Source of the DNA: Natronobacterium texcoconense
GTDB taxonomy: Archaea; Halobacteriota; Halobacteria; Halobacteriales; Natrialbaceae
Assembly (NCBI RefSeq): GCF_900104065.1
Contig: NZ_FNLC01000003.1
Location: forward strand, 186,001 to 250,000
Reading direction: 5' to 3'
Length of the DNA stretch: 64,000 nt
Shown here: positions 1 to 64,000 of the stretch, piece by piece
How positions within the stretch are numbered: position 1 is the stretch's first letter
How the letters are laid out: each line of letters opens with the position of its first letter
Notes under the pieces: model-generated
What the model saw: only the letters and a program-made list of their open reading frames with translations
Told to the model about the DNA's origin: nothing
Database searches by the model: none
Program-made: the position numbers and the translations under genes

Positions 1-74
1 CGACCGTCCCGAAAGGCCGCGAGACGGAGTTTCTCGAGCACGCCGACGAAATCGTCGGCGAACAGCTTTCCTGA
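1..74 (+). CDS. C-terminal end of an unidentified protein (partial)
   Basis: The third reading frame is open from the window edge and ends at TGA 72-74. It encodes about 23 residues ending EFLEHADEIVGEQLS, acidic and compatible with a C-terminal amphipathic helix of a haloarchaeal protein. It runs convergently toward the CoA-transferase gene, whose stop lies about 10 bases further on; such tight convergent spacing supports a real gene end. Too little is visible to assign a family. Confidence 0.45.
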   Translation, partial: TVPKGRETEFLEHADEIVGEQLS

Positions 75-83
75 CGACCTTAC

Positions 84-1541
84 CTACCAGTCGGCCGCTC
101 GTTTCGGATCGATAGGGACGTGACCGCTCGATTCCGCGGCGGCCTCGAGGTACTCCCGGAGGTCGTCACGGTAGGATGGGTCCGCACACTGTTCGATGAT
201 CAGTTCGGCGCGCTCGAGCGGCGAGCACCCGCGGATGTCGGCGACGCCGTGTTCGGTGACGAAGATGTCGACGTCGTGTTCCGTGTGGTCGACGTGGAAC
301 GTCTTCGGGACGATCCGGGAGATATCACCGTCGGAGAGCGTCGACGGGAGCGCACAGATCGAGAGCACGGCGTTGCGGTTGAAGTCGCCGGAGCCACCGA
401 TCCCGTTGATGAGTCTCGATCCCTTCACGTGTGTCGAGTTGACGTTTCCGTAGAGATCGATCTCGACCGCGCTGTTGACCGCGATCACGCCGAACCGGTC
501 GACGAGCGCGGGGCTGTTCGAGACGTCGCCAGGCCGGAGGACCATATCCTCGGCGTACCGCTCGATGCCGTCGAACAGTTGCTGCTGGCCCTCCTCGGAC
601 AGCGCGAGCGACGTCGCACTCGCGGACGACAGCAGATCGTCGTCGAGCATGTCCAGAAGGCCGTCCTGAACGACCTCGCCGTAATAGACGAGGTCGCGGT
701 CGCTCGAGGAGAGTTCGGTGAGTTCGCCCATCAGCGCGTTCCCGAGGCTCCCGACGCCGAACTGGAGGGTGATCCGCTCGTCGAAGACCGGAGAGCGTTC
801 GACCTCCTCGCGGAGGAAGTCGACGAAGTTGCTCGCGATCGTTCGATCGGCCGCGGTCGGATCGCGGAAGGAGTAAGGCGTGTCCCGCCGGTCCGACTCG
901 ACGACGGCCTCGAGTTTGTCCGGATCGAACTCGATCCGCGGACTCCCGATGCGTTCGTCCGGATCGGTGAGCGGGATCGGTTCGCGTTCCGGTGGTTTTC
1001 CGAGACGGTAGACGTCGTGGAGGTCGCGCAGTTCCAGCGGCTGGGCGTGGTTGACCTCGACGATCAGTCGGTCGGCCGCCTCGACGAACGCGGCCGTCTG
1101 GCCGATAGAGGTCGAGGGGACGAACCAGTCCTCCCCCACGGCGACGGCCTCGACGACGGCGACGTCGGGATCTGCCAGCCGTCCGTACTGTACTTCGTCC
1201 CCCACCGAGGAGACGTTGCGGTCGCTGAACGCGACGTCGCCCTCGTTGATCGCCGTCCGAATCGCGTTCCGACTCACGAACGAGTATCGGCGCTCGATCG
1301 CGTCCGCCTCGACGAGTTCGGTATCGATCTCGTCACCGGCGCTGCCGGCGCTGACGATGGTCAACTCGAGGTCGCGACCCGACGCTGCAAGCGCGAGCGG
1401 GACGGCCTTCGGGTAGCCAACGCTTCCGAAGCCGCTGACACACAGCGTCGCGTCGTCCGGGATGGCTTCGCTGGCGGTTTCCGCGTCCGTCCGTGGGAGA
1501 GTACCGGTGAATCGGTCGTTCGTTCTCGTGTTCAGTGCCAT
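84..1541 (-). CDS. acetyl-CoA hydrolase/transferase family protein (acyl-CoA:acetate CoA-transferase)
   Basis: This 485-residue protein is full length for the acetyl-CoA hydrolase/CoA-transferase family (ACH1/AarC/Cat1 type). The family moves CoA between acetate and another acyl group, or hydrolyses acetyl-CoA, through a glutamyl-CoA thioester. Visible landmarks are an N-terminal nucleotide-binding-like segment with SGFGSVGYPKAVP (residues 36-48), the candidate catalytic Glu289 in YYGEVVQDGLLD, and the C-terminal block GGSGDFNRNA followed by HVDHTEHDVDIFVTEHG. It probably works in the cytoplasm in acetate or short-chain acyl-CoA metabolism. The exact acyl donor cannot be read from sequence. 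The gene is monocistronic; upstream bases 1660-1690 are AT-rich and may hold the promoter. Confidence 0.9.
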   Translation of the reverse strand: MALNTRTNDRFTGTLPRTDAETASEAIPDDATLCVSGFGSVGYPKAVPLALAASGRDLELTIVSAGSAGDEIDTELVEADAIERRYSFVSRNAIRTAINEGDVAFSDRNVSSVGDEVQYGRLADPDVAVVEAVAVGEDWFVPSTSIGQTAAFVEAADRLIVEVNHAQPLELRDLHDVYRLGKPPEREPIPLTDPDERIGSPRIEFDPDKLEAVVESDRRDTPYSFRDPTAADRTIASNFVDFLREEVERSPVFDERITLQFGVGSLGNALMGELTELSSSDRDLVYYGEVVQDGLLDMLDDDLLSSASATSLALSEEGQQQLFDGIERYAEDMVLRPGDVSNSPALVDRFGVIAVNSAVEIDLYGNVNSTHVKGSRLINGIGGSGDFNRNAVLSICALPSTLSDGDISRIVPKTFHVDHTEHDVDIFVTEHGVADIRGCSPLERAELIIEQCADPSYRDDLREYLEAAAESSGHVPIDPKRAADW

Positions 1542-1827
1542 AATTTCGAGTAGAGATGTCAGCAGGTCGAGTTCCAGAGTGACGTATCGCAGTTTGCGTA
1601 CAGAACTCGAGAGTTTCCCTGCACGTACGTCGAATGAGAACGCAAGACAAAGAAGCTATTTAGATAAGATTCGATCATTATGATTGTTGTTCAACGTCTG
1701 CTTGTCCACCAGACATGATAGTATTTGGATATTGTAGTGGCGAAGAAAGACGAGTCACGGTTCGCCGGAGGGAATAGAAACAGCGTCGAGAGGTGTCGCG
1801 AGGCGGGGGAATACTCGTACCGGAAGA

Positions 1828-2580
1828 TCACGACCTGTCCATCGACGCCGGCATCGTCGGCACGAGCGGCGCACGGGAGGTGACGAGATAGGCCGACTTC
1901 CGGACGGCACCCTTGGAGTACTGGACGGTGCTCTTGTGGATCGGCGTCCGCTTGCCACGGATCTGGGTTCGTCCCTCGAGGATGGCATCGACGAGGTCGT
2001 CGCCGTCGATGTCGGCTTTGGTCGGATTCCCCTCGTCCGGAGCGACCAGAATCTCGGTGTAGGCCTTCCCGACGTTCGGCAGGTAGTGGGCGTCGCTGGC
2101 ACCGATTTCGGGGTATCCCCGGCGGCGGGCGAACGTCCGGGCACGACGGTTCCGATAGCCGGTAAAGAGCATCGAATTGTAGGTCTCGATGGCGTCGACG
2201 TCCCGGATGTGGCGTTTTCGAACCCCGTGTCGACTGCGCTGGAAGGGGTGAGGAACGATCGCGATTCCGCCGAGTTTGCGGACGGTTTCGACGGTCTCTA
2301 CGAACGGCCGTCCCGGATCGGGGCGTTCCTCGACCCCGATCGCGAGCAGGTGTCCGTGTCGAGTCGATACTTCGACGCCGGGGATACCGACGAGTCCGTA
2401 CTCCGGTGCGATGGCGGCTGCGCGGAGGGATTCACTGATTTCGTCGTGGTCGGTGATGACGACGCCGTCGAGACCGATATCGGCCGCGTGCTCGAGAACG
2501 AGTTCGATCGGTTCGTGGCCGTCGTAGGAGTCGTCGGAGTGGACGTGAAAGTCGATTGCAAACGGAATCTGGGTCGTCAT
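1828..2580 (-). CDS. PHP domain phosphoesterase
   Basis: A 250-residue metal-dependent PHP-domain protein (polymerase and histidinol phosphatase fold). Metal-ligand candidates are H12 and H14 in DFHVHSDDS, D44-H45 in ITDHDE, E70 in GVEVS, H111 in VPHPF, and D163/H165 in GASDAH, the full usual constellation. Related stand-alone PHP proteins act as phosphatases or 3'-5' exonucleases on small RNA fragments or nucleotides (YciV/RNase AM group), so a phosphoesterase activity is likely but the substrate is unknown. The frame is open upstream to 2628, but the start at 2580 (MTTQIPFAIDFHVH) places the HxH motif at the usual distance from the N-terminus. No operon partner is obvious. Confidence 0.85.
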   Translation of the reverse strand: MTTQIPFAIDFHVHSDDSYDGHEPIELVLEHAADIGLDGVVITDHDEISESLRAAAIAPEYGLVGIPGVEVSTRHGHLLAIGVEERPDPGRPFVETVETVRKLGGIAIVPHPFQRSRHGVRKRHIRDVDAIETYNSMLFTGYRNRRARTFARRRGYPEIGASDAHYLPNVGKAYTEILVAPDEGNPTKADIDGDDLVDAILEGRTQIRGKRTPIHKSTVQYSKGAVRKSAYLVTSRAPLVPTMPASMDRS

Positions 2581-2982
2581 AGGAGGGGGAGTCGCTACCA
2601 CCAATAGCCCGTTGATCCGCATAAACACTCCCCTGTCGGCCGGGCAAGGGGCAGTTTCGATATAGCATTATCCGATTTATTCGTTCTATTTCCGGAAACA
2701 GCAATACTGTCGTCTTCAGTCGAATCGGCGCCCGAGGCACCAAATTCCGGCGTTCCTCAACTGTATCATCGAGACAGTCGAGTCGACGACGAACGGAACC
2801 GAGCGAAAGGCGCAGGTTGGCGGACGTGTCGACCTCACAGCAATCGAACGGTCGAGAACCCCGTTCGAGCCATTCGAACCCCACCCAATAGGGACGGAAG
2901 TATCGAATTACTCTCCATCGCGTCGACGGCTTCTCCGAAAAAAGACCCGACACCAGTCGGCTCTGTGCCACTCAACGACCCT
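2581..2982. other. intergenic spacer, no gene seen
   Basis: About 400 bases separate the divergently placed end of the methylase gene from the start of the PHP gene. The part near 2660-2710 is AT-richer (a run resembling TATTCGTTCTATTT) and may contain the PHP promoter, which would read leftward. Open frames here have no haloarchaeal codon bias and no recognisable motif, so I call no gene and see no RNA gene. Confidence 0.5.
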
Positions 2983-3654
2983 TCAGCCGCCGGGGTTCGT
3001 AAACACGAGACAGTACGAGTGGTCGTACCCGTAGCCGAACTGCCCGTTTCTCCCGTCGGACTGGTCCCCGTCGTCCCACGTGACGACCACCTCGCCCTCG
3101 AACTCGAGCACGCTCGAGATCCGCTCGGCGACGTCCCAGGCCAGCGTCGTCACGCAGCCCTCGTGTTTCATATTGGCGACGTCGACGACGACGTGGGCGC
3201 CAGGAGCCAGAACTGACTCGAGCCGACTGAACGCCGTCTCAACGTCCTCGAGGTACGTGTCGTAGCTGCTCTCGCCCGCGTAGTTCCTGAAGGGGTTCCT
3301 GTCGTCCGTTTGTTCCATGAACGGCGGCGACGTGAAACAACAGTCGACGGTCGGGAACCAGGAGGGCTCGAGTTCGAGAACGTCGCCCTGGCGGACGTGT
3401 TCCGGGTCGGGAACCCGATCCCGGATGTAGGCGACGCGATCCGGTTCGTACTCGAGGCCGTAGGGAACCCGATCCAGTCGTTGTGCAGCCGTAAGCGTCG
3501 TTCCGTACCCCGCAAAGACGTCGAGTACCCTGTCTCCGGGTTCGGTGTGCGTCTCGAGGAAGTGCTCGACGAGTGCGTCCGGCGTCCGGAACTCGTCCGT
3601 CCCTGGTGGAAGTGCCTCGCGATGAGTGAATTCCAGCGAGAGGTACGTCTCCAT
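2983..3654 (-). CDS. DNA methylase-like protein (orphan N4-cytosine/N6-adenine type)
   Basis: This 223-residue protein has the two hallmarks of a SAM-dependent DNA amino-methyltransferase: motif I VLDVFAGYGTT (residues 43-53) for SAM binding and motif IV TSPPF (108-112), the SPP[YF] form typical of m4C enzymes. A short N-terminal region with FRTPDALVEHFL precedes motif I. The motif order is I then IV, and there is room for only a small target-recognition domain. No restriction endonuclease gene is adjacent, so if it acts on DNA it would be an orphan methylase. An alternative is an RNA or protein methyltransferase of the same fold, although TSPPF argues for an amino group on a base. Confidence 0.75.
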   Translation of the reverse strand: METYLSLEFTHREALPPGTDEFRTPDALVEHFLETHTEPGDRVLDVFAGYGTTLTAAQRLDRVPYGLEYEPDRVAYIRDRVPDPEHVRQGDVLELEPSWFPTVDCCFTSPPFMEQTDDRNPFRNYAGESSYDTYLEDVETAFSRLESVLAPGAHVVVDVANMKHEGCVTTLAWDVAERISSVLEFEGEVVVTWDDGDQSDGRNGQFGYGYDHSYCLVFTNPGG

Positions 3655-4000
3655 GCGACGCTACTCTCGGACCCACCGTATCTGCTTTGGGGTCGTCTTA
3701 CTCGACTGTCACGTTCGCTGTTCGTGTCGAAACCGAGAGACGATCCATCCGTGAAGCCTCGAAATATCTTCCTGACCTCGAGTGAAGGTCAAAAGACTAC
3801 CAAAGCGAGGAATTCAGACGTTTCAGACCGTAGCGTGTACAATCGTACATCGTCGATCTGGAACCCTGTTCTCCCGCCGCTACCCTGGGGGTCTGGGTGG
3901 TGGAGAGAGGGTTGCAAACGAGCCTACTCGAGCGAACGCAGTTCAAAATCAAACTCGAGAGAGAAAGCTACCGAGGTTCGAGAAACGATGTCGGACGTGA

Positions 4001-4017
4001 CGAGCAATATTTGCTCG
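4001..4017. repeat. perfect inverted repeat, 7-base arms
   Basis: The arms CGAGCAA and TTGCTCG are separated by TAT. It sits in the AT-richer spacer, ten bases before a second palindrome (4027-4040, CGAAGATATCTTCG). It may be an operator, or the hairpin of an unannotated transcript. No gene start lies immediately beside it. Confidence 0.5.
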
Positions 4018-4026
4018 CGTTTCCTC

Positions 4027-4040
4027 CGAAGATATCTTCG
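4027..4040. repeat. 14-base perfect palindrome
   Basis: CGAAGATATCTTCG is fully self-complementary, with no spacer, and has the form of a dimeric regulator site. Its neighbour at 4001-4017 is a separate palindrome of different sequence. The function is unknown. Confidence 0.45.
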
Positions 4041-4372
4041 CGTAGCGGTGAAGGGACTCCATACCGAGACAATAACAAACAATAAAAGAAATATGATGTT
4101 TGTGTTTTCTGATAGTATAGTGCGACCAGTGTGGGGCCAAGACCTGGTATAATATATCTAAGTCGTCCCCTTCTTGCGGTTTTGAATTCAGCATCTATAG
4201 ACTATAATATGGTATTAGAAGAGTTATCCCGAAATCTCGTACTTATCGTATCGAGGGTCACGCGAGAACGGACTGGCTGGCTTTCGGCGTCGATTCGACC
4301 ACACCCCACAGTCCGGTTCCTCCCTCGAGCGGAAAGAGCCACTCACCGATCGAGTGATCGTTCGGCGGGATG

Positions 4373-4768
4373 TCAAATACCGCCACAACCGGGCGAACCG
4401 TCCGGAACGAGACTCGAGAGGGGAATTCGCTCGAGTACGTTCCGGACGTCCATCGGATCGTCGAGGGACTCGACTGCCTCGTGGACGCTGCGCATACACT
4501 CGAGTAACCCGTCTATCGCCGCCGTTCGCGTCGAGACGCGGCCGATCGTTTCCGAGACCGATTGATCGCCGATCGGGTACCGGTATCGTAACTCCCAGCA
4601 ACAGCCAAGCCCCAGTCCTGGATGACAGTTGTCTGCCATCGTTCGATCCGCTACGAGTTCGAGCGGAAGCCGGGCGTGGCGGTACGCCAGTTCGCCGTCA
4701 GAGAGAGCGGATTCGCTCCACCCAGGCGGGAGGATATCCGGGGGCAGGTGGCGTGAATTGGAGTTCAT
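4373..4768 (-). CDS. uncharacterised haloarchaeal protein
   Basis: A 131-residue frame starting MNSNSRHLPPDILPPGW. The body reads as a plausible folded protein, with LAYRHARLPLELVADRT, WELRYRYPIGDQSVSETIG and a C-terminal helix ending in GLLECMRSVHEAVESLDDP. The pattern of short beta strands with Trp and Arg followed by a helical tail resembles small haloarchaeal hypothetical proteins, and the codon bias matches the neighbours. I do not recognise the family. The frame could extend ten codons upstream to 4798, but the start at 4768 gives a more typical N-terminus. It is transcribed away from the 4902 gene, so the two may share a divergent promoter region. Confidence 0.6.
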   Translation of the reverse strand: MNSNSRHLPPDILPPGWSESALSDGELAYRHARLPLELVADRTMADNCHPGLGLGCCWELRYRYPIGDQSVSETIGRVSTRTAAIDGLLECMRSVHEAVESLDDPMDVRNVLERIPLSSLVPDGSPGCGGI

Positions 4769-4901
4769 GTGAGCCGTGTCGATACCAGCGAGGGTCACGG
4801 TTCGGCTTGCACAGGCAACGGTTTACGTATATAGGTCCACGGCATTGCGTGCGTAAACGCCGACCGTCCGACTTTTGTCGTCGCTCGCGTTCCTATCGAG
4901 T

Positions 4902-5219
4902 ATGGCCGATTTCGATCCCGAGAAGTTCGAAGACAAGTACGCCAACTACTTCACCGAACTCCAGCAGGCGTACAAGAACGCGTTCAACCGCATGAACGAC
5001 CAGTACGACTCCGAACTGGTCCACGCAATCGATCAACAGGTGCTCAACGAGAGCGAGCCGTTCTACGAGGGTGACGGCGAGTTCCGCGTGGAGCTTCCAG
5101 ACGACCCCTACGACCGACTGTCCGGCGTCCTCGTCGAGGAAGAGCGGTTCGAGAACGTCCTCGAGATCCACGTCGAAGAAATCGAGACCGAACTCGAGCG
5201 GGTTTTCGGCTTTCAGTGA
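4902..5219 (+). CDS. DUF5783-like small conserved protein
   Basis: A 105-residue acidic protein beginning MADFDPEKFEDKYANYF. It is predicted to be mostly helical in its N-terminal half (YFTELQQAYKNAFNRMNDQYDSELVHAIDQQ), with a C-terminal part ending LEIHVEEIETELERVFGFQ. I associate this N-terminus with the haloarchaeal DUF5783 family, from memory and unverified. The function is unknown. The upstream in-frame start at 4875 is less likely because the ATG at 4902 begins the conserved part. The gene ends about 80 bases before the NifU-like gene in the same orientation, so they may be co-regulated. Confidence 0.75.
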   Translation: MADFDPEKFEDKYANYFTELQQAYKNAFNRMNDQYDSELVHAIDQQVLNESEPFYEGDGEFRVELPDDPYDRLSGVLVEEERFENVLEIHVEEIETELERVFGFQ

Positions 5220-5299
5220 CCGAGACAGTAGGTTTCGACACACCCCGACCGAACGTGAGGGACGGAAGGTTTAGGGGCACCGACACCCAACTGGCCTCT

Positions 5300-5659
5300 A
5301 TGAGCACCGAGTCTCAGAACGACGGAGACGACCTCGAAGACCGCGTCACGAACTTCCTGCGACGGAACTTCCCACAGATCCAGATGCACGGCGGCAGTGC
5401 AGCGATTCAGGACCTCGACCGCGAGAGCGGCGAAGTCACCATCGCACTCGGCGGTGCCTGCAGCGGCTGTGGCATCTCCCCGATGACGATTCAAGCGATC
5501 AAGAGCCGGATGGTCAAGGAGATTCCCGAAATCGACCAGGTAAACGCCCACACCGGCATGGACGGCGGCGGTGACGCAAGCGGCATGAGCCCGTCGTTCC
5601 CCGGCGAGACCGTCGACGACGACGGTGAGCCCGACGAAGGGCCGGAAGCCCCGTTCTAA
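5300..5659 (+). CDS. NifU C-terminal domain protein (Fe-S cluster scaffold)
   Basis: A 119-residue NifU/NFU-type protein. The central motif GGACSGCGISPMT carries the CxxC pair (C54, C57) that, on a dimer interface, binds a transferable [4Fe-4S] cluster in this family. Residues 12-78 form the NFU domain, preceded by the conserved HGGSAAIQDLD segment. The C-terminal 40 residues are a Gly/Asp/Pro-rich low-complexity tail. It probably delivers Fe-S clusters to cytoplasmic apoproteins. A TATA-like GGTTTAGG lies around 5267-5274, about 30 bases before ATG 5300, which supports a leaderless start here rather than at the upstream in-frame start 5216. Confidence 0.88.
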   Translation: MSTESQNDGDDLEDRVTNFLRRNFPQIQMHGGSAAIQDLDRESGEVTIALGGACSGCGISPMTIQAIKSRMVKEIPEIDQVNAHTGMDGGGDASGMSPSFPGETVDDDGEPDEGPEAPF

Positions 5660-5719
5660 CCGACGGTCTTCGAGTACGAACGTCGTTTCCGATTTTCAGT
5701 TTCGCCTCGAGAATAGTCG

Positions 5720-6637
5720 TTACTCCGCGAGCGAATCGTCGCGAACTCCCTGCCCTCGCTCCCACGTCCGAACGAGCGCCGCGAGCAACCGGTTCGTCGG
5801 CGTCTCGACCGCCAGCGTTTCACCTCGATCGACCACGTAGCCGTTGATCGCGTCGATCTCGGTTCGACGGCCTACCTGGAGATCCTGGGCCATCGAGGAC
5901 GTGTTCGCCGCCGTCGATTCGGCGACGCGTTCCATCGCCGCCAGCGCCTCGCGGTTCGAGAGCTCTACGCCGTCAGCGCGGGCGACTCGAGCCGTCTCTT
6001 TCGTCGCTGCGCGGGCGACGTCGTCCGCCGGTGGCTCGAGCACCGCACGGTTTTCCGTTTCCGTCAACGCCGTTATCGCGTTGATTCCGGCGTTGACCGC
6101 GAGTTTCTCCCACAGGCGAGAGGGCATGTCCTCAGCGACGGTCGTCTCGAGGCCGGCACCGGAAAAGGCCTCACCGACGGCGTCTGCGACGTCGGAGTGT
6201 CCTCCTCGATGGTCTCCCAGAACGATCTTGCCGAGTCCCGTACACTCGACGATGCCGGGTCGCTGGAGAATCGCACCGTAGGTCGCCGTCCCCGCGAGAA
6301 CCTCGGCATCGAGGGCCGAGGCGAGCACCTCCTCGTTTCCCATCCCGTTTTGCAGGGAGAGCACGGCGTCGAACGACCCCGTCGCGATCGTCTCGGCGAT
6401 CGACTCAGTGTCGAACGATTTGACCGTGACGACGGCAAGATCCGCCTCGAGGCCCCGGCCGTCAGTCGTCGCTGCCGGGGAGACCTCGGCCTCGAGTGAA
6501 CCCTCGATACGCAGTCCGCGAGTTCGGACGGCGTCGGCGTGTGCCTGACGAGCAACCAGCGTTACGTCGTGTTCGCGTGCGAGCACGCCACCCACGAGGC
6601 TACCCAGGCTTCCGGCACCGAAGACGACGATTTCCAT
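5720..6637 (-). CDS. panE: 2-dehydropantoate 2-reductase (ketopantoate reductase)
   Basis: This 305-residue protein matches the ketopantoate reductase family. These NADPH-dependent enzymes reduce ketopantoate to pantoate; in archaea this step feeds the pantoate kinase route to CoA. The N-terminal Rossmann motif is FGAGSLGSLVGG (residues 6-17), the central NGMGNEE loop is at 97-103, and the catalytic Lys is probably K178 in LWEKLAVNAGINAITAL, with N182/N186 nearby. The C-terminal helical domain has SSMAQDLQVGRRTEIDAINGYV, typical of the family. The upstream frame is open to 6781, but the Rossmann strand starts directly at the ATG at 6637. Some family members reduce other 2-keto acids. Confidence 0.88.
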   Translation of the reverse strand: MEIVVFGAGSLGSLVGGVLAREHDVTLVARQAHADAVRTRGLRIEGSLEAEVSPAATTDGRGLEADLAVVTVKSFDTESIAETIATGSFDAVLSLQNGMGNEEVLASALDAEVLAGTATYGAILQRPGIVECTGLGKIVLGDHRGGHSDVADAVGEAFSGAGLETTVAEDMPSRLWEKLAVNAGINAITALTETENRAVLEPPADDVARAATKETARVARADGVELSNREALAAMERVAESTAANTSSMAQDLQVGRRTEIDAINGYVVDRGETLAVETPTNRLLAALVRTWERGQGVRDDSLAE

Positions 6638-7339
6638 GGTATCGGTCCCGGGGAGCACCCTCAAAACGGTTTTCCTCGCTGTCGATCGGAGATGGGGGCG
6701 ACCGGCGAGGCCGAAGCGGTCGGGCCCTCGAACCAGGGGTGAAAGGAACTGATCGAGTGATCCAGATCCGACGTTCGACACGCAGAGTGTGGTCGGTCCA
6801 GTAGACAGCGAGCGATACCTGGTTGTATCCCGACCGATCGACTGCTGCCAGCCCCTTCTCCGCTCCGACGATCACAGCTACGGCCGGATGACGCAATCAG
6901 TCGGCTTGCGGCTGACTGAATTCCGGGACAACTCTCGAGTTCGGTCCGAAATGGGCTCTCGAAGTCCGAGACCGAGTCTGCGTTCCCAGTTCGTTGCCAG
7001 AGTAGCGTATCAGATCCCAAGGAACCGGTATTATCCAATTCGAAGTAATCGGCCCAATACCAGATAAACCAATAGCCACTATACAAAATGTGTGGTGTGG
7101 CGTTACCAGTGCTGGTGGAAACGAAGACGGAACAGACGCTCTCGACAGCCAAATTCACAGAAAGCGCTGGGACGTGTCGTCGCGAAAGCGGACGACCGAC
7201 TCGAGCTAACGCAATGGCATAGTATCACACAGTAATAGAAAGCAATATGCTCCCCCAGTGTAGACCTATGCGGGATGGTAGTTCGTCGTATCACTGGGGA
7301 GGGCAGCGGTACGTCTCCGTCCGGACCGGTGGTCCGCGT
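6638..7339. other. gene-poor spacer between divergent genes
   Basis: About 700 bases with no supported gene. Bases 6990-7100 and 7205-7250 are AT-richer; the latter (CATAGTATC near 7219-7227) may be the promoter of the alpha/beta hydrolase gene. A short imperfect hairpin with G-T pairs lies at 6898-6918 (CAGTCGGC... GGCTGACTG). Open frames on both strands lack haloarchaeal acidic bias. I see no RNA gene. Confidence 0.45.
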
Positions 7340-8248
7340 ATGACGGGAACCGGCGTTACGACGGTCGGGAACTGTCGAATCAGCTACCGGCGTGCCGGAA
7401 CGAGCGGCCCACCCGTCGTCTTGCTCCACGGGGCAGGGATCGACGACTCGACGGTCTCGTGGCGTCACGCAATCGACGCCCTGGCCGAACAGTATCGCGT
7501 CTACAGCATCGACTGGCCCGAATACGGGGAGAGTACGGGCGCTATCAGCCACAGTATCGACACCTACGTCGACGTTCTCGACGGCTTTCTCGAGACGATC
7601 CCCGACGAACAGGTGTCGCTCGTCGGCATCTCGATGGGCGGCGGCGCGGCGCTTGGCTACGCACTCGAGCATCCAGGCTGCGTCGATCGACTGGCACTCG
7701 TCAGCAGTTACGGGCTCGGCGGGCGATTACCGAACGCCCTGCCGTGGAAGTATCTGGGACAGGTGCCGGGCGTTACCGAGTTCGGAAAAGTCGCCGCGAG
7801 CGTCACGAACGAGAGCGTCCGCCTGGTTCTCGATAACCTCGTCGCCGATGCAGCCGACCTGCCCGACCCGTTCGTCGAGGACGTTCGGGAGAAACTGCTG
7901 GAACCAGGCTCGATCCGGGCGTTCAAGGAGTTCCAGCACAACGAACTCTCCTACGGCGGCCGCGTGGCGACGAACTTCGTTGACGACCTCGAATCGCTGT
8001 CGGTACCGACGCTACTGGTCCACGGCACCCAGGACCCGCTGGTTCCGGTCAAGTGGTCGACTCGAGCCGCCAGCCGGGTTCCGGAGTCGAAACTGGCGCT
8101 CGTCGAAGAGTGTGGCCACTGGGTGCCGCGGGAACGACCTCAGAAGTGTAACGAGATTCTGACGGAGTGGCTGCCGGACCATCGCTGTGTCCCGAAGCCA
8201 CAGTATCCGAAAGCGGAGATTCCAGGGTTGACTCGCGTCAGCTACTGA
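7340..8248 (+). CDS. alpha/beta hydrolase fold protein
   Basis: A 302-residue single-domain alpha/beta hydrolase. The catalytic triad is visible: nucleophile S98 in GISMGGG, Asp232 in VHGTQDPLVP and His260 in EECGHWVP. The oxyanion region HGAGIDD is at residues 30-36. Such enzymes hydrolyse esters, lactones, epoxides or C-C bonds, and the substrate cannot be inferred. The C-terminal 25 residues (CVPKPQYPKAEIPGLTRVSY) extend beyond the usual fold. The start is uncertain: ATG 7247 and ATG 7268 are in frame, and an AT-rich element near 7219 could favour 7247 or 7268. The start at 7340 gives the normal distance to the first strand. It converges with the polymerase gene six bases downstream. Confidence 0.85.
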   Translation: MTGTGVTTVGNCRISYRRAGTSGPPVVLLHGAGIDDSTVSWRHAIDALAEQYRVYSIDWPEYGESTGAISHSIDTYVDVLDGFLETIPDEQVSLVGISMGGGAALGYALEHPGCVDRLALVSSYGLGGRLPNALPWKYLGQVPGVTEFGKVAASVTNESVRLVLDNLVADAADLPDPFVEDVREKLLEPGSIRAFKEFQHNELSYGGRVATNFVDDLESLSVPTLLVHGTQDPLVPVKWSTRAASRVPESKLALVEECGHWVPRERPQKCNEILTEWLPDHRCVPKPQYPKAEIPGLTRVSY

Positions 8249-8254
8249 TCGTCA

Positions 8255-11200
8255 CTACATGAAGTCCTCGATGCCGGACTGCTTGTTCTTGTCGTTCTCG
8301 AAGATGCTCTCGAGGGACTTCTCGAGCACCTCTAACCGCTGTTTCGTGTAGGGACGGCAGTCGTACTCCTCGGCGACCTGGATCGCCGTCTGCATGTACT
8401 TGTTGACCGATCCCTTGTGGACCGTGAGGTTGACGCGACCGCCACACTCCCGACACTCGCCGGTCAGGGGCATTCGGCGGAACTTCTCGCCGCAGTCGAG
8501 ACACCGGGTTTCCTGCCGAGAGAACGCCCGCAGGTTGCCGATCAGGTCCGGCAGGAAGTGGTACTCGATGACCCGTTCGGCGACGTCGGTCTCGTCGACG
8601 GCCTCGAGTTTCCGCGAGAGCTCGAGCTGGGCGTCCATCTTGTCCATCATCGAGCCGAGCGTCTTGTACGCCGAGAGGTCGGGTCCCATCGCGATATCGG
8701 TCGTGTCGTGGGTGTGTTCGAAGCCGGTGTACTCGCCGTCCGTGCCGAGCGTGTCCTCACCGATCTGGATGTCGACCTCCTCGGGGTCTGCCTGCTCTCG
8801 AGTGGCCTCGTAGAACTCGCGTGGGTACTGCGAGACGATGTCCATGTTGTGGGCCTCGTCGTCGATCTCGGAGGGGTCGATGCGGGAGGACATGACTAGA
8901 GGTGCGTCCATCGAGTTGTGCGCATAGAGCCAATTGGCGGTGAAGATCGGGTCTCCCCCGACCTGCAGATCGTAGAGGTAGCCGTCGTACTCGACCCGTT
9001 CTATGTCAGTGATTCGGAGATACGAGAGGTCCCCGTCGACCAGCGGCCGGATTTCATCGAGTCTCGTCTCGGCTTCGTCCGGCAGATTCCGCTCCTCGAG
9101 TTCGTCGGCGATCTCCTCGAGCTTCTCGAGCGAGATGTTGTCGCGTCGCTTCAGATACTTCGGGATCAGCTGCTTGATTCCCTCGATCTCCATCTCACGG
9201 ATTGCCATCAGTTCGTCGGGAATAGAGACGACGAGACTCTTCGGTTGATACGGTTCGTCCCCGTCGAGAATCTGCTCGAGCGGATTGCGGGACGCACCAC
9301 CGGAGACGGAGACCGTATAGATCGGTTGCCGCGACGAATCTCGCTCGCGACGCGAGACGTTCGCAACGAGTCCGAGCCGGTGGCAAAGGAAGACGATCCC
9401 GTCTTTGACGTCTTCACTCGTCGTGTGGAATCCGATCGACGTGTGATTGTCGTCACTGGATTCGGAGCCGTCGCCGGCGATGAACCCGCGAAGGAACGCG
9501 AGGACGACGTCGCGCTCGGCTCGGAGAATACAGTCCGGAACGATCTTCTCGCTCGAGTTATACGAGTCACAATCCTCGAATCCGAGTTCGTGCAATACGT
9601 CGAAGAAGACGGCCGGGAATGCGACTTCGTAGGCCTTGTTCGACCAGCGAACGCTCGGCTCACAGCCGAGTACGGATTCGGTCTTCTCGACGACGCGATC
9701 GACGAGACCCTCGTCAGCGTTATGAATCGCGGGTCGGGTTCCGGAAAGCGTCCCTTCGGCGACGAACATCCCAATCAGCCACGCGAAGTCCTCGTCGACG
9801 TCGATGTGTCGATCGATGCAGTCCGAGGACCCTTTCCAGCCGATCGAACAGTCGTCGGGGAGATCAACGTCGCCGTGTTCGGTTTCGATTTCTTCGAGCG
9901 TATCCCGACAGACCTTCTTTTTCGAGAGTCGGTACGACAGACCTCCATCGAAAGCAACGCGCGTATCACCGCCACGCTCAGCGTCGTTCCAGACTTCGGT
10001 CAGCCACTCCTCGTGCTCGTCGTCGAGCAACACATATGGCTCTTCGACGCACTCGAGCGCGTCGATCGTCGTTTCGACCGGATCGACGTCGAGGGTTTGC
10101 GGTGCAACGATGAGATCGTCTTCCTCAAGATCGGAGCCGGCAACCTCCTCGATACCGTCGTCGTACCGGAAGAGACTGTGATCGGTCGTGATCTCGAGTT
10201 CGCGGCCGAACTGCGTGGAGATTCGCAGTAGTTGCTCATCGTCGTCGGCCTCGTACCGGATCGCCTTCTCGATTGGCTTCGGTGCAGACTCGTGGTCGTC
10301 GTCGAACGCGTAGGTCGTCCAACCCTCGAGTGCAGCCGTTTTTTTCTGGAACTTGCCGTCGATCTCGATCGGGACGTCGAGTTCGTCCCAGAACTCGTCG
10401 AAGGTCATGAACCGCAGGTCCCCGTCGGGATCGAACGCGATCAGCCGGGAGTCTTCCGCGACGCTGCCGCCGCGTTTGTCGGGGAGATACGAGCGCGAGA
10501 AGTTCAGGAGCCCGTCCATGAGTAGCATCACGCAGTCTTCGTCACCGTCGCATTGTGCCGTGTGGAGTCCGTTGGCAACGAGCGTGTTCGTGTCCGAAAC
10601 CGTGAGACAGTACGTATGTTCGACATCGGATGGGACGATTTCGGTTCGTTCTACTATATCAACCTCCGGACGTCCCCCGTCCGTAATACTCGCTGCTCGT
10701 GCACTCGCGTTCGCTCCACTCTTCGAGTCAGCGGCCGCCGGTCTCGGAATCTCGTCGCCGGCCTCGAGTTCGCTCGCAGCGATCCGCTCGAGACCGTCGT
10801 TCCAGACGACCATCGTGTGGTCCGATGTGACCGTCAGCGATCGACCGCTACGGGTTTCGACGCGAATCAGATGGTCGGGTGCAGGGTGTTTCGAGACAGC
10901 CTCGACCGATCGGGTTACGTGGCGTCCGTCGTCGTCGATCGACGGAACGGTGATCGATCCGTCGAGGTCCTGAACTAGCGTCCCGAAGTCGTCTTCGCGC
11001 GGATCGGTCAGCCGTGACTCGACGAACGTCTCGACGGACGCTTCACGTTCGGCTCCGGACTCGTCTACGTACCGAATCGTGGTTTCCGGGTGGAAGCAGT
11101 TTCGCCGCTTCGCCGCGTGGAAGTACGGATGTGCGTAGCCAACTGCGGCGCTCGTGAATCCGACGATTCGGCCAACGGTCGCGGCGCTCGTGTGCGGTGC

Positions 11201-13990
11201 CATCCCGAACACCAGTTCGCCCACGAGGTCCTGTCGATCCTCGAGTTCGTAGAACGGCTCGAGCCCGTAGTACTGCTCGAGCAGGTCGTCGATGAAGGCG
11301 GCCGTCTGCATCATGTGTTCGGCCGCGCCGTCCGAGAGGACGATGTCCTGTACTTTCAGCTCGACCAGCTGATCCTCGTGAGTCAGGGGTTCGCCGTGGA
11401 TGTCCTCCTCGTAGCCGAGCGCCTGTAGCTGGCCGACGTCGACGTCGAGTTCGCTCGCTCGGACCGACGTCACGGGAAGGTCGGTCATGTCGTAGCGGAC
11501 GGTGCCGTCCTTGAACGACGAAACGTCGTGTTTCGCGCGCAAGATCCCTTTCTCGATCGGTTCGGGGACCTTGTTCGTCGAGGACAGCCCCTTGACGCCT
11601 TTCAGGATGTCGAAGGCGTTCTCGCGTTCGCCGACCGACTCGAGTGCGCTGCGGAACTCGTCGTTGACGTCGATTTCGCGGTTCTCGACGCAGGTGCCCT
11701 CGACCTCACAGCGGCCACACTCGACGCGACCGGCGTCGTCGGGCTCGAGTTCCTGGTCACAGTCGGGACAGCGGTAGTCGGGCTCGGTCCGTGTGTTGCA
11801 GTCGGGACAGCGGTTCTTGAACGTCTCCGTGCTGCAGTCGGGACAACGCTGTCGACCGACCTGAACCTCGACGACGCCGGGCGTATCGGACATCGTTTCG
11901 GCGTGTTTGGCCGCGTCCGCGACGTTTCGTTGCGTGCCGCCGGCCTCGCCGATCGGGAACAGGGTGTGGACGGCGGGACTCAGGTCGCGGCTCTCGGACT
12001 TCTCGGGTCGGCCCATGCGGTTACCGATACGCGTCGGTGACCGTTCGCGAACCTCGAAGGATGCGACCTCGTTGACCGCCTCGATAGCGTTGTTACCCTC
12101 CTCCTGGCCCCACGTTCGAGCGCGCTCGGAGAGGTCCTCGTCGGTCCAGACTCGCTCGAGTTCGATCTCGGGGTCGTCCACCGCTGGCTCTACTGCGGCG
12201 CCGTCGGCGACCGCCTGCCGGGATTCACAGCCGACGGAGTGGACGAACGGCCGCCAGTCGTCGATCTCGATGCGATCCTCGTCCGGTCGCTGCCGGTGCT
12301 CGAGGACGATCGTCTCGAGGGCGTCGGCGACGTCCTCGTCGTATGCGAGAGCGAGAATGCTGTCGTCCCCGTTCCCGTTCACGCTGCCGTCACCGTCGCG
12401 CTCGATCCGGCCGTCCGCGACTGCCTCGGCGAGGGTACAGAACGCGTCGACCGAGATATCGTGCCAGAGATAGGTGTACTCGGGGTGCAGCGGAGCGTCG
12501 TACTCCCTAGCCCACTCGAGTGCTTCCTCTGGATCGGGAAACTCGAGGTCGATACGTGGATCGTCCTCGAGGGCCTGGACGTCCACACCGGCTGCCTCGA
12601 GGTCCTGAATCCACCACTCGAAGGTGTAGGAGGCCGGCGCGAGCGGGTGGTTGTTCTCGACGAACTCGCCGTAGTTGACGAGGTACTCGCCGAGGTCGAG
12701 GATTTTCTCGACGCCGTTTCTGATCTCGAGGGCGTCCTCGGGGTCGTCGATCCGGCGGACGTCGCCGTTCGCCAGTTTGACCGTCGGCCCCTCGATGGAG
12801 TCGACGGGGACGACGCCGGCGGCTTTCCCGGGGCGTTCGGTCTTGATCTGGGTGCCGGTCGCGAGGAAGTCGTCGACCAGGTGCATCGCGGCGGGATGGA
12901 CGCCGGCGGTCGCGAAGCCGTGGTTGCGAGCGCGACCGTACCGGAGCCGAAAGCCGCCGTTCGCACAGGGATGGGAGAAGACGGGACGGCCGGCGATCAG
13001 GTCCCGGAGGAACTTTTTCGATTTGTCGACGCGTGGCGGTCCCTCGGGTTCGTCCGGTTCCGAAGCGTTTTCGTCGGCGTCGTCCGCTGTTTCTTCGTCC
13101 TCACTCTCGTCGTTCGATTCGGCGTTTTCCTCGTCGCCTGCGTCGCCGTCGCTGTAGTTTCCGTCGATCAGATCCTGGAGCCACGGCCAGTCGACTTCGT
13201 CGAGGTTGCGGGTGTAGCGCTGGATCTTCGGCGCCTTGAGCGCGATACCCTCTCCCAGTACGAGACACATCCCGCCGCGGGCGCTGTTGGTGTCGACCCG
13301 CTCTAAATCCCGGAATCCAGACACTTCCTCGTCGCCGGTAGCCTCCCCGTCGAGCATGATCGGGAGGTTCTTGGCGATGAATTTTGCCTCCTTGTCTTTC
13401 GGACAGTACTGGAGACCGGTCTCCTTGTCGTAGAGGGCGATCTCCTCGGCGTAACGTTCGATCTCTTCGTCGCGGGGTTTGTACTGGTCGATGCCGACGA
13501 GCGCACGGGTGTAGTCGGCGACCAGCACGGACAGTGCCTGTGCGGTACCCCCCGCAGAGCGGATCGGACCGGCGTAGTAGACGTTGACGAACTCCGTCCC
13601 GTCGTCGTTCTCGAGAATTTCGACCTTGTCGATCCCCTCGATGGGTGCGGCGACGACCCCCTCGGTCAGCAGGGCGACCGCGGTCCGGACGGCACCCTCG
13701 ACCTTGCCGGCTTTCGTCTCGTAGTCGCCGACCCGGCCCTCGGCGAAGTCCTCGGCGAGTTCTAGGGCGGCTTCTTCTCTGCTCATTTCGCCCTCGAGTT
13801 CTCGCACCCGTTCGGCGACGCCGTCGATCCCGAGGATGTTCTCGACGCGGTCTGCCATGTCGCGGGCGGTCGGAATCTCGACTTCGGGTTCGGGGTCTGC
13901 GCCGCGCTCTTTGGCTTCCTCGGCGACGTCGAAGGCTGCCTCTAACTGGGACTCGAGCCGCTGGAAGTACCGTTCGTCTTCCTCGCGCAT
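8255..13990 (-). CDS. polC: DNA polymerase D large subunit (DP2) with two inteins
   Basis: The 1911-codon frame encodes the large, catalytic subunit of archaeal replicative polymerase D, interrupted by two inteins (residues 965-1146 and 1176-1692). Removing them leaves 1212 residues, the usual haloarchaeal DP2 size. Landmarks are the conserved N-terminal GPIRSAGGTAQAL (141-153), an acidic low-complexity linker at 277-318, a multi-CxxC zinc region at 716-767, the catalytic Asp motif CDGDEDC (1147-1153) and a C-terminal zinc ribbon CLDCGEKF...CRECGG (1830-1850). The C-terminal tail may hold a PCNA-binding element. The gene starts one base after the stop of the PPC-domain gene, so both are probably co-transcribed. 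The small exonuclease subunit DP1 is not in this window. Activity depends on splicing of both inteins, because they flank the active-site motif. Confidence 0.97.
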   Translation of the reverse strand: MREEDERYFQRLESQLEAAFDVAEEAKERGADPEPEVEIPTARDMADRVENILGIDGVAERVRELEGEMSREEAALELAEDFAEGRVGDYETKAGKVEGAVRTAVALLTEGVVAAPIEGIDKVEILENDDGTEFVNVYYAGPIRSAGGTAQALSVLVADYTRALVGIDQYKPRDEEIERYAEEIALYDKETGLQYCPKDKEAKFIAKNLPIMLDGEATGDEEVSGFRDLERVDTNSARGGMCLVLGEGIALKAPKIQRYTRNLDEVDWPWLQDLIDGNYSDGDAGDEENAESNDESEDEETADDADENASEPDEPEGPPRVDKSKKFLRDLIAGRPVFSHPCANGGFRLRYGRARNHGFATAGVHPAAMHLVDDFLATGTQIKTERPGKAAGVVPVDSIEGPTVKLANGDVRRIDDPEDALEIRNGVEKILDLGEYLVNYGEFVENNHPLAPASYTFEWWIQDLEAAGVDVQALEDDPRIDLEFPDPEEALEWAREYDAPLHPEYTYLWHDISVDAFCTLAEAVADGRIERDGDGSVNGNGDDSILALAYDEDVADALETIVLEHRQRPDEDRIEIDDWRPFVHSVGCESRQAVADGAAVEPAVDDPEIELERVWTDEDLSERARTWGQEEGNNAIEAVNEVASFEVRERSPTRIGNRMGRPEKSESRDLSPAVHTLFPIGEAGGTQRNVADAAKHAETMSDTPGVVEVQVGRQRCPDCSTETFKNRCPDCNTRTEPDYRCPDCDQELEPDDAGRVECGRCEVEGTCVENREIDVNDEFRSALESVGERENAFDILKGVKGLSSTNKVPEPIEKGILRAKHDVSSFKDGTVRYDMTDLPVTSVRASELDVDVGQLQALGYEEDIHGEPLTHEDQLVELKVQDIVLSDGAAEHMMQTAAFIDDLLEQYYGLEPFYELEDRQDLVGELVFGMAPHTSAATVGRIVGFTSAAVGYAHPYFHAAKRRNCFHPETTIRYVDESGAEREASVETFVESRLTDPREDDFGTLVQDLDGSITVPSIDDDGRHVTRSVEAVSKHPAPDHLIRVETRSGRSLTVTSDHTMVVWNDGLERIAASELEAGDEIPRPAAADSKSGANASARAASITDGGRPEVDIVERTEIVPSDVEHTYCLTVSDTNTLVANGLHTAQCDGDEDCVMLLMDGLLNFSRSYLPDKRGGSVAEDSRLIAFDPDGDLRFMTFDEFWDELDVPIEIDGKFQKKTAALEGWTTYAFDDDHESAPKPIEKAIRYEADDDEQLLRISTQFGRELEITTDHSLFRYDDGIEEVAGSDLEEDDLIVAPQTLDVDPVETTIDALECVEEPYVLLDDEHEEWLTEVWNDAERGGDTRVAFDGGLSYRLSKKKVCRDTLEEIETEHGDVDLPDDCSIGWKGSSDCIDRHIDVDEDFAWLIGMFVAEGTLSGTRPAIHNADEGLVDRVVEKTESVLGCEPSVRWSNKAYEVAFPAVFFDVLHELGFEDCDSYNSSEKIVPDCILRAERDVVLAFLRGFIAGDGSESSDDNHTSIGFHTTSEDVKDGIVFLCHRLGLVANVSRRERDSSRQPIYTVSVSGGASRNPLEQILDGDEPYQPKSLVVSIPDELMAIREMEIEGIKQLIPKYLKRRDNISLEKLEEIADELEERNLPDEAETRLDEIRPLVDGDLSYLRITDIERVEYDGYLYDLQVGGDPIFTANWLYAHNSMDAPLVMSSRIDPSEIDDEAHNMDIVSQYPREFYEATREQADPEEVDIQIGEDTLGTDGEYTGFEHTHDTTDIAMGPDLSAYKTLGSMMDKMDAQLELSRKLEAVDETDVAERVIEYHFLPDLIGNLRAFSRQETRCLDCGEKFRRMPLTGECRECGGRVNLTVHKGSVNKYMQTAIQVAEEYDCRPYTKQRLEVLEKSLESIFENDKNKQSGIEDFM
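8915..10465 (-). other. intein 2 in PolD large subunit with LAGLIDADG endonuclease (517 aa)
   Basis: The segment runs from Ser1176 (SVAEDSRLIAFDPDG) to Asn1692 (ANWLYAHN), followed by extein Ser1693 in SMDAPLVMSSRIDP. Block B is LEITTDHSLFRYDDG with H1271. The dodecapeptide endonuclease motifs are LIGMFVAEGTL (1405-1415) and LRGFIAGDGS (1500-1509), each keeping an acidic metal ligand (E and D), so the homing nuclease may be intact. The C-terminal block has the standard His-Asn dipeptide. The N-terminal nucleophile is Ser rather than Cys. Insertion is 29 extein residues downstream of mini-intein 1, just after PDKRGG. Base composition is close to the host gene but more AT-rich at the DOD region near 9550-9930. 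Confidence 0.94.
10553..11098 (-). other. mini-intein 1 in PolD large subunit (182 aa, no endonuclease)
   Basis: The intervening segment starts at Cys965 (CFHPETTIRYVDESG, block A) and ends at Gln1146 (VANGLHTAQ, block G), followed by extein Cys1147 of CDGDED. Block B is LTVTSDHTMVVW with the TxxH motif, and block F is VEHTYCLTVSDTNT. There is no LAGLIDADG motif, and the middle is a short Ala/Ser/Gly linker, so this is a splicing-only mini-intein that has probably lost its homing endonuclease. The terminal residue is Gln instead of the usual Asn. A Gln-ending PolII intein is known from Pyrococcus abyssi (from memory), so splicing activity is plausible. Insertion is immediately before the catalytic Asp motif. 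Confidence 0.92.
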
Positions 13991-13991
13991 C

Positions 13992-14411
13992 TCAGAGCCA
14001 GAGGTCGAGTTCGGTGGTGTCGTCGTACTCGCGTTCGAGCGGTTCCTCGAAGACGCGCATGTGGACCTCGCCGGCCCAGACGGTGGCCTCGTTCAGGTGA
14101 CCGGCGTAGGCGACCCCTTCGTCGTCAGAGAGCACGGCGTGGGTGTGGGCGAACCGGTCGTCGTCGAGCAGGGAGACGTTGCCGACACAGCTGGCGACCT
14201 CGAGCGGTTCGTCGAACTCGATGGGATAGTACTCGCACTCGTCCTGATCGTAGAACCAGAGTTCGGCGTCCTGGACGGCACCGAGTGCGGTGAACCACGC
14301 GGCGTCGGCCCCGACTTCCGCCGCTAGCGACTCGATTTCCCCTCGCCAGTCCGCGCCGGTCTCGAGACGAGCGACGTACTCGCTTGCGGTCTGGACCTCT
14401 CGATAATGCAT
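13992..14411 (-). CDS. PPC (DUF296) domain protein
   Basis: This 139-residue protein is a single PPC/PCC domain (plants and prokaryotes conserved). The fold forms trimers, and in prokaryotic structures a metal is held by His residues; here FAHTHAVLS (H89, H91) and AGHL (H105) match that motif. In plants the domain accompanies AT-hook DNA binders; the prokaryotic function is unsettled. The gene stops one base before polC starts, so it is the leading gene of a two-gene unit. A TATA-like stretch (CCTTTTTGCTT on the minus strand, around 14434-14444) lies about 30 bases upstream of the ATG at 14411, which supports that start over the longer frame to 14528. Confidence 0.85.
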   Translation of the reverse strand: MHYREVQTASEYVARLETGADWRGEIESLAAEVGADAAWFTALGAVQDAELWFYDQDECEYYPIEFDEPLEVASCVGNVSLLDDDRFAHTHAVLSDDEGVAYAGHLNEATVWAGEVHMRVFEEPLEREYDDTTELDLWL

Positions 14412-14720
14412 ACGCTCACATCTGATTGAGAGAAGCAAAAAGGTTGAGGAAGTGCAATCCCTCCGCCACCAACAGTCATTTAAAATTACATTTTTATCGA
14501 ATGGGCTGAAAACGCCTAGTAGAACCAAACTAGTTTCGTGAATTTCGGTAAATGTGGTAAGAGAGCACGTGACATCCAGGATAAATAAACAATTATTCGG
14601 TAGCTGGAAGTCGGAGAATCGTACTGTACAGACCCCAGAACAAAATATTACAGCTATAACGAGAAGGACAAAGAAGTAACGATAGATTTACCTGCAGCTT
14701 TGGTCAAGGGAAATCATAGC
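14412..14720. promoter_or_regulatory. AT-rich divergent promoter region for PPC-polC and the first peptide transporter operon
   Basis: This 309-base stretch separates two divergent transcription units and is markedly AT-rich for this genome. Elements such as GGATAAATAAACAATTATTC (14578-14597) and AAAATATTACAG near 14643 could serve as TATA boxes for the rightward operon. No gene is seen. Confidence 0.5.
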
Positions 14721-16502
14721 ATGAGAGACGAACTGGAACGCCGATCGTTCCTGAAGGCAACTGGTGGGGCTGCTGGTGCACTGGCACTCGCTGGCTGTAT
14801 CGGTGACGACCCGAGCGACGGAGACGATGAGGACGGCAGTGATGAAGGTGTCCTTAACCTCGTTAATTCGACCATGACGTCGCTGGATCCGATCCAGTCG
14901 ACGGACACCGCATCCGGACGGGTTATCCGTCAGATCTTCGAGACGCTGACGCACTTCCCGAACGGAACGACCGACCTCGAGAACCTCCTCGTGGAGGGGT
15001 ACGAACTCTCCGACGACGGACTGACCTACACGTTCGAACTCAAGGAAGGCGTCGAGTTCCACAACGGTGAGGAACTGACCGCACAGGACTTCGTCTACTC
15101 GTTCCGACGACTCGCGGAGTCGCCGAACAGCGAACGCGGGAACTTCATCATCGGCGACGCCTCGTTCCTCAACGTCGAAGCCGATATCGACGAAAACGGG
15201 AGAGCCGAACCCGAGAGCCTCGGCGTCGAGGCCGTCGACGACCACACGCTCGAGATCACGCTCGAGACGCAGGCGCCGGACGCCCTGGAAATTCTCGCGT
15301 ACGACTCCTTCGCCGCCGTGCCGGAAGGACTCGTCGGCGACATCGAGGGCTACGACGGCGAGATCGACCAGAGCGAGTTCTCCTCGGAGAACCCGATCGG
15401 TACTGGTCCGTTCGAGTTCGAGAACTGGGAGTCCGACTCCGAAGCGGAAGTCGTCCGATACGACGACTACCACGGCAGCGTCGCGAACGTCGACGGCGTC
15501 CACTGGGCGATCTTCGAAGACGACGAAGCCCGCTACACCTACGCGATCGAGGGCAACGCCGACATCTTCGAGATTCCGACGGCGCAGTACGACGCCAGCC
15601 TGATCGACGCCGAGACCGACGAGCGCGGCCGCGAGGTCGGTAGCTACGGACCGATGGAGAACGACGAGACCGTCGGTTACGTCGGCGCGCCACAGCTGAG
15701 TACGTACTACTTCGCGTTCAACGTCCCGTCGGTCCCGCGTCCGGTCCGACAGGCAATCGCGTACGTCGTCGACCACGAGACGCTGATCCAGACCCTCTTC
15801 GAGGGCCGTGGTGACGAAGCGTTCACCTTCACGCCATCGGGTATGTGGCCTGGCGGTGCCGACGCCTACGAATCGTTCATCGAGGACTATCCATACAACC
15901 GCAACACTGCAGACCGCGACGCGGCCCGCGAAGTCCTCGAAGAGGCCGGCTACACCGAGGACGATCCGTACGAGCTGACGCTGACGACCTACCAGTCCGA
16001 CGTCTTCCAGGAAGCCGGTCGAGAGATCCGCGACCAGCTTTCCGGACTCGGCGTCGACCTCAACCTCGAGGAAGCACCGTTCGCGACGCTACAGGAGCGT
16101 GGCGAGAACGGTAACCTCGAGTTCTACTCGCTGGGCTGGACCTGGAGCTGGCCGGACCCCGGATACGGGATGTTCGGATTCGAGCCGGAGAACACGGACA
16201 CCTCCCGCATGCCAGGGGACACCAACGGGTACTACCTCGACTGGCACGAGGCAGACAGTGACGCCGCACAGCAGGCACAGGACGCCTGGGAGCGTATCGA
16301 GGCGAACCCCGATCCAGAGGACGAGGACCTCCGTAACGAGGCCTACGTCGAAATGGAAGAAGCCATCTGGGACGACATGGTCTGTATCCCGCTGTACCAC
16401 CAGCTCATGGAGCAGTTCTACTACGACCGCGTCGACGTCGAGCCGTTCGGCGCGATGGGCGAGTACCTCCAGGTGTTCAACGAGGCAACGCTGGACCAGT
16501 AA
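14721..16502 (+). CDS. peptide/oligopeptide ABC transporter substrate-binding lipoprotein (SBP_bac_5)
   Basis: A 593-residue extracytoplasmic solute-binding protein. The N-terminus RRSFLKATGG plus lipobox ALAGC (Cys26) indicates Tat export and lipid anchoring, usual in haloarchaea. An acidic linker (DDPSDGDDEDGSDEG) follows. The rest matches the family 5 peptide-binding fold: FELKEGVEFHNGEELTAQDF, IGTGPFEFENWESDSEAEVV and the C-terminal Trp/Pro-rich WTWSWPDPGYGMFGFEPEN. It is the first gene of a five-subunit Dpp/Opp-type operon and probably delivers peptides to the permeases encoded at 16655 and 17728; a different solute such as nickel or a glycoside cannot be excluded. ATG 14721 is chosen because it opens directly into the Tat signal; an in-frame TTG lies seven codons upstream. 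Confidence 0.93.
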   Translation: MRDELERRSFLKATGGAAGALALAGCIGDDPSDGDDEDGSDEGVLNLVNSTMTSLDPIQSTDTASGRVIRQIFETLTHFPNGTTDLENLLVEGYELSDDGLTYTFELKEGVEFHNGEELTAQDFVYSFRRLAESPNSERGNFIIGDASFLNVEADIDENGRAEPESLGVEAVDDHTLEITLETQAPDALEILAYDSFAAVPEGLVGDIEGYDGEIDQSEFSSENPIGTGPFEFENWESDSEAEVVRYDDYHGSVANVDGVHWAIFEDDEARYTYAIEGNADIFEIPTAQYDASLIDAETDERGREVGSYGPMENDETVGYVGAPQLSTYYFAFNVPSVPRPVRQAIAYVVDHETLIQTLFEGRGDEAFTFTPSGMWPGGADAYESFIEDYPYNRNTADRDAAREVLEEAGYTEDDPYELTLTTYQSDVFQEAGREIRDQLSGLGVDLNLEEAPFATLQERGENGNLEFYSLGWTWSWPDPGYGMFGFEPENTDTSRMPGDTNGYYLDWHEADSDAAQQAQDAWERIEANPDPEDEDLRNEAYVEMEEAIWDDMVCIPLYHQLMEQFYYDRVDVEPFGAMGEYLQVFNEATLDQ

Positions 16503-16640
16503 CGTAAATAGACCGCTGAAAACCGCCCGAACGGTCGTCGATTTCGTTTGACGACCGATTTCGGTCATCTCGCTATACAAAGTGTTCAGATGGTACATAC
16601 ACTAGAACTATCAGAATCGTTATACATGCGACGACGAACA

Positions 16641-16648
16641 GGAGGTGA
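16641..16648 (+). promoter_or_regulatory. Shine-Dalgarno site of the DppB-type permease gene
   Basis: GGAGGTGA lies six bases before ATG 16655. A near-perfect anti-SD match is uncommon among the mostly leaderless genes here and supports translation of an internal operon cistron. Confidence 0.75.
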
Positions 16649-16654
16649 GCGACG

Positions 16655-17731
16655 ATGAGCCGCTGGCGTTATCTGCTCCGCCGGATCCTGCTGTCGATTC
16701 CTGTCATCGTCTTCGGGCTCACGATCACGTTCGTCATCATCCGAATGGGTCCGATCGATCCCGTATCAGCTATCCTCGGACCGGATTCGGGACCGGGACA
16801 ACGAGTACAGATCGAACAACGGCTCGGACTGGATAGACCGCTGTGGGAGCAGTACATCGAGTTCATGTCGAACATGCTGCTTCCGTGGTCGTTCGACCTC
16901 GGCCAGTCGTGGGTCATCCAGCCAAACACTGACGTCACGACGCTGCTTGCCAGCTACGCACCGCGAACGCTGTGGCTCGGCTTCTGGTCCGTGCTGATCC
17001 CGCTATTTATCGGGATCCCGCTCGGCTTCTACGCCGGCCTCAACTCGAACACCTGGGGTGACTACATCGCCTCGTTCGGTGGCATCATCTGGCGAGCGAT
17101 GCCCAACTTCTGGCTGGCGATCATGTTCCTGGCGTTCCTCCGCCAGACCGAGCGATTCCTGTTCGGACTGGACTGGCACACGTTTATCGTCGAAATCGAC
17201 AGCCTCGTCGGGACGCCGCCGCTCGATTTCTTCGCGGTGACCGACTGGGCCAGCCTCGGCGTCGTGGCCATTCCGGTCGGAATCTACTTCTCGGTAGAGG
17301 GATTCCTGGCCGCAGTCAAGCATATCCTGCCCGCAGCCATCGTGCTCGGCTCGGCGTCGATGGGTAACGAGTTGCGTATCGGCCGCACGGCAGTCCTCGA
17401 GACGATCAACTCGAACTACGTCCAGACAGCGAAGGCGAAGGGACTCCGGAGTCGCGTGATCGTCTGGAAACACGTCTTCCGGAACGCGCTGATTCCGCTC
17501 GTTCCGATCATCACCAACGAGGCGTTCATCCTGATCGGTGGCTCAGTCATCGTGGAAGTCATCTTCGGGATCAACGGCATCGGCTACCTGTTCTTCCAGG
17601 CTGCCATCCAGGGTGACCTCCCGCTCGTAGGCTCGCTAATGTTCGTCTTCATCATCATCATCGTCTCGATCAACATCATCCAGGACATCCTCTACACGCT
17701 CCTGGATCCGCGCGTGGGGTACCAAGGATGA
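16655..17731 (+). CDS. peptide ABC transporter permease, DppB type
   Basis: A 358-residue integral membrane permease with six predicted transmembrane segments, the first at residues 6-28 (LLRRILLSIPVIVFGLTITF). The binding-protein-dependent transport signature (EAA loop) near residues 240-275 includes AVLETINSNYVQTAKAKGLR, then VIVWKHVFRNALIPLVPI. This loop docks onto the ATPases. The N-terminal FIPRMG-like segment FVIIRMGPIDP is typical of the DppB/OppB family. It follows the binding-protein gene after about 150 bases and overlaps the next permease gene by four bases (ATGA), so translation is probably coupled. It would pair with the product of the next gene to form the transmembrane channel. 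Confidence 0.94.
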   Translation: MSRWRYLLRRILLSIPVIVFGLTITFVIIRMGPIDPVSAILGPDSGPGQRVQIEQRLGLDRPLWEQYIEFMSNMLLPWSFDLGQSWVIQPNTDVTTLLASYAPRTLWLGFWSVLIPLFIGIPLGFYAGLNSNTWGDYIASFGGIIWRAMPNFWLAIMFLAFLRQTERFLFGLDWHTFIVEIDSLVGTPPLDFFAVTDWASLGVVAIPVGIYFSVEGFLAAVKHILPAAIVLGSASMGNELRIGRTAVLETINSNYVQTAKAKGLRSRVIVWKHVFRNALIPLVPIITNEAFILIGGSVIVEVIFGINGIGYLFFQAAIQGDLPLVGSLMFVFIIIIVSINIIQDILYTLLDPRVGYQG

Positions 17732-19464
17732 GCACGGAAACAGACGAATTCGACGACAGGACGCTTCGGCAACGCATCGCAGAGAACCCACGCCCGGCAC
17801 TGCTCTGGCTCGCCGGGCTGGTCTTCCTGCTCGCGCTCGAACTGGGTTCGATCGCAGCCGCCGCCCTGCGAGTCGGCGAAGTGGCGCGGTTCACGCTCGA
17901 GGGAGTCGCGGCTGCACCGTCCTGGCTCGCCAGCGTCGTCGCCGACTCGCTCGGCCCGATTAGCTCCACCCTCACCTTCGTGGTGACGGCAGTGGTGTTG
18001 CTGTCGATGGCGGGCGTGCTCGTCAAGTGGCTGTTCGTTCCGTTCTCGATCGTCGACCGACTGGGTATCGAACTCGGGACCGGCAAGGAAGACGTCCTCG
18101 AACGAACGATTGTCACGGCACTGGTCGCCGTCGTCGTCGTGGCACTGATCGTGACCCCGCTCGGTACTCTCGTCGACGTCGTTCTCAGCTGGCTGAGACA
18201 GGGCGTCGAGGCCGTCAGCTCTCTGCAGACGCTGACGAGCCGCGAAACGATCCCGAACGAGGGATACCAGGCTGCAGACGGTAGCTGGGAAGGTACCTGG
18301 CTCGGCCTCTCGCCCGCGATAGCGTGGGCAATTCGAGTGGCCGTCGTCTACGCCTATGCGTTCGCCCTCCTCGGCTGGTTCTGGAAAGGATACAATATCT
18401 TCCGCGAACAGTATCGGGAAGCCGACTGGACGCCACGTGACGACAGCATCAATCGATTCCGGAACCACTACTGGGGCATATTCGGACTCGTCGTCGTCGT
18501 CGCGTTCGTCGTGATGGCGCTGTGGGCGCCCGTTCTCGGCCCCACGCCTGCGGAAGCAGACCTCTACCAGCCGTACGAACACGAACTCGAGTACTACGAC
18601 GAGGAACTCGAAGAGGTCGCGTCGACGACGTACGGCGAAGCGAACCTCGATACGCGATCCGTCGGCGGTGACAGTAACGTCGGACTGATGAGCTACGACC
18701 AGTACGACAGGTTCCATCCGTTCGGGACGAATCAGGACGGGAAAGACCTGTTCACGTTCCTGGTACATGGAGCGCAAGTGTCGCTGGTCATCGGGCTACT
18801 TGCGACGGTGTTGATGGCAGTTGTCGCAACCGCGCTCGCGTTGATGACGGCCTACTACAAGGGACTGCTCGACCTGATCACGGTCGTCGCGAGCGACTCG
18901 ATCATGTCGTTACCGCGGTTCCTGGTCGTGTTGCTGCTATCGGTGCTGTTCATGGAAGCCCAACACCCGATAGCGACGATATACGACGGTGGCCTGTTAC
19001 TGGCGCTGATCTTCGCAGTGACGGGGTGGCCACACCTCTGGCGTGCGGTTCGTGGCCCTTCCTTACAGGTCGCAGAACAGGAGTGGGTCGACGCCGCGAG
19101 AAGTTACGGCCAGAGTCCACTGGCGACGATGCAGAAACACATGTCCCCCTACATCGCAGGGTACATGCTCGTCTACGCCTCGATGTCGCTCGGCGGCGTC
19201 ATCATCGGCGTCGCTGCGCTCTCGTTCCTCGGGTTCGGTGTTCAGCCACCGACCCCCGAGTGGGGACGGGCAGTCTACGAGGGACGGCCCTACGTCTCGA
19301 CGGCATCCTGGCACACCGCCACGATTCCCGGGATCATGGTCGTCCTCATCGTGACCGCGTTCAACGCCCTCGGTGACGGGATCCGTGACGCGATCGACCC
19401 CGAAAGCGACGCCGAAGGCGGCGACGCCGGTGCGAGTGCCGGCGCTGCCGGAGGTGGTGGCTGA
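17728..19464 (+). CDS. peptide ABC transporter permease, DppC type, with long N-terminal membrane extension
   Basis: At 578 residues this is far longer than the usual 300-350 of DppC/OppC. The C-terminal portion is standard: FHPFGTNQDGKDLFTFLVHGAQVS, the EAA loop EWVDAARSYGQSPLATMQKH, and LSFLGFGVQPPTPEWG. Ahead of it lie about 250 extra residues with several hydrophobic stretches (near 25-50, 75-105, 125-150 and 195-225). A Tyr/Glu-rich extracytoplasmic loop (residues about 275-315, YEHELEYYDEELEEVAS) follows the canonical first segment. The C-terminus is a low-complexity Gly/Ala tail. The paralogous permease at 26172 lacks the extension. It overlaps the gene before by four bases and the ATPase gene after by one, showing tight co-translation. 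Confidence 0.93.
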   Translation: MSTETDEFDDRTLRQRIAENPRPALLWLAGLVFLLALELGSIAAAALRVGEVARFTLEGVAAAPSWLASVVADSLGPISSTLTFVVTAVVLLSMAGVLVKWLFVPFSIVDRLGIELGTGKEDVLERTIVTALVAVVVVALIVTPLGTLVDVVLSWLRQGVEAVSSLQTLTSRETIPNEGYQAADGSWEGTWLGLSPAIAWAIRVAVVYAYAFALLGWFWKGYNIFREQYREADWTPRDDSINRFRNHYWGIFGLVVVVAFVVMALWAPVLGPTPAEADLYQPYEHELEYYDEELEEVASTTYGEANLDTRSVGGDSNVGLMSYDQYDRFHPFGTNQDGKDLFTFLVHGAQVSLVIGLLATVLMAVVATALALMTAYYKGLLDLITVVASDSIMSLPRFLVVLLLSVLFMEAQHPIATIYDGGLLLALIFAVTGWPHLWRAVRGPSLQVAEQEWVDAARSYGQSPLATMQKHMSPYIAGYMLVYASMSLGGVIIGVAALSFLGFGVQPPTPEWGRAVYEGRPYVSTASWHTATIPGIMVVLIVTAFNALGDGIRDAIDPESDAEGGDAGASAGAAGGGG

Positions 19465-20855
19465 TGTCTATGGAAGACCCGATCGAATACGCAAACGACG
19501 ATACGAGTACAGCGACGGAGCCGATCCTCACGATCCGGAACCTCCAGACCGCCTTCTTCACGGACAAGGAGGTCATTCGGGCCGTCGACGGCGTCAGTTT
19601 CGATATCGACGTCGGCGAAACCGTCGGCATCGTCGGCGAGAGCGGATCCGGCAAGAGCGTCACCGCACGCTCCATCATGGGACTGGTCGAGTCCCCCGGC
19701 CGCGTCCTCGAGGGCAGTAGCATTCGCTACCACAACCCCGAGACGGTCGAGAACTTCGCCGAGTCCTACCCCGACAACACGGTCTACCTCGACGACGTTC
19801 GCGACCGGTTCGATCCGGCGGACGTCCTCGAGAACCCGGCGATCGACGCCTCCATCGAGGAGTTCGCCGACCCGGGTAAGCCGGTTCCGTCGGCCGACGA
19901 ACTCGACGTGACCGACGTCGTCGACGCCGGCTACGGCGAGGAACTCGGACTGGTCGACGAGGGCGATTTCGTCTTCCTCGACCGCTCGAGCGACGACCGA
20001 ACGGATAGCTACGTCGACGTCACGCGGACAGAGGGTGAGCCGCTGCGAAAGCTCCGTGGCGGCAACATCGCGATGGTGTTCCAGGATCCACTGACCAGCC
20101 TCAACCCCGTCTATACGGTCGGCAACCAGATCAAGGAGGCACTGCGGCTCCACCAGGGGATCAAAGGAAAAGAAGCGACCGAGGAAGCGATCGAACTGCT
20201 CGAGGCGGTCGGCATTCCGGACGCCCCAAAGCGGGTCTCGGAGTACCCCCACCAGTTCTCCGGCGGGATGCGCCAGCGAGCGGTGATCGCGATGGCGCTT
20301 GCCTGCGATCCCGAGTTGTTGATCTGTGACGAGCCGACGACGGCACTCGACGTGACGATCCAGGCTCAGATCCTCGAGTTGCTCGACGAACTCCAGGAGG
20401 AACGGGACCTCGCGATCATGTTCATCACCCACGACATGGGTGTCATCGCTGAGGTTGCAGACCGGGTCAACGTCATGTACGCCGGCGAACTCATCGAGTC
20501 GGCCGACGTCGAAACCCTGTTTGCCGACCCGGCCCATCCGTACACCCAGGGACTGCTCGAGTCGATTCCGGGGCGACAGGTCGGCAAAGATCGGCTCTCG
20601 ACGATCGAGGGCGACGTGCCGACGCCGAACGAACCGGCAGGCTACTGTCGGTTCGCGCCGCGGTGTCCGAAGGCGTTCCAGGCGTGCGATCAGGTCCATC
20701 CCGAGTCGGTCGCCATCGACGACGGAGCGGACGGCAAAAACCACCGCGTCTCGTGTCTGCTCTATCCGGACGACAAGCCGGAGTCGGAGCGCGTTGCGCT
20801 TCACGATCGACTGGGTGGCAGCGCCGACGCGAATACAGGAGGTGAGAACCGATGA
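19464..20855 (+). CDS. peptide ABC transporter ATPase, DppD type, with insertion
   Basis: A 463-residue ABC ATPase of the oligopeptide/dipeptide family. Walker A is GESGSGKS (58-65), the Q-loop glutamine is Q207 in [13 protein letters not shown], the signature is QFSGGMRQR, Walker B is [12 protein letters not shown], and the switch His is in FITHDMG. Between Walker A and the Q-loop there are about 140 residues, against about 65 in the paralogue at 27170; the extra acidic segment (roughly residues 92-190) contains [15 protein letters not shown]. The C-terminal oligopeptide domain has the [14 protein letters not shown]...SCLLYP cysteine motif. It overlaps its neighbours by 1 and 4 bases. Confidence 0.94.
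20838..20845 (+). promoter_or_regulatory. Shine-Dalgarno site of the DppF-type ATPase gene
   Basis: GGAGGTGA lies six bases before ATG 20852, inside the end of the preceding ATPase gene. It has the same sequence and spacing as the site before 16655, and fixes the start of this overlapping cistron. Confidence 0.75.
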
Positions 20856-22171
20856 GCCAGCAAGTATCCGAACGAGCCGAATCGACCGATCAGCGCGGAG
20901 AGACGCTCGTCGAAGTCGACAACCTCAAGACCTACTACGAGGGCGACGGCCTGCTCGGTGGCCAGCCGGTGAAAGCCGTCGACGGCGTCAACTTCGAGAT
21001 TTCTCGCGGGGAGACGCTCGGACTCGTCGGCGAGTCAGGCTGTGGAAAGACGACGCTCGGTCGAACGCTCATCCACCTGGAAGACGCCACTGACGGCGAG
21101 ATTCGCTACGACGGCACTGAGGTGACGAGTCTCAGCGGTGCCGAACTGAAAAAGTGGCGGCGCAACGCACAGATGGTGTTCCAGGACCCAGAATCGAGCC
21201 TGAACGACCGGATGACGATCGGTGAGATCGTCCGAGAGCCGCTCGACGTCCACGACTGGAAGACCCCACACGAGCGCCGCGACCACGTCCGGGAGCTACT
21301 CGAGACCGTCGGCCTCCAGAAGGAACACTACTACCGGTATCCCCACCAGTTCTCCGGCGGGCAGCGCCAGCGTATCGGGATCGCTCGCGCGCTCGCGCTG
21401 GAACCGGACTTCGTCGTGCTGGACGAACCGGTCTCGGCACTCGACGTCTCGGTGCAGGCGAAGGTCCTGAACCTGCTGGACGACCTCCAGGAGGAGTTCG
21501 GACTGACGTACCTGTTTATCGCCCACGACCTGAGCGTCGTTCGGCACATCTGTGACCGCGTCGCGGTGATGTACCTGGGGAACATCTTGGAGATCGGACC
21601 GACCGAGGAGCTGTTCCAGGATCCGTCGAATCCGTACACGCACGCGCTCCTGTCGGCGATCCCGGAACCAGATCCGACGGTCGAACGAGACCGGATCATC
21701 CTCAACGGGACGCCGCCGAGCCCGCGAGATCCGCCGTCGGGCTGTCCGTTCAGCACGCGCTGCCCGGCGAAGATCCGGCCCGAAGGGTACGCGGACCTCG
21801 ACGACGACGTCTGGGAAGCGATCAACCTCTTCCGCGTATTGCTCGAGGAACGGTCCCGGGCGGATCTGTCGATTCGGGACCGGGTCCGCGAGTTCCGCGG
21901 CCAGAACGTACGATTCGAGAACATTACGGAGGTACGGGACGAACTGTTCGGCGACCTCGAGCTCTCGAGCGAGGTCGAACGCCACGTCGACCGGGCCCAC
22001 GAGTACGTCGAACAAAACGAGTTCGAACGCGCACTCGAGTACCTCGCCGAGGAGTTCAACAGCGTCTGTGACCGCGAGGACCCGTCACACTGTCAGGTCG
22101 GCGACACCGGCCGGACCAGCGCGTGTCACCGCCACCAGCCCGAGTACGCCTCACCCGAAGAAGAACTGTAA
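20852..22171 (+). CDS. peptide ABC transporter ATPase, DppF type
   Basis: A 439-residue ATPase that would heterodimerise with the preceding DppD-type subunit. Walker A is GESGCGKT (60-67), followed by [14 protein letters not shown], signature QFSGGQRQR, Walker [13 protein letters not shown] and switch His in FIAHDLS. The C-terminal oligopeptide/dipeptide domain begins with [12 protein letters not shown], but its later cysteines ([18 protein letters not shown]) come only after a helical insertion of about 100 residues containing [22 protein letters not shown]. In usual family members these cysteines are close together and can bind an Fe-S cluster. The start is fixed by the overlapping ATGA and the strong Shine-Dalgarno site. 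Confidence 0.94.
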
Positions 22172-22177
22172 TCACAC

Positions 22178-22594
22178 ATGTCCCGACCGAGTCCGTCGAC
22201 CGTCGGCTGGCTGCTCGTCGACGTCTTTGCGTACGCAGTCGTCTTCACCGCGCTCGTCGTGGTGGTGGTGACGCCAGTTGGCTACGTCGCCGGCGACGAG
22301 TGGACGGGTGTCAAGGTCGGGCTGTTCCTCGTTGGGATGGCCGTGTTCGGCTACAGCAGCATCTGGCTCTGGCTCCAGTCGTCTCAGCTGAAGTACGACG
22401 AAAAACAGGAGTCGCCGTCGACCGTCACTCGAGAGCAGGAATCACAGCTCCAGACGGCACTCGATGGACTGTCTATCTATCCGACCGAGTCCATCCCACC
22501 GATGACTCGCGTGTCGCCGGGAACCAAACTGTTCGTGGGGAGTCTACTCGTGCTCGCAGTCTCGTTCGGTATGGAGACCGTATTCGGCGTCTAA
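22178..22594 (+). CDS. small membrane protein in the peptide transporter operon
   Basis: A 138-residue protein with three hydrophobic segments: residues 11-37 (LLVDVFAYAVVFTALVVVVV), 46-65 and about 118-136. Between them is a soluble stretch containing KYDEKQESPSTVTREQESQ. It starts six bases after the DppF-type gene in the same direction, so it is almost certainly the sixth cistron of the operon. It has no counterpart behind the second transporter operon. I do not recognise a named family; it may be an accessory or unrelated inner-membrane protein. Confidence 0.75.
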   Translation: MSRPSPSTVGWLLVDVFAYAVVFTALVVVVVTPVGYVAGDEWTGVKVGLFLVGMAVFGYSSIWLWLQSSQLKYDEKQESPSTVTREQESQLQTALDGLSIYPTESIPPMTRVSPGTKLFVGSLLVLAVSFGMETVFGV

Positions 22595-22679
22595 GCGGCG
22601 GCTTCCCGTTCGGAGCTTCTGTGTCAGTCGGCAATCGAGAAGAGAAAAGTAAACCAGTGTCCCGTCCCTTGAAGGGAGT

Positions 22680-23219
22680 ATGACCGACACCGGGAGCGAC
22701 CCCAACACTCGAGGGCAGTCGACGCCGGGCGGAACTGCAGCGACGAAGGCGTGGCAACGGACGCTCGAGGACATGGAAGGACTCGCGGAAGAACGCGAGG
22801 AACAGGGATGGGACGTCGTCAGCATTATCTCCGGGAACACGGCACCGACGCCGCCGTCTGGCAGCGAGGATGACTGGTTCGGGCCGTCGTTCATTATTCC
22901 GGACAACAAGGCGACGCCGTTCGAGGAGGCCTTCGAGCGCGGGGAGTTCCCGCTCTACGAAGTGTATCGCGAGACGGTCGACGACCGAGTCTTCCTCGTC
23001 GTGGAGTACATCGATCCGGATGTCGAGACGGTAATCATGATTGCCGGACAGTACAGGCTCCGTAACGCGGCCGGGATGGCGAGTGCGGCGATAGACGACG
23101 ACGTGATCTACACTCGCGTGCAGACGCTCGACGGAACGGTGCTCGGCTCGTTCCAGCACGAGGAGTACGAGAAGTTCGTCCCCGACGTCGAACGGGTCGC
23201 CGACTGGCACGACGACTGA
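22680..23219 (+). CDS. uncharacterised haloarchaeal protein between the two transporter operons
   Basis: A 179-residue soluble protein with a Gly/Thr-rich N-terminus, a helix WQRTLEDMEGLAEEREEQGWD at about 22-42, and a beta-rich body (SFIIPDNKATPFEEAFERGEF, FLVVEYIDPDVETVIMIAGQY, TRVQTLDGTVLGSFQHEEYEKF). There is no signal peptide, membrane segment or catalytic motif that I recognise. A TATA-like AAAAGTAAAC at about 22644-22653 lies roughly 30 bases before the ATG, suggesting its own leaderless transcript rather than operon read-through. Codon use matches the neighbours, so it is probably a conserved haloarchaeal gene of unknown function. Confidence 0.75.
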   Translation: MTDTGSDPNTRGQSTPGGTAATKAWQRTLEDMEGLAEEREEQGWDVVSIISGNTAPTPPSGSEDDWFGPSFIIPDNKATPFEEAFERGEFPLYEVYRETVDDRVFLVVEYIDPDVETVIMIAGQYRLRNAAGMASAAIDDDVIYTRVQTLDGTVLGSFQHEEYEKFVPDVERVADWHDD

Positions 23220-23429
23220 CCGTTCGCGGTCGAACGATTGCGACGCCGACCTCGACACGTACTGCACCCCTTCTGCCACATTTGTACACTGATATCCGGT
23301 ATTGGATAATAAAAACCCACCCGGTGCGTGTAAAACGGTATTACTTAAGCTGTATCAGGAGTGTAATGATCGTTGGCCACAGTTGGTAGAGGATAACAAA
23401 GAGTGGGCGAGGTCCTACCAACGAGGACG

Positions 23430-25100
23430 ATGGTAGACATGTCACGACCGACCCGTCGACGGGTTCTCGCCTCCGGGGCGGCGGTCTCCGCGGCGGCCAT
23501 CGCAGGGTGCATTGGTGAGGATGGCGAGGAGGACGATAACGGTGAGGAACCGGCAGACATCGGCGAATATCAGTACGACAGGGAGGAGCCGGGCGACGAA
23601 GAGACGGCAAGCGGGAGTTCGATCGAATTCCTCCAGCCGGCGGAACGCGACGAGGACTTCGATCCCGTCGTCTCCTTCGACTCCTACAGTATGCAGGTCG
23701 CGAACCTCGTGTTCGACGGCCTCTACGAGTGGGACGACGAGATGGAACTCGAGCCGAAGATCGCCGACGGGATGCCCGAGGAGGAAGACGACGGCGAAAC
23801 GTTCATCTTCGAGATCCAGGACGGGATCGAGTTCCACAACGGCGACGAAGTGACCGCGTCCGACGTCGCCCACTCCTTTACTGCACCGGTCGAAGAGGAA
23901 ACCGAGAACGCGGCGACCTACGCGATGATCGAGTCGGCCGAACCGATCGACGACTACTCGCTCGAGGTGAACCTCGAGCATCCCTACGGGCCCTTTACGC
24001 TGGTGACCATGGCCGTCAACGTGGTGCCAGAAGAGGTCCGTACGGAGGATCGCGAGGACTTCAACACCGATCCGATCGGCTCCGGCCCGTTCCAGTTCAC
24101 CGACTTTCAGGCCGGCGAGTACGTCGAACTCGAGCGGTGGGACGACTACTGGGACGAGCCCCAGCCGTACGTCGAGGAGATTCGCTTCGAGGACGCACCG
24201 GACGACGCTAACCGCGTCGCACAGGTACTCGCTGGCGACGCGGACGTCATCGATACGGTGCCGGCGACGGAGTGGGACGAGGTCGACGGTGCAGACGACG
24301 TTCGGATCCACGGCAGCCGCAGTCCGTCCTACATGTACCTCGCGTTCAACTGTAACGAGGGCGAGACGACCGATCCGGACGTGCGACGCGCGGTCGGCCA
24401 CTCGTTCTCGATGCAGGAGTTCGTCAACGAACATCTCGGTCCTGCGGCTGCACCGCTCGTGAGCCCCGTCCCCGAGATTACAAACGACGAAGGTGACTGG
24501 GAGTTCCCCGTCGACGAGTGGGAAGAGATGATGCCCGAGTACGACCCCGAGCAGGCCGAGCAGTTGCTCGAGGATGCGGGCGTCTCAGACGACTGGGAGC
24601 CGCGGATCATCGCACCGGAAGGTGGTCCCCGGGAGGCGCTTGCCGAACGGATCGGCTCGCGGTTGACCGAGATCGGCTACGGGGCAGACGTACAAGGAAT
24701 GTCGTTCGCGACGCTGGTCGACACGTACACCACCGGCAACGCCGACGACTACGAGATGTACCTGCTTGGCTGGACCGGCGGACCCGACCCCGACGCGTAC
24801 TTCTACAACCTCTTCCACGAGAGTCAGGAGGAAGTCGGACAGGGCCACTTCTACGAGGGGCAAGGCGAGTTCCACGACAACATCCTGGAAGCGCGCGAGA
24901 GCGCGGATCAGGACGAACGACGCGAGTTGTACATCGACGTTACCGAGGAAATCCTCGAGTACATGCCCGTGTTGCCGGCCTACTCGGAACACAACACGAT
25001 GGCTGCCCGCGAGGAAGTCATGGATCTCCACGCACACCCGGCCGTGAGCTACAATCCGCGCATCGTCTCCGACTACCAGAACACCTGGGTCGACGAGTGA
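23430..25100 (+). CDS. second peptide ABC transporter substrate-binding lipoprotein (SBP_bac_5)
   Basis: About 556 residues with a Tat-type signal (RRRVLASGAAVSAAAIAGC, Cys27), an acidic linker and the family 5 peptide-binding fold. Recognisable segments are FEIQDGIEFHNGDEVTASDV, GSGPFQFTDFQAGEYVELER, and the C-terminal LGWTGGPDPDAYFYNLFH. It heads the second Dpp/Opp-type operon, which extends to 29669. It is diverged from the binding protein at 14721, so the two systems probably differ in ligand. Starts at 23403 (GTG), 23430 and 23439 are in frame; 23430 or 23439 gives a normal signal peptide. A TATA-like TACTTAAG lies around 23342-23349. Confidence 0.92.
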   Translation: MVDMSRPTRRRVLASGAAVSAAAIAGCIGEDGEEDDNGEEPADIGEYQYDREEPGDEETASGSSIEFLQPAERDEDFDPVVSFDSYSMQVANLVFDGLYEWDDEMELEPKIADGMPEEEDDGETFIFEIQDGIEFHNGDEVTASDVAHSFTAPVEEETENAATYAMIESAEPIDDYSLEVNLEHPYGPFTLVTMAVNVVPEEVRTEDREDFNTDPIGSGPFQFTDFQAGEYVELERWDDYWDEPQPYVEEIRFEDAPDDANRVAQVLAGDADVIDTVPATEWDEVDGADDVRIHGSRSPSYMYLAFNCNEGETTDPDVRRAVGHSFSMQEFVNEHLGPAAAPLVSPVPEITNDEGDWEFPVDEWEEMMPEYDPEQAEQLLEDAGVSDDWEPRIIAPEGGPREALAERIGSRLTEIGYGADVQGMSFATLVDTYTTGNADDYEMYLLGWTGGPDPDAYFYNLFHESQEEVGQGHFYEGQGEFHDNILEARESADQDERRELYIDVTEEILEYMPVLPAYSEHNTMAAREEVMDLHAHPAVSYNPRIVSDYQNTWVDE

Positions 25101-25170
25101 AACAGTGACGGGCTCGAGGCCCTTCGGAGGACCGACCGACGCTCACGACCACCGACCATAGCTCTCAGCA

Positions 25171-26169
25171 ATGGGACTGCTTCGATACACGACGTACCGA
25201 TTCATCCAGGCGATTCCCGTCCTGATCGGAATCTCGATCCTGACGTTCGTGCTCGCGAACCTGACGCCGGGTGATCCGGTCAGGCTCATGCTACAGGGGG
25301 TAGAGGCCGACCAGGAGATGATCGAGCAAGTCGAGGCCCGGTACGGGCTCGATCGCCCGATGCACGAACGGTATCTCGACTACATGGGCGGGCTGGTTCA
25401 GGGCGACATGGGACACAGCTTTCACCGAAACCGTCCCGTCTCGGAGTTGATCGCCAGCCGGATCGGGCCGACGCTGTTGCTCGTGCTGTCGGCGTACGCG
25501 TTCGCGCTCGTGACGTCGATCCCGCTGGGCATCATCGCGGCCAAGCGGCGCAACGAGCCGTTCGATCACGTCTCTCGAATCGTCGCCCTGCTCGGCGTGA
25601 GCACGCCCTCGTTCTGGATCGGCATCATGCTCATCCTGATCTTCGCGGTCCAGCTCGGCTGGCTCCCGTCGGCGAACCTGGTCTACCCCTGGTGGTCGCC
25701 AGAAGTCTACGGGCACGACGGCTACGTCGAACACTTCGTCGAGACGATACGCCACCTGCTGTTGCCGATGATCGCGCTCGGAACCTTGCAGATGGCGACG
25801 CTGATGCGCGTCGAACGCACCCAGATGATCGAGTCCCTGCAGGGCGAGTACGTCAAACTCGCTCGAGCGTACGGCGTGCCCGAGCGAACGATCATGCGAA
25901 AGCACGCGTTCCAGGTCGCACAGCTGCCGATCATCACGATCGTCGGGCTCAACCTGTCGACGGCGCTTGGCGGCGCCGTTCTCATCGAGTTCGTCTTCAA
26001 CATCAACGGGCTCGGTCGGCTGTTCTACGAGGCGATCATCCAGCTCGATTACCAGCTCATCATGGGTATCACGATGATCATCGCGACGATGTTCGTGATC
26101 GGCGTCATCATCACCGACATCGCGTACGCGTACATCGACCCACGCGTCACGTACGGAGAGGCTGAGTAA
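25171..26169 (+). CDS. peptide ABC transporter permease, DppB type (second system)
   Basis: A 332-residue six-helix permease. The N-terminus YRFIQAIPVLIGISILTFV is followed by NLTPGDPVRLM, the DppB/OppB hallmark. The EAA loop MIESLQGEYVKLARAYGVPE then RTIMRKHAFQVAQLPIITI provides the ATPase docking site. It begins 70 bases after the binding protein gene and is followed by the second permease after two bases. It resembles the permease at 16655 in plan but is shorter and clearly diverged, which fits an old duplication or separate acquisition rather than a recent tandem copy. Confidence 0.94.
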   Translation: MGLLRYTTYRFIQAIPVLIGISILTFVLANLTPGDPVRLMLQGVEADQEMIEQVEARYGLDRPMHERYLDYMGGLVQGDMGHSFHRNRPVSELIASRIGPTLLLVLSAYAFALVTSIPLGIIAAKRRNEPFDHVSRIVALLGVSTPSFWIGIMLILIFAVQLGWLPSANLVYPWWSPEVYGHDGYVEHFVETIRHLLLPMIALGTLQMATLMRVERTQMIESLQGEYVKLARAYGVPERTIMRKHAFQVAQLPIITIVGLNLSTALGGAVLIEFVFNINGLGRLFYEAIIQLDYQLIMGITMIIATMFVIGVIITDIAYAYIDPRVTYGEAE

Positions 26170-26171
26170 CC

Positions 26172-27167
26172 ATGGCAGTAGGAGAATCTCAGGTCGGAAG
26201 CGGCTCCGAACCGGAAACCAAGGAGGTCCAGACCGGCTGGCGAAACACCTTGCGAAAGGTGATGCAGGATACGACTGCCCGATGGGGGCTGTACGTCATC
26301 ACGTTCGTGCTGGCGATCACGGCGTACACGCTCGTCGACGGGAACCTCTCACGGCTCACCTTCGGGAACGTCTCTGACTTCGCGATGGCCGAGGCGCTCC
26401 CGATCTTCGAACATCCAGAACGACTGCCGCCGCCGGGCGAGGCGGAGACGAACGTGCCACCGGCGTTTCACGCCGACGGCTCACTCGAGCATCCCCTCGG
26501 CACCGACCCGAACGGTCGGGATTACTTCACCCGGATCGTCTACGGCGCGCAGGTGTCGGTCAGCGTCGGCCTCGCCGCGACGTTCCTCGGACTGCTCGGC
26601 GGCACGATCATCGGCTCCGTCGCCGGCTACTACGGCGGCTGGGTCGACGACGTCCTGATGCGAGCGATCGAGACCGTCTACGCCATCCCGCCGCTGATCC
26701 TCATCATCGTCTTCACGGTGTTCGTCAGCGGGGGCAGCCCCGACGTCCAATTCGCGATCATTGGCGTCGGCATCGCCTTCATCCCGGTGTTCGCCCGGAT
26801 CATACGCAGCGAAGTGCTGTCGGTCCGCGAGATGGACTACATCGAGGCCGCTCGAGCGGCCGGGGTGAAAGACCGCAACATCATCCTGCGTCACGTCATC
26901 CCGAACAGCTTCGCGCCCGTACTGGTCTACGCGACCCTGCAGATCGGCGTCACGATCCTCATCGTCGCCGGGCTCTCGTTCCTCGGCTTCGGTGCACAGC
27001 CGCCGACGCCCGACTGGGGCGAGATGCTCCAGACCTCACACAGCTACATGCACTCGAACGTCTGGCTGTCGATCTGGCCGGGGGTAGCGATCATGGTCAC
27101 CATCATGGGGTTCAACCTCTTCGGTGACGGGCTGCAGGACGCGCTCGATCCGCGGATCAACGACTAA
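26172..27167 (+). CDS. peptide ABC transporter permease, DppC type (second system)
   Basis: A 331-residue permease of normal family length. The first transmembrane segment is at about residues 38-55, then an extracytoplasmic loop with HPLGTDPNGRDYFTRIVYGA, the signature by which DppC/OppC proteins are usually recognised. The EAA loop reads MDYIEAARAAGVKDRNIILR, and LSFLGFGAQPPTPDWGEML follows. It would pair with the product of 25171. In contrast with its counterpart at 17728 it has no N-terminal multi-helix extension. Its stop is two bases before the next ATPase gene. Confidence 0.94.
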   Translation: MAVGESQVGSGSEPETKEVQTGWRNTLRKVMQDTTARWGLYVITFVLAITAYTLVDGNLSRLTFGNVSDFAMAEALPIFEHPERLPPPGEAETNVPPAFHADGSLEHPLGTDPNGRDYFTRIVYGAQVSVSVGLAATFLGLLGGTIIGSVAGYYGGWVDDVLMRAIETVYAIPPLILIIVFTVFVSGGSPDVQFAIIGVGIAFIPVFARIIRSEVLSVREMDYIEAARAAGVKDRNIILRHVIPNSFAPVLVYATLQIGVTILIVAGLSFLGFGAQPPTPDWGEMLQTSHSYMHSNVWLSIWPGVAIMVTIMGFNLFGDGLQDALDPRIND

Positions 27168-27169
27168 CC

Positions 27170-28324
27170 ATGAGTTCCGAACCACTCCTTCGCGTCGAAA
27201 ACCTCAAGACGCAGTTCTTTACGGACGCCGGTACAGTGCGTGCAGTCGACGGCATCTCCTTCGAGGTCCACGAGGGCGAAATCGTGGGTCTCGTCGGCGA
27301 ATCCGGAGCCGGCAAGAGTGTGGCTTCGATGAGCCTGCTGCGACTCGTCGATCGACCCGGCGAGATCGTCGACGGCGAGATTACCTACAGAGGAGAGACG
27401 CTTTTCGGTCTCGAGGAAGGGCCGGACGGCGAACTCCGGGAACGCGAGGACATGCTCTCGAACGAGGAGATTCGAACCCGGATCCGCGGCAACGAGATCG
27501 CCGTCATCTTCCAGGATCCGATGGAGTCGCTCAATCCCGTCTTCACCGTCGGCGGCCAGTTACGGGAGTTCATCGAACTCAATCGCGACCTCTCGAGCGG
27601 CGAGGCCCGGGAGGAAGCGGTCGACATGCTCCGGGAGGTCGGCATTCCCGATCCCGAGGAGCGGTACGACGAGTATCCACACCAGTTCTCGGGTGGGATG
27701 CGCCAGCGCGTCCTCATCGCGATGGCGCTGGCCTGCGAGCCGAACCTGATCATCGCCGACGAGCCGACGACGGCCTTAGACGTCACCGTCGAGGGACAGA
27801 TCATCGACCTCGTCGACGACCTCCAGGAGAAGTACGGGACGAGTTTCATCTGGGTGACCCACGACATGGGCGTCGTCGCCGAGATCTGTGACCGGGTCAA
27901 CGTGATGTACCTGGGCGAGATCGTCGAACAGGCACCGGTGGACGAACTATTCTACGACACGAAACACCCCTACACCGAGGCGCTGCTGGACTCGATGCCA
28001 CGACCCGATCGAACCGTCGGCGAACTCGATCCGATCGAGGGCGTGATGCCCGAAGCGATCAACCCGCCGTCCGGCTGTCGGTTCCATCCCAGGTGTCCCG
28101 ACGCGAGAGAGGTCTGTCAACGCGTCCACCCGGAGACGAAGACGGTCGCCGACGCCGACGGCGAGCCACACCGTGCCGCCTGCGTCAAACACGACGCGTT
28201 TGACGTCGGCTACGACGAGAGCGTGCCACTCGAGAAAGAACCCCAGATAACCGCCGATAGCGGGGCGAGCACCGAGACGACTGCCGAACCGCTCGAGCCG
28301 AACGGAGGTGAGGATGGTGAGTGA
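27170..28324 (+). CDS. peptide ABC transporter ATPase, DppD type (second system)
   Basis: A 384-residue ABC ATPase with Walker A GESGAGKS (43-50), Q-loop [13 protein letters not shown] (Q115), signature QFSGGMRQR, Walker [13 protein letters not shown] and switch WVTHDMG. The C-terminal domain contains [20 protein letters not shown] and AACVKH, the compact cysteine motif expected in DppD/OppD. A roughly 40-residue acidic tail ([17 protein letters not shown]) is unlike most bacterial homologues and fits haloarchaeal adaptation. It overlaps the following ATPase gene by several bases. Confidence 0.94.
28304..28311 (+). promoter_or_regulatory. Shine-Dalgarno site deciding the start of the second DppF-type gene
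   Basis: GGAGGTGA is identical to the sites before 16655 and 20852. It is five bases before GTG 28317 and only two before ATG 28314, so GTG 28317 has the spacing closest to the other two sites (six). Confidence 0.6.
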
Positions 28325-29669
28325 CGCGAGCCAGGACGGACGGCTGATCGGCTCCGAGATGACCGGCGAGGACGTCGGACAGGGCGAGACGCTCGTCGAA
28401 GTCGACGGGCTGAAGAAGTACTTCAGCCAGGAGTCGGGGCTGCTCGGCGGTCTCTCCGTCGAGACGGACGGGTTTCCGCCGATCAGTTTCGGCCGCACGA
28501 GCGTCAAGGCCGTCGACGACGTCAGTTTCGAGATCAGACGCGGCGAGACGCTGGGGCTCGTCGGCGAGTCGGGCTGTGGAAAGAGTACGCTCGGGCGGAC
28601 GCTCCTCCGACTGCTCGAGCCGACCGAGGGAAGCATCTACTTCAAGGGCGACGACCTCGCGGATCTGAGCGGCGAGCAACTCCGGCAGAAGCGATCGGAG
28701 ATCCAGATGATCTTCCAGGACCCCCAGTCGTCGCTGGATCCGCGGATGAAGGTCGGCCAGATCATCGAGGAACCGATGCGAGCCCACGACATGTTAGACG
28801 ACGAGGGACGGGAGGCCCGCGCCAAGGAACTCCTCGAGAAGGTCGGACTCGACCCTCACCACTACAACCGTCACCCGCACGCGTTCTCGGGCGGGCAGCG
28901 CCAGCGGGTCAACCTCGCGCGTGCGCTGTCGGTGAATCCGGACTTCATCGTCTGTGACGAGCCAGTGTCGGCGCTGGACGTCTCGATCCAGGCCCAGGTG
29001 CTGAACACGATGGAGGAACTCCAGGACGAGTTCGGTCTCACGTACCTCTTTATCGCCCACGACCTCTCTGTCATCCGGCACATCTCCGACCGCGTGGCGG
29101 TGATGTACCTCGGGAACGTCGTCGAACTCGCCGAGAAAGAGGAACTGTTCGAGAACCCCCAGCACCCCTACACCGAGGCATTGCTCGAGTCGATCCCCGT
29201 TCCCGATCCGCGCGACACCGACGCTCGCGGCGTCCTCGAGGGCGAGGTCCCCAGTCCAGTCAACCCGCCGTCGGGCTGTCGGTTCCGAACGCGGTGTCCG
29301 CGGCTGATCGCTCCCGACCGGTACGAGTTGAGTGACGAGGAGTGGGAACGGACGCGGGCGTTCATGCGGGCGGTCAAGCGCCGTACGTTCGAACCCAGAT
29401 CGGCCGACGAGATCCGACGCGAGTTCTTCGCGGAACGGACGCCGACCGGCGAGGCCGGCGAAATCGTCGGGGAAGCGATCGAGTACGTCGCGACGGATTA
29501 CGGCGAAAGCGACGACGAGGAAGAGCCCACCGACTGGGAGTCGGCGACGGACCTGTTGCTCGAGTCGTTCGCCCAACAGAGTATCTGTGCACGCGAGCGG
29601 CCAGCCTACGAGATCGAACCGGAGTACGGCACGGGAACGCATTATACGGCGTGTCACCTGCATCGGTGA
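28317..29669 (+). CDS. peptide ABC transporter ATPase, DppF type (second system)
   Basis: About 450 residues. Walker A is GESGCGKS, followed by [14 protein letters not shown], signature AFSGGQRQR, Walker [13 protein letters not shown] and FIAHDLS. A Pro/Phe-rich insertion near residues 45-60 ([14 protein letters not shown]) precedes the Walker A strand. As in the first system, the C-terminal cysteine motif is split: [16 protein letters not shown], then about 110 residues including [20 protein letters not shown], then SICARERP and TACHLHR. The start codon is GTG 28317 or ATG 28314; the Shine-Dalgarno spacing favours the former. It ends the second operon. Confidence 0.93.
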
Positions 29670-29805
29670 ACGCGAGCCTCGAGTCACCGGAGCCGTAACT
29701 CGTCGGGACCGTCATAGTTGTCTACCGGTCGCGCCGGAACGATTCTATCACACGATTCTTCGTCGGAAAAATAATTAAGGCAGTGCCAACTCTATTAACT
29801 CGTGT

Positions 29806-29961
29806 ATGAGTAAGCTTCTGACCATCCTCGCTACCTACAGTCGAATCGGCGCGAAAGCGAAACGAACGATCGAACACTCCCCGGAGTTCTCGGGCGTACA
29901 GACCAGCGAAAACGGCCGACCAGAACGGCAGGCTCCTGCTGGCGGGTTCCTGACCGGGTAA
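29806..29961 (+). CDS. candidate 51-residue small protein
   Basis: ATG 29806 opens a short frame ending at TAA 29959-29961. The product starts MSKLLTILATYSRIGAKAKR, a hydrophobic/basic N-terminal helix, and ends in a Gly/Pro/Gln-rich tail (RQAPAGGFLTG). A TATA-like ATAATTAAGG (29771-29780) lies about 30 bases upstream, as expected for a leaderless haloarchaeal gene. The stop falls one base before the end of the convergent gene at 29963, leaving no wasted space. I do not recognise the family. The alternative is a chance frame behind a promoter for a non-coding RNA. Confidence 0.5.
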   Translation: MSKLLTILATYSRIGAKAKRTIEHSPEFSGVQTSENGRPERQAPAGGFLTG

Positions 29962-29962
29962 C

Positions 29963-30505
29963 CTATCGGCGGATCGTAATCGTCGTCGAATCGCTGGGTT
30001 CGAACGCGTCCTCGTGGGTCGCAACGAACGCGTGAATCTCGTACTCGCCGGGTTCCGGGAGAACGGACTCGGTGTGATCCGCGCGGGAACGCCTGAACCG
30101 ACCGTTCCAGGTGACCGAGGCCCGTTTTCGTTCGCCACCCGAGAAGCTAAACGACGAGGGACGGGAACGCGTGTAGCGGCGTTCGTCGCTGGCCTCGAGT
30201 TCGTCGTCTATCGTCCACCCCCAGAGTCGCTGTCGGGGCGTGGGCACCTCGACCGGAACGGGCAACCGATTCCTGAACTCGACAGTTATCTCGACCGGGT
30301 CGTCCAGTTCGTAGACGTCTCGATCTGTCTCGACGGAGACGGCGATAGCGCGACGACCGATCGCCGTCGGCACCAGCGCCGAGAGAAACGTCGCCGTCGT
30401 GTACCGCGAGTCGTCGGCATCGACCCCGAAGACGTCGGCGACGGGCGACGACGGAGACGGGTTCGAATTGGACGACGATCCATCTCGGGATCGCGGACCG
30501 CTCAT
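29963..30505 (-). CDS. Ig-like/BsuPI-type domain protein of unknown function
   Basis: A 180-residue protein with a Ser/Pro/Asn-rich N-terminus, followed by a beta-sandwich-like region: AIAVSVETDRDVYELDDPVEI, VEFRNRLPVPVEVPTPRQRLWGW, ASVTWNGRFRR, and the closing strand GEYEIHAFVATHEDAFEPSDS. The pattern, in which a statement of what a protein needs for binding (DDPVEITVEFRN) is followed by paired strands, resembles intracellular proteinase inhibitor (BsuPI) and similar Ig-like folds. There is no signal peptide, so it may be cytoplasmic. Function unknown. Confidence 0.7.
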   Translation of the reverse strand: MSGPRSRDGSSSNSNPSPSSPVADVFGVDADDSRYTTATFLSALVPTAIGRRAIAVSVETDRDVYELDDPVEITVEFRNRLPVPVEVPTPRQRLWGWTIDDELEASDERRYTRSRPSSFSFSGGERKRASVTWNGRFRRSRADHTESVLPEPGEYEIHAFVATHEDAFEPSDSTTITIRR

Positions 30506-30584
30506 AGCGTGGAAAACGGGGTTGGGTCACTAAACGGTGTGGTTGCCAGTAACCGATCCGCGCGAACAGAAGCGTCTCGCGCCG

Positions 30585-30746
30585 CTATCGCCAGGCCGGA
30601 AGTGTCGGTGCGTCGTCAGCCTGCATCGAAAGCCAGGCGTCGTCGGCAGAGATGTCCGCAATGACGTACTCCTCGCTGGAGTCAGCCGTATCGATCGAAC
30701 CGACGACCGTATCGCCGGACGTCGTGGCGTGGGGGTTCGTCGCCAT
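30585..30746 (-). CDS. 53-residue conserved-type small protein
   Basis: The minus-strand ATG at 30744-30746 opens 53 codons to TAG at 30585-30587. The product (MATNPHATTSGDTVVGSIDT at its start, ending SMQADDAPTLPAWR) is acidic and rich in Asp/Ala/Thr, like genuine haloarchaeal proteins. The segment EEYVIADISADDAWLS suggests a small beta-alpha fold. I believe this matches a short DUF family annotated only in haloarchaea (DUF7556 from memory, unverified). Upstream on the minus strand a TATA-like TTTATACG (30769-30776) and a perfect inverted repeat (30751-30769) lie just before the ATG, indicating a regulated leaderless promoter. It is divergent from the CBS-domain gene. Confidence 0.7.
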   Translation of the reverse strand: MATNPHATTSGDTVVGSIDTADSSEEYVIADISADDAWLSMQADDAPTLPAWR

Positions 30747-30750
30747 GTAT

Positions 30751-30769
30751 GTGAGTGACAACCACTCAC
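30751..30769. promoter_or_regulatory. perfect inverted repeat between TATA box and start of the 53-residue gene (putative operator)
   Basis: GTGAGTG and CACTCAC arms of seven bases flank ACAAC. The repeat ends four bases upstream of the start codon on the minus strand and abuts the TATA-like element TTTATACG (30769-30776). A protein bound here would block the initiation region, so a repressor site is the simplest reading. Confidence 0.5.
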
Positions 30770-30842
30770 GTATAAACTCATCGAATCGAACTGTCTCCCG
30801 AACCGAACGGATTCGGGAACTGTCGGCGCGGGAAGCACTGGG

Positions 30843-30850
30843 TTTATACT
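30843..30850 (+). promoter_or_regulatory. TATA box of the CBS-domain/glyS unit
   Basis: TTTATACT lies 24 bases before ATG 30874, the distance expected for a leaderless or nearly leaderless transcript. It supports the 30874 start and a promoter for the CBS-domain gene and overlapping glyS. Confidence 0.6.
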
Positions 30851-30873
30851 CATTTTTGCCCTACCGTGGGGAC

Positions 30874-31725
30874 ATGAACGTAGCCGACGCGATGACGCCC
30901 CGCGAGGACGTGGTGACCGCCGAACTGCCGGGCACCCGTTCGGACGTCCTCGAGTACCTGCAAGAACAGTCGTTTTCGTCCGTCCCGGTCGTCAAATCGA
31001 CCGACGACGGCCTCGAGTACAGAGGACTGATCTCGCGGGACGCACTGATCGAACAGCCCGACGAAGACCAGCTCGTGATGCTGATGGAGGACGTTCCGAC
31101 GACCACGCGCGAGACGCCGCTCGAGGAACTCGCCCGCACGATGGTCGAGGAGGGCGCGCGCCGCGTCCCCGTCGTCGACGGCGAGTTCGAGGGGATCGTC
31201 ACGGTGACCGACGTGATCCACGCGATCGCGACGGGTGACCAGGAGACCGACGGTACCGTCGAGAGCTACGCGAGCGAGAACGTCAACACGACCTACGAGG
31301 GTGCGCCGCTGCCGGTCGCCGAGCGCGAACTCTACTACGCGAACGTCCCCTACACGGTCGCACTCGACGACGACGGACGGATGAACGGCGTCCTTACGGA
31401 AGTCGACATCATCGACGTCGCCCGCATCGTCGAGGGCGAAGAGTCGACCGGCGACAACTTCCCGGATCAGGACTCCGAGTGGTCCTGGGAGGGGATCAAG
31501 GCCGTCGGGAGCCGGTACCTCCCAACTCGAGACATCGAGATTCCGACCGGTCCGGTCAGCGAGTTCATGACCGACGACGTGGTGACCGTCTCGGGCAACA
31601 CGTCGATCCAGGAGACGGCACAGCAGATGATCAGCAACGACGTCGAACAGATTCCGATGGCAACTGCCGAACAGCTCGCGGGCATCGTCCGCGACGTAGA
31701 CATTCTCGAGGCACTCTATGAGTAA
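30874..31725 (+). CDS. four-CBS-domain protein
   Basis: A 283-residue protein made of CBS domains in tandem. The units begin at MNVADAMTPREDVVTAELPG (1-20), LMEDVPTTTRETPLEEL (about 66), APLPVAERELYYANVPYTVA (about 146) and GPVSEFMTDDVVTVSGNTSI (about 230), giving two Bateman-type modules. CBS pairs bind adenosine nucleotides or SAM and usually regulate a partner. There is no fused enzyme or DNA-binding domain. The gene overlaps glyS by eight bases, so the two proteins are made together. The start is fixed by a TATA box at 30843; longer frames upstream cross the divergent small gene and are unlikely. Confidence 0.88.
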   Translation: MNVADAMTPREDVVTAELPGTRSDVLEYLQEQSFSSVPVVKSTDDGLEYRGLISRDALIEQPDEDQLVMLMEDVPTTTRETPLEELARTMVEEGARRVPVVDGEFEGIVTVTDVIHAIATGDQETDGTVESYASENVNTTYEGAPLPVAERELYYANVPYTVALDDDGRMNGVLTEVDIIDVARIVEGEESTGDNFPDQDSEWSWEGIKAVGSRYLPTRDIEIPTGPVSEFMTDDVVTVSGNTSIQETAQQMISNDVEQIPMATAEQLAGIVRDVDILEALYE

Positions 31726-33487
31726 GCAAGAAGCAACCGAGACAGACGCAACGAGCGAGAAACTGGTCGAACTCGCCAAGCGCCGAGGGTACTTCTTCCA
31801 GTCCTCGGGTGCGTACGGCGGCGTCGGCGGCTTCTACACGTTCGGCCCACAGGGTGCGTCCCTGAAGGGCAACGTCGAGGATGCCTGGCGCGACCGGTTC
31901 GCGGTCGCCGAGGGCAACATGGAGATCGACGCGCCGACGATCATGCCCGAACCAGTCTTCGAGGCGTCGGGCCACCTCGACACCTTCGACGACATGCTCG
32001 TCGAGTGTCCGGAATGTGGCGAGAGCCACCGCGCGGACCACGTCGTCGAGGACAACACGGAGTACGAGGACGCCGAGAGTCTCCCTATCCCGGAGGTCGA
32101 GGAAGTCATCGCCGAGTACGAACTCGTCTGTCCCTCCTGTGGCGCGGGACTGGCAGGCCAGGCCGTCGACACGTTCAATCTCATGTTCGCGACGAACATC
32201 GGCCCCGGCGACTCCGATCCGGGCCACCTGCGTCCCGAGACGGCCCAGGGTATCTTCGTCGAGTTCCCGCGACTCAAGGAGTACGCACGCAACCAGCTCC
32301 CGTTCGGCGTCACTCAGATCGGTCGGGCCTACCGAAACGAAATCAGTCCCCGACGCTCGATTATCCGCACGCGGGAGTTCACCCAGGCCGAACTCGAGTA
32401 CTTCGTCGACCCCGAAGAGGACGAACCCGACCTCGAGGCCGTCGAGGACGTCGAGGTGACGCTGTATCCGGCCAGCGAGCAGAACAAAGAGGACGGTTCG
32501 GAACTCGAGACGACGATCGGCGAGGCAGTCGAGGAGGACGTCATCACCGACGAGTGGGTCGCGTACTTCCTCGGGATCGCCAAACCGTGGTACGAGGCGG
32601 TCGGCGTCGACATGGACCGGTTCCGGTTCCGTCAGCACCTCTCGGGCGAACGCGCCCACTACGCCGCGGACTGCTGGGACGCAGAGAGCGAAATCGACGG
32701 TAACTGGATCGAACTGGCTGGCTTCGCCAACCGGAGCGACTACGACCTCTCGAAACACGCGGACCACTCCGAGGACCGCTTTACGATCTTCAGGCAGTAC
32801 GACGAACCCAAGACCGTCGAACGCGCGACCGTCGATCCCGACATGAGCTACCTCGGTCCCGAGTTCGGCGGCGACGCACAGGCAGTCGTCGACGAACTCG
32901 AGACGCTCGCCGAACGCGACCGGTCCGCCTTCGACGGTGAGACCGTCGAGATCGAACTCGAGGACGAGACCCACGAGATCCCCCTCGAGAAGACCGGTTT
33001 CTCGGTCGACGAGGAGACGATCGCCGGCGAACACATCGTCCCCCACGTCATCGAGCCCTCGTTCGGCGTCGACCGACTCGTCTACACCGTCCTCCACCAC
33101 GCCTATCGCGAGGACGAGGTCGATGGCGAAGAGCGGACGTATCTGGAACTCGAGCCCGAAGTCGCGCCGACGTTCGTCGGCGTCTTCCCACTACAGAACG
33201 ACGACGAACTCGAGGAACAGGCCCACGAAATCGTCGACGACCTGCGGGCGGTCGGCCTCTCGGTCACCTACGACGACTCGGGGAACATCGGCCGACGCTA
33301 CCGCCGCCAGGACGAGGTCGGCACGCCGTTCTGCGTGACGGTGGATTACGAGACGCTCGAAGAAGAGGAGACGACCGTTACCGTCCGCGAGCGAGACACG
33401 ACCGACCAGAAGCGCCTGCCCGTCGACGGCCTCGCCGAGACGCTCGCCGAAATTCGGGAAGGCGACCTCGAGTTCGCGGACATCTAG
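31718..33487 (+). CDS. glyS: glycyl-tRNA synthetase (alpha2 type)
   Basis: A 589-residue class II synthetase of the archaeal/eukaryotic dimeric type that charges tRNA-Gly. Motifs include RRGYFFQSSGAYGGVGGFYTF at the N-terminus, with two cysteine pairs for zinc (CPECGESH and CPSCGAGL) in the inserted domain. Motif 2 is IGRAYRNEISPRRSIIRTREF; motif 3 is near the second half, PSFGVDRLVYTVLHH. The C-terminal anticodon-binding domain includes TFVGVFPLQNDDELEEQAHE and ends REGDLEFADI. The ATG overlaps the end of the CBS-domain gene by eight bases, so translation is probably coupled. Confidence 0.96.
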   Translation: MSKQEATETDATSEKLVELAKRRGYFFQSSGAYGGVGGFYTFGPQGASLKGNVEDAWRDRFAVAEGNMEIDAPTIMPEPVFEASGHLDTFDDMLVECPECGESHRADHVVEDNTEYEDAESLPIPEVEEVIAEYELVCPSCGAGLAGQAVDTFNLMFATNIGPGDSDPGHLRPETAQGIFVEFPRLKEYARNQLPFGVTQIGRAYRNEISPRRSIIRTREFTQAELEYFVDPEEDEPDLEAVEDVEVTLYPASEQNKEDGSELETTIGEAVEEDVITDEWVAYFLGIAKPWYEAVGVDMDRFRFRQHLSGERAHYAADCWDAESEIDGNWIELAGFANRSDYDLSKHADHSEDRFTIFRQYDEPKTVERATVDPDMSYLGPEFGGDAQAVVDELETLAERDRSAFDGETVEIELEDETHEIPLEKTGFSVDEETIAGEHIVPHVIEPSFGVDRLVYTVLHHAYREDEVDGEERTYLELEPEVAPTFVGVFPLQNDDELEEQAHEIVDDLRAVGLSVTYDDSGNIGRRYRRQDEVGTPFCVTVDYETLEEEETTVTVRERDTTDQKRLPVDGLAETLAEIREGDLEFADI

Positions 33488-33891
33488 GGCTTCGGGTCTA
33501 CCCGCCACCCATCGATTTCTCCGGCAACGATGAGGTGTCCGACGACGTAGAGCGGAAACACTGCGAGGATACCGATGGAGAGACCGACGAACATCCGAGG
33601 AAGGGTGACCGCTACAGCGATCGTCGGTACGATGAGGATCGACATGACGACGATTCGTCCGGCGACGCCGATCGCCTGAAACGTCGCGCCAATCTCTTTC
33701 CCGATCGGCGACTGTGCGACCGGGCCCATCCCGATCAGGCCAAGGACGAATCCAACGACGATCCATTCCCAGGCCGCATCACCGAGAGGAAAGGCAGAGA
33801 GGATTAGAATGATAGCGACAAAAATCATCAGTACGTCGCTTTTCGTCGGTGGCCGATCCGGAAACATCGCACGTGAGACGAGCGAACGCAT
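33484..33891 (-). CDS. small four-helix membrane protein
   Basis: A 135-residue protein with four hydrophobic segments (about 20-36, 42-62, 78-98 and 103-122), for example VLMIFVAIILILSAFPL and RIVVMSILIVPTIAVAVTL. There is no recognisable catalytic motif, and the family is conserved-looking but unnamed to me. A TATA-like element (33913-33920 on the plus strand, TTTATGTC in reading direction) is centred about 26 bases from 33891, so the start at 33891 suits a leaderless transcript better than ATG 33867. It converges with glyS, the two stops overlapping by four bases. Confidence 0.75.
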   Translation of the reverse strand: MRSLVSRAMFPDRPPTKSDVLMIFVAIILILSAFPLGDAAWEWIVVGFVLGLIGMGPVAQSPIGKEIGATFQAIGVAGRIVVMSILIVPTIAVAVTLPRMFVGLSIGILAVFPLYVVGHLIVAGEIDGWRVDPKP

Positions 33892-33912
33892 TCAGAAACA
33901 ATTCTATCGTCT

Positions 33913-33920
33913 GACATAAA
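33913..33920 (-). promoter_or_regulatory. TATA box of the small membrane protein gene
   Basis: On the minus strand TTTATGTC is centred about 26 bases upstream of ATG 33891. This spacing is what a leaderless haloarchaeal promoter shows and decides between the two possible starts. Confidence 0.5.
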
Positions 33921-34018
33921 TCTGTATCGGTCCGTGACGCGATTGTCGGCAGAGACCTCATCGTTCGTTTCGAAGATAACCGACGGACTGAAGGTCCCGT
34001 TGTTCGAGGGGAGACGTG

Positions 34019-34603
34019 ATGGCCGACGAACTGAAGCGACGACTCGTCCACGCGAGCGGGTCGGGACTGGTCGCACTCTACTTGCTCGCGAACTATCTCG
34101 AGGTCGGACTCACCTGGGACCGGTTCCAGCTCCTGATGGTCGTTCTCGCGATCGGCGCGCTCGCGCTCGAGTTCGTTCGTCTCCGCGTAGGACTGGACTG
34201 GTGGATCTACGAGAAACTGACCCGCGAGTACGAACAGGAGAAGATCGCCGGCTACGGACTCTACATGATCAGCATGACCGTCGTCGTCCTGCTGTTCGAG
34301 CCACAGATCGCGCTGCCGGCGATGTTGATGCTCGCGCTGGGTGATCCGATCAGCGGCGCGGTCTCGGACAACACGCTGAAGCGGGTCAAGGGACCGAAGG
34401 TGCTCGTCACGATGTTCGTCGTGAGCGCCGTTCTCGCTGCCCCGTTCCTCCACGAATACCCCTTCGCAATCCTCGCGGCGGCGCTCGGCGCGACCCTCGC
34501 CGACGGGATCAAACTCTCCATTCGCGGCTACATCGTCGACGACAACCTGACGATCCCGATCTACGCGAGCGTGCTGGCCTGGCTCGTCCTGTGGTTCCTA
34601 TAG
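34019..34603 (+). CDS. dolichol kinase/CDP-diacylglycerol synthase-like membrane enzyme
   Basis: A 194-residue integral membrane protein resembling the CTP-dependent dolichol kinase/phosphatidate cytidylyltransferase superfamily. Typical features are an N-terminal basic segment LKRRLVHASGSGLVALYLL and the conserved LALGDPISGAVSDNTLKRVKGPK, where GDP and the Lys/Arg residues are thought to contact CTP and the phosphate. A later segment is AAALGATLADGIKLSI. There are about six predicted helices. In haloarchaea, phosphorylated dolichol carries N-glycans for S-layer proteins, so a role in lipid carrier phosphorylation is plausible. GTG 34016 immediately precedes ATG 34019, which is preferred. Confidence 0.75.
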   Translation: MADELKRRLVHASGSGLVALYLLANYLEVGLTWDRFQLLMVVLAIGALALEFVRLRVGLDWWIYEKLTREYEQEKIAGYGLYMISMTVVVLLFEPQIALPAMLMLALGDPISGAVSDNTLKRVKGPKVLVTMFVVSAVLAAPFLHEYPFAILAAALGATLADGIKLSIRGYIVDDNLTIPIYASVLAWLVLWFL

Positions 34604-35242
34604 TCGATCGAGCGCGCTGTCGACCGCACGCGCCTCTCCTCGCCGAAGCAACTCCGACGCCGTCGAGACCGCACACTCGAGTTCGTCGGCGACGGCCTCG
34701 ATACCGTTCCGGCGTGGCACCTCGTAGTAGCCGAGTTCGCGGGCGACCTCGAGTGCCTTTTCCTGCCGTTCCGACAGGCCAGCGCCGTCGACTGTGAGGT
34801 CGTTTCGGACCTGCCGAACGTCGAGTGCGACGCCTTCGGGAGTCTCCTCGAGCACTGCTCCGAGGTCGCTGGGGTGACCGACCAGCGTCATTCGCATTGT
34901 CCGATCCGATCGGACGTCGATCGGCGGGACGACCACGACCGTTTCCTGTGCGAGCGCGTTCAGAAGCGACGTCCCCTCCGATCCGAGTTCGCGACGGAGA
35001 TAGAGGAAGAACCCGTCGTCAGTCGGCGTCACGTCGTACTCCCTGACGGCGTCGCGGCCCTCGAGAAAGGACTCGTACGGGTCGGGTTCGCCCTCGACGA
35101 ACGAGGTGATCGTCTCGACGCCCTCGACCGACTGCCCGCCGAGGATTAGCTCTCGCTCGAGGTCGGGGTCCGTACAGAGCAGGTCGTGGATCGGCGACAG
35201 CGCCGACGGATCGTACCGCAGTTCGATCCGGATCGATTTCAT
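34598..35242 (-). CDS. bacterio-opsin activator (Bat)-type HTH_10 regulator
   Basis: A 214-residue regulator with an N-terminal ligand or regulatory region (MKSIRIELRYDPSALSPIHD...) and a C-terminal HTH_10 domain: LSERQEKALEVARELGYYEVPR followed by IEAVADELECAVSTASELLRRGE, the recognition helix. This is the standard architecture of haloarchaeal Bat/HTH_10 proteins, which respond to redox, light or metabolic cues as transcription factors. The longer frame to 35617 has no domain support. Neighbours on both sides are unrelated, so its targets are unknown. A paralogue of the same length and layout lies at 53513. Confidence 0.88.
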   Translation of the reverse strand: MKSIRIELRYDPSALSPIHDLLCTDPDLERELILGGQSVEGVETITSFVEGEPDPYESFLEGRDAVREYDVTPTDDGFFLYLRRELGSEGTSLLNALAQETVVVVPPIDVRSDRTMRMTLVGHPSDLGAVLEETPEGVALDVRQVRNDLTVDGAGLSERQEKALEVARELGYYEVPRRNGIEAVADELECAVSTASELLRRGEARAVDSALDRL

Positions 35243-35324
35243 AGGTGGGCCTCTCGCTCCAGCTACTTGAAACACCGATAGGTTTCGGGAGTAGTTCGAA
35301 CCGGTTCGGGCGTCGAGAGAGCGT

Positions 35325-36257
35325 ATGAACTCGCGACCGATTCGATCCTGGCTGATTCGCGGTATCGTTCTTGGGACGCTCGTCGGCGTCGTCGGGTACG
35401 CCCTGCAGCGCACTCGGTCCAGTCTCGACCCGTCCGCGTCGGGGAGCGAGACGGACGTCATCACCGAACGCCACGCGACAGCGGCGCTCGTTCGCCGACG
35501 CGTCGATCCGGCAGGACTCGAGTCGCTTCGCGAGCACGTCGCCGAGACGGTGGTCGACGGCGATCCGAACCGGCTGCTCGGACTCGAGGCGGTGACGACC
35601 GCGTCGCTCTTTCTCACGGGCGAACGCGAAGAACCCGAACTCGTCTGGTACGTCGAAGGGCCGCGGTCGGCGGCCGCCTGGGACGACAGGCAACTCGAGA
35701 ACGCGTTTCCGATCGACCACGAGGCAATCCTCGAAGACGGCGACCAGTGGATCGATCGAGAACTGCTCGTCCACGCCGTCCATCCCGAGCGACCGCGGAC
35801 CGCGACCGGCGGCGAGCGACTCGTCGCGTCGGGTGACGAACTCGAGCGCGACGTCGAACTCGTTCGGCTTCCACTCGAGTCCGGCTATCCGGAACGGCTC
35901 GCCGAGGCGTTCGCAGGCGTAACTCGGCGGGTCGTCGACGGCGAACTGGAACTCGACCGAATCGAAAACTGGAGCGCCGAGATGCTCGAGGCCGAAGCGA
36001 TGTTCACGGAGTCGATCTTCCTCGAGCGATCCGCCGACGGCTATACGCTGTGGCAGTACATGGAAGCCGAGGACATGGACGGCGTGTACGAGGCCTACTA
36101 CGATACCTGGAACCCCGTCGCCCGGGTTGCGGAAGTCGTGGTCGGACGGGTGCTCGAGGAGCCCGACCGCATACTGTCGCTGCCGCTGGGAACGGATACG
36201 GAACTGCTCGCTCACGCAGTCGATCCGGACCGGCCGCTGCAGGTCGAAGACTGTTGA
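35325..36257 (+). CDS. membrane-anchored DUF6176-like protein with internal duplication
   Basis: A 310-residue protein with an N-terminal transmembrane anchor (IRSWLIRGIVLGTLVGVVGYA, about residues 6-26) and two homologous halves. The first half has TASLFLTGEREEPELVWYVE and LLVHAVHPERP; the second repeats ESIFLERSADGYTLWQYMEA and LLAHAVDPDRP at the same spacing. The second half resembles the small DUF6176 domain (dimeric alpha/beta-barrel-like) by its FLER...YMEAED motif. There is no catalytic motif, so it may bind a ligand. The final residues (LQVEDC) end in Cys. Confidence 0.72.
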   Translation: MNSRPIRSWLIRGIVLGTLVGVVGYALQRTRSSLDPSASGSETDVITERHATAALVRRRVDPAGLESLREHVAETVVDGDPNRLLGLEAVTTASLFLTGEREEPELVWYVEGPRSAAAWDDRQLENAFPIDHEAILEDGDQWIDRELLVHAVHPERPRTATGGERLVASGDELERDVELVRLPLESGYPERLAEAFAGVTRRVVDGELELDRIENWSAEMLEAEAMFTESIFLERSADGYTLWQYMEAEDMDGVYEAYYDTWNPVARVAEVVVGRVLEEPDRILSLPLGTDTELLAHAVDPDRPLQVEDC

Positions 36258-36313
36258 GTCGGGAGGAGAGATCAGGCGGCTCAAGAACAGTGCGAAACTC
36301 GCTGCGTGCGCCC

Positions 36314-36625
36314 TCACTGACCGCCGGCTTCGTCCGTATCGCCGGCCAACCCATCGATCAGCGTCTCGAGCGTGTCGATGTGTTCCTCGAACTTCGATTG
36401 ACCCTCGTCGGTCAGTTCGTAGGTCGTCTGTGGCTTGCGGTCGACGAACTGTTTCTCGACGGTGACGGCTCCGGCGTCTTCCATCCGCCCGAGGTGACTC
36501 GAGAGGTTGCCCTCGGTCACGTCGAGTGCCTCGACGAGTTCCGGGAACGCCGTCTCGCCGTGCCGGTAGAGGTAGGCGAAGATCTGCAACCGGGTCGGCT
36601 GGTGGACGAGTTTGTCGAACTCCAT
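36314..36625 (-). CDS. winged helix-turn-helix regulator
   Basis: A 103-residue transcriptional regulator. MEFDKLVHQPTRLQIFAYLY begins the DNA-binding domain, followed by FPELVEALDVTEGNLSSHLG, a helix-turn-helix with recognition helix TEGNLSSHLG. A wing FVDRKPQTTYELT and a C-terminal coil (FEEHIDTLETLIDGL) follow. The layout matches MarR/transcription regulator families in which the partner gene encodes a membrane protein. The start at 36625 is used because the domain begins at MEFDKL; the upstream frame reaches 36658. Its gene lies 13 bases after the membrane protein gene at 36639, so they form an operon and it may control that operon or the ABC exporter further upstream. Confidence 0.85.
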   Translation of the reverse strand: MEFDKLVHQPTRLQIFAYLYRHGETAFPELVEALDVTEGNLSSHLGRMEDAGAVTVEKQFVDRKPQTTYELTDEGQSKFEEHIDTLETLIDGLAGDTDEAGGQ

Positions 36626-36638
36626 GGTAGTGTTCGAG

Positions 36639-37280
36639 TCAGGCAGTGTCGGTATCACGCGCGAGATAGACGTAGGCAGTTACACCGTACACCGCATAGA
36701 GGACGCCGAAGATCGCGTACCCCCACTCCTGGAGGGGCGGAACGTGGACCATCGCGACGGCGTAGACGAGAATCCAGACGCCGCCGGCGTAGAAGGCGTA
36801 CCTGTCTCGAGCGCGGACATAGTACGATTTCAGCGACGCACCGGTCACCACGTAGCTGGCGGCGACGGCACCGATGATCAACGCGAAAATCGTCGCGCTC
36901 TCGACGAGCGGCGACGCGTCCGAGAGCAGCGGGGTCACGATGAAGAGGACCGCCAGCAGATACGCGACGATCGACATCGACTGGACCGTAAGATCCGGTT
37001 TCGTCGTCGTATCTTCGGGCTCCTCGTAGTCACCACCGACGTACCACGAGTAGAGTATTCCAGCACCCATGAAGCCGCCCCACGACGCGGCGTGTCCCCA
37101 CCCTGGCAGATCGTAGGTGACGACGGCCTGAGAGCCAAACGATGCGAGCATCGTCAGCAGTCCGTAGACGAGCCAGAGCTGGAACTGCGTGGGATACCGT
37201 TCGTGGATTCCCATCGCGTCCTTGATCTGCTCGAGTTCGGCCTCGAGTGCGTCGACGTCGATTTCTCGGTCGTCGGTCAT
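36639..37280 (-). CDS. membrane protein co-encoded with a winged-helix regulator
   Basis: A 213-residue protein with a soluble N-terminal helix (ALEAELEQIKDAMGIHERYP) and six predicted membrane segments, for example FQLWLVYGLLTMLASFGSQA, TVQSMSIVAYLLAVLFIVT, SATIFALIIGAVAASYVVT and FAFYAGG-like strands toward the C-terminus. No transport or enzymatic motif is visible. The regulator at 36314 follows in the same operon. This pairing (wHTH plus small multi-helix membrane protein) recurs in haloarchaea, and the membrane protein may act as a sensor or anti-regulator, but that is inference. Confidence 0.7.
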   Translation of the reverse strand: MTDDREIDVDALEAELEQIKDAMGIHERYPTQFQLWLVYGLLTMLASFGSQAVVTYDLPGWGHAASWGGFMGAGILYSWYVGGDYEEPEDTTTKPDLTVQSMSIVAYLLAVLFIVTPLLSDASPLVESATIFALIIGAVAASYVVTGASLKSYYVRARDRYAFYAGGVWILVYAVAMVHVPPLQEWGYAIFGVLYAVYGVTAYVYLARDTDTA

Positions 37281-37419
37281 GGTGGTCCCTCCGAGTGGCG
37301 CTTCGTCGAACTGTGCGAACGGCCACGGTATGGACGTTCCGCTTTCGTTGCGCCCGTCGGTCGCGGTTCGAACGAACGATTTCGAACGGTCGAGACGGTA
37401 GCGAGAGTTGGATCGACGA

Positions 37420-38331
37420 TCATCTGTCGACGTGAACGGAGAAGTTGAACAGGTCGGTGTAGTTCGGTTCGACTGGCGTCACCGCCGCGTGCCCGCGGTC
37501 GGTACGGTCGCTCTCGGCGACGGCCTGTCGAACGGTCTCGACGTCACACGCCTCGAGGAAACCCCTGGCCTCTCCACCGAGCGGGAACAGCTGGCCGTCG
37601 GCGACGTACTCCTCGGCGACTCGCATCGCCTCGCGACCCGTGACGCGGACGACCGTCGGAACGCGTTCCAGCAACTCCTCCGGCGTCCCAACCGCGGTAA
37701 TCGTCCCGTCGGGCATGAACGCGATCCTGTCGGCGACGTTCGCGTCCATCGGTCGATGGCTGGAGACGACAGTCGTCGTCTTCGGGTTCGCCTCGTGGCG
37801 CTCGAGGAGAACGTCGTGGAACCGCTGGACGTTCGTGAGGTCGACGCCAGCGGTCGGTTCGTCCAGCAGGTAGAGCGGGACGTCGGTACTCATCGTCAGC
37901 GCGAACTCGAGTTTTCGCTTCATCCCCTCGGAGTAGTTTTCGACGAGTTTGTCGAGGTCGTCTGCGATCCCGAGGTCGTCGACGTAGGTCTCCCAGCGAT
38001 CGGTGAAGTTCGGCTGGAGACCCGCGTAGAAGTCGACGTTCTCCCGGCCGGTCAGCGTCTCGACGGCGACCGAGTCCTGGAGAAGAAAGCCGAGGTGATC
38101 GCCGGCGACTGCCTGTGGACGCCGACCGAAGACTTCGATCTCCCCCTCGGTCGGGCGTTCACTGCCGGCGAAACACGACAGCAGGACTGTCTTTCCGACG
38201 CCGTTCGGTCCCATCAACAGGAGGATCTCGCCTTCACGGACGTCGAGGGTCGCGCCCTCGAGAACCCGATCCCGTTCGTCGGAACCGAACTCCTTGCGGA
38301 CGTCCCTGCTTCGGAGTGCGACGTCGCTCAT
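37420..38331 (-). CDS. ABC-2 type exporter ATP-binding protein
   Basis: A 303-residue ATPase with Walker A GPNGVGKT (41-48), signature ENYSEGMKRKLEFA (about 131-144), Walker B LYLLDEPTAGVD (153-164) and a switch His in VVSSHRPMD. The C-terminal extension (TVVRVTGREAMRVAEEYVAD onward) is typical of ABC-2/CcmA-like drug and multidrug exporters. It overlaps the permease gene by four bases and would power it. The substrate is unknown. The wHTH/membrane protein pair lies next door but is a separate unit. Confidence 0.92.
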   Translation of the reverse strand: MSDVALRSRDVRKEFGSDERDRVLEGATLDVREGEILLLMGPNGVGKTVLLSCFAGSERPTEGEIEVFGRRPQAVAGDHLGFLLQDSVAVETLTGRENVDFYAGLQPNFTDRWETYVDDLGIADDLDKLVENYSEGMKRKLEFALTMSTDVPLYLLDEPTAGVDLTNVQRFHDVLLERHEANPKTTTVVSSHRPMDANVADRIAFMPDGTITAVGTPEELLERVPTVVRVTGREAMRVAEEYVADGQLFPLGGEARGFLEACDVETVRQAVAESDRTDRGHAAVTPVEPNYTDLFNFSVHVDR

Positions 38332-39200
38332 GGCATCACCTCCCGTTTGTACAGCGATCGGCGTGTGACCGCGACGGCGACAGCGAGTGCGGCGACGGCG
38401 TAGGCGACCAGCAGGGCCACCCCGAGGCCGGTAGCGGGCGGGTCAGGCGGTGCGATTCCGGCATCGGTCCCGCCGATGGCCACGAGGTGGTCGGCGACCA
38501 GTCGCGTCGCGAGGGTGTGGGGAAGCAGGTTCAACAGCGCGTCGGGGCCGTGGAAAACCGAGGGATCGGTCCCGTTGTACCCCGAGAGCATGAACGCGAC
38601 CAGGGCGAGAGAGACCGTGATGATCGAAGCGTAGCGGGAGTTTCGAACGGCGACCGAGACCAGGACGGCGACGGCCATCCAGACGACTGCGAACGCGGCG
38701 ACGGCGACGAGGACGACAAGCGGCGATCCGATCGTCTGCAACTCGAACCTCGCACCGGTCGCGACGCCGACCGGGAGCACGGCCGCGAGCGCGACCAGCG
38801 ACAGGACCGTGCCAGCAATCATCCGACCCGCGAGGTCGGCCGTCGGAGACAACGGCAAGGCGCGAAACTGGACGTACCGATCGGCCTCGATATCCGCTCC
38901 GAGTTGTTCGCTGAAGCTGTTGAGCGACGCGATAATCGCGCCGAACATCCCGTAACTGATCGCAACGACGCCGAGGACGTACGGCTCGATTTCCGCCGGC
39001 ACGCCTTCGGGCACGAACACGGTAATCGTCAGCAGGTAGAAGCCGACCGGAAAGCCAAGCGTCCAGAACAGCACCCCCTTGTCTCTGAACAGCTCGCGGG
39101 CGTATCGGGCCACGAACGCCCGGGTCTGGGCGATCCATCGCTCGAGGGTAACCCCTCGAGCGGAAGTCGGGGTCGGACTGTGAGCTACGTCAGGAGTCAT
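38328..39200 (-). CDS. ABC-2 type exporter permease
   Basis: A 290-residue integral membrane protein with six predicted segments: FRDKGVLFWTLGFPVGFYLL (near the N-terminus), VVAISYGMFGAIIASLNSF, MIAGTVLSLVALAAVLPVGV, VAVAAFAVVWMAVAVLVSVA, SIITVSLALVAFMLSGY and the C-terminal GVALLVAYAVAALAVAVAVT. The arrangement matches ABC-2 permeases of multidrug or lipid exporters. The start at 39200 follows a GGTGA Shine-Dalgarno-like run (spacing about 4); the longer frame starts nine codons upstream at 39227. The ATPase gene begins with a four-base overlap. The promoter region carries a perfect inverted repeat at 39253. Confidence 0.88.
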   Translation of the reverse strand: MTPDVAHSPTPTSARGVTLERWIAQTRAFVARYARELFRDKGVLFWTLGFPVGFYLLTITVFVPEGVPAEIEPYVLGVVAISYGMFGAIIASLNSFSEQLGADIEADRYVQFRALPLSPTADLAGRMIAGTVLSLVALAAVLPVGVATGARFELQTIGSPLVVLVAVAAFAVVWMAVAVLVSVAVRNSRYASIITVSLALVAFMLSGYNGTDPSVFHGPDALLNLLPHTLATRLVADHLVAIGGTDAGIAPPDPPATGLGVALLVAYAVAALAVAVAVTRRSLYKREVMP

Positions 39201-39252
39201 TCGTTCACCCCACACACCACTCTCCAATACAATAAATCTTGGTATAGAGACT

Positions 39253-39269
39253 ACTTTGTGCTACAAAGT
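39253..39269. promoter_or_regulatory. perfect inverted repeat upstream of the ABC exporter operon (putative regulator site)
   Basis: ACTTTGT and ACAAAGT arms (seven bases) flank GCT. In the leftward direction it lies about 20 bases upstream of an AT-rich TATA-like element (39227-39237), the position of an activator or of a repressor that overlaps the BRE. No other gene starts nearby on this side. Confidence 0.5.
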
Positions 39270-39377
39270 GGCCTGTAGAGACACACAGAAGCAAGATTTG
39301 GAGATCGGTCGATGTAGTCGATCGACCGCAGCCGTGGAACTCGAGACGGCAGGAGAACGTCGAAATCCGGTACCCGA

Positions 39378-39971
39378 TCAGAACTGGCGCTCGAACTCGA
39401 TCAGATCCGAGACGGTGTAGTAGGGGCCACCGAGTCGGCCGACGGTATCCACTTTGGCCGCGTCGATCTGCCCATCGGTCATCACCGACTCGTCGACGTG
39501 GAAGTACTCGACGTCGCCCAGGATCGCCAGTCGATCGCGAACCCGCATCGAGTCGTACAGTGTACACTCCATCGTGACGACGGCGTCGGCGACCCGCGGT
39601 GGCTCGATCGTCTCGCACTCCGCCCGGTCGACCTCGGCGTAATCGAACTCGCTTTCGTCTGCCTCGAGCGAGGCCGCGGTCGTGTCCATCGTCTGGGCCA
39701 GCGGCTCCGTGACGACGTTGACCGCGAACTCCTCGGTCTCGAGGACGTTTCGCGGCGTATCCTTCTGCTCGTCGCCCTCGGCGTAGGGCGTGTTGAAGAT
39801 CACGACCGGTTCCGCCGAGGAGACGTAGTTGTAGCTGCTGAACGGTGCGAGGTTGTCGACGCCGTCGGTGCTCGTCGTCGAGATCCAGGCGATCGGCCGC
39901 GGCGTGACCGCGGACTTGATTATTCGGCCGCGTTCGTTGGGCTCGAGTTCCGCACTGTCGTATTCGGGCAT
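39378..39971 (-). CDS. flavin reductase-like (FMN-binding split barrel) protein
   Basis: A 197-residue protein of the flavin reductase-like family. PRPIAWISTTSTDGVDNLAP is the hallmark segment (residues about 24-43) that contacts FMN, followed by FSSYNYVSSAEPVVIFN. Later conserved parts include VTEPLAQTMDTTA and EVDRAECETIEPPRV. Members reduce or bind FMN, or act as flavin-dependent oxidoreductase partners with NAD(P)H. The start at 39971 is used because residues before it lack similarity in character; the frame extends to 40022. The gene converges on nothing, and its partner oxygenase is not adjacent. Confidence 0.85.
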   Translation of the reverse strand: MPEYDSAELEPNERGRIIKSAVTPRPIAWISTTSTDGVDNLAPFSSYNYVSSAEPVVIFNTPYAEGDEQKDTPRNVLETEEFAVNVVTEPLAQTMDTTAASLEADESEFDYAEVDRAECETIEPPRVADAVVTMECTLYDSMRVRDRLAILGDVEYFHVDESVMTDGQIDAAKVDTVGRLGGPYYTVSDLIEFERQF

Positions 39972-40064
39972 GAGTGACAAGCTATCCTCGAGAGATAAAG
40001 CATTACGCGTTCCAGCAGGCATCGCGGCGTTGCGACGGGCGAAGCCGCTCGAGAATCGAACCGA

Positions 40065-42473
40065 TCACTCGAACGCATAGACGGTGTCGTTGTCGACGCC
40101 GAACAGTCGATCCTCGGCCGCCACCAGTTCGGAGACGATCGAGCCGTTCGCTGGTAGCTCGCTCGAGGTCGAGACGTCACCGGTCTCGGGTTCCAGACCG
40201 GTGAGCGTTCCATCTCGGGTTACTACCCAGACGAGACCGTCGGCGACGACGGGGGCCGTGTTGATGGAACTCTCGAACTCGGTACGCCACTCGATCTCCC
40301 CCGATTCGCCGTCGATCGAGACGATCGTCGACTCCGTTGCACCGCTCCCCACACCGCCAGTAAAGACAGTCCCGTCGGCGACCGCCGTCGCCCACATGGA
40401 TTCTCCGTCGTCGACGTCGTGGACCGTCGCACTCCACTCACGATCCCCGCTGTGGGCGTCGTACGCGCGAACCGTTCCGTCGTTGACCGCACTGACGACT
40501 AGCTCGTCCAGTATCGACGGGCTGGTCGCCGGGAACTGCGACGGCGTATTCGTCCAGGAGCGTCGGCCGTCGGTCGTCAGCGCGGAAATGCTGCCGTGGG
40601 AAACGAACAGCGTCCCGTTCGAGACGGCCGGTGCGGACGCTGCCTGCGATCCGACGGAGCCGATCGACTGGTGGTCGCCGGAGTCGGGATCGAACTCGTA
40701 CACGTCGCCGTCACGGTCGACACCGTAGACTGCGTCGCCCGCCGCGACGAACGGGGCATTGAACTCGCCGGCAGTGTTCGCCTCCCAGACTGTTTCGCCG
40801 GTCTCGATTCGAATCCCGAAGACCATCCCCTCCGACGTCCCGACGATCGCCAGATCGTCCACGATAACCGGCGCTGTCGCCGGGAACGATCGATCCGGGC
40901 CGACCGACTGCCGCCATCGAACGTCACCCGTCGCGCCGGTGATCCCGACCACACCACCCCGTTCGCTCGTGACGACGACCCCGTCCGCCACGATCGGTGG
41001 ACGCGGATCGTTTGCCGGGACAGCCCAGGTTCGCTCGAGGTCGTCCCGTGGCGGCGTCGCATCGGGGTTTTGCCGTGAGTTGCTGCGGTCGTAGCCGGTC
41101 GTCGGCCACCGGCCCACGTCTTCGGCCGGTGTCCGATCACCGAACGAGAAAGCGGTAATTCCTCGATCGTGGCCGACGAAGACGCCCGACGGCGTGACTG
41201 CTGGTTCGGCGGTCGTCCGTCCACGATACCACGTTTCCCCGAGAACGTCGCCATCCGAAGCATCCACCACGTAGAGCGTCTCGTCCAGCCCGAGCAGACA
41301 GATGCGGTCCGCTACGACGACGGGCGGCGCGAGAACGGTCGTTGGAAGCGATGCCTCCCAGACGACGTCGCCGTCCGCGAGAGAGAACGCCCGTACGAGT
41401 GCCTCGTCGGACTCCGAGACGTGCGAGGACCGGTCGTTGTCGACGAAGACCACGATATCGTCGGTGACTGCAGGCTTGGGTCCGTCGACAGCTTCGTCTT
41501 CGGTCTGCCAGAGCACGTCGCCGTTCGTGGCGTCGACGACGAATCCGGTGTACTCGTGGACGTAGACGACGTAGCCGTCGACGAGTACGGGGCTGTCCCG
41601 ATCGTTGACCACCGACGGGAGTTCCGTCTCCCACTCGAGTTCACCGGTCGCTGCGTCGATCCCGACGAGTCGATCGCCGGGCACGGCGACGACCAGGTCT
41701 CCATCGGTCGCGACGCTGCCGGTGTAGCCGCCGGCGTCGACCGCCCAGAACCCCTCGCCCGTCGTCGCATCGAGCGCGTAGACGGTGTTACTCCCGGAGA
41801 CGTAGACGACGCCGTTCGCGACTGCTGGAGAACCGCGGACGTCCCCGTCGATCCTCGTCGACCACGTCGTCTCGCCGGTGTCTGCCTCGAGAGCGAGCAC
41901 CGCATCGGGTTCGTCACCGGGACGGTTCGCACAGACGTAGAGCGTGTCGTCGACCACGGTTCCCGGGGCGAACGCGCTCGGTACCGTTCCGGGCTCTTCG
42001 AAGACGCGCAGATCGGTTACCCACTCCATTTCGCCAGTGTCGGCCTCGAGTGCGACGATACCGCCGCTAAACGGTGCGTCCTCGAGGTCGAACTCCTCGC
42101 GATAGGCGAAGACGCGGCCGTCCGCGGCGATCGCACCGAACGACTCGGGATCGATCGCCTCGTGGCGGTGGTCGACCGTCCAGTCGTGAACCGTCGTCTC
42201 GATCGACGACTCGCTATCGGCGATCCAGCCGGAGTTCCCGAGATCACCGCCGAACGTGGGCCACGCATCCGACGCCTCGTCCCGGAGATCTACCCCTTCA
42301 GTCGAGTCGATCGCATCCGCTTGCTCGTCGTCCGTCGTGCTCGCGAACTCCTCGGTACCGGCCCCACCCAGGTCGGAGAACTCCTCGAGTTCGTCCGAAC
42401 AACCAGCGACCCCTACGGCCCCTCCGGCAGCGAGTAGCTGCAGGTACCGTCGCCGCTCGATGCGTCGAGTCAT
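40065..42473 (-). CDS. PQQ-type beta-propeller lipoprotein (large)
   Basis: An 802-residue protein with a Tat signal and lipobox (RRRYLQLLAAGGAVGVAGC, Cys25), an acidic linker and many WD40-like/PQQ repeats, each with the pattern of a Gly-rich strand then W or F at the turn: GIVALEADTGEMEWVTDL, LALEADTGETTWSTRI, VYALDATTGEGFWAVDAGG, VGITGATGDVRWRQ, YAVD-like units, and so on to VIVSIDGESGEIEWRTE. The number of repeats suggests two propellers in tandem. The protein is probably anchored on the outer face of the membrane. The usual PQQ ligands are not evident, so this may be a structural or substrate-binding propeller, not a quinoprotein dehydrogenase. Confidence 0.85.
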   Translation of the reverse strand: MTRRIERRRYLQLLAAGGAVGVAGCSDELEEFSDLGGAGTEEFASTTDDEQADAIDSTEGVDLRDEASDAWPTFGGDLGNSGWIADSESSIETTVHDWTVDHRHEAIDPESFGAIAADGRVFAYREEFDLEDAPFSGGIVALEADTGEMEWVTDLRVFEEPGTVPSAFAPGTVVDDTLYVCANRPGDEPDAVLALEADTGETTWSTRIDGDVRGSPAVANGVVYVSGSNTVYALDATTGEGFWAVDAGGYTGSVATDGDLVVAVPGDRLVGIDAATGELEWETELPSVVNDRDSPVLVDGYVVYVHEYTGFVVDATNGDVLWQTEDEAVDGPKPAVTDDIVVFVDNDRSSHVSESDEALVRAFSLADGDVVWEASLPTTVLAPPVVVADRICLLGLDETLYVVDASDGDVLGETWYRGRTTAEPAVTPSGVFVGHDRGITAFSFGDRTPAEDVGRWPTTGYDRSNSRQNPDATPPRDDLERTWAVPANDPRPPIVADGVVVTSERGGVVGITGATGDVRWRQSVGPDRSFPATAPVIVDDLAIVGTSEGMVFGIRIETGETVWEANTAGEFNAPFVAAGDAVYGVDRDGDVYEFDPDSGDHQSIGSVGSQAASAPAVSNGTLFVSHGSISALTTDGRRSWTNTPSQFPATSPSILDELVVSAVNDGTVRAYDAHSGDREWSATVHDVDDGESMWATAVADGTVFTGGVGSGATESTIVSIDGESGEIEWRTEFESSINTAPVVADGLVWVVTRDGTLTGLEPETGDVSTSSELPANGSIVSELVAAEDRLFGVDNDTVYAFE

Positions 42474-42581
42474 ACACGAACGAGACAGTCACACAAACTA
42501 TAACTTTGGGCGCTCGATGCGGCGTTTTACTTTCACCTCGATACGCGAATCCTTAACCGCTCCCGCGTCGAACCGCTGGCA

Positions 42582-44990
42582 ATGGCAGCGACGGACGAGG
42601 ATACTCCCTCCATCGAGCATCCGCTTCTCGAGCCCGACTTCCTCGAGCGGCGGCTCTACCAGCTGAAACTCGCAGGCACGGCCGCAGACCACCACACGCT
42701 CGTCTGTCTCCCGACGGGCCTGGGGAAGACGACGGTGAGCCTGCTCGTGACGGCTCGCAGACTCGAGGAGGTCGGCGGGACGTCGCTGATGCTCGCGCCG
42801 ACGAAGCCGCTCGTCCAGCAACACGCGGACTTCTACCGGGAAGCCCTCCAGATCCCCGACGACGAGATCGTCGTCTTCACGGGCGACGTCAACCCGGAGG
42901 ATCGCGCCGAGACCTGGGAGGAAGCGACGGTCGTGATGGCGACGCCGCAGGTGATCGAGAACGACCTCGTCGGCTCACGAATCTCGCTTGCCGACGTCAC
43001 ACACCTCACCTTCGACGAGTGTCACCGCGCGACCGGCGACTACGCCTACAACTACATCGCCGAACGCTACCACGCCGACGCGAAGAAACCGCTCGTGACG
43101 GGGATGTCCGCCTCCCCCGGTGGGGACGAGGAGGCCATCCTCGAGGTCTGTGAGAACCTGGGTATCGAGGAAGTCGAGGTGATGACCGAGGAGGACGCCG
43201 ACGTCTCGGAGTTCACCCACGACACCGACGTCGAGTGGGAACGGATCGACCTCCCCGAGGAGGTACTCGAGATTCGCGACGCCCTCAACGACGTGATCAA
43301 GGACCGCCTCGAGAAACTCAAGGAGATGGGCATCGCGAGTTCGACCCAGCCCGACCAGTCCCAGAAGGAACTGAACGCGATGCGGGCCGAACTCCAGAAG
43401 CTGATCAACAACGACCAGTCCGAGGGGTTCGAAGGGATGTCGATCCACGCGGAGGTGATGAAGCTCCGCCAGGCGGTGACGCTCGTCGAGACCCAGAGCG
43501 TCGAGGCGGTCCGTCGGTACTTCGACCGCCAGCGCAACCAGGCCCGGTCGTCGGGTGCGTCGAAGGCCAGCCAGCGGCTGGTCTCGGACCCCCGCGTCCG
43601 CGAGGCTATGCGCAAGGCCGAGGACTTCGACCAGTTGCACCCGAAGTACCGCAAGAGTCGCATGCTGCTCGCGGAGACGCTCGGCCTCGAGGACGGCGAG
43701 CGCGTGATCGTCTTCACGGAGTCCCGCGACACGGCGGAGGCCCTGACAGACTTCTTGAGCGAGAGTTTCGAGGCCAAGCGGTTCGTCGGCCAGGGCGACC
43801 GCGAGGGCTCCGACGGAATGACCCAGAACGAACAGCAGGACGTTCTGAACGACTTCCGTGCCGGCGAGTTCGAGGTGCTCGTCTCGACCTCCGTCGCCGA
43901 GGAGGGACTCGACGTGCCGGAGGTCGACCTCGTCCTCTTCTACGAACCCGTTCCCACGGCAATCCGCTCGATCCAGCGAAAGGGTCGAACCGGCCGCCAG
44001 TCGGAGGGCCGCGTCGTCGTCCTCATGGCCGAAGACACCCGTGACGAGGCCTACTTCTGGATCTCTCGCCGGCGCGAACAGGAGATGGAAGACGAACTCC
44101 GCGAACTCAAAGGAATGGCCGACGAACTCGAGGAGGAACTGGACGACTCTCAGCAGTCACTCGCCGACTTCGACAGCGGAGCGGAAGTGAAAGACGGCGG
44201 CGACGATCCCGACGCAGTCTCCGACTCTTCCACCGGAAGCGAGGGGGTAGCGGATCCCGGCCTGCAGGAGTTCACCGAGGGCGTCGACGGCGACGCGGAC
44301 GACGTCGAAACCCACGAACCCTCCGCGGAAGGTGAGGCGATCGAAATCGTCGCCGACCAGCGCGAGATGGACGCAAACATCGCCAGGGATCTCTCGAGGC
44401 GAGAAGAGATCGACGTACGACTCGAGACGCTCGAGGTCGGCGACTACGTCTGCTCGGACCGGGTCGTCGTCGAGCGAAAGTCCGTCGCTGACTTCGTCGA
44501 CTCGCTGGTCGGCGGCGACCGCTCGATCTTCGAGCAGGTCGGCGCGATGGCCCGCCACTACTCCCGGCCGATCGTGATCGTCGAGGGCGAAGGGTTGTAC
44601 GAACAGCGGGATATCCACCCGAACGCCATTCGGGGTGCGCTCTCGAGTCTCGCGGTCGACTTCGACGCGAGCGTCCTGCGAACGGAAAGCGAGGAGCGAA
44701 CGACCGAACTGCTGGCCGTGATCGCAGGCCGCGAACAGGAGACCAGCGACCGCGAGGTGTCGGTCCACGGCGAGAAACAGTCGAAGACGCTGGCCGAACA
44801 GCAGGAGTACGTCGTCTCCTCGATCGCCGAAATCGGCCCCGTCACGGCTCGGTCGCTGCTCGAGGAGTTCGGCACCGTCGAGGCGGTAATGATCGCGAGC
44901 GAGGAAGAGTTACAGGAAGCAGAGGGCGTCGGACAGGTGACCGCCGAACGGATGCGAGAGGTTATCGGCAACGAGTACACCGGGCAGTAA
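42582..44990 (+). CDS. hef: Hef helicase/nuclease (FANCM/XPF homologue)
   Basis: An 802-residue fusion typical of archaeal Hef. Residues 1-480 form an SF2 helicase: Walker A LPTGLGKTT with K49, DECH at 145-148, the middle insertion typical of FANCM-like enzymes, and motif VI RSIQRKGRTGRQSEG. A low-complexity acidic linker (residues about 510-585) joins it to an ERCC4/XPF nuclease with the metal site GDYVCSDR (about 621) and VERKSVADF (E631, R632, K633, D637). The C-terminal helix-hairpin-helix (EIGPVTARSLLEEFGTVEAV) binds DNA. Hef cleaves stalled forks and branched DNA. Both active sites look intact. The ATG at 42582 follows a TATA-like TTAACC. Confidence 0.96.
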   Translation: MAATDEDTPSIEHPLLEPDFLERRLYQLKLAGTAADHHTLVCLPTGLGKTTVSLLVTARRLEEVGGTSLMLAPTKPLVQQHADFYREALQIPDDEIVVFTGDVNPEDRAETWEEATVVMATPQVIENDLVGSRISLADVTHLTFDECHRATGDYAYNYIAERYHADAKKPLVTGMSASPGGDEEAILEVCENLGIEEVEVMTEEDADVSEFTHDTDVEWERIDLPEEVLEIRDALNDVIKDRLEKLKEMGIASSTQPDQSQKELNAMRAELQKLINNDQSEGFEGMSIHAEVMKLRQAVTLVETQSVEAVRRYFDRQRNQARSSGASKASQRLVSDPRVREAMRKAEDFDQLHPKYRKSRMLLAETLGLEDGERVIVFTESRDTAEALTDFLSESFEAKRFVGQGDREGSDGMTQNEQQDVLNDFRAGEFEVLVSTSVAEEGLDVPEVDLVLFYEPVPTAIRSIQRKGRTGRQSEGRVVVLMAEDTRDEAYFWISRRREQEMEDELRELKGMADELEEELDDSQQSLADFDSGAEVKDGGDDPDAVSDSSTGSEGVADPGLQEFTEGVDGDADDVETHEPSAEGEAIEIVADQREMDANIARDLSRREEIDVRLETLEVGDYVCSDRVVVERKSVADFVDSLVGGDRSIFEQVGAMARHYSRPIVIVEGEGLYEQRDIHPNAIRGALSSLAVDFDASVLRTESEERTTELLAVIAGREQETSDREVSVHGEKQSKTLAEQQEYVVSSIAEIGPVTARSLLEEFGTVEAVMIASEEELQEAEGVGQVTAERMREVIGNEYTGQ

Positions 44991-45147
44991 CGTCCGTTCG
45001 ACTCGAGGTGCGACGCCTCGTGGGTGGGGAGAATACTGGCTCTGCCGAAGCCCTTAGCGATGAGAAGAATCGACTACTGAATACAGAGCACGGATGTAGC
45101 AAGTCGAGGGTGATGCGAACTGAACAGAAGGGAATCTACTGTTTGGC

Positions 45148-46194
45148 TTATGCACCCTGCCACCGTATCCAGTTTCCATACGATTCGAACTGCGCAATCT
45201 GGGACTCGGTAACATCTCCTTCTTTGAACGTTACTAGCCGGTATGTAGGCCGCCCAAGTCCTTCATCAGGATCAATTGAGAGCCAGTGAACAGGTTGTTC
45301 TGTGCTATGATCGGAAAGAAGTGACCGGAGATCCGCGATCGTACTTTCTTCAAGTTGATAGAGAACGTGTGTGCTGAACACGATGAGATCGGCTTTATTC
45401 GGAGCGGCCAACAGTTGAGTTGGTAATTCAGCAACGGCATCGCCTTCCACGAGAGATGGCTGTTTCTCACGTGCGATGTCAATAGCACCTGTGAGTTGCT
45501 GGTGCCGGCGAAGTTGATTCGGGTGAATCAGGGCATGAAGCCACCGTGCATCCTGTTCTGTGGTTACATCAAGCGTATGTAGATCAATGCCACGCAGGTG
45601 AGTGATTGTTGGAAGGTCCTGAGAAAACGGTGGTCGGTGGTCACCACGTACCTCTGTGGTGATCGTCACGGGGGAATCGCTCTTCCCAATCTCACCAATT
45701 GCATCGAACTCGTATTGGTACTGATCCCAATTCAGGTTCAGTCCTGCACTTGTTCCGATTTCGATTTGAGCTAACAGATTGTGTTCTGCAATTCTGGAGA
45801 CGTGCTCAAACGCCGGAAGGAGGATCGCTGACCGGCCGACATCATTCGTCTGACACCGACGCGTTGCGATTATCGATCGCAGCGTATCCTCGTTTGTTAC
45901 ACAAAAATCCCGGAAGTGAGGGACAGGGTCTTCATCAGGACCGTTTCGGTTACAGGTTGGATAAAACTGGGCAAGTGGATGATCTCTTCCCTGGAGAAGC
46001 AGTGAATGTACCGCTGCAAGCAAGAGTTCTGGCTCGGGTTGACTCACCGATGCTTCTGACGCGATATCAAGAAGGTGATCGTCGGTGGCCGTTGCCTCCG
46101 CTACTGTTGCATACAGTGGACACTTGTCTTCTACCCATCCTGCATATCGTAAGAACGTATCAGAGATATCCACGATTCTAATCGAAGCGGTCAT
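45148..46194 (-). CDS. DUF2332 family protein (possible methyltransferase fold)
   Basis: A 348-residue DUF2332 protein. The central region resembles a SAM-binding fold: LLAQIEIGTSAGLNLNWDQY with EIGTSAGLN as the glycine-rich motif, and later KADLIVFSTHVLYQL. N-terminal YAGWVEDKCPLYATVAEA and LLAAVHSLLLQGRDHPLAQFYP are typical. The gene is less GC-rich and less acidic than its neighbours, with Asn, Gln, Ile and Thr codons ending in A/T, which suggests recent acquisition. The function in vivo is unknown. It lies in an isolated lower-GC patch (about 45.0-46.9 kb) beside a lipoprotein gene. Confidence 0.83.
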   Translation of the reverse strand: MTASIRIVDISDTFLRYAGWVEDKCPLYATVAEATATDDHLLDIASEASVSQPEPELLLAAVHSLLLQGRDHPLAQFYPTCNRNGPDEDPVPHFRDFCVTNEDTLRSIIATRRCQTNDVGRSAILLPAFEHVSRIAEHNLLAQIEIGTSAGLNLNWDQYQYEFDAIGEIGKSDSPVTITTEVRGDHRPPFSQDLPTITHLRGIDLHTLDVTTEQDARWLHALIHPNQLRRHQQLTGAIDIAREKQPSLVEGDAVAELPTQLLAAPNKADLIVFSTHVLYQLEESTIADLRSLLSDHSTEQPVHWLSIDPDEGLGRPTYRLVTFKEGDVTESQIAQFESYGNWIRWQGA

Positions 46195-46427
46195 GTTGTA
46201 AATCCTACCTTCCTAACTCGACGATCTATGGGGACCGTCCACTTTTACTGACCGACCACCACCCCTTCGAATTTCGTTCCCGATTCACTAAATCAGCCGA
46301 TCAGCACACCTGTGAACGTATCATAAACCGTTTGGATAGTCGTTGTCCTGAAGTTGCTCTCTCAGATGGTGGAACGAGAATTTTACCTTCCCCAACTCGT
46401 TATGGGTGCGGTAGGTAACAGAACGAT

Positions 46428-46826
46428 ATGGACTGCGCTCGACGGAAGGTGATACAGTCGGTTTGTCTCGGGAGTGGTTTTGTCGGTATTAGTGGGTGTC
46501 TTGGGAACAGTGAAGCATCGTCAGATAGCGCGTCACAGAACGCGAACAATGGAGCAGATGAGGTCGTAGATGAGCTTCCAGAATATGAGACCGGACCTGA
46601 GGGAGAAGAAGAGTATCGAGATCGATCTGATGAAATCTCAGACGCTCTCTACGACGCGTTATCTGAACAGGACTGGTTCATCGAAACGGGTCGAACTGCC
46701 AGCGGTGCTGAGTGGGTAGTGTTCGTCCGTGTTCACGATATCGAACCGGCAGAAGAGTATGTACCTACGGAATGGGGTGGTATCGATATCGAGGTCGAAA
46801 AAGGAGACTCTCCTGAACCAGAGTAA
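46428..46826 (+). CDS. small Tat-type lipoprotein
   Basis: A 132-residue protein with a short signal (RRKVIQSVCLGSGFVGISGC, lipobox Cys24) and an acidic mature part, GNSEASSDSASQNANNGADE then EGEEEYRDRSDEISDALYDA. The C-terminal half contains DWFIETGRTASGAEWVVFVR, a beta-strand pattern. Base composition is lower in GC than the flanking chromosome, as for the divergent DUF2332 gene, so both may have arrived together. The function is unknown. Confidence 0.72.
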   Translation: MDCARRKVIQSVCLGSGFVGISGCLGNSEASSDSASQNANNGADEVVDELPEYETGPEGEEEYRDRSDEISDALYDALSEQDWFIETGRTASGAEWVVFVRVHDIEPAEEYVPTEWGGIDIEVEKGDSPEPE

Positions 46827-47020
46827 AAAACACGGAACAAACGGGGCAGAATCTGACGATTAATGGGCAGACTAACGATTTAAGTCTCGTGTCGCATTCT
46901 CGCCCTGTGTTCAGTACGGCTACCGAAGCCTCTCACCAAAGCTGGATTTCAGCAGAGCCAGGGGACTGGTGACGAAGAGAGAGTACGAACGCGAGTTAGG
47001 AAGCAGCGAGACGGAGACGG

Positions 47021-47689
47021 TCAGCGGAGCGTGTTCAACGTCTCGCTCGCCTCACGTGCGGCCTCGAGACACTCTTTTGCGTACCGCGGATCGTCGGCTG
47101 CCGCGGCTTCGGCGGCGAACCGCTCGAGGGCTTTCTGGAGCGAGTCGTGGGCATACTCGAGGTCGCCGTCGAACGATCGACGCGAGCCGTTGCGATCGGG
47201 CGCGGGAGACGGACGAGCGGATCGAGACTCGGAGTGCGAGGCGGCCCCGTTCGTTCGGGCCGGCTCGTTCGCGCCGGTCTGGGATGGCTGGGGCTCCTCG
47301 GTACTCGATCGTTCCTGAAGGCGATCTCGAGCACGGTCGCCGAGACTTGCGTCGTCGCTGTCGTCGCTCTCGGCGTCTACTGGCGTCGATCCAGTAGCGC
47401 CCGCGTCGCCGGCCTCGGGTTCGTTGGGTTCGTTTGCGGCCTCCTCGGCAGGCTGGGCCTCGAGGTCAGTGCCCTGGACGGCGTCCGGGTTGCCGTGACA
47501 GCTCGGACAGAAGGTGACGCCGTTTTCCTTGAACAGTGGGTCGCCACAGGTCCCACAGTGGGCGTTCGTCATGGTCGCACCCTTCAACAGGAGGTCGCTC
47601 ATCCGCTGGGTGGCCTCCCGTTCGGCCTTGTCGCGTTCGTACTTCTCGCGAAGCTTCTCGCGTTCGGCTTCCTTGTCGAAGTCGCTCAT
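47021..47689 (-). CDS. Sjogren's syndrome/scleroderma autoantigen 1 family zinc-ribbon protein
   Basis: A 222-residue protein. The N-terminal half contains a basic helix EREKLREKYERDKAEREATQ, the family segment LLLKGATMTNAHC and a zinc ribbon CGTCGDPLFKENGVTFCPSC (residues about 45-64). This pattern defines the autoantigen p27-like family shared with eukaryotes. The middle is an acidic, Ala/Glu-rich linker, and the C-terminus is a helix (LERFAAEAAAADDPRYAKEC) ending SETLNTLR. It is probably a nucleic-acid or protein scaffold; the archaeal role is unknown. The start is either ATG 47695 or 47689 (MSDFDKEA). Confidence 0.85.
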   Translation of the reverse strand: MSDFDKEAEREKLREKYERDKAEREATQRMSDLLLKGATMTNAHCGTCGDPLFKENGVTFCPSCHGNPDAVQGTDLEAQPAEEAANEPNEPEAGDAGATGSTPVDAESDDSDDASLGDRARDRLQERSSTEEPQPSQTGANEPARTNGAASHSESRSARPSPAPDRNGSRRSFDGDLEYAHDSLQKALERFAAEAAAADDPRYAKECLEAAREASETLNTLR

Positions 47690-47794
47690 ATTCATCTAGA
47701 CGGGTTTGAGGGTCGAAAAGGCTACGACCTCGGTACCCGGTTCGTCGGCGGGATCGACGACGAATATTTGTTCCAGTGAGAGAAAGACAACAAC

Positions 47795-49177
47795 ATGACT
47801 GGTCCCTGGTCTGACGGTACTGGCGACGGCTGGCCACGACGTACCGTCCTGGCGACTGCCCTCCTCGGTACTGGCGGCTGTCTGGCCGAACCAGAATCGA
47901 ACGACACCGACGAGATCGAAGAGTCGGACGGAGACTCGAGCGATGGTACCGCCGAGTCGAACGAAGCCGCGACCGAGTACGACGATTCCTGGCCGGCGTT
48001 CGGCTTCGACGCAACGAACGTGGGGCACAGTCCGGATGCAGTCGGGCCGACGACGGGGGAAGTCGCGTGGGTCGTCGATGGCGGAACACCCACGATGAAC
48101 TGTTCACCGATCGTCGCCGACGGAACGGTGTATACGGCCGCGACGGGCGGCGACGGAGGGTTGTTCGCGATCGATCCTGTATCGGGGTCTGTCCACTGGG
48201 AGTTTGAAACCGACGGCTACGCGAGCAGCGCATCCGGATTCGACGGCGAACGGTGTTACGTCGGGACGTGGGACCACCGGTTTCACGCCATCGACGCCCA
48301 CACCGGAGAAGAAGTGTGGACGATCGAACCGGGCCACCGCTTTGGCGACTCGTCGCCAGCCGTCGTCGACGGTGTCGTCTACGTCGGTAGCTACGGCGAC
48401 GCGCCGATGGTCGTCTCGGGACCCGAAGACGAAGAACGGTTCGAGACACCCGCGATCCTCGCACTCGAGGCCGAGACGGGCGAGGAGCGGTGGCGATACG
48501 ACGCGTTCGACGAACGCGACAGTATCAGTTCGTCGCCTGCGGTCGCTGGCGGAACAGTCTCCGTCGTAACACCGACGGGCGAATTGCTCGCCCTCGACGC
48601 AGCCAACGGAACCGAACGCTGGCGGCGCGACCTGGACGCCCACAGCGACTCGTCGCCGGCGGTCACCGGCGGCGTCGTCTACTGTCCAGCGGGACGGACA
48701 GTCGACGAATCCGACGTTCGCGGCGGTCTGTGGGCGCTCGAGGCGGAGACGGGTGAACCGCTGTGGTCGACGGAAATCGACGACGTGAGTCTGCGAACGT
48801 CACCGGCGATCGCCGACGGCGTCGTCTACCTGGCAGGGTCGACGAGAGAAGTGTGCCCCGGGCTCGCGGAGGACTGCGAACCGTCGTCGTCGGGAACGCT
48901 CTACGCGATCGACGCAGACACAGGCGAGACACAGTGGACCGCCGATCTCGAGCCGGATACCCGTTCGTCACCGGCGGTCGCGGACGGAACGGTCTACGTC
49001 GGTAACGGGACGACGGTATCGGCGATAGACGTCGACGGGGAGACGAACTTCCAGGTCGATCTCGGCACCGCCGAAGAAGCCGACGACGTGCGGTATCTCG
49101 ACTCGAGTCCGGCCGTTGCCGACGGCCGTGCGTACGTGGGGGCGAACGACGGCCAGTTGTACGCGATCGGGAAGTAG
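47795..49177 (+). CDS. PQQ-type beta-propeller lipoprotein (small)
   Basis: A 460-residue protein with a twin-arginine lipoprotein signal (PRRTVLATALLGTGGC, Cys29), an acidic linker and a propeller of about seven or eight PQQ-like repeats. The repeats include TVYTAATGGDGGLFAIDPVS, GEEVWTIEPGHRFGDSSPAV, GEERWRYDAF, GTERWRRDLDAHSDSSPAVT, ETGEPLWSTEI and GETQWTADLEPDTRSSPAVA. It probably faces the outside and binds a ligand or partner protein. The larger propeller at 40065 is a relative of the same class; neither has an obvious catalytic residue set. Confidence 0.87.
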   Translation: MTGPWSDGTGDGWPRRTVLATALLGTGGCLAEPESNDTDEIEESDGDSSDGTAESNEAATEYDDSWPAFGFDATNVGHSPDAVGPTTGEVAWVVDGGTPTMNCSPIVADGTVYTAATGGDGGLFAIDPVSGSVHWEFETDGYASSASGFDGERCYVGTWDHRFHAIDAHTGEEVWTIEPGHRFGDSSPAVVDGVVYVGSYGDAPMVVSGPEDEERFETPAILALEAETGEERWRYDAFDERDSISSSPAVAGGTVSVVTPTGELLALDAANGTERWRRDLDAHSDSSPAVTGGVVYCPAGRTVDESDVRGGLWALEAETGEPLWSTEIDDVSLRTSPAIADGVVYLAGSTREVCPGLAEDCEPSSSGTLYAIDADTGETQWTADLEPDTRSSPAVADGTVYVGNGTTVSAIDVDGETNFQVDLGTAEEADDVRYLDSSPAVADGRAYVGANDGQLYAIGK

Positions 49178-49181
49178 CGCC

Positions 49182-49616
49182 CTACTCCGTCCGGCGATAC
49201 ATCCCCTTCGAGGCCGGCCGAGTCTCCTCGTAGCCGAACCGTTCGTAGAAGCCGTCGACGTCCGCCATCAGGTTCACGTAGGCGTTCGGCGGCGCCGTCT
49301 CCTCGATGTAGGCCTCGAGGTGTTCCATGATCCGCGTCCCCAGCCCCTGGCGCTGGTGGTCCGGATGGACGGCCATGTCCGAGATGTGGTAGACGGTGCC
49401 GCCGTCGCCGACGATCCGACCCATGCCGACGACCTCGTCGGTCGGTTCGTGGACCGCGACGACGCCGTAGACCGAGTTCGGGAGGCCGCGTTCGATTCCC
49501 TCGAGCGACCGGGGAGACATCCCGGCAACCTCGCGCAAGTGGGCGAACGTCTCGGGGTCGGGGAGGTTCTCGCGGATCGCGTACGGGTCCGATCGCGTCT
49601 CGTCGCTGTCGCTCAT
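49182..49616 (-). CDS. GNAT family N-acetyltransferase
   Basis: A 144-residue acetyltransferase of the GNAT fold. The acetyl-CoA-binding motif is HPDHQRQGLGTRIMEHL (residues about 87-103, with the R/Q-x-x-G-x-G/A pattern). The central beta-hairpin is VYGVVAVHEPTDEVVGMGRI. The C-terminus NLMADVDGFYERFGYEETRP has the tyrosine-containing helix that helps catalysis in many GNATs. The substrate is unknown; small-molecule or N-terminal protein acetylation is possible. It converges with the propeller gene before it, four bases apart. Confidence 0.88.
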   Translation of the reverse strand: MSDSDETRSDPYAIRENLPDPETFAHLREVAGMSPRSLEGIERGLPNSVYGVVAVHEPTDEVVGMGRIVGDGGTVYHISDMAVHPDHQRQGLGTRIMEHLEAYIEETAPPNAYVNLMADVDGFYERFGYEETRPASKGMYRRTE

Positions 49617-49667
49617 ATCGGGAGGCTCGTTCGAAACGAAAAGGTGGTATCGGTTCGCAGGCGTCGG

Positions 49668-50129
49668 TTACTCGAGTGCCCGTTCCACGGCGTCGACCGC
49701 GGCTTCGGGCGTTTCGACGGTCTCGAGGGTGATCTCGGCTTCGAGCGCCGAAACGTCGTGGGTCTCGAGGCCCACCACGGGACGGTCGTAGATGCCGGCA
49801 AAGCCGATTTCGGTGAGCGTGCCGACGCCGCCGGCGAGTGCGATCACTGCGTCGCCGTTCAGGGCGACGAGGGCGTTTCGGGCGTGACCGAGGCCGGTTG
49901 CGATCGGGACGTCGACGTACTCGTTGGCTCCCGCTCTGCGTTCGCCGGGGAGGATGCCGATGGTCGTTCCACCCTCGGCTTTCGCCCCGCAACAGACGGC
50001 CGCCATCGTCCCGCCGCGGCCGCCACAGACGACCGTGTGATCGCGCGCGCCGAGTTCGCGCCCGACCGCTTCGGCGCGGTCCGCCTGTTCGTCGGTAATC
50101 GTCCCGCCGCCGATGACGCTCACTCGCAT
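49668..50129 (-). CDS. LOG/TIGR00725-like nucleotide-binding protein
   Basis: A 153-residue protein of the lysine decarboxylase-like (LOG) superfamily, TIGR00725 type. It has the N-terminal MRVSVIGGG strand, CGGRGGTMAAVCCGAKAEGG and the family motif GGVGTLTEIGFA, in which GGxGTxxE forms the nucleotide or phosphoribose site. Related proteins include cytokinin riboside 5'-monophosphate phosphoribohydrolases, but small single-domain homologues of this type have uncertain substrates. The start at 50129 begins directly with the first strand; an in-frame start lies nine codons upstream (50156). It is in line with the GNAT gene. Confidence 0.83.
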   Translation of the reverse strand: MRVSVIGGGTITDEQADRAEAVGRELGARDHTVVCGGRGGTMAAVCCGAKAEGGTTIGILPGERRAGANEYVDVPIATGLGHARNALVALNGDAVIALAGGVGTLTEIGFAGIYDRPVVGLETHDVSALEAEITLETVETPEAAVDAVERALE

Positions 50130-50291
50130 ACTCGGACGAGCGTGGTCCTCGTTCATGGTCGATTCGATCGAGTCGGGAAACGAGAGCGACAGACAGAGGT
50201 TCGACGTTCGACGAAATAATCCTCGTCATACCCCTCAAAAATAGGAATTTTCGACGGATTTAACGCACAGGGAAGCGACCGTTTACGTGGT

Positions 50292-51206
50292 ATGACGAAA
50301 GTTAGCGTGGTCGGCGCGGCCGGGACGGTCGGGGCCGCCGCTGCCTACAACATCGCGCTTCGGGACATCGCAGACGAACTCGTGCTCGTCGACATTCCGG
50401 ACAAGGAAGACGACACGATTGGACAGGCTGCCGACGTCAACCACGGCGCAGCCTACGACGGAAACACGACGGTCCGACAGGGCGGCTACGCCGATACGGA
50501 GGGATCGGACGTCGTCGTCATCACGGCCGGCATCCCGCGCCAGCCAGGACAGACCCGCATCGATCTGGCGGGCGACAACGCTCCGATCATGGAGGACATC
50601 GGCTCCTCGATCGCCGAGCACAACGACGACTTCATCACCGTCACCACGTCGAACCCGGTCGACCTGCTGAACCGACACCTCTACGAGACGGGCGACCGCG
50701 CCCGCGAGAAAGTGGTCGGCTTCGGCGGCCGACTCGACTCCGCCCGGTTCCGCTACGTCATCAGCAAGCGGTTCGACGCACCCGTTCAGAACGTCGAAGC
50801 GACCATCCTCGGCGAGCACGGCGACGCCCAGGTGCCCGCCTTCTCGAAGGTCCGCGTCGACGGTCAGGACCTCGAGTTCGACGACGACGAGAAAGAAGAC
50901 CTGCTCGAGGAGCTCCAGACCTCCGCGATGAACGTCATCGAGAAGAAAGGTGCCACGCAGTGGGGCCCCGCCACGGGTGTCGGCCACACGGTCGAGGCCA
51001 TCCTGCGGGATACGGGCGAGGTGCTGCCCTGCAGCGTCAAACTCGAGGGCGAGTACGGTCACGAGGACACCGCCTTCGGCGTCCCCTGTAAGCTCGGCTC
51101 CGACGGCGTCGAGGAGATCGTCGAGTGGGACCTCACCGGGTTCGAGCGCAACGAGCTCGGCGAGGCCGCGGAGAAGCTCTCCGAACAGTACGACAAGGTT
51201 TCGTAG
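50292..51206 (+). CDS. mdh: malate dehydrogenase (lactate/malate dehydrogenase family)
   Basis: A 304-residue NAD(H)-dependent malate dehydrogenase of the lactate/malate superfamily. The Rossmann motif GAAGTVGAA (8-16) binds NAD. The substrate-specificity loop reads [13 protein letters not shown] with Arg in the position that favours malate over lactate. [14 protein letters not shown] and the catalytic GEHGD follow in the usual order. Haloarchaeal malate dehydrogenases are tetrameric and need high salt; many acidic surface residues are present. The enzyme feeds the TCA cycle. It is a single gene with its own promoter (AT-rich TCAAAAATAGGAATTTTC upstream). Confidence 0.96.
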
Positions 51207-51321
51207 ACTGCGTCCCTCAATAGGCGAGATTATTTTCCGCGGAGCGCAGTAGCGTCGACCTCACTCCTCCAGCAGCGGTCGAACCGAAACGACCAATTGG
51301 CGTTTCGAACTATCTCCTCGA

Positions 51322-51984
51322 GTGACATCGTACGATGCGGTGCTGTTCGACAACGACGGGATCCTCGTCGAGCCCCCACCGGTCGATACGCAGACCGAAG
51401 CCACGCGAACCGCGTTCGGCGAGGTAGGTGTCGACGAGCCCGATCCGGAGCACGTCGCCGCAGTCGTCGACGGCGTACCCGTCGATCGACTGAACGAGAT
51501 CTGTGCAGCCTACGACCTCGAGCGCGAGCGGTTCTGGGCTGCTCGGGAATACTACGACGAGCAGTCCCAGTTGACGGAGTTTCGGGACGGGACGCGGCGT
51601 TCGTACAGCGATACCGGCGTCGTCGACGACCTCGAGGTCCCCTGTGGCGTGGTGAGTAACAACCATCACAGCACTCTCGAGTTCGTACTGGAGTACTTCG
51701 ACCTGGAGGAGAGCTTCGACACCTACTACGGCCGCGAGAAGACGATCGAGAGCCTCGAGTTGAAGAAACCGAACACACACTACCTCGAGCGTGCGCTGAC
51801 AGATCTCGAGGTCGATTCCGCGCTGTACGTCGGCGACAGCGAAAGCGACGTCGTCGCCGCCCAGCGAGCCGGCCTCGAGTCGGTCTTCGTCCGGCGGTCA
51901 CACTGTCAGGACGTCGACCTCGAGGTCACGCCGACCTACGAGGTCGAGGATCTGCACGGGGTGAAGCGGCTGGTCCAGGGATAG
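51322..51984 (+). CDS. HAD superfamily hydrolase
   Basis: A 220-residue HAD phosphatase with a GTG start. The catalytic motif DNDGILVEPPP has the nucleophile and acid D10 and D12; motif II is VVSNNHHS (Ser/Asn), motif III is the Lys in ELKKPNTHYL, and motif IV is GDSESDVVAAQRAG with its acidic pair. The cap domain lies between motifs I and II. The substrate is unknown, and the fold is shared by phosphoglycolate and similar phosphatases. It follows mdh by about 115 bases in the same direction and converges with the P450 gene, stops almost touching. Confidence 0.86.
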   Translation: MTSYDAVLFDNDGILVEPPPVDTQTEATRTAFGEVGVDEPDPEHVAAVVDGVPVDRLNEICAAYDLERERFWAAREYYDEQSQLTEFRDGTRRSYSDTGVVDDLEVPCGVVSNNHHSTLEFVLEYFDLEESFDTYYGREKTIESLELKKPNTHYLERALTDLEVDSALYVGDSESDVVAAQRAGLESVFVRRSHCQDVDLEVTPTYEVEDLHGVKRLVQG

Positions 51985-51988
51985 GGAG

Positions 51989-53431
51989 TCACCGCTTCCG
52001 GACTCGCATCTCGACAGGGCCGGGATCGAGCGACACCTTCGGCGTCGGATCGATCGATTCCGTCACTCGCTCGAAGTCGACGCGCCGAACCAGCATCGCC
52101 AGCGAGAGTTTGAGTTCGGTCATCGCGAACCGCATCCCGATGCAGTGACGCGAGCCACCGCCGAAGGGGAAGTAGGCGTACTCGGGTCGGTCGTCGGGGT
52201 CGGCAACCACGGAGCGGCCGTTCTCGTCGTCCGCCAGCCATCGATCAGGCCGGAACGCGTCGGGCTCGGACCACCAGCGCCCGTCGCGGTGGATGCCGTA
52301 CATGTTCAGCTGGACCGTCGTTTCCGGTCCGATCCGGTAGCCGGCGAGTGCGGTCTCCTCGTGGGGCTCGCGCTGCAGGAACGGCAGCGGTGGGTAGAGA
52401 CGCATCGCTTCTCGGCCGATGGCCTCGGTGATCGTCAGGTCGGGCAAGTCCGTAAACGTCGGATCGCGGTCGCCACAGACGGCGTCGACCTCTCGCTCGA
52501 GTCGCGCCCGGAAGTCGTCGGCGTCGTCACCGGTCAGCAGCCAGCAGGCGTAGGTCAGCGCGGTCGCCGTCGTCTCGTGGCCGGCAAGCAGGAACAGCTG
52601 TAGCTGGTCGGTGATCTCTTCGGCCGTCGGCTGCGAGCCGTCGGGGTACTCGCCGGTCGCGAGCAAGGAGAGCAAATCGTTGCCCTCCGCATCGGATCCC
52701 CGGCGCTCCGCTACCAGGTCCTCGACGAGGGATTCTATGTCCGCCGTCGCACGTCGGTACTCGCGTTCGGCGCGGCTCGGCAGCCACGTCGGGAGCACGG
52801 CACGGGTGCCGAAGAACTCGCTGTCGCTGTACGCTCCCATGGCGTGGACCCAGCGCCGTACGCGGTCGGCGCGTTCGGTCTCGAACTCTAAGTCGAACAG
52901 GGTCCGGGTCAGTGCCCGCAGCGTCAGCGCCGACATCGACTCCCGGACGTCGATGACTTCGCCGTCCGACCAGTTATCGACCAGCCGTCCAGTTTCCTCG
53001 ACCATGTCGTCGGCGTAGGACTCGATTCGGGCCGGCGTAAAGGCGTTCTGGAGCAGCATGCGCTGCTGTCGCCAGCGCTCGCCCTCCGCGAAGAACAGCC
53101 CCTCGACGTCGAGAAGGTCGCTGAACTCGTGCTCGAACTCGCCGCGCCAGAACTCGCCGTCGCGGGCGACGGTTACCTCCTCGACGAGTCCGGGATCAGA
53201 AACGACAACGAACTCGCGGCCGAATGCCTCGTACCGGGCAACGTCGCCGTACTCGCGCATCGACGCGAGGAACTCGAGCGGGTCGCGTGCGAACGCGAGG
53301 GTGCTGTCGACCAGCGGGAGCCCCCGTGGGCCGGGCGGCGGCGTTCCGACCGCCGCTCGCGTCGGTCCCGTGTCGCTCTCCGCGTCGGTCGTCGGTTCTC
53401 GGTCGTCCCCCGTCGTGCGTATCTCGCTCAT
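51989..53431 (-). CDS. cytochrome P450
   Basis: A 480-residue P450 monooxygenase with no membrane anchor, hence soluble. Diagnostic motifs are the I-helix AGHETTATAL (283-292, with acid-alcohol pair E286-T287/T288), the K-helix ExxR E341-R344 in EAMR, and the heme loop FPFGGGSRHCIGMRFA with thiolate Cys430. The acidic sequence and the Gly-Gly-Gly heme loop fit a bacterial-type class I enzyme needing a ferredoxin partner. The start at 53431 (MSEIRTTG) is preferred over an upstream one at 53557. The divergent HTH_10 regulator starts about 80 bases away and a ferredoxin gene lies beyond it. The substrate is unknown. Confidence 0.94.
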   Translation of the reverse strand: MSEIRTTGDDREPTTDAESDTGPTRAAVGTPPPGPRGLPLVDSTLAFARDPLEFLASMREYGDVARYEAFGREFVVVSDPGLVEEVTVARDGEFWRGEFEHEFSDLLDVEGLFFAEGERWRQQRMLLQNAFTPARIESYADDMVEETGRLVDNWSDGEVIDVRESMSALTLRALTRTLFDLEFETERADRVRRWVHAMGAYSDSEFFGTRAVLPTWLPSRAEREYRRATADIESLVEDLVAERRGSDAEGNDLLSLLATGEYPDGSQPTAEEITDQLQLFLLAGHETTATALTYACWLLTGDDADDFRARLEREVDAVCGDRDPTFTDLPDLTITEAIGREAMRLYPPLPFLQREPHEETALAGYRIGPETTVQLNMYGIHRDGRWWSEPDAFRPDRWLADDENGRSVVADPDDRPEYAYFPFGGGSRHCIGMRFAMTELKLSLAMLVRRVDFERVTESIDPTPKVSLDPGPVEMRVRKR

Positions 53432-53512
53432 ACGCGTTCGTTCGGCGCGAACGACTGTCGGTGCTCTCCCGAAGCACTGAACTTCTTTAAGTATCGACGG
53501 CGAACGGCCGGT

Positions 53513-54166
53513 ATGCAGTCGGCAGACCTCACCCTCCGGCTTCCGCCGTCGATGCAACTGCCCGCGCCCGAGGATCCGCTCGAGTCGTTTCAGCGCGAGG
53601 AGGTGCTCTCCTGGGAGGTCGATCCCGACGCCGAAACCGTCCGCTTTCTCTCGCTAATCGTCGGCGATCCCGGCGCGCTCGGAAATCTAGCCGAGGATCT
53701 CGAGTCAGTCCACCGGTACGACGTCACGCCGGTCGACGAGGACACGTTCTACGGCTACGTCGAGATGGACCTGCGGGCTGCCGACGCCACGCTACTAGGA
53801 ACGTTCGACGTCCCCGGGCTGGTAGTCGTCCCGCCGATGGTCTACACCGGCCGGGAGAACGTCCACGTTACCGTCCTCGGGGAGCCAGAGGCCATGGCGG
53901 GTCTGCTCGAGGAGGCTCCCGAGGACGTGGAAATCGACGTACAGCGCGTGAGCGAACACCAGCGCCGCTCAGAGACGCTCGCGGGTCGGCTCACGGCCAG
54001 ACAGTTCGAGGCGCTCGAGGTCGCCCGCGAGGTGGGTTACTACGAGGTGCCCAGAAGCGGCGAACTGGCGACGGTCGCGGGGAAACTCGAGTGTTCCGAG
54101 AGCGCGGCGTCGACGCTGTTGCGGTCGGCAGAGAAGAAACTGGTCGATGCGGCGTTACGCCGATAG
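53513..54166 (+). CDS. Bat-type HTH_10 regulator next to a P450
   Basis: A 217-residue protein with the same architecture as the regulator at 34598. It has an N-terminal sensory half (MQSADLTLRLPPSMQLPAPE, then DVTPVDEDTFYGYVEMDL) and a C-terminal HTH_10: LTARQFEALEVAREVGYYEVPR and SGELATVAGKLECSESAAST with the recognition helix. It is divergent from the P450 gene over an 80-base intergenic region, and the ferredoxin gene at 54171 converges with its stop within a few bases. It is a natural candidate regulator of the P450. TATA-like TTCTTTAAG lies about 30 bases upstream of the ATG. Confidence 0.88.
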   Translation: MQSADLTLRLPPSMQLPAPEDPLESFQREEVLSWEVDPDAETVRFLSLIVGDPGALGNLAEDLESVHRYDVTPVDEDTFYGYVEMDLRAADATLLGTFDVPGLVVVPPMVYTGRENVHVTVLGEPEAMAGLLEEAPEDVEIDVQRVSEHQRRSETLAGRLTARQFEALEVAREVGYYEVPRSGELATVAGKLECSESAASTLLRSAEKKLVDAALRR

Positions 54167-54170
54167 AGAA

Positions 54171-54416
54171 TCAGGGGATCAACTGCTCGCCGTCGTCGTC
54201 GTAGATTTTGATCGCGTCGACGGGACAGGTGCGAGCGGCGAACTTCGCGTCGAGTTCCGCGTCCTCGGGCACCTCGCGAACGAAGACGCCGTCCTCGACC
54301 TCTTCGCTGTCCTCGAGGATGGCCTTTCCGCGTGACTCGTCTTCCACGAAGGCGTCCCACTCGGCGACACACTGGAACATCCCGATGCAGGTGTCCTCGT
54401 CGAATTCGACTTTCAT
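54171..54416 (-). CDS. [3Fe-4S]-type ferredoxin
   Basis: An 81-residue ferredoxin with only three cluster cysteines: C10 and C16 in CIGMFQC, and C64 in RTCPVDA. The position that holds the fourth ligand in [4Fe-4S] proteins (residue 13) is Met, which indicates a [3Fe-4S] cluster. This type (CX5C...CP) often donates electrons to bacterial P450s. Here the P450 gene lies about 740 bases away, past the HTH_10 regulator; no ferredoxin reductase is in this window. The protein is acidic, as expected. It converges with the regulator's stop. Confidence 0.9.
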   Translation of the reverse strand: MKVEFDEDTCIGMFQCVAEWDAFVEDESRGKAILEDSEEVEDGVFVREVPEDAELDAKFAARTCPVDAIKIYDDDGEQLIP

Positions 54417-54556
54417 GCCTCAGCGTTCGTCCGAGGGGTGTAAAGCACTGACGGGACCGATTCGGACGGTCGGCCCGCAACCGACGCCCGTGTGGTACGT
54501 TAGTCGGAACCACATGTCATCATGATTTTATTATCGGGCGTCGCGTCCGTCGTCCC

Positions 54557-55357
54557 ATGGCAGCCGATCACCGACCCGACGTGCAGGACCGTGAACGCGC
54601 CGACCCGCTCGGACGGGCGATGCTCGCCTACCAGCGCGACGAACCCGGTCGGCTGCTGTATCGCGACGGCTCGAGGACGCAGGACGGTCGCGTTCGCGAG
54701 TTCTACTTCCAGCCGTCCGACGAGTGGAGCGACGAGACAGTCGGCGTCCTCGAGCGGCTGTGCGATCACGAACCGATCCTCGACGTCGGCTGTGGCGCGG
54801 GCCAGCACGCGCTGTGGTGGCAGGACCGCGGCGTCGATGCGGTCGGGATCGACGCGAGTCCGGGAGCCGTACGGTCAGCGCGGGAACGCGGCCTCGAGAG
54901 CGCCGCCGTGATGGACATGTTCGACCTCGCGGTCGCCGACGAGCGGTTCGGAGCCGTCCACTGCGTCGGCACACAACTGGGACTCGGCGGTTCGCTCGCG
55001 GGAATCACCGACCTCCTCGAGCAGTTCGCCTGCGCCACCGACGACGCTGCCGTCGCGGTCGTCGACAACTACGATCCGAGACGGCTCGACAGGGAATTCT
55101 TCGGTTACCGGCCGGATCCCCGCGAGGGAATCGCCCACCGGTGTTTTCACCTCGAGTTCGTCCGCGAATGCGACGGAACCCGCGAGCGGACCGTCGGACG
55201 GACGCTGCAGTTCCTGCTGTGTTCGCCGGAGCGACTCCGGGAAGCGGCCACCGAAACTCCGTGGCAGGTGGTCGACGTAATTCGTGGAGAAACGAGCGAC
55301 GGAGAGGCAGATGCCCACTACCGGGCGATACTCGAGACGGACGCGACTCGAGGATGA
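54557..55357 (+). CDS. SAM-dependent methyltransferase (class I)
   Basis: A 266-residue protein with a class I methyltransferase fold. Motif I is LDVGCGAGQHALWW (residues about 75-88), followed by the acidic VGIDASPGAV loop and a motif IV-like VHCVGTQLGLGGS. The N-terminus contains YQRDEPGRLLYRDGSRTQDG, which may bind the acceptor. The C-terminal region has VRECDGTRERTVGRTLQFLL. It is a small-molecule or lipid-type methyltransferase by architecture; the acceptor is unknown. It is followed by the phosphate transporter gene, about 65 bases away, in the same direction. Confidence 0.83.
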   Translation: MAADHRPDVQDRERADPLGRAMLAYQRDEPGRLLYRDGSRTQDGRVREFYFQPSDEWSDETVGVLERLCDHEPILDVGCGAGQHALWWQDRGVDAVGIDASPGAVRSARERGLESAAVMDMFDLAVADERFGAVHCVGTQLGLGGSLAGITDLLEQFACATDDAAVAVVDNYDPRRLDREFFGYRPDPREGIAHRCFHLEFVRECDGTRERTVGRTLQFLLCSPERLREAATETPWQVVDVIRGETSDGEADAHYRAILETDATRG

Positions 55358-55421
55358 CAGCAGTCGGTCGCTGGGGAGCCGAAGGAACGTTTTTCAGACC
55401 GGTCGTAGAAACGAGAGACGG

Positions 55422-56630
55422 ATGGTTTCGCTGTCGTTTGCCGTACTCGTTGGAACTGCGATCGTCACCTGTCTGTTCATGGCGTGGGTGCTCGGCGCGA
55501 ACAGCAACTCGCCGCCCTTTGCACCCGCAATCGGGGCGAACGCCATCTCGACGATGCAGGCGGCGTTCGTCATCGGGATTCTCGCAGCCGCGGGCGCGCT
55601 GTTGCAGGGCGGAGCCATTTCGGAGACGGTCGGTGCTGACCTGATCGACGGCGTGGCGATCACGCCGCTTGCGGCCACAGCCGGACTGCTCACCGCAGCG
55701 GGGTACATGGCCGTCGGCATCTACACGCGGTATCCGATCCCCGCGGCGTTTGCGACGACGGGTGCGATGGTCGGCGTCGGCCTCTCACTCGGTGGCGACC
55801 CTGCCTTCGGGACCTACCAGCGACTCGGTACGTTCTGGGCGCTCGTTCCGGTCATGTCCGGCGGGCTGGCGTACACCACCGCCACGATCCTGCGTCGCGA
55901 CGACGTACCCGAGTCGGTTGGCGTCCCACTGCTCGCCGGTATCGTCGGGGCTATCGTCGCGAACATCCGGTTGGGCGTCGTTCCCGATCCTGTCGCCGAC
56001 CAGGGAAGCATCGCTCGCTTCGTCTCCCGGCAGTTCGGCGGCGGTCCGACGATCGTCGCCGACGTCGACCTCGGTACCGTCCTCGTGACGATCGCCGCTG
56101 GCGCGCTTGCGTTCTACTGGGTTCGAAAACGGGTGCTCGTCTCCGTCGAACAGGGGATCCGCTCGTTCCTGCTCGTCCTCGGCGGGATCGTCGCCTTTTC
56201 GTCCGGTGGCTCGCAGGTCGGACTCGCGACCGGCCCGCTCGAGAATCTCTTCCGGGTGGAACTCGGCCTCCCCGGGATCACACTGCTCGCGCTGGGTGCG
56301 ACCGGCCTTCTCGCTGGCGCCTGGATGGCAGCGCCGCGGCTGTTGCAAGCGACCTCGAGGGAGTACGCCCAGCTCGGCGTGCGACGATCGATCGCGGCGC
56401 TCGTCCCCGGCTTCATCGTCGCACAGCTTGCGATCGCACTCGGGATCCCGATCTCGGTCAACAACATCATCCTCTCTGGGGTGATCGGCGGTGGGCTGGC
56501 GGCGGGCTCTGCTGGCGTCTCGAAACGAAAGATCGGATTCACCGTCACGTTCTGGCTGCTGACGCTCGGGAGTTCGATCGTCGTCGGCTACGGGCTCTAC
56601 CAGGCGCTGGCGGCCGTCATCGGTGGCTAA
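55422..56630 (+). CDS. PiT family inorganic phosphate transporter
   Basis: A 402-residue integral membrane transporter of the PiT family (Na+ or H+ coupled phosphate symporters). Two related halves each contain a conserved short motif: GANSNSPPFAPAIGANAIS near residues 24-42 and the later VNNIILSGVIGGGLAAGS in the second half, flanked by ten or so hydrophobic segments. The start at 55422 begins the first transmembrane segment (LSFAVLVGTAIVTCLFMAWV); upstream frames run back into the methyltransferase gene. It imports phosphate across the cytoplasmic membrane. No regulator is adjacent. Confidence 0.9.
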   Translation: MVSLSFAVLVGTAIVTCLFMAWVLGANSNSPPFAPAIGANAISTMQAAFVIGILAAAGALLQGGAISETVGADLIDGVAITPLAATAGLLTAAGYMAVGIYTRYPIPAAFATTGAMVGVGLSLGGDPAFGTYQRLGTFWALVPVMSGGLAYTTATILRRDDVPESVGVPLLAGIVGAIVANIRLGVVPDPVADQGSIARFVSRQFGGGPTIVADVDLGTVLVTIAAGALAFYWVRKRVLVSVEQGIRSFLLVLGGIVAFSSGGSQVGLATGPLENLFRVELGLPGITLLALGATGLLAGAWMAAPRLLQATSREYAQLGVRRSIAALVPGFIVAQLAIALGIPISVNNIILSGVIGGGLAAGSAGVSKRKIGFTVTFWLLTLGSSIVVGYGLYQALAAVIGG

Positions 56631-56633
56631 TGC

Positions 56634-56861
56634 TTACGACGCCGGGGTCGCCAGGTAGCTCCCGCCGACGGCGAGGATGCCGACGAAGACGCCGAACAGT
56701 CCGATCGGTGGCGAAATGAACGCGATTCCCGTACCGAAGACGAGCGCACCGATACCGATCCGCCAGACGATCGACTTCGGGTTGTATCCGCAGTGAGGAC
56801 ACTCGTAAACGTCTCGAGGAATCTCTTCCTCGCAGCGAGAGCAGACGTACGCCGGTTTCAT
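56634..56861 (-). CDS. small zinc-ribbon membrane protein
   Basis: A 75-residue protein: an N-terminal zinc ribbon VCSRCEEEIPRDVYECPHCG (C7, C10, C21, C24) followed by two hydrophobic helices, WRIGIGALVFGTGIAFISPP and IGLFGVFVGILAVGGSYLAT. Such ribbon-plus-two-helix proteins are frequent in haloarchaea and are of unknown function. It converges with the phosphate transporter three bases away. Confidence 0.75.
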   Translation of the reverse strand: MKPAYVCSRCEEEIPRDVYECPHCGYNPKSIVWRIGIGALVFGTGIAFISPPIGLFGVFVGILAVGGSYLATPAS

Positions 56862-56898
56862 CGTCGAGCGTGTCGCGTCGAATTCACCAAATAGTTCC

Positions 56899-57333
56899 TC
56901 ATTCGAGGACGGTCACCGGTTCTGACGTTCGCTCGACGACCGTCGCTGCGATCCCTCGGCCGAGAAACCGACGCATGAACCCGCTCGTCTCTACCCCGTG
57001 ACCGTACATGACGACGTGATCGATCTCCTCGTCGCTCGCATACTTCGGAACGGCATTGCCGGGACGTCCCTCGACGGTCTCGATCCGGACCCGATCCTCG
57101 ACCGAAGTCTGGTCGACTGACGCAAGCAATTCCCTCGAGCGTCGTCGCGCCTGCGTCGACCGATCGTCGTCGCGCTCGAGAACGCCACCTTCGCTGAGCG
57201 GGGCATCCAGTGGTGTAACGACGGCGAGCAACGTGACGTCGGCGTCGGGGAACGTCTCGAGGGCGTAGGCAAGCGCCTCGTCTTCGTTGGGTCGGTCGAG
57301 TGTCGGGACGAGGACGTGGTCCGGATCGATCAT
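56899..57333 (-). CDS. universal stress protein (UspA) family protein
   Basis: A 144-residue single UspA domain. The N-terminal strand [21 protein letters not shown] is typical, then [14 protein letters not shown]; the C-terminal nucleotide-binding motif is usually G-2x-G-9x-G-(S/T), and here [20 protein letters not shown] corresponds to that area, followed by [19 protein letters not shown] binding is therefore possible. The frame extends upstream to 57738, but [10 protein letters not shown] at 57333 starts the fold. It lies divergent from hel308. Confidence 0.85.
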
Positions 57334-57524
57334 GTGACCGGGTTCGGTCGCGACGCCTATCGATCTATTGCCACGCAGGAGCCAACCCGACCGTACGTAC
57401 GACGATCCTGCCAGTCTCATCGACCGGTCGTTCGTCGACGCCGACCCGGCACATCTCCCCCGACCGCTCGAGCGATCGACCGGGAGACGACAGTTTAAAC
57501 CACGGGACGCGCCAAACGCGAGTA

Positions 57525-59924
57525 ATGAACGTCGAGGAGCTGTCGGGGCTCCCGCCCGGGGCGATCGAGCACTTCCGACAGGAGGGGATCGAGGAGCTCT
57601 ACCCGCCACAGGCCGATGCGGTCGAGGCCGGCGCGACGGAGGGCGAGAACCTCGTCGCCGCGGTGCCGACCGCCAGCGGGAAGACGATGATCGCCGCCCT
57701 CTCGATGCTGTCGGCGATCGAACGCGGCGGGAAGGCACTCTACATCGTCCCCCTGCGAGCCCTGGCCAGCGAGAAGAAGGCCGAGTTCGAGGCCTACGAA
57801 CAGTTCGGCGTCACGGTCGGCGTGACGACCGGCAACTACGAGTCGACCAGCGACTGGCTCGCCACGAAAGACATCGTCGTCGCGACCAGCGAGAAGGTCG
57901 ACTCGCTCGTCCGAAACGGCGCGGACTGGCTCTCCGATCTCACCTGCGTCGTCAGCGACGAGGTCCACCTCATCGACGACCGAAACCGTGGGCCGACGCT
58001 CGAGGTGACGCTGGCCAAGCTCAACCAGCTCAATCCAAATCTCCAGACCGTCGCGCTGTCGGCGACGGTCGGCAACGCAGACGAAATCGCCGACTGGCTG
58101 GACGCCGAACTGATCGACACCGACTGGCGGCCGATCGACCTCAAGATGGGTGTCCACTACGGCAACGCCCTGAACTTCGACGACGGCTCGACCCGCGAGG
58201 TGGCCGTGCAGGGCTCGGAGAAACAGGAAGCCGCGCTCGTCCGCGACATCCTCCAGGAGGGCGGCTCCTCGCTCGTGTTCGTCAACTCCCGGAGAAACGC
58301 CGAGGCTGCGGCGGATCGGCTCGGCGGCGTCGCGACAAACGAACTGACCGCCGAAGAGCAGGCCGACCTCGCCGACCTCGCCGACGAGATCCGCGACGAC
58401 AGCGACACCGAGACGAGCAAGGACCTCGCGGACTGCGTCGAACGCGGTTCCGCCTTCCACCACGCCGGCCTCTCGAGCACGCAGCGTTCGCTCGTCGAGG
58501 ATGCCTTCCGCGACCGACTGCTGAAGGTGATCTCGGCGACGCCGACGCTCGCGGCCGGCGTCAACACGCCAGCCCGCCGGGTCGTCGTCCGCGACTGGCG
58601 GCGGTTCGATCCCACGGCCGGCGGGATGACGCCGCTGGACGTCCTCGAGATCCACCAGATGATGGGCCGTGCCGGCCGCCCGGGACTCGATCCCTATGGG
58701 GAGGCCGTCCTGGTCGCGAAGAACCACGACGAGAGCGAGGAGTTGTTCGACCGCTACGTCTGGGGAGATCCCGAACCAGTCCAGTCGAAGCTGGCGGCCG
58801 AACCTGCCCTCCGAACCCACGTACTCGCCACCATTGCCTCCGGGTTCGCCCGCACGCGAGAGGGACTGCTCGAGTTCCTCGAGGCGACCCTCTACGCGAG
58901 CCAGTCGAGCGAGTCGGGCCGACTCGAGGCCGTCACGGACGACGTGCTTTCGTACCTGGAGCGGAACGACTTCATCGAGCGCGAGCCGCCACGCGGCTCG
59001 AATCACTCGAGCGGGGTACCGCGAGAGCGCGAGGGTGGGGACGATGGGAGCGATGCCGAGGGCGCGTTCACCTCGGCCGCCGAACTCGCCGAGGGCGGCG
59101 AGGACGAGGAACTCGAGGCGACCAACCTCGGTCACACGGTCTCACGGCTCTACCTCGATCCGATGAGCGCGGCGGAAATCGTCCACGGCCTCGAGGACGC
59201 CGACGAGCGACCGACCGCGCTGGGGCTCTACCAGCTTATCTCGCGGACGCCGGACATGTACGAACTCTACTTGCGCTCCGGCGAGGACGAGGAGTTCGGC
59301 GAACTCTACTACGAACGCCAGGCCGAACTGCTGGGTGACGAGCCAAGCGAGTTCGAGGAAGAACGCTTCGAGGACTGGCTGGCCGCGCTGAAGACAGGGA
59401 AACTGCTCGAGGACTGGGCCGCCGAGGACGACGAGGAGCGGATCACCGAACGGTACAAGATCGGCCCCGGCGACCTGCAGGGGAAAGTCGACACCGCCGA
59501 GTGGCTGCTCGGTGCCGCCGAGTCGCTGGCCCGCGAGATCGACAGCGAGTGGACCGTCGCCGTCCGCGAGGCCCGCGCCCGCGTCGAGCACGGCGTCGGC
59601 GAGGAGCTACTGGAACTCGTCTCGGTCGGCGGCATCGGTCGCAAGCGCGCCCGGCGGCTCTACGACGCCGGCATCGAGGAGCCAGCCGACCTGCGGACCG
59701 CCGACAAGGGCGTCGTCCTGAGCGTTCTCAAGGGGAAGAAGACCGCGGAGAACGTCCTCGAGAACGCCGGCCGCGAAGATCCCTCGATGGACGGCGTCGA
59801 ACCGGCGAGCGGGGACGCGACGGCCGACTCGAGCGACGACGCGGAAGAAGACCGATCGGCGGAGACGGCACATGCCGAGGAAGCCGACTCCGACGACAGC
59901 CAGTCCAGCCTGGGTGATTTCTGA
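57525..59924 (+). CDS. hel308: Hel308 superfamily 2 DNA helicase
   Basis: A 799-residue DNA helicase of the Hel308/Hjm family that unwinds 3'-5' and acts at stalled replication forks. Walker A is PTASGKTM (48-55, K53), the DExH box is SDEVHLID (D145-H148), and later motifs include [21 protein letters not shown] (motifs V/VI). The winged-helix and ratchet domains follow, and a helix-hairpin-helix-like region lies near the C-terminus: [20 protein letters not shown]. The final 60 residues are an acidic Ser/Asp-rich tail ending QSSLGDF, which may be a PCNA-binding peptide (QxxLxxF). The gene overlaps cgi121 by one base (TGATG). Confidence 0.95.
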
Positions 59925-60436
59925 TGGAGCTACTCGAGTGCACTCTCACGATCGACGACCTAGATTCGTTCGTGACCGACCTCGGCGAGATCGGCGACGA
60001 CCACGACGTGACGATTCAGGCGTTCGACGCCCGCTATGTCGCCGACCGGACCCACCTCGAGCGGGCCGTCGAATTCGCCGACAGAGCCATCGAGCGCGAC
60101 GAGAACGTCGCCCGCGACCGGGCGGTCGAGATCCTGCTGTACGCGGCCGGCCGACGACAGATCGATCGGGCACTCGAGATGGGCGTCGGCGAAGGCGAGA
60201 ACCGGGCCGTCGTGCTGGTCGACTCCGAAGACGGCGATCGGGACGCCGAACGGAACGCACTCGAGACCGTCTCGGAACTCGACGCTGTCCGGGAACAGAC
60301 GTCCACGCTCGAGTCGGTCGACGAGGAACGGCTCTGTACGTTCTTCGATATCACCGACGCCGAACGGGAGGCGACCGACGCCACGCTCGGCGACCTAGTC
60401 GGCGAGCGGGTGGCGCTGCTCGAGGTCGAGAAGTAA
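59924..60436 (+). CDS. cgi121: KEOPS complex subunit Cgi121
   Basis: A 170-residue protein of the Cgi121/TPRKB family, a subunit of the KEOPS complex that makes the t6A37 modification of ANN-decoding tRNAs. Family features are the early strand LLECTLTIDDLDSFVTDLGE, the helix FADRAIERDENVARDRAVEILLYAAGRRQI, and the conserved central LLYAAGRRQIDRALEMGV, which contacts tRNA and Bud32. Its start overlaps the stop of hel308 by one base, so the two are translated together. Confidence 0.92.
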   Translation: MELLECTLTIDDLDSFVTDLGEIGDDHDVTIQAFDARYVADRTHLERAVEFADRAIERDENVARDRAVEILLYAAGRRQIDRALEMGVGEGENRAVVLVDSEDGDRDAERNALETVSELDAVREQTSTLESVDEERLCTFFDITDAEREATDATLGDLVGERVALLEVEK

Positions 60437-60568
60437 CTGGAACTGGTGAACTCGAGAGAACTCCATAACTGTTCTTCCCGTAACACGCTCAGAAACGTCG
60501 GTACGACGTTATTTTCGGTCGATCCGAACCCACCAAACATATGGTAGTTCGTCGCCAGAGGTTCGACG

Positions 60569-61738
60569 ATGATCAGGAAGGTGTTCGCGCTCGTGGTCGT
60601 CCTCGGCGTCTGTACGACCGGCGCGCTCGGTGGGCTCTACGCCGTCGGCGCGGTCGGGATTCCCGACGCCGGCCTCGAGAACAACGCGTGGGGCGAGGTC
60701 GACGACGAGCGGATCGAAGTGGTGACGACAGTCTGGATCGACAACCCGAATCCGGGGATCGAACCCGACGATCTGTCGCTCGAGTACGATCTGGCGCTGA
60801 ACGGCGTGCACCTGGCGTCGGGATCGGTCGACGAGGTCGCGGCTCCCTCGGGGAATACGACGACGGAGATACGGACTGACCTCCGGTACGGACAGCTGTC
60901 GGACTGGTGGGTCTCGCATATCGAAACCGACGAGGTGAGCACGCTCGAGGCCGACGTGACTACCCACGCCACGCTCGGACCGCTCTCGGGGTCGCCGTCC
61001 TACACTCACGAGGACGAAATCGAGACCGATCTCGAGCCGATGATCGAGGACGCACTGGCCGAGCAGGAAGGCGAGTACTCGCTGTCGCCGGTATCGACCG
61101 GGTCGGGCGTCCAGAGCGAGGTCCTCGAGCCGACCGTCGAGATTCGAGACACGAGTGCCGAGTGGGGCGAGGTCGACGACGAGGAGACCGAACTCTACCT
61201 GACCTACGAGGTGTACAACCCGAACGCCTATCCGCTGCCGACACCGGCATTGACCGGCGAGATGGAGTTCAACGACCGGATCGTCGCCGACTGGGACGCC
61301 CACGACGTCGAAGTGCTCGACGCAGCCAACGACGCGGCGATCCCGCCGCGCTCGAGTCGCGAGATCACGTTCGTCGCCACGCTTTCCAACGACGACGCCG
61401 TCGACTGGTTCGCGACTCACGTCGACAACGACGAGGTTACGGACGCCGAGTTCCGCGCGCAACTCGCGATGAGCGTCGCTGGCGAGACGGTGACGATTCC
61501 CGAGGATGGCGATGCCATCCGCTGTGAGTACGAGATGGCGACCGCCATCTTCGTCGACCAGGAAGCCGGGCTGACCGAGGAAGGCTGTGAGGTTCTCCCG
61601 TGGGCCACGCCCGAGGAGGGCGACCTCGAGGAGGTCGGCGCGGCGAACGACCCGGACGATGTCGAGTACGACGACTCCGACGAAGACGGTGCCGGCCTCG
61701 GAATCGTCGGGACCGAACTGGTTACCCTCTCCGGCTGA
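60569..61738 (+). CDS. LEA14-like protein with two WHy domains
   Basis: A 389-residue protein with an N-terminal hydrophobic anchor (KVFALVVVLGVCTTGALGGL, about 4-23) and two WHy (water stress and hypersensitive response)/LEA14 domains. The repeats begin at WGEVDDERIEVVTTVWIDNP (about 41) and WGEVDDEETELYLTYEVYNP (about 199), with identical WGEVDDE and the NPNP/NPNA turn that defines the domain. LEA14 domains are all-beta and are thought to protect or bind other molecules under stress. The domain would lie outside the membrane. The final acidic segment (EEVGAANDPDDVEYDDSDED) is low complexity. Confidence 0.85.
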   Translation: MIRKVFALVVVLGVCTTGALGGLYAVGAVGIPDAGLENNAWGEVDDERIEVVTTVWIDNPNPGIEPDDLSLEYDLALNGVHLASGSVDEVAAPSGNTTTEIRTDLRYGQLSDWWVSHIETDEVSTLEADVTTHATLGPLSGSPSYTHEDEIETDLEPMIEDALAEQEGEYSLSPVSTGSGVQSEVLEPTVEIRDTSAEWGEVDDEETELYLTYEVYNPNAYPLPTPALTGEMEFNDRIVADWDAHDVEVLDAANDAAIPPRSSREITFVATLSNDDAVDWFATHVDNDEVTDAEFRAQLAMSVAGETVTIPEDGDAIRCEYEMATAIFVDQEAGLTEEGCEVLPWATPEEGDLEEVGAANDPDDVEYDDSDEDGAGLGIVGTELVTLSG

Positions 61739-61850
61739 ACTGTTTCTCCCGACTTCGGTTTCGGCACGCGACACCGCTTCGGGCGACACTCACGGAAATT
61801 GATAGCAGCCGAACGTTTTCGTCACCGACGGTGAAGGGCGGCCTGCTACC

Positions 61851-62894
61851 ATGCAGGCAGCACGACTCCACGAGTACACCGACGAGATGGACGAGGCACT
61901 CGAGATCGACGAGATCGAGCGCCCGGAGATCGATCGATCGGACGGCGTCCTGGTCGACGTATCGGGCGCAGGCTGGTGCCAGACGGACAACCATATCGTC
62001 GAGGGGATGTGGGAAGAGTACGTCGAGCAGGACCTGCCGATGACGCTGGGCCACGAGAACGCCGGCACTGTCGCCGAGGTCGGCGACGAGGTCCAGCTAG
62101 TCGAGGAGGGCGACCCCGTCATCTGTCACCCTGTCCAGACCTGTGGCATCTGTCGCCCCTGTCGGCTCGGCGAGGAGATGTACTGCGAGAACCAGGAATT
62201 CAACGGGCTGACGACGGACGGCGGCTTCGCCGAGTACGTTCTGACGAACGAACGCGCGGTCATCCCGCTTCCCGATAGCATCGACCCGACCGAGATCGCA
62301 CCGCATGCCGACGCAGGGATCACAGCCTACCACGCCGCAAAGAAGGCCACAGCGGATCTGAACCCCGGCGACACCTGCGTCGTGATCGGCATCGGCGGCC
62401 TCGGTCACATCGGCGTCCAATGCGTCGACGCGATGAGCGCCGCCGACATCGTCGCCGTCGACCTGAAAGCGGAGGCACTCGAGCTGGCAGCGGATCTCGG
62501 CGTCGGCCACACCGTCGACTCGAGCGAGGAGGACGTCGCCTCGGTCGTCGGGGACCTCACCGACGACGCGGGCGCCCAGCAGGTGCTCGACTTCGTCGGC
62601 CGCGACGAAACGACCGAGCTCGGGCCGGAGATCGTCGCACAGGGCGGCGACCACCACGTGATCGGCTACGGCGGGCACGTCCACGAGCCCTGCCAGACGC
62701 TGGTGTTCGGCGAGATGTCGTACCAGGGCGACCTCGTCGGCCAGTACACCGAACTCCAGGAACTGGTCGCGCTCGTCGAGCGCGGCGACGTCGAGTTACA
62801 CACCGAGCGTCACGACCTGGGCGAGATCAACACGGTCGCGGAACGACTCGAGCACGGCGAGATCGAGGGACGAGCGGTCGTCACGCCGCCGTAA
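61851..62894 (+). CDS. zinc-dependent alcohol dehydrogenase (MDR family)
   Basis: A 347-residue medium-chain dehydrogenase. The catalytic zinc site is C in GWCQTDNH (about residue 40) and His in GHENAGTV (about 66). The structural zinc lobe is CGICRPCRLGEEMYC with four cysteines. The Rossmann motif GIGGLGHIGVQ (about 180-190) binds NAD(P). VGRDETTELGPEIVAQGG and a C-terminal region with LVEFGEMSYQGD-like sequence follow. Several haloarchaeal homologues act on alcohols or as glucose dehydrogenases; the coenzyme and substrate are not fixed by what I can see. It has its own promoter region upstream (61739-61850). Confidence 0.92.
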   Translation: MQAARLHEYTDEMDEALEIDEIERPEIDRSDGVLVDVSGAGWCQTDNHIVEGMWEEYVEQDLPMTLGHENAGTVAEVGDEVQLVEEGDPVICHPVQTCGICRPCRLGEEMYCENQEFNGLTTDGGFAEYVLTNERAVIPLPDSIDPTEIAPHADAGITAYHAAKKATADLNPGDTCVVIGIGGLGHIGVQCVDAMSAADIVAVDLKAEALELAADLGVGHTVDSSEEDVASVVGDLTDDAGAQQVLDFVGRDETTELGPEIVAQGGDHHVIGYGGHVHEPCQTLVFGEMSYQGDLVGQYTELQELVALVERGDVELHTERHDLGEINTVAERLEHGEIEGRAVVTPP

Positions 62895-62903
62895 TCTCCC
62901 CTC

Positions 62904-63485
62904 TCACCCCGGCAAGAAGATATTGATCACCGTCACGACGATCCCCGCGAGCCCCATCCGAACGGCGGCGACGTACCAGCGCTGTCTGGACAGCGTCGAG
63001 AGATAGATGCCGAACGTCGAGAGGATCGCGACCCCGACGGCGATCGACGCAGCGACCGCCTGGAACATCGTGAAGACGACGCCCTCGAGCGCGAGCGGCG
63101 ACAGCGTCAGCAAGATGGCGAGGATCGGGCCGGACGCGCTCGCGGTGGCGTGGACGATCTGTGCGGCGCGGTTCTCCCGTTGGACGCGCGTGTCCTCGAG
63201 TTCGGTGAGCATCGCCTGTTCGATCCGTTCCTGTTTGGCCATCGCTTCGGCGCGTTCGATCTCCCAGACGCTCCAGACGCCGGACGTTCCCAATCCAACC
63301 GCTGCACCGAGACCGATGGCGATCGCAGTGAAACCGTCATCGATTCCCGAGAGGTAGGCACCGACGACGACGCCGATGCTGGTGAGCGTCCCGTCGAAGC
63401 CGTTCGCGACGAAGTATCGCCGGGAGATCGACCGGACGTCGTCTTTCTCGAGGACGCGCCGGATCCTGTCGAGACGGCTCGCCAT
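62904..63485 (-). CDS. VIT1/CCC1 family membrane protein
   Basis: A 193-residue membrane protein of the VIT1/CCC1 iron/manganese transporter family. Membrane segment 1 holds the family hallmark NGFDGTLTSIGVVVGAYLSG (residues about 28-47). A helical middle region (EIERAEAMAKQERIEQAMLTE) corresponds to the cytoplasmic metal-binding domain and is Glu-rich. Segments 3-5 follow near AIVHATASASGPILAILLTL. It likely exports or sequesters Fe2+ or Mn2+. It starts two bases after the end of the DUF211 gene, so the two form an operon. Confidence 0.88.
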   Translation of the reverse strand: MASRLDRIRRVLEKDDVRSISRRYFVANGFDGTLTSIGVVVGAYLSGIDDGFTAIAIGLGAAVGLGTSGVWSVWEIERAEAMAKQERIEQAMLTELEDTRVQRENRAAQIVHATASASGPILAILLTLSPLALEGVVFTMFQAVAASIAVGVAILSTFGIYLSTLSRQRWYVAAVRMGLAGIVVTVINIFLPG

Positions 63486-63487
63486 CG

Positions 63488-63772
63488 TCAGTACCCGAGC
63501 AAGGGATCGTCGACTGTCCGTTCGCCGCAGGCGACCTGGTCGATCGAGTGGATCGACGCGCTCAGGTCCTGAATCTCCTCACGGACGGCCTCGAGGTCGA
63601 GGTCGTCGCCCTCGAGTGTCACCCGTAGCGTCTTGACAGTCTCGTCGACCTCGACGACCGTCGCAGTGGCCGCGTCGACACACTCGAGGTCACCCAGCTG
63701 GGTCGTGAAAGGAACGACGCCGGGATCGTGCGGTTTCAATACGTCGAGGACGAGTCGCGTGATCGGAGCCAT
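63488..63772 (-). CDS. DUF211 family protein
   Basis: A 94-residue protein of the archaeal DUF211 family. The core is a ferredoxin-like fold (beta-alpha-beta), with MAPITRLVLDVLKPHDPGVV at the N-terminus and TATVVEVDETVKTLRVTLEG, IQDLSASIHSIDQVACGERT at later positions. Structural work on a homologue indicates oligomeric assembly; a metal role has been considered. The adjacent VIT1-family gene, two bases downstream, suggests a link to metal handling, but that is inference. Confidence 0.88.
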   Translation of the reverse strand: MAPITRLVLDVLKPHDPGVVPFTTQLGDLECVDAATATVVEVDETVKTLRVTLEGDDLDLEAVREEIQDLSASIHSIDQVACGERTVDDPLLGY

Positions 63773-63855
63773 ACCCGTTCGAACGGCAGGCGGATTGAAA
63801 GGTCTACGGACGCCGGCGGCGGCACGCTCTTGTGCGATCCCGTGATAGCCCGGGT

Positions 63856-64000
63856 ATGGCTACCCTCGAGGACACACTCGAGATCGGCGGCGTCGAGGTC
63901 CCGAACCGGCTCTACCGTGCGCCGTTGCTCGAGTGTGCGGGCAACGGCCCCGACGCGATCGAGACGCTGATCGAGGACCTGGAACCGGCCGCGGCGTCGG
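63856..64000 (+). CDS. FMN-binding NADH:flavin oxidoreductase family protein (5' end)
   Basis: The frame opens at ATG 63856 and runs off the window. The 48 visible residues begin MATLEDTLEIGGVEVPNRLY, with RAPLLECAGNGPDAIETL after. The GGVEVPNRLYRAP pattern is the beginning of the old yellow enzyme/dihydrouridine synthase-like TIM barrel, where the Asn-Arg pair lies next to FMN. The exact subfamily cannot be decided from this fragment. A short spacer from the DUF211 gene separates the divergent starts. Confidence 0.65.
   Translation, partial: MATLEDTLEIGGVEVPNRLYRAPLLECAGNGPDAIETLIEDLEPAAAS

Follow-up and report, generated by a model that had tools for sequence, protein, structure and literature searches.

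A P450, an HTH_10 regulator and a ferredoxin gene at one locus

The locus lies in a 64,000-nucleotide stretch of the Natronobacterium texcoconense genome (the window) and comprises three open reading frames, which we found at the coordinates and with the domains that an earlier note on this DNA had claimed: a cytochrome P450 of 480 residues (positions 51989 to 53431, minus strand), an HVO_0513_N/HTH_10 transcription regulator of 217 residues (53513 to 54166, plus strand), and a three-cysteine, single-cluster ferredoxin of 81 residues (54171 to 54416, minus strand). The P450 and regulator genes are divergent, with 81 bp between their start codons, and the regulator and ferredoxin genes are convergent, with only 4 bp between their stop codons. 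Given this convergence, the three genes amount to three transcription units, and the divergent and convergent arrangements together leave no simple transcript common to P450 and ferredoxin. The genes surrounding the trio in the window are housekeeping genes, uninformative about the P450 substrate, and the flavoprotein profile Pyr_redox_2 (PF07992), the one reductase family searched, has no match anywhere in the window. An open reading frame nearby, at 47795 to 49177, is repeat-rich and PQQ/beta-propeller-like by eye, with several proteins about 30% identical to it close by in the window, as at 40224 to 42368.

The P450 matches positions 1 to 458 of the 462 in PF00067 (E = 1.2e-75) and is therefore a full-length member of the family, with all signature motifs intact (AGHETT in the I-helix, EAMRL at ExxR, FRPDRW, and the heme loop FGGGSRHCIG). 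Its nearest PDB sequences are putative P450s, a bifunctional P450, carotenoid hydroxylases, and CYP51, all of them too distant to decide the substrate.

The regulator matches both HVO_0513_N (E = 4.1e-17, 62.5 bits against a curated cut-off of 29.8) and HTH_10 (E = 8.1e-14, 51.6 bits against 23.1), which places it among the HVO_0513-type HTH_10 regulators. Its previous description as Bat-type holds for the C-terminal HTH_10 domain but not otherwise: these two domains are the only ones that Pfam finds in the 217 residues, and the GAF and PAS domains that stand before HTH_10 in Bat were not found. The predicted structure (mean pLDDT 85.5) has an alpha/beta repeat in the N-terminal domain and a C-terminal helix-turn-helix. 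A fold search of this model against the PDB returned no significant full-length match, and an assignment of the ligand domain on this basis was abandoned, the matches being partial only (TM about 0.2). A second HVO_0513_N/HTH_10 regulator, 38% identical to the partner of the P450, is encoded at 34604 to 35242 on the minus strand of the window, with no P450 adjacent.

The P450 and regulator genes are paired across genomes

A P450 of any kind is present in 96 of the 111 good-quality Natrialbaceae genomes and missing from the other 15; P450s are not rare in this family. The P450/regulator pair and the ferredoxin occur together in 37 of 125 genomes, in some with one gene between, and this adjacency could bring a functional advantage. 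Where the three are together, the pair forms an insert between malate dehydrogenase/HAD and the ferredoxin; in many genomes it is missing, and in others it lies elsewhere. It has also decayed in place: the P450 is frameshifted in G073, and in G089 and G047 the ferredoxin has only the tail of the P450 next to it. Such decay points to an insertion that is old and has been lost repeatedly, as would be expected of a dispensable function. Translation identified G073 as the only truly frameshifted case among the split P450 matches; those in G101 and G046, for which a frameshift had also been considered, are intact open reading frames with insertions. Conservation in relatives had been set beforehand as a test of the arrangement; it holds for the pair but not for the trio.

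Every orthologue of the regulator, down to about 48% identity, adjoins a P450 or a P450 remnant. More broadly, of 60 sampled paralogous P450s (59 from the profile-match list, with a bias to strong PF00067 matches, plus the source genome's other P450), 26 lie no more than 500 bp from a divergent gene for an HVO_0513-type HTH_10 regulator. With 54 HTH_10 matches in the approximately 4 Mb of the source genome, the chance expectation is roughly 1% per neighbor. Nine genes of that genome encode HVO_0513_N, and each of its only two P450s has one of these as a neighbor. Over 87 divergent pairs, distances in the P450 tree track those in the regulator tree (r = 0.90, against a permutation maximum of 0.12 in 2000 shuffles), a correlation that vertical inheritance of a linked pair can produce by itself. 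More telling is that the linkage has endured between P450s only about 40% identical. The pairing recurs across P450 subfamilies that are only about 38 to 45% identical, and one subclade, 60% identical to the P450 of the window (L044 to L046 and L123 to L126), has no adjacent HTH_10 partner. As further observations on these neighborhoods, an 8-kb stretch around the second P450 of the source genome (G000:C2:1092008-1099996) holds three HTH_10 genes, and genes for acyl-CoA carboxylase subunits (carboxyltransferase and biotin carboxylase) are seen repeatedly close to P450/HTH_10 pairs of several genera (L047, L048, L144, and L149).

A conserved element in the shared promoter region is a putative operator

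The 81 bp between the two start codons (53432 to 53512) form a divergent promoter region common to P450 and regulator. Column conservation, spacing, and a genome-wide site search single out a 13-bp putative operator within it, CGAAGCACTGAAC (53470 to 53482, plus strand). Across 40 relatives its columns carry a mean of 1.72 bits, against 0.65 in the left flank and 0.34 in the right. The distance to the P450 start is exactly 38 bp in 32 of the 40, a conserved CAT at this distance backing the choice of start codon, and the spacing to the regulator start is fixed as well. Directly 3' of the element is the TATA-like box of the regulator, TTTAAG (consensus TTTATA; 53486 to 53491, plus strand), about 27 bp 5' of the ATG, from which we infer that the regulator transcript is probably leaderless. 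On the other side, the position at which the TATA box of a leaderless P450 transcript would be expected is occupied by a conserved, GC-rich, non-TATA element, TCGNCGTT in plus-strand letters (53458 to 53465, minus strand), with a T at −12 and another at −5, each conserved in 39 of 40 sequences; we regard it as a putative weak, activator-dependent core promoter.

A search with the 22-mer CGAAGCACTGAACTTCTTTATA at up to three mismatches gave 38 matches in 37 of the 125 genomes, compared to one for a reversed-pattern control. Each of the 38 falls in the interval that separates a P450, or what remains of one, from its regulator (30 placed by tblastn, the other 8 by coordinates). The site is unique in the source genome, and at this threshold no other promoter of the 125 genomes contains it, the ferredoxin promoter included. 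P450 and regulator are, by these results, a conserved and co-inherited divergent pair with a conserved, private putative operator between them. An inverted repeat, GTGCT-N7-AGCAC, was considered as the operator and rejected because relatives preserve CGAAGCACTGAAC but differ in the left arm of the repeat (GTACT, GTGAT, GTTCG).

The second P450/regulator subfamily, to which the other P450 of the source genome belongs, has a different motif, CGAGCATGCTAGGTG, followed by a TATA box at the corresponding place, and 20 of the 21 matches to this motif, including that in the source genome, are beside P450 genes. The motifs of the paralogous P450s presumably resemble the upstream activator sequence of Bat in containing CTAG, which we treat as a lead only.

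The ferredoxin is encoded by a core gene

The ferredoxin (Fer4_15, E = 2.5e-22; CIGMFQC...CP) does have a methionine in place of a cysteine, as the earlier note had it, but not in place of the fourth: Met13 takes the position of the second cysteine in C-x2-C-x2-C...CP. C10, M13, C16, and C64-P65 are invariant in 72 of 72 distinct 81-residue orthologues. By motif alone, the protein falls into the [3Fe-4S] single-cluster class (C-x2-X-x2-C...CP, where X is not cysteine), a motif that leaves the cluster type unsettled, as both [3Fe-4S] and [4Fe-4S] clusters have been reported for such ferredoxins (PMC6237146).

The gene is near-universal, being present in 124 of 125 Natrialbaceae genomes (111 of the 111 of good quality), in 191 of 195 genomes sampled from the class, and in all 15 good-quality Natrialbaceae genomes that have no P450. 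This agrees with a survey of archaeal P450s and ferredoxins (Ngcobo et al., 2023) in which one 3Fe-4S subtype is found at 41 copies in 40 species, or about one per genome (PMC9962201). Its genomic backbone is largely constant over 20 neighborhoods (GNAT, LOG-like protein, malate dehydrogenase, (HAD), ferredoxin, (methyltransferase), PiT transporter, USP, Hel308), and the ferredoxin stays put in it where the P450/regulator pair is elsewhere (G050, G100, and G108) or absent.

Directly 5' of its start, the ferredoxin gene has a promoter element of its own, CCCGTCAGTGCTTTACA (54439 to 54455, minus strand), which takes the same forms, CCG[CT][TC]A..G[AC]TTTA, with and without the pair. At orthologous positions this element is strongly conserved across the Natrialbaceae. 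A 9-bp match between operator and ferredoxin promoter, AAGCACTGA, was dismissed as a chance overlap, since elsewhere the ferredoxin element retains a form distinctive to it. On the grounds of distribution, synteny, and promoter sequence, we reject the ferredoxin as a partner dedicated to the P450: it occurs without any P450 and, by its orientation and promoter sequence, has neither transcription nor operator in common with it. Judged from these comparisons of sequence, it is an ordinary core haloarchaeal gene, independent of the P450/regulator module.

Proposed mechanism and alternatives

Pairing, co-inheritance, conservation and privacy of the motif, and independence of the ferredoxin can all be read directly from the genomes. 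From the sequence we take the locus to be, probably, a switch made of two genes and placed by insertion next to the gene of a housekeeping ferredoxin; in it, one regulator would control one P450 through a private operator. The HVO_0513_N/HTH_10 regulator would most likely bind the 13-bp element between the divergent promoters, controlling its own TATA-containing promoter and, by analogy with Bat and DmsR, activating the TATA-less core promoter of the P450. Its N-terminal domain may sense a small molecule or a redox state. The P450 would hydroxylate its substrate, perhaps an isoprenoid, and would draw electrons from the general ferredoxin pool of the cell, possibly including the adjacent core ferredoxin.

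The three genes had been taken for a self-contained monooxygenase unit, and the half of this idea that concerns the P450 and its regulator survives, in that the two are conserved, co-inherited, divergent, and joined by a conserved promoter region in common; the membership of the ferredoxin does not. A class I unit whose dedicated [3Fe-4S] ferredoxin acts, and is regulated, together with the P450 and the regulator would fit the 37 genomes with a contiguous or nearly contiguous trio, the C-x2-X-x2-C...CP motif seen in P450-linked ferredoxins (PMC6208970, PMC6237146), and the closest solved folds, which include Mtb Fdx, a CYP194A4-linked ferredoxin, and CYP143-FdxE. We nevertheless hold it to be very improbable, because the ferredoxin is kept in P450-less genomes and in a housekeeping backbone, faces its neighbor convergently, and has its own promoter element and no operator. 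Adjacency itself is no evidence of partnership, since in Mycobacterium tuberculosis the choice of redox partner did not go by gene proximity (PMC6208970). For the same reason the physiological donor need not adjoin the P450, and a general carrier that is not dedicated, namely this core ferredoxin with its P450-partner type of motif and fold and its constant presence in the cell, may be the electron donor, at what we judge from its sequence to be somewhat less than an even chance. Weighing against it is the abundant haloarchaeal [2Fe-2S] ferredoxin Fdx, which is fed by 2-oxoacid oxidoreductases and could be the source of electrons instead (PMC8305020).

The direction of regulation could also be the reverse. 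As a repressor of both genes, itself included, relieved by the P450 substrate in the manner of xenobiotic induction, the regulator would make sense of an element that abuts its own TATA box, where bound protein could block TBP/TFB. Yet the TATA-less P450 side suits an activator better, and activation is the mode of action of Bat and DmsR, the characterized relatives with HTH_10 (PMC1447603), so that repression seems to us rather unlikely. Less probable again is that the pair is kept by linkage only. The 13-bp element could then be an unusual basal element belonging to a strong promoter of the regulator gene rather than the binding site of the regulator itself. It does stand on the BRE/TATA side of that promoter, and the motif relatives are of common ancestry. 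This explanation sits poorly with the absence of the element from all other promoters of the 125 genomes, with the fixed spacing to the P450 start, and with the recurrence of the pairing over distant subfamilies, each with its own motif.

Relation to known systems

A regulator divergent from the enzyme gene that it serves is an ordinary kind of system; the family-wide P450/HTH_10 pattern and its operators appear to be undescribed. No description of the pairing turned up in the freely accessible literature searched, and a text search of the archaeal survey for HTH, helix-turn-helix, and transcription found no report of a divergent regulator or operator (PMC9962201). The same survey places redox partners typically outside P450 operons (PMC9962201). 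One close parallel is the Bat/bop regulon of Halobacterium, where Bat likewise has a C-terminal HTH_10 domain and activates through an upstream activator sequence near its target promoters (PMC1447603, PMC1502140). Bat, however, carries GAF and PAS/PAC domains as sensors and acts on several targets, whereas the regulator described here has a short HVO_0513_N domain and a single local target predicted by motif. DmsR of Halobacterium is also an activator with a Bat-like C-terminal helix-turn-helix, but it controls the dms respiration operon (PMC1447603), in which no P450 is involved. Among P450s, the haloarchaeal CYP174A1 of Halobacterium salinarum is comparable, its deletion having changed bacterioruberin and purple membrane; the sections of that report consulted describe no regulator for it (PMC6212597). 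The ferredoxin resembles Fdx1-11 of M. marinum, Mtb Fdx, and FdxE, which are P450-linked (CXX?XXC(X)nCP), in cysteine pattern and fold (PMC6237146, PMC9868604). It differs from these bacterial proteins in being a universal core gene with an invariant methionine at the "?" position that is not confined to P450 neighborhoods.

Most archaeal P450s are listed as orphans without known function (PMC9962201), and a deletion study of one halophile P450 left its substrate open (PMC6212597). A regulator that serves a single P450, and for which an operator is predicted, offers a way into this problem, the inducer of the regulator probably being the P450 substrate or a precursor. Haloarchaeal HTH_10 proteins number in the dozens and few of their sites are known, so two subfamily-specific candidate operators make a binding code testable. 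The results also correct a likely misreading: the position of the ferredoxin gene next to the P450 is no reason to take its product for a redox partner that belongs to this enzyme. More speculatively, haloarchaeal P450s may have expanded as modules of one P450 and one private HVO_0513/HTH_10 regulator, with regulator and operator co-diverging and the subfamily in the window acting on isoprenoids, a proposal that we consider possible rather than probable. If true, each P450 in a cell would have its own, non-overlapping switch, and a ready-made set of operator codes would be at hand for the large, mostly uncharacterized HTH_10 family.

Clues to the substrate

An isoprenoid is our tentative best guess for the substrate of the P450 in the window, because a sister clade is found in a UbiA/methyltransferase cluster and PEMT-like genes lie near more distant relatives. 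In four genomes, the sister P450 (60% identical and without the regulator) is located between two UbiA prenyltransferases, together with an ICMT/PEMT-like methyltransferase and a phosphoribosyltransferase; these loci are an apparent, uncharacterized cluster for a prenyl compound. The cluster is seen at L044, L045, L046, L123:1115-5995, L124:1115-5895, L125, and L126, where the phosphoribosyltransferase is adenine-phosphoribosyltransferase-like and the HTH_10 partner is absent. The PEMT-like methyltransferase genes near the more distant P450 relatives are those at L145:1542-2093, L146:1499-2098, L150:1918-2469, and L060:6591-7127.
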